NCBI GenBank assembly: GCA_030622265.1
Contig: JAUXGG010000033.1
Span: 1 to 10,192 of the forward strand
DNA: 10,192 nucleotides
DNA from: Candidatus Eiseniibacteriota bacterium
GTDB taxonomy: Bacteria > Arandabacterota > Arandabacteria > Arandabacterales > Arandabacteraceae
Direction: 5' to 3'
Within the stretch, counting starts at the first letter, position 1. Every line of letters starts with the position of its first letter. Shown here in pieces: positions 1 to 10,192 of this stretch. The notes under the pieces are model-generated. The model had not been told where the DNA came from. It saw only the letters and a program-made list of their open reading frames with translations, and searched no databases. The translations under genes and the position numbers were made by a program.

Positions 1-2285
1 AATCAGACGTCGTACTGGTGCGCGACTATTCTCACATGTGCTCCGAAGTGGGCCAGAAGATGGTGCTGGATGACATTGTAAACAACGGCCTGGACAGGGT
101 TGTGATAGCTGCGTGCTCGCCCCAGTTCCATGAAAAGACCTTCATGGGCACAGTCGAGAAGGCGGATCTCTCCCCCTATGTCATGGAGATAGCCAATATC
201 CGCGAGCAATGTGCGTGGCCGCATTTCGACCTTCCCAGCGTTGCCACGCAGAAGGCCAAGGATCTTGTCGGGATGGCCATAGGAAAAGCAAGGCTGGATG
301 AGGCTCTGGCCAAGAAGACCATGCCTATCGGCAAGAGAGTCCTGGTGATAGGAGGCGGGATAGCGGGTATTCAAGCATCCCTGGATCTTGGTGATGCCGG
401 ATTCAAGGTTATTCTGGTCGAGAAGGAGCCGACAATCGGCGGCAAGATGGCGCAGCTATCGAGGACGTTTCCCACCGAGGACTGTGCGGCATGCATCCTG
501 TCACCCAAGATGGCTGACGTTCCTTCCAATCCCAATATAGAGCTCCTCACCTTCACGGAGATAGAGGACATAACAGGCTACCTCGGCAACTATGAAGTCA
601 CCGTAGTGAGAAAGGCCACGTATGTTGACCTGGCGAAGTGTACTGCGTGTGACAAGTGCACAGAGGTTTGCCCCGTCACGGTGCCGAACGAGTATGAAGA
701 AGGACTCACGTCGAGAAAGGCGATATATCTTCCGTCTCCGATCGCCGTGCCCCACAGCTATATCCTGGATTCTCAGGCGTGTCTGGGGCTCTTTCCCCTG
801 GCTTGCGAGCGGTGCTACGAGGCCTGCGAGCCGGGCGCAATAGACTATGACCAGAAACCTGAGAGGCAGACCTTTACCGTTGATACGATAATAGTCGCTA
901 CGGGCTACGATGTGTTCGATGCGAGAGAGAAGAAGGTATACGGCATTGGACATTCCCCGAATGTAATAACTGCGTTGGATATGGAACGCATGATCGTCCA
1001 TGCCTCCGAGGGCCGGCCGATAAGGCCGATGGGAAAGAGGATTGCGTTCATCCAATGCGTCGGGTCCAGGGATGAGCAGGTGGGGAATGAGTATTGTTCA
1101 AGAATATGCTGTATGTATGCGACCAAGCTGTCGCAACTGCTGAAACGCTCCGATCCAACCAGGGATGTATATGTATTCTATACCGATCTCAGAGCCTACG
1201 GTAAGGGTTTCGAGGAATACTACAAGAGGGCACAGAATACGGGAGTGAAATTCGTGAGGGGGCGGGTGGCGGAGGTCAACGAGAATTCAAACAACCAGAA
1301 GGTTACACTCAAGGTTGAAGATACTCTCAGCCGCCAGATCATCGAGTCTGAGTTTGACCTGGTGGTTCTCTCAGTGGGCCTGTGTCCGAGCGAAGGCACC
1401 AAGAGAATCGCCGGGATACTGAAGTTGGGGGAAAGCCCGGATGGTTTCCTTCAGGAAGCTCATCCTAAGTTCAGGCCCGTTGATACCCTGAAGGACGGTG
1501 TATTCATTTGCGGGTGTGCGCAGGGCCCCAAAGACATACCGGACACAGTTGCTCAGGCAAGCGCGGCCTCCTCCAGGGCAACCAGGCTCATGAACAAGGG
1601 AGAGTATGACATAGCTCCAGTGATCGCGTTCGTCCATGAGGACCTGTGCGACGGCTGCGGCGAGTGCATCGAGCACTGCCCCATGGGTGCCTTGATACCT
1701 TCACAAATCGTGTCTGTGAACGAAGCGGTATGTAGTGGCTGCGGCAGCTGCATCGCATCCTGCCCCAAGGATGCCCTGGACCTGCACTGTTACACAACCG
1801 ATCAGCTCCTGGAACAGATAAAGGCCTCTCTTGCCAGCAAGGAAGATGGTGAAATCAGGATACTGGTCTTTGCAGACGATACCACCACATACAGGTTGGC
1901 CGACAATGTGGGTACGGGAAAACTCGCCTACTCTCCCGATACACGCATAATCCGCGTCCCGAGCGGCAGCAGGGTCACGCCGAAACTGATGCTGAAGGCA
2001 TTCGAAATGGGGGCAGACGGCATATTCATCGGTGAGAGTGAGGAGAAATCATCTCCGTATCCTCACAGTGTTGCCGCGATCAAAGACAATGTCGCTGCTG
2101 TAAGAGCCGCTTTGAAAGAACGGAACATAGAACCCGATAGAGTGCGCTATTTCGAGTTTGTGACGGTGATGTTGGGGGTATTCGTAAAGCAGATGAACAA
2201 CCACGCTGATTTCGCCAGAAGATCTGGCCCCATAAACAGAGAAGAGAGGGGCATGCTGGCAGGCCAGCTTGCTCACCAAGACTAG
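1..2285 (+). CDS. hdrA: HdrA-like flavin/iron-sulfur subunit (5' partial) with fused degenerate MvhD/FlpD-type domain
   Basis: Heterodisulfide reductase subunit A-like protein, the FAD subunit that performs electron bifurcation in HdrABC complexes of the cytosol. The reading frame is open to the left edge (codons in phase from base 3), and the residues before GTG 18 already match HdrA, so roughly 30 N-terminal residues lie outside the window. Counting from GTG 18: HdrA cluster motif DCAAC (155-159), FAD motif IGGGIAG (111-117), ferredoxin motif C208/C211/C214/C218, a further Cys set C255/C263/C266/C270, the HdrA signature FIQCVGSR (344-351) followed by YCSRICC, and a C-terminal 2x[4Fe-4S] ferredoxin domain (C544-C554 and C572-C582). 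Residues about 612-735 resemble MvhD/FlpD (RIIRV, KAFEMGADG, ERNIEPDRVR) but have no cysteine. It is the first visible gene of the redox operon; hdrC follows 11 bases after the TAG stop. The family call is firm. Bifurcation and the partner are inferred. Confidence 0.93.
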   Translation, partial: SDVVLVRDYSHMCSEVGQKMVLDDIVNNGLDRVVIAACSPQFHEKTFMGTVEKADLSPYVMEIANIREQCAWPHFDLPSVATQKAKDLVGMAIGKARLDEALAKKTMPIGKRVLVIGGGIAGIQASLDLGDAGFKVILVEKEPTIGGKMAQLSRTFPTEDCAACILSPKMADVPSNPNIELLTFTEIEDITGYLGNYEVTVVRKATYVDLAKCTACDKCTEVCPVTVPNEYEEGLTSRKAIYLPSPIAVPHSYILDSQACLGLFPLACERCYEACEPGAIDYDQKPERQTFTVDTIIVATGYDVFDAREKKVYGIGHSPNVITALDMERMIVHASEGRPIRPMGKRIAFIQCVGSRDEQVGNEYCSRICCMYATKLSQLLKRSDPTRDVYVFYTDLRAYGKGFEEYYKRAQNTGVKFVRGRVAEVNENSNNQKVTLKVEDTLSRQIIESEFDLVVLSVGLCPSEGTKRIAGILKLGESPDGFLQEAHPKFRPVDTLKDGVFICGCAQGPKDIPDTVAQASAASSRATRLMNKGEYDIAPVIAFVHEDLCDGCGECIEHCPMGALIPSQIVSVNEAVCSGCGSCIASCPKDALDLHCYTTDQLLEQIKASLASKEDGEIRILVFADDTTTYRLADNVGTGKLAYSPDTRIIRVPSGSRVTPKLMLKAFEMGADGIFIGESEEKSSPYPHSVAAIKDNVAAVRAALKERNIEPDRVRYFEFVTVMLGVFVKQMNNHADFARRSGPINREERGMLAGQLAHQD

Positions 2286-2296
2286 CGGGAGGCAAT

Positions 2297-2701
2297 ATGA
2301 CTAGCAGGCTCGTGATTTCCTCTGAAAACGAGGAGTTCCTGGCCAGGGTAAATGAACTGAGCGGCCAGGTGATAACCCTGTGTGACCAGTGTGGCATTTG
2401 TTCCGCAAGTTGTCCAATGATCGACGAGATGGATGTGACTCCGTCACAGATGATGAGAATGGTACAACTGGGACAGAGCGAGGTCCTCAAGACCAAGGCG
2501 ATGTGGCTCTGTGCATCATGTTTCACCTGCACCGTCAGGTGCCCCCGCGGCCTGGATCTGTCAAGGGTGGCCGAGGCATTGCGGCAGACTACATTGAGAC
2601 AGGCCTCAGATCACATCAACATTAACGCCATCCCCAGGGACGAGCTGGCCGCCCTTCCGCAGATCGCTCTGGTAGCAGGCATGAGAAAGTTCACCGGGTA
2701 G
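2297..2701 (+). CDS. hdrC: HdrC-like 2x[4Fe-4S] ferredoxin subunit
   Basis: Small iron-sulfur protein of 134 residues that relays electrons between HdrA and HdrB in the soluble Hdr complex. Two full CxxCxxCxxxCP motifs are visible, C29/C32/C35/C39 and C72/C75/C78/C82, spaced as in HdrC, with a helical stretch between them. There are no membrane segments, so this is the soluble type and not an HdrE or QmoC fusion. It is somewhat shorter than methanogen HdrC. The start at ATG 2297 is supported by GGGAGG at 2287-2292, four bases upstream. Its TAG stop is embedded in the Shine-Dalgarno site of hdrB (TAGGAGG, 2699-2705), which suggests translational coupling. The gene order hdrA-hdrC-hdrB is common in bacterial Hdr clusters. 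The Hdr family assignment relies on context, because dicluster ferredoxins are otherwise generic. Confidence 0.9.
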   Translation: MTSRLVISSENEEFLARVNELSGQVITLCDQCGICSASCPMIDEMDVTPSQMMRMVQLGQSEVLKTKAMWLCASCFTCTVRCPRGLDLSRVAEALRQTTLRQASDHININAIPRDELAALPQIALVAGMRKFTG

Positions 2702-2713
2702 GAGGACATCGGA

Positions 2714-3628
2714 ATGAATTCAAACAGCATGAGATTGCCGTATTACCCGGGATGTACCCTGAAGACGGCGGCGAGCGATTTCGAGATCTCTGCCCTGGCA
2801 TCCGCAGAGGCCCTGGGGATGGAGCTGCTTGAGCTTCCCAGGTGGAATTGCTGCGGCACGGTCTTTTCCCTGACCGACGATGACCTGATTCACCATGTTG
2901 CTCCCATAAGAAATCTCATCCGGGTTCAGGAGATGAACCGGGATGGTATCTTGGACAATGAGAACAGGCTGGTTACACTGTGCTCGATGTGTTTCAGCAC
3001 TCTGAAGCGGGCCGAACTTCTGGTGAGGGCAAACCCTGACAAGCTGAAGACGATCAACGACTTCATGTACCTTGAGGATGACTACAGCGGAGATGTCACG
3101 GTTGTCCATTTCCTGGAGCTGCTGAGAGATCTGGGACAAGAGGCAATATCTGAAAAGGTGAAGAGACCGCTCACTGGTCTCAAGGTCGCACCCTACTATG
3201 GGTGCATGATGCTCAGACCCAAAGAGGTGGGCATTGACGACCCCGAGCAACCTACGATCCAGAGCGACCTCTTCTCCGCTCTGGGTGCGGAAGTTGTCTA
3301 TAATCCTTACATGAAGTTATGCTGCGGCAGTTACCAGACCATGAATGAGAAAGACGCCGTGGTCCGCCTGGTGCACGATATCCTGAGCCATGCCCGTGCA
3401 GACGGAGCACATGTGGTGGCCACGTCATGTCCTCTATGTGCATTCAACCTCGACAAAAGGCAGAAGGAAGTTAAGCAAACATATCCCGATTTCGAAGAGA
3501 TCCCGGTTCTCTACTTCACTCAGCTTATGGCATTGGCATTCGATCTGGAGCCTGGATTCAGCGGATTTGATCAGAATTACGTGTCAGTTGAACCCTTATT
3601 CAAAGATATGCAGTTGATACCCGAGTAG
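2714..3628 (+). CDS. hdrB: HdrB-like subunit with two CCG domains (noncubane [4Fe-4S] sites)
   Basis: Heterodisulfide reductase subunit B-like protein of 304 residues. In methanogens HdrB carries two noncubane [4Fe-4S] clusters that cleave the CoM-S-S-CoB disulfide. Both cysteine-rich CCG domains are intact here: C14, C46-C47, C90 and C93 in the first half, and C164, C203-C204, C239 and C242 in the second. These match all ten HdrB cluster ligands. The N-terminus reads YYPGC and the second repeat YYGC, typical of HdrB over the related GlpC or LutA CCG proteins. The start at ATG 2714 has GGAGG at 2701-2705, eight bases upstream. It sits between hdrC and a FrdB-like gene, an arrangement that recalls methanogen TfrB, where a FrdB-like half and an HdrB-like half are one polypeptide. 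The natural disulfide substrate, if any, is unknown in a bacterium presumed to lack coenzymes M and B. Confidence 0.93.
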   Translation: MNSNSMRLPYYPGCTLKTAASDFEISALASAEALGMELLELPRWNCCGTVFSLTDDDLIHHVAPIRNLIRVQEMNRDGILDNENRLVTLCSMCFSTLKRAELLVRANPDKLKTINDFMYLEDDYSGDVTVVHFLELLRDLGQEAISEKVKRPLTGLKVAPYYGCMMLRPKEVGIDDPEQPTIQSDLFSALGAEVVYNPYMKLCCGSYQTMNEKDAVVRLVHDILSHARADGAHVVATSCPLCAFNLDKRQKEVKQTYPDFEEIPVLYFTQLMALAFDLEPGFSGFDQNYVSVEPLFKDMQLIPE

Positions 3629-3643
3629 AAGTGGGGGATTGCT

Positions 3644-4399
3644 ATGAAATCTGAAATGAGCATCATGGAGAGGATTGCCGAGGCAGCGAAGTCCGTGACC
3701 AAGGGTGTTGATACCGGTAGTGTCGAGCATTGGGTGACCATCTACGTAATGGGAAAAGGATATAGAGTTCCGGCGGACCTGACCATATTGACCGCCATGG
3801 AATATGCGGGTTACAGGTTCGTGAGAGGCGTCGGGTGTCGGCAGGGTTTCTGTGGCGCGTGTTCCACGGTTTACAGGAAAGAGGGCGACTATAAGCTTCA
3901 GACCGGCATGGCCTGTCAGACAAGAGTCGAGGATGGAATGTACCTGGTTCAAATACCCTTCGCCCCTGCTGAGAAGCCCGCCTATAACATCGCCGATGAG
4001 ACCTTCGATGCTGCGGTGTTCCTCAGGTTCTATCCCGAAGTTGCCAGGTGTGTATCGTGCAATACGTGTACCAAGTCATGTCCGCAGGACCTGGAGGTCA
4101 TGGACTATGTCCAGGCTGCGATCAAGGGTGATTTTGAATCCCTGGCAGAGGGTTCCTTTGATTGCATCCAGTGTGGTCTGTGCGCAATCAGGTGTCCGGC
4201 GGAGATCGTGCAATACAATGTGGCCCAATTGGGCAGGAGGATGTTCGGCCGTTATGGACATTCTGTACCCGAACACCTCTCTGGGCGGTTGGAGGAGATA
4301 CAGGCCGGTAAGTTCGACGAGGAGATGGACCAACTGACCAGGACTCCGACAGAGCAGCTGGAAGTTCTGTATGCGGGACGAGAGAGAGAGGCAGACTGA
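3644..4399 (+). CDS. FrdB/SdhB/TfrB-like iron-sulfur subunit, [2Fe-2S] plus two [4Fe-4S]
   Basis: Iron-sulfur subunit of the fumarate reductase/succinate dehydrogenase type, 251 residues, predicted to wire the flavoprotein encoded next to it to the Hdr proteins. The N-terminal ferredoxin fold carries a plant-type [2Fe-2S] motif C65-x4-C70-x2-C73 with a distant C91. Two CxxCxxCxxxCP motifs follow, C136/C139/C142/C146 and C174/C177/C180/C184. In quinone-linked FrdB/SdhB the last cluster is [3Fe-4S] because one Cys is replaced; here all four are present, so [4Fe-4S] is predicted, as in HdrC. The two motifs are also closer together than in FrdB. No SdhC/SdhD or FrdC/FrdD membrane anchor gene is nearby. 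The start at ATG 3644 has GGGGG at 3633-3637, six bases upstream, and lies 15 bases after the hdrB stop. It corresponds to the N-terminal half of methanogen TfrB. Confidence in the fold is high, and in the exact reaction moderate. Confidence 0.88.
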   Translation: MKSEMSIMERIAEAAKSVTKGVDTGSVEHWVTIYVMGKGYRVPADLTILTAMEYAGYRFVRGVGCRQGFCGACSTVYRKEGDYKLQTGMACQTRVEDGMYLVQIPFAPAEKPAYNIADETFDAAVFLRFYPEVARCVSCNTCTKSCPQDLEVMDYVQAAIKGDFESLAEGSFDCIQCGLCAIRCPAEIVQYNVAQLGRRMFGRYGHSVPEHLSGRLEEIQAGKFDEEMDQLTRTPTEQLEVLYAGREREAD

Positions 4400-4405
4400 C
4401 ACGCG

Positions 4406-4412
4406 GGAGGAG
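4406..4412 (+). promoter_or_regulatory. Ribosome binding site deciding the flavoprotein start
   Basis: GGAGGAG lies between the TGA stop of the FrdB-like gene (4397-4399) and two in-frame start codons. It touches ATG 4413 with no spacer, but sits at a normal distance from GTG 4419 (eight bases from GGAGG). The true start is therefore probably GTG 4419, with ATG 4413 the next choice. The upstream ATG 4371 lies inside the previous gene. Confidence 0.55.
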
Positions 4413-6071
4413 ATGGGTGTGATTGAATACATCGAAGGTTACCCCGAATACATGCGGGAGATGATATCCATTGTCCATAAGACAAGGGGAAAGAGAAAGG
4501 ACTACACCCCTCCCGCCATGAGCAAGAAAGAGCAGGACGAAGTACTTAAACTCCATCCGGATTATTCCCCCGGGGGCAAGAGGACCATATCCATCGGGAT
4601 GAATGCGGGCGATGTCGGTCCGGTCGAGGTAGTGGATCTGCTCGAAGCGCATCCTCTTCTGGAACAAGGAGAGGTCGACCTGTCCAACCCCGATTATACG
4701 CCGGACATCCTGGTGATAGGCGGCGGATTGGCCGGAACCTCCGCGGCCATCTGGGCCAATGAGAGCGGTATTGCCGCAGAGAATATTCTGCTCACCAATA
4801 AGCTCAGACACGGTGATGCCAATTCGATAATGGCCGAGGGTGGAACTCAGGCAGCCGACCGGCCCAATGACTCCTTGCAGAGCCACTACATAGACACCAT
4901 GGGAGGCGGGCACTTCAAGAACAAACCGGACGTAGTCAGGGCCCTGGTTGAAGATGCCCCTTCCATAATCCGCTGGCTTCTGGAATTGGGCACCATGATC
5001 GACCGGGAAGACAACGGAGATTTTGTCGAGAAATGGGGTGGCGGGACGTCCATACGGAGGTTGCATTCCTGCAGGGACTATACGGGTCTCGAAGAGCTCA
5101 GAGTCATAAGGGATGAGCTCAGGAGCCGGAGAATTCCGTGCATCGAACACTTCCCCGCAATCGAACTTCTCACAGACGGTGATGGCAGGGTCACAGGTGC
5201 GGTCCTGTGGAACCTCGAAACCGGTGAGTACAAGGTGGTGCAGGCGAAGGCCACCATTCTGGCCACGGGTGGGTTCGGGAGACTACACATACGTGGATTC
5301 CCGACCACCAATCACTATGGTGCGACCTGCGACGGCGTCGTGATGGCATATCACGCCGGTGCCAGGCTCAGGGATACCGATACGGTTCAATATCACCCCA
5401 CGGGAGCGGCATATCCTATTCAGATAATAGGTTACCTGCTGACTGAGAAGCTCAGGAGTTCGGGGGCTCAGCCGGTCAACAGGGATGGAGAAGCATTCGT
5501 GTTTCCACTTGAGCCAAGGGATGTCGAGGCTTCCGCATTGATAAGAGAGTGCTATGTGAGGGATAAGGGTATTACGACCCCGACGGGACTCAAAGGCGTG
5601 TGGCTTGATACCCCTCTCATAGAAATGCGGAACGGTGATGGCTACATTGATAAAGCATTCCCGGGCATGAGGAGGATGTTCAACCGGTTCGACATCGATA
5701 TGCGAAAGGACCCTGTTCTTGTCTTCCCAACCCTGCACTATCAGAACGGCGGCGTGGAGACAGACCCCCGGGGTAAGACCAACCTTGAAGGGCTCTGGGT
5801 AGCCGGCGAGGTATCCGGAGGAGTACATGGCCAGAACAGGCTCATGGGGAATTCGACGCTCGACTGCATGGTGTTTGGGAGAAGAGCCGGTATCTCCACC
5901 GCGGAATATGTAAAATCGGGCAAGGATGCGGGTGGGCTGACCCTGGAGCACACGAAACGGTACGCGAAGCTCCTCAAAGAGGCCGGGATAGAAACGGATC
6001 GGAGAGCTCCCATAATTCTACCGGAGTACAGAGGTAAGGCGGCATTGGCGCGAATGATCGACGTGCTCTGA
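4413..6071 (+). CDS. FrdA/SdhA/TfrA-like FAD flavoprotein
   Basis: Flavoprotein of the fumarate reductase/succinate dehydrogenase family, probably interconverting fumarate and succinate in the cytosol. Counting from the farthest upstream ATG (4371, 566 residues): an unusual N-terminal extension (about 1-110), FAD motif GGGLAG (117-122), AEGG (155-158), substrate-site residues H342 in HPTG, E359, the proton-transfer-type R383 in EPRDV, H456 in HYQNGG, and R490 in VHGQNRL. These match the catalytic set of FrdA/SdhA. The His that binds FAD covalently in quinone-linked enzymes aligns with N151, so FAD is probably noncovalent. The C-terminal helical domain is much shortened, with only about 75 residues after NRL. 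ATG 4371 overlaps the upstream gene by 29 bases and has no good ribosome site. ATG 4413 or GTG 4419 is preferred; GGAGGAG at 4406-4412 fits GTG 4419 best. A related unsaturated-acid reductase remains possible. Confidence 0.9.
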   Translation: MGVIEYIEGYPEYMREMISIVHKTRGKRKDYTPPAMSKKEQDEVLKLHPDYSPGGKRTISIGMNAGDVGPVEVVDLLEAHPLLEQGEVDLSNPDYTPDILVIGGGLAGTSAAIWANESGIAAENILLTNKLRHGDANSIMAEGGTQAADRPNDSLQSHYIDTMGGGHFKNKPDVVRALVEDAPSIIRWLLELGTMIDREDNGDFVEKWGGGTSIRRLHSCRDYTGLEELRVIRDELRSRRIPCIEHFPAIELLTDGDGRVTGAVLWNLETGEYKVVQAKATILATGGFGRLHIRGFPTTNHYGATCDGVVMAYHAGARLRDTDTVQYHPTGAAYPIQIIGYLLTEKLRSSGAQPVNRDGEAFVFPLEPRDVEASALIRECYVRDKGITTPTGLKGVWLDTPLIEMRNGDGYIDKAFPGMRRMFNRFDIDMRKDPVLVFPTLHYQNGGVETDPRGKTNLEGLWVAGEVSGGVHGQNRLMGNSTLDCMVFGRRAGISTAEYVKSGKDAGGLTLEHTKRYAKLLKEAGIETDRRAPIILPEYRGKAALARMIDVL

Positions 6072-6098
6072 TGATCCTCATGCTCCGAGGTTCGCAGG

Positions 6099-7070
6099 AT
6101 GTCCGATGATGTGAGCGCGATAGCATTTGGTCCTGTACCATCGAGGCGCCTGGGCCGCAGCCTGGGAGTCAGCACCATACCGGCGAAGACCTGCAGCTAT
6201 GCCTGTGTTTACTGCCAACTCGGAAAGACCGTGAACATGCGGGCTGAGCGAAAGGCATTCCATGATGCTGTTGCGATCTTCGAGGAAGTAGAACGCAAGA
6301 TCAAGGAAGCCGGGGACAGATCGGAACCGGTAGACTTCCTGACCTTCGTTTCCGACGGCGAACCCACATTGGATGTCAATCTCGATAGACAGATAGAAGG
6401 CCTTAAGCCGCTCGGGTTCAAGATCGCGGTTGTCTCAAATGCCTCGCTCATATGGCAGGCCGAAGTCCGGGATGCTCTCGAGAAGGCAGACTGGGTGTCA
6501 CTGAAGATTGACGCCGTGAGCGAGAGTATCTGGCGGAGGATCAACCGGCCCCACAAATCTCTGGAGTTAGACCGGATTCTTGAGGGTATCTCCAGGTTCT
6601 CGTCGACCCACAGGGGAGAGTGGACGACGGAGACCATGCTTGTCCAGGGCGTCAATGATGCCGCCTCCGAGATACACAAGGTGGCCGAGTTCATTTCAAG
6701 CTTGAAGCCTACGAAGAGCTATCTGTCCATTCCGACCAGACCCCCTGCGATGAAGTGGGTGAAGCCTCCTGAAGAAGAGGTAATAAACAAGGCCTATCAG
6801 ATTTTCCGTGAGAAGTCCCTTGAAGTGGAGTACCTCATTGGCTATGAAGGAAATGCCTTCGCGTCCACAGGTGATGTCGAGAGCGACCTTCTGAGCATCA
6901 CGTCAGTGCATCCGATGAGAGAGGATGCCGTTGATGAACTCCTATCAGGGGCGGGCGCCGGCTGGTCACTGATTGACAGGCTCATCGCCGATGGGAAGCT
7001 GGTGAAGGTGGAGTATGATGATACCGGCTTCTTTGTGCGCCGATTCCCGGCCGCAGGCGGGAGGAAGTGA
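6099..7070 (+). CDS. Radical SAM protein, COG0731 type
   Basis: Radical SAM enzyme of 323 residues. The cluster motif is C32-x3-C36-x2-C39, embedded in a CVYCQLG context, and the N-terminus has the GPVPSRRLGRSLGV signature of the COG0731 family, the group that also contains the archaeal wyosine enzyme TYW1. The GEPTLD motif (about residues 88-93) fits the SAM amino-group contact region, and VSNASL fits the next barrel strand. Residues after about 250 look like a small winged-helix-like tail. No extra Cys-rich auxiliary cluster motif is seen. The start at ATG 6099 has GAGG at 6087-6090, eight bases upstream. It lies 27 bases after the flavoprotein stop and is probably the last gene of the operon. 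A link to the Hdr/Frd complex is not shown by the sequence, and the substrate is unknown. Bacterial members of this family are largely uncharacterised, so only the superfamily call is secure. Confidence 0.88.
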   Translation: MSDDVSAIAFGPVPSRRLGRSLGVSTIPAKTCSYACVYCQLGKTVNMRAERKAFHDAVAIFEEVERKIKEAGDRSEPVDFLTFVSDGEPTLDVNLDRQIEGLKPLGFKIAVVSNASLIWQAEVRDALEKADWVSLKIDAVSESIWRRINRPHKSLELDRILEGISRFSSTHRGEWTTETMLVQGVNDAASEIHKVAEFISSLKPTKSYLSIPTRPPAMKWVKPPEEEVINKAYQIFREKSLEVEYLIGYEGNAFASTGDVESDLLSITSVHPMREDAVDELLSGAGAGWSLIDRLIADGKLVKVEYDDTGFFVRRFPAAGGRK

Positions 7071-7118
7071 CACCAGAGATAAGCCCCATGGCAGCGAATT
7101 GGCTGCAGGTCTATGTCG

Positions 7119-7148
7119 TTGACTTTGCTGCATATCATATAGTATAAT
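7119..7148 (+). promoter_or_regulatory. Predicted sigma-70 promoter of the carboxypeptidase gene
   Basis: TTGACT (7119-7124) and TATAAT (7143-7148) are separated by 18 bases. The -10 box is a perfect consensus match and the -35 box matches five of six. The area is locally AT-rich inside an otherwise GC-rich sequence. Transcription would begin near 7155, giving a leader of about 65 bases before ATG 7221. It lies after the radical SAM stop and so separates the redox operon from the secreted peptidase gene. Confidence 0.72.
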
Positions 7149-7169
7149 AGAAGCAGTGAAGAAGCTGGC

Positions 7170-7190
7170 GGGGCAGTGTACAGCTGCCCC
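7170..7190 (+). promoter_or_regulatory. 5'-UTR hairpin upstream of the carboxypeptidase
   Basis: GGGGCAG (7170-7176) pairs perfectly with CTGCCCC (7184-7190) around a seven-base loop. The following bases are TTAATTG, not a clean T-run. It lies about 15 bases after the predicted transcription start and about 30 bases before the start codon. It could stabilise the mRNA, act as an attenuator, or end read-through from the upstream operon. The sequence does not decide between these. Confidence 0.55.
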
Positions 7191-7220
7191 TTAATTGTGC
7201 TTACCTGAAGGGAGAAAAGC

Positions 7221-9431
7221 ATGCGCAGGGCTATCTTGCTAAGCGTCGTTGCTCTATCGCTTTTGGTTTCAAGCAGTTATGCCGACAAAGTCCTTGTAAG
7301 GGTCTATTTCGATAATCCCGAGCACCTCAGGATCGTCGTGGGAGAGTTCGAGGATGTCGCCGGATGGGGAGGCAACCGGTACGCCGATATCGTGGTCCGC
7401 TCCGAGCGCGTCGGTGAGCTCAAGGCCCTGGCCCCCAATCATGAGATCCTGATACCCGATGTCAATGCCCACATGCGGGCGATGGGAGTCCTGGGCGTCG
7501 GTAGCGCCTACCATACCTATGAGGAAATGTACGCCGAGATGGACAGCGTGACCAACGCCAATCCCTCGTTCTGCAGCCTCCAGTCGACCGGCACCTCCGT
7601 TGAGGGACGCGAAATCTGGGCCATGAAGATCTCCGATAATGTGGGCACCACCGAGGATGAGCCGCGCGTGCTATATCTCGGCGCTCACCATGCGAGGGAG
7701 ATCATAACTATCGAGGTCCCGCTCTACATCATGTACTGGTTCACCGATAACTATGGCACCGATTCCCTTGCCACCTTCCTGGTGGACAACCGTGAGATCT
7801 GGATCGTGCCCTTGATGAATCCCGACGGAAGAGAATATGTGCAGCATGTGGGTGACTGGAGGAAGAACCGCAGGAACAACGGTGATGGCACCTATGGGGT
7901 CGATCTTAACCGGAACTGGGGTTACATGTGGGGTTATGATAACAACGGGTCCAGCCCGTACACCAGCAGTGAGGTTTACAGGGGGCCATCGGCGTTTTCC
8001 GAGCCCGAGACCCAGGCCATCAGGGACTTCATGGAGACCTACCAGTTCTCCACGTCGTTCTCGTATCATAGCTACTCGCGTCTTTTCCTTTACCCGTGGG
8101 GCTATGTTTACGACCCCTGCCCGGACCGGGCCACTTTCGCCGCCCTGGGAGACAGCCTGGCGTCATTCAATGGCTATATCAACCAGCAGGCATCCGCACT
8201 CTATCCCGCCAATGGCGACAGCGATGACTGGATGTACGGGGAACAGACCACCAAGGACAAGGTCTTCGCCTTCACCCCGGAGGTCGGCACAGAGTTCTAT
8301 CCTCCGGAATCGGATATTCTCACTCTCTGCGAGGAGAACCTGGGGCCCGCCATCGTGATGGCCGAATACGCCGGAGGCGTGGAACGCATACTCCCGCCGG
8401 GGACTCCAGTGATCAATGCCATGGCGGATGATGGTGACGGCAACTATGATGTCTCGTGGACTCCGGATTACTCCGATACGATGAACGCCGCCGTCCGGTT
8501 TTCCCTGATGGAGCGTTTCGGCCCGGGCAGAACCACCGACGATACCGAGGTGGAAACACTCCACTTTGAGCGCGATAAGTTCAGATGGTTGACCACCCGG
8601 CCCCACAGTGGAAGCTACAGCTTCTATGGCGGCCGGACCCATGACCGCAACGCCAAGCTCACCGCGAAGGTCCCGATGGATGCCGCGGCGGATGATACGC
8701 TGACCTTCTGGACCTGGTATGACATCGAGGACAACTGGGATTATGCCTACGTTGAAGTCTCCACCGACGGTGGCGCCTACTTCCGCAGCATTCCCGGCGA
8801 CATAACGACCACGTACAATCCCAATGGCAGCAATGCCGGCCACGGTATCACCGGGAATTCAGGCGGGTGGATACAGGCATACTTCTCTCTGGGTGCTTTC
8901 GCGGATTCGACTATCATAGTCCGGTTCCGCTATAAGACCGATGCGGCTGTCTTGGAAGAGGGCATCTATGTCGATGATATCTACCCGGTTCAGACATTCG
9001 ACTCAACGGCTGTCCTGAGCGATGCCATCATCGACACCGTCTACAGCGTCTCCAATGCCATCGGAACTTACTACTACGAAGTCAAGGCCATGGACGGCGA
9101 CGGGCAGTGGGGATACTGGAGCCAGCGCGACTCCACAACCGTGACGGGTGCCGGCATAGGTGATACCGGCGAGACCGGCGCGCTGGCAAGTTTCAGGAAC
9201 CCGGTATATCTGGGCTCCGATATCAGGCTGGCCATAACCGCGCCCGGAAAGCAGGTTGCGGTGTTTGATGTCCAGGGCAGACTCTTGAGGACCTTGAAGG
9301 TCTCCCCTCAGGGTGAGACGGCATGGGATCTTAAAGACAGAAGTGGCAACCTGGTCTCACCGGGCATCTACTTCATGAGCTTCGGCCCGGCCAGAGAGGT
9401 TGCCACCAAGAAAGTAGTTATATTGAAGTAG
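7221..9431 (+). CDS. Secreted zinc carboxypeptidase (M14) with MAM-like and FlgD/T9SS-type C-terminal domains
   Basis: Extracellular metallopeptidase of 736 residues, expected to trim C-terminal residues from peptides. A signal peptide (1-21, cleavage near SYA/DK) is followed by a propeptide-like region to about residue 95. The M14 domain (about 97-386) has zinc ligands H157 and E160 in HARE, with H283 in SYHSYS. R159, N230-R231 (substrate carboxylate), Y328 and the general base E354 (FTPEVG) are also in place, so the catalytic set is complete. Residues about 440-590 look like the MAM-like beta-sandwich of immune-inhibitor-A peptidases (WTWYDIEDNWDYAYVEVS, then GIYVDDI). Residues about 665-736 form a FlgD-like / T9SS-type sorting domain (VAVFDVQGRLLRTL, SPGIYFM, VVILK). 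The start at ATG 7221 follows GAAGGGAG. It has its own promoter and is not part of the redox operon. Specificity and export route are inferred. Confidence 0.93.
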   Translation: MRRAILLSVVALSLLVSSSYADKVLVRVYFDNPEHLRIVVGEFEDVAGWGGNRYADIVVRSERVGELKALAPNHEILIPDVNAHMRAMGVLGVGSAYHTYEEMYAEMDSVTNANPSFCSLQSTGTSVEGREIWAMKISDNVGTTEDEPRVLYLGAHHAREIITIEVPLYIMYWFTDNYGTDSLATFLVDNREIWIVPLMNPDGREYVQHVGDWRKNRRNNGDGTYGVDLNRNWGYMWGYDNNGSSPYTSSEVYRGPSAFSEPETQAIRDFMETYQFSTSFSYHSYSRLFLYPWGYVYDPCPDRATFAALGDSLASFNGYINQQASALYPANGDSDDWMYGEQTTKDKVFAFTPEVGTEFYPPESDILTLCEENLGPAIVMAEYAGGVERILPPGTPVINAMADDGDGNYDVSWTPDYSDTMNAAVRFSLMERFGPGRTTDDTEVETLHFERDKFRWLTTRPHSGSYSFYGGRTHDRNAKLTAKVPMDAAADDTLTFWTWYDIEDNWDYAYVEVSTDGGAYFRSIPGDITTTYNPNGSNAGHGITGNSGGWIQAYFSLGAFADSTIIVRFRYKTDAAVLEEGIYVDDIYPVQTFDSTAVLSDAIIDTVYSVSNAIGTYYYEVKAMDGDGQWGYWSQRDSTTVTGAGIGDTGETGALASFRNPVYLGSDIRLAITAPGKQVAVFDVQGRLLRTLKVSPQGETAWDLKDRSGNLVSPGIYFMSFGPAREVATKKVVILK

Positions 9432-9675
9432 GCCCTGACCTAAAGCGGCAGGATCTTCTTCGACATACCGGGTACCTCCTTGAACCATAACGGGATTCTG
9501 TTCCTACCCTTGTCCGGTTACCATTCAAACTCATATCTTCCATCATGATAGGTAACCATACAACTGAAGTTTCGATTATGCGGTACGGCTGCGGCCTTCT
9601 CAACACCAATACTGCCTTGTAGTTGCAACATAGGGATGTCATGTATTTTGCATGATAGAAATGTCACCCTGTCTC

Positions 9676-9700
9676 AAGGCCTCCTCTTTGAAGGCCTCCT
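9676..9700 (+). repeat. Short tandem direct repeat, AAGGCCTCCT twice
   Basis: AAGGCCTCCT occurs at 9676-9685 and again at 9691-9700, a period of 15 bases. Each copy is followed by a T-rich stretch ending in CTTTG. Because AGGCCT is its own reverse complement, the two copies also form the stem of the possible terminator. There are only two copies, so this is not an array. Confidence 0.6.
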
Positions 9701-9710
9701 TTCTTTGCTT
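9677..9710 (+). terminator. Possible weak intrinsic terminator after the carboxypeptidase
   Basis: AGGCCT (9677-9682) can pair with AGGCCT (9692-9697) around a nine-base loop, followed by the pyrimidine-rich CCTTTCTTTGCTT. The stem is only six pairs and the T-run is broken, so the call is tentative. It lies about 245 bases after the peptidase stop, and no better terminator was seen closer. Confidence 0.3.
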
Positions 9711-9743
9711 CCTGGTTATCCTGGTGATCTTTATCCCGCTATG

Positions 9744-9795
9744 ATGGGGAGAGTCCCCGACAATTCTGAGAAACTCCTTGCAAAGGTCTCCCCAT
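9744..9795. repeat. Nine-base perfect inverted repeat
   Basis: ATGGGGAGA (9744-9752) is the reverse complement of TCTCCCCAT (9787-9795), with 34 bases between. The left arm can alternatively pair locally, GGGGA with TCCCC (9746-9750 and 9754-9758, loop GAG), so two exclusive folds exist. Function is unknown and it may be chance. Confidence 0.45.
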
Positions 9796-9903
9796 GTCCG
9801 CTATGAATGAAAGGGGCGCAGGATAATCACCTTGTTGCCCGCGGCGAGACTTGGACTTCTCTGCCCGGAGGTTTGCGATTCTCTTTTTCGCTGCGCTCCG
9901 GCG

Positions 9904-9911
9904 AAAGGAGG
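9904..9911 (+). promoter_or_regulatory. Strong ribosome binding site for the GTG-started gene
   Basis: AAAGGAGG at 9904-9911 (continuing with T) is almost fully complementary to the 16S 3' end and lies six bases before GTG 9918. It identifies this GTG as the start. The bases GCGAAA (9901-9906) can pair with TTTCGC (9886-9891), a hairpin that would reach into the ribosome site. Confidence 0.8.
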
Positions 9912-9917
9912 TACGTC

Positions 9918-10192
9918 GTGAGAAAACTCCTACCGGCTGCTATTGTTTTTTGCTTGCTGCTGCCCGGCCAGGTGCTGGCTGTAACCGACACGACCTATTT
10001 CGATGCAACCAACAGCATCATAAACCGCAGCAATCCTGTCGGGACCCAGTGGCACGAGCTATATCCCAACTATTGTCAGGCACCATACACCATCACAGGT
10101 TGGGCTGACAACGGGAACGATGTCTTGGATTCATGTGATGTGCTTGCTATGACAAACCCCGATGGGGTGCCCGAGTGCCACCACGTCATCGA
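9918..10192 (+). CDS. Secreted protein of unknown function (3' partial)
   Basis: The 5' end of a gene that runs off the right edge; 91 codons are visible. It starts with GTG, supported by an excellent Shine-Dalgarno site. The first 21 residues are a clear signal peptide: MRKLL, a hydrophobic stretch, and cleavage near VLA/VT. The mature part is rich in Asp, Asn and Thr, and carries three cysteines (C53, C73, C87). An Asp/Asn-rich segment ADNGNDVLDSCD (63-74) faintly resembles calcium-binding loops of dockerin or thrombospondin type 3 kind, but no repeat is visible. A signal peptide followed by this kind of extracellular segment fits the neighbouring secreted peptidase, and both may belong to a family of exported proteins. 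The family is not recognised with confidence. A larger, overlapping open frame at 9851-10108 lacks a ribosome site and is rejected in favour of this one. Confidence 0.8.
   Translation, partial: MRKLLPAAIVFCLLLPGQVLAVTDTTYFDATNSIINRSNPVGTQWHELYPNYCQAPYTITGWADNGNDVLDSCDVLAMTNPDGVPECHHVI

What the first reader, a model, noticed from the sequence alone, without database searches (positions are those of the whole stretch)
1..6071. Complete HdrABC joined to a split TfrAB-like fumarate reductase: candidate soluble bifurcating or confurcating complex
Seen: five contiguous same-strand genes with gaps of 11-19 bases, encoding HdrA, HdrC, HdrB, a FrdB-like protein and a FrdA-like flavoprotein. Known: methanogen TfrB is a fusion of a FrdB-like and an HdrB-like half and works with TfrA, and HdrA bifurcates electrons with ferredoxin. 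Inferred: here the TfrB halves are separate genes and HdrA/HdrC are added, so the favourable or unfavourable fumarate/succinate couple could be linked to low-potential ferredoxin. I do not know of a characterised bacterial enzyme with exactly this set.
Basis: partly seen in the sequence, partly recalled or inferred. Interest (0 to 1): 0.72.

Follow-up and report, generated by a model that had tools for sequence, protein, structure and literature searches.

The report
Hdr-linked soluble fumarate reductase cluster
The stretch encodes a cytoplasmic fumarate reductase next to a heterodisulfide-reductase core that probably couples fumarate and succinate chemistry to low-potential electrons; close relatives of this arrangement have been described as a hypothesis, but this copy has lost the usual electron inlet.

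Summary
Five same-strand genes are real: hdrA (fused to an MvhD-like domain), hdrC, hdrB, frdB, frdA. HdrA is not complete: the contig starts about 31 residues into it. Electron-input modules swap (NADH-type Flx, [NiFe]-hydrogenase, or neither), often beside TCA-branch genes. FrdA catalytic residues and HdrA bifurcation residues are kept. New here: all five cluster cysteines of the MvhD domain, the usual electron inlet, are replaced in the window; of 107 fused relatives none keeps all five and 71 keep none, while 60 of 66 stand-alone MvhDs keep all. In a sister genus the cluster follows a Mrp/complex-I-like operon. The core idea is already in print as a hypothesis (PMC6315080, PMC7282089, PMC8542988); I saw no biochemical proof. 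Observation mostly right, interpretation partly supported, new variant of a known kind. Against it: 2 of 5 HdrA*-HdrC-HdrB units with readable downstream DNA lack adjacent frdBA.

The parts
3..2285 (+). hdrA*: HdrA fused to an MvhD-like domain, 760 aa, 5' end cut off by the contig start (about 31 residues missing)
   Evidence: model matches solved methanogen HdrA chains at 42-52% identity; C164, E328, K375 correspond to C197, E356, K409 of M. thermolithotrophicus HdrA
1860..2201 (+). MvhD/FlpD-like domain of hdrA* (residues 620-733) without any cysteine, so without the [2Fe-2S] ligands of MvhD
   Evidence: PF02662 E 1.1e-23; cysteine columns read D,T,S,S,S; no Cys in residues 616-745; modelled with block-mean pLDDT 77-96
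2297..2701 (+). hdrC, 134 aa, two CxxCxxCxxxCP [4Fe-4S] motifs
2714..3628 (+). hdrB, 304 aa, two complete CCG motifs (non-cubane [4Fe-4S] sites)
3644..4399 (+). frdB, 251 aa: one [2Fe-2S] motif and two four-cysteine [4Fe-4S] motifs (no [3Fe-4S]-type motif)
4413..6071 (+). frdA, 552 aa: fumarate reductase/succinate dehydrogenase-type flavoprotein with an N-terminal extension of about 95 residues and no PF02910 C-terminal domain

Best explanation
A soluble HdrA*CB-FrdBA complex that interconverts fumarate and succinate and exchanges those electrons with the Hdr core. Inferred path: FrdA FAD - FrdB [2Fe-2S] and two [4Fe-4S] - HdrB/HdrC - HdrA FAD - ferredoxin domains of HdrA. Fumarate would be the high-potential acceptor in place of heterodisulfide, and its reduction would help drive ferredoxin reduction (bifurcation); the reverse, succinate oxidation drawing on low-potential electrons, is possible. 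Shown: gene order, conservation of the link, cofactor and active-site residues, loss of the MvhD cluster ligands. Inferred: complex formation, the path, bifurcation and direction. The mid-potential donor is unknown: H2 or NADH through MvhD is unlikely because that cluster site is gone; F420H2 is unlikely because no F420 ligase gene was found in seven genomes of the lineage; NAD(P)H through the Nuo/GltD-like proteins encoded upstream in the sister genus is the best lead. Rough weights: Hdr and Frd functionally coupled 0.7; true bifurcation or confurcation 0.5; net fumarate reduction 0.6.
For: Conserved synteny in two samples (50 of 61; 19 of 26) against 0 of 20 HdrA near control flavoproteins. 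Swappable input modules (Flx-type, MvhGA) around the same FrdBA point to FrdBA as an output of the Hdr core. Neighbours from the C4 branch of the TCA cycle: sucCD, fumarases, 2-oxoacid:acceptor oxidoreductase. FrdA H328, T344, E345, R348, R369, H442 and R476 invariant in 30 sequences. HdrA bifurcation residues present (role of E356 and K409 from passages of PMC12054007). HdrB keeps both CCG sites in 46 of 46. FrdB has two four-cysteine motifs in 71 of 71. FrdB distances follow HdrB (r 0.74) more than HdrA (0.51) in 31 thinned sets (weak evidence).
Against: No biochemistry. HdrA*-HdrC-HdrB units without frdBA directly beside them exist in G006 and G346, 2 of the 5 genomes where downstream DNA can be read. 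11 of 61 and 7 of 26 FrdA loci have no Hdr gene in reach, so FrdBA can stand without a linked Hdr. In Riftia symbionts tfrAB did not share the expression pattern of the Hdr-Flx cluster (passage of PMC11636981). HdrA* has no MvhD cluster, so the third partner that bifurcation needs is not identified. The upstream gene in the window's own genus is unknown.
Confidence: 0.55

Rival explanations
1. Tfr-like: HdrB and HdrC pass electrons from a cellular dithiol (or a DsrC- or lipoyl-type protein) to FrdBA, as in methanogen thiol:fumarate reductase. HdrA* runs the separate disulfide-reducing side with ferredoxin, so the two halves meet only through the thiol pool.
For: HdrB keeps both CCG sites. HdrB and HdrC without HdrA in reach occur in 8 of 61 loci. 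The best NCBIfam flavoprotein model for FrdA is TfrA, though far below its cut-off. DsrC is present in G001 and G004.
Against: HdrA is in reach in 42 of 61 and 18 of 26 loci. No DsrC was found in G000 or in the 96%-complete G002. TfrA and TfrB cut-offs are not met.
Confidence: 0.2
2. Two independent enzymes, HdrA*CB and FrdBA, that are only co-transcribed because both serve the same redox pool.
For: HdrA*CB without adjacent frdBA in G006 and G346; FrdBA without Hdr in 11 of 61 loci; HdrA covaries least with FrdA (partial r 0.01).
Against: The linkage holds across several bacterial and archaeal phyla with reshuffled gene order, which a chance operon would hardly keep.
Confidence: 0.15
3. Peripheral E-type quinol:fumarate reductase (SdhABE/MfrABE-like), with the HdrB-like protein as the SdhE membrane-facing subunit.
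For: HdrB scores almost as well with MFR_anch_SdhE (141.5 bits) as with HdrB (150.0 bits). HdrB-like genes sit near 3 of 20 control flavoproteins.
Against: Cut-offs of MFR SdhE (500) and MFR SdhA (1100) are missed by far. HdrA and HdrC are in the operon. FrdB has no [3Fe-4S]-type motif.
Confidence: 0.05
4. FrdA acts on another 2-enoate or on aspartate rather than on fumarate.
For: L-aspartate oxidases share the fold and align over the active-site region.
Against: sucCD, fumarase and 2-oxoacid:acceptor oxidoreductase neighbours in relatives. G000 already has a separate L-aspartate oxidase over the NadB cut-off.
Confidence: 0.05

Closest known systems
Flx-Hdr-fumarate reductase 'succinate operon' of Pseudoclostridium thermosuccinogenes (PMC7282089, passages read; the 2019 preprint by Koendjbiharie and van Kranenburg seen only as a reference entry)
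   Same: FrdAB linked to HdrABC and proposed to couple fumarate reduction to ferredoxin. Gut Clostridia loci found here have a like order, hdrBCA-mvhD-flxCBA-frdBA, in L054 after fumC.
   Different: The window has no Flx genes, HdrA is fused to a cysteine-free MvhD domain, and FrdA is only 50-54% identical to the Clostridia loci. I had no sequence of P. thermosuccinogenes itself.
flxABCD-hdrABC interspersed with korABCD and tfrAB in Thioflavicoccus and tubeworm symbionts (PMC6315080, PMC11636981, passages read)
   Same: Proposed direct electron delivery from Hdr to thiol:fumarate reductase and 2-oxoglutarate:ferredoxin oxidoreductase.
   Different: NADH-type input through Flx and an rTCA gene cluster; I had no sequence of theirs to compare.
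Tfr-OGOR-Mvh-Hdr cluster of Cloacimonadota (PMC8542988, passages read)
   Same: Hdr beside a fumarate reductase with rTCA genes.
   Different: Hydrogenase-linked; the window has no hydrogenase genes.
Thiol:fumarate reductase TfrAB of methanogens (Heim 1998, seen as a reference entry; details recalled)
   Same: FrdA/FrdB-type catalytic part joined to a CCG-type thiol/disulfide part.
   Different: There FrdB and HdrB are one chain and there is no HdrA; here they are separate and both family cut-offs are missed.
HdrA2B2C2 of Methanosarcina acetivorans (PMC5296606, passages read)
   Same: HdrA-MvhD fusion with HdrB and HdrC; best NCBIfam match of the window HdrA.
   Different: HdrA2 is reported with one Fe2S2 cluster in its MvhD domain and uses F420H2; here the cluster ligands are absent and no F420 ligase was found in seven genomes of the lineage.

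Membership tests
Electron-bifurcating HdrABC | HdrA residues C197, E356, K409 and the ferredoxin-domain cysteines | tested here: met
   C164, E328, K375 in the window HdrA; invariant in the 33 sequences of alignment A2, window included
Electron-bifurcating HdrABC | HdrB with two CCG motifs; HdrC with two [4Fe-4S] motifs | tested here: met
Electron-bifurcating HdrABC | electron inlet MvhD with its [2Fe-2S] cysteines | tested here: not met
   D,T,S,S,S in place of five cysteines; no Cys in the domain
Electron-bifurcating HdrABC | measured coupled ferredoxin reduction | not testable with these tools
   needs protein
HdrA2 (NF040770) | score over 1100 bits | tested here: not met
   870.5 bits for the cut-off window protein; 930.7 bits for the full-length G002 protein
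Thiol:fumarate reductase TfrAB | TfrA (NF004900) cut-off 718 and TfrB (NF004898) cut-off 385 | tested here: not met
   299.8 bits for FrdA; 34.7 bits for FrdB and 26.6 bits for HdrB
Thiol:fumarate reductase TfrAB | FrdB and HdrB halves in one polypeptide | tested here: not met
   separate genes 2714-3628 and 3644-4399
Fumarate reductase/succinate dehydrogenase flavoproteins | dicarboxylate site residues (E. coli FrdA His232, Thr244, Glu245, Arg287, His355, Arg390; numbers and roles recalled) | tested here: met
   H328, T344, E345, R369, H442, R476 invariant in 30 sequences; aligned to solved SdhA and aspartate oxidase
Membrane complex II (SDH/FRD) | cytochrome b / membrane anchor genes | tested here: not met
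   no such protein among the window genes scanned; PF01127 in 0 of 7 genomes G000-G006, found in G007
Membrane complex II (SDH/FRD) | PF02910 C-terminal domain in the flavoprotein | tested here: not met
   in G000 PF02910 was found only in its L-aspartate oxidase
E-type SdhABE / 8-methylmenaquinol:fumarate reductase | SdhE (NF042965) cut-off 500 and SdhA (NF042982) cut-off 1100 | tested here: not met
   141.5 and 184.4 bits
Flx-Hdr-Frd complex | FlxABCD genes linked to the cluster | tested here: inconclusive
   none in the window or in the 28 kb of G002 around its cluster (loci L124, L125), but DNA upstream of hdrA in the window's genus is not available

The most novel reading that the evidence does not exclude
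An Hdr bifurcating core whose dedicated electron inlet has been closed by loss of all five MvhD cluster cysteines while the domain stays folded, used as a soluble fumarate-reducing machine. In the sister genus it is part of one operon with a Mrp/complex-I-like ion pump and a NuoI-GltD NAD(P)H protein, so that fumarate reduction, ferredoxin and a sodium or proton gradient would be coupled in one assembly without hydrogenase, Flx or F420.
Probability: 0.15. Interest if true: 0.75.

Novelty: new variant of a known kind. Interest (0 to 1): 0.5.

Why it matters
If FrdBA really is an outlet of HdrABC, the fumarate/succinate step, which is usually tied to quinones, becomes a source or sink of ferredoxin electrons in anaerobes. 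That would change energy budgets of succinate fermentation and of the reductive TCA cycle in many uncultured phyla and some archaea. The family is common (44 of 386 sampled genomes), so one purification would settle a question for a wide group. The cysteine-free MvhD domain makes a sharp test of where electrons enter HdrA.

Tried and rejected
Rejected: chance operon or assembly accident (same order in G001 and G002). Not adopted: the sister-genus Nuo operon as part of the window system. Its two marker genes have no close orthologue in G000 or G001 (NuoI-GltD-type matches there are at most 41% identical, no NuoD match in G000, a 36% one in G001), and NuoD is beside 0 of 26 further FrdA loci. 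It stays a lead. Rejected: F420H2 as donor (F420_cofE in 0 of 7 genomes; the control rings in 3 of 14). Considered: HdrA* as half of a HdrA/HdrA* heterodimer. A second HdrA lies near it in L015, L168 and L169, but HdrA* keeps all its own parts, so this was not adopted. Led nowhere: the radical SAM gene 6099-7070 follows frdA by 27 bases in the window and is also there in G001, but not in G002. The PDB second looks list fumarate reductases and HdrA; they barely cover FrdA residues 1-77 and the fused MvhD domain, so no statement on the folds of those parts follows.

Literature: paper search for six ready names of such a complex returned nothing in the library. Searches gave the prior art cited here. 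One search (MvhD, cysteine, HdrA, fumarate reductase, Mrp, fused; at least five of them) listed five papers, of which I have passages of PMC5296606 and PMC2702500 only. Subscription papers and preprints were not searchable. Recalled only: the five-subunit soluble NADH-dependent fumarate reductase of Hydrogenobacter thermophilus, possibly the nearest characterised enzyme; one search gave me no text on it. The names Flx and Mrp for gene groups are recalled; Pfam shows the Flx-type set of L051 as an NAD-binding oxidoreductase plus two 4Fe-4S proteins.

Limits of the counts: the 80 loci are the best of 141 found with peptide patterns of this very FrdA, and many are gut Clostridia. The 33 loci come from 33 of the 44 genomes. 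Of the other 11, seven are G000-G006; four were fetched before: G346 has a full Hdr set, G008 has FrdB and MvhD near a contig end, and G012 and G042 have FrdBA only. Two control contigs are short (7-8 kb). The tree is a quick one with long branches; its labels depend on flank length, and one outgroup row is labelled Mvh. The mirror-tree correlations are over non-independent pairs.
Full report
What is there. The window is bases 1-10192 of contig C369 of a 2.29 Mb, 431-contig, 74% complete genome. The same-genus genome G001 matches a record titled Candidatus Eisenbacteria bacterium CSMAG_463: locus L053 is 99% identical to the window over the last 267 FrdA residues, and G001 contig C379 has the same length as that record, 4137. 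Five + strand genes follow each other with gaps of 11, 12, 15 and 13 bases: hdrA, hdrC, hdrB, frdB, frdA. HdrA is cut by the contig start, so 'complete HdrABC' is not quite right. frdA starts at 4413, not at the upstream ATG that the ORF list prefers.

Subunits. HdrA matches solved methanogen HdrA structures and keeps residues tied to bifurcation and dimer cluster binding (C197, E356, K409 in M. thermolithotrophicus numbering; window residues 164, 328, 375; roles of E356 and K409 from passages of PMC12054007, of C197 from PMC9012536). It carries a C-terminal MvhD/FlpD-like domain. In MvhD this domain holds a [2Fe-2S] cluster that passes electrons into HdrA (passages of PMC9012536 and PMC12054007; the HdrA2 fusion, PMC5296606). 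In the window the five cysteine positions read D,T,S,S,S and the domain has no cysteine. I checked 107 fused relatives of at least 740 residues out of the 120 listed: none keeps all five cysteines, 71 keep none, 3 keep one and 33 keep two; the 22 used among the 25 nearest all read D,T,S,S,S. Of 66 stand-alone MvhD reading frames near FrdA loci 60 keep all five, 3 have one substitution and 3 are gapped. A fused HdrA of G002 that passes the HdrA2 cut-off keeps the cysteines, so fusion alone does not cost the cluster.

Is the linkage conserved? Of 80 loci found by FrdA similarity, 74 have at least 700 bases upstream and frdB is directly upstream in 73. 61 have at least 3 kb upstream, and 50 of these carry Hdr genes on the same strand: 33 all three, 8 HdrB and HdrC, 8 HdrA only, 1 HdrA and HdrC; 11 none, one of which (L055) has Flx and MvhD up to its contig end. 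Around 20 control flavoproteins of the SdhA/FrdA/NadB superfamily, 33-37% identical to FrdA, HdrA, HdrC and MvhD were found in none and an HdrB-like gene in 3. The FrdA family is in 44 of 386 sampled genomes.

Modules. The genes between Hdr and FrdBA change. Flx-type genes are in gut Clostridia, Aminicenantes and a Phycisphaerae genome. MvhGA is in Heimdall- and Thorarchaeota, BRC1, Omnitrophota and others. 2-oxoacid:acceptor oxidoreductase (Aminicenantes L013, over cut-off), sucCD (WOR-3 L014) and fumarase (L054; Chloroflexota L087) flank others. Stahlbacteria and several WOR-3 genomes have FrdBA with no Hdr in reach. On a quick tree of 93 FrdAs seven context labels need 24 changes where 6 is the least possible, so modules were swapped repeatedly, though less often than in shuffles (mean 40.9). 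The window's FrdA falls in a nine-row group with Bacteroidota, WOR-3, Aminicenantes, Cloacimonadota and Phycisphaerae sequences, which suggests transfer between phyla.

The window's variant. In the same family, G002 has the same five genes directly after a Mrp-antiporter and complex-I-like operon (MnhB, MnhC, MnhD, NuoL, NuoH, NuoB, NuoC, NuoD types) and a NuoI-GltD fusion, 54 bases before hdrA. G005 shows the same up to a contig end inside hdrA. G000 and G001 have no close orthologue of NuoD or NuoI-GltD, but both are incomplete and both contigs break inside hdrA, so the upstream gene in the window's genus is unknown. A domain like the window's fused one (E up to 1e-15) was found in 6 of 386 genomes. 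frdBA follows HdrA*CB in G000, G001 and G002, but not in G006 or G346; in G113 the contig ends. In G346 HdrA*CB is divergent from a second cluster hdrC-hdrB-hdrA-mvhD-frdB-frdA. The lineage also has a second cluster hdrC-hdrB-hdrA-frdB-frdA with no MvhD hit next to it (G002, G003, G004).

Physiology. PF01127 membrane anchors were found in none of G000-G006 and in G007. In G000, G002 and G005 the only PF02910 match is an L-aspartate oxidase over the NadB cut-off; G001, G003 and G004 have an additional strong PF02910 match, so classical-type flavoproteins exist in the lineage, one of them in the window's own genus. F420 ligase was found in 0 of 7 genomes. DsrC was found in G001 and G004 only.

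Mechanism. I take the complex to be a soluble fumarate reductase whose electrons pass through HdrBC and the HdrA flavin. Fumarate is a plausible high-potential acceptor for the branch that heterodisulfide fills in methanogens (potentials: heterodisulfide -145 mV, H2 -420 mV, ferredoxin -500 mV, passages of PMC9012536; fumarate about +30 mV, recalled). Distance matrices over 31 sets tie FrdB to HdrB (0.74) and HdrC (0.66) more than to HdrA (0.51), which favours FrdB docking at HdrBC over docking at the empty MvhD port; this is weak evidence. Direction, donor and coupling stay open.

Prior art. PMC6315080 hints that interspersed korABCD, tfrAB and flxABCD-hdrABC products form a complex delivering electrons directly. 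PMC7282089 describes the Flx-Hdr-fumarate reductase operon of P. thermosuccinogenes, a transcript rise of about 4-fold at low CO2 (not significant for all subunits), and the assumption that fumarate reduction is linked to ferredoxin. PMC8542988 describes a Tfr-OGOR-Mvh-Hdr cluster in Cloacimonadota. PMC11636981 supports the operon by expression, with tfrAB as the exception. PMC9723716 describes an archaeal cluster with SdhA and HdrA2B2C2. For all papers I saw search listings and the passages returned by term searches, never the whole text. I saw no report of the cysteine-free MvhD domain or of the Mrp/Nuo linkage in those passages, which is not proof of absence.

Verdict.

Noticed in passing
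window:6099-7070: Radical SAM protein 27 bases after frdA, also there in same-genus G001 (95% identical) but not in G002; its best NCBIfam match, the viperin family, is far below cut-off.
   Followed up: partly
window:7221-9431: Large probably secreted zinc carboxypeptidase (M14) with an InhA-like MAM domain and a T9SS-type C-terminal sorting signal just below cut-off.
   Followed up: no
window:9807-10190: Start of another ORF that runs off the contig end; not identified.
   Followed up: no
L151 and L152 (G002:C171, G005:C364); also G000:C7: HdrA genes with one in-frame TGA at the position equivalent to HdrA Cys197 (DCSI-TGA-IL in L151 and L152), most likely selenocysteine.
   Followed up: partly
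G000 and relatives, e.g. C234, C7, C297: This lineage has many HdrA-like segments (29 matches to the HdrA2 model in G000, 53 in G001), including 1000-residue two-domain forms beside MvhD and iron-sulfur proteins.
   Followed up: no
L169 (G346:C6:2000-21000): Two divergent Hdr clusters back to back: hdrC-hdrB-hdrA-mvhD-frdB-frdA and the fusion hdrA*-hdrC-hdrB.
   Followed up: partly
L042 and L083 (Heimdallarchaeum, Thorarchaeota): Asgard archaea carry hdrA-mvhD-mvhG-mvhA-hdrC-hdrB-frdB-frdA, a candidate hydrogen-driven version (MvhG and MvhA were checked by profile in L042 only).
   Followed up: partly
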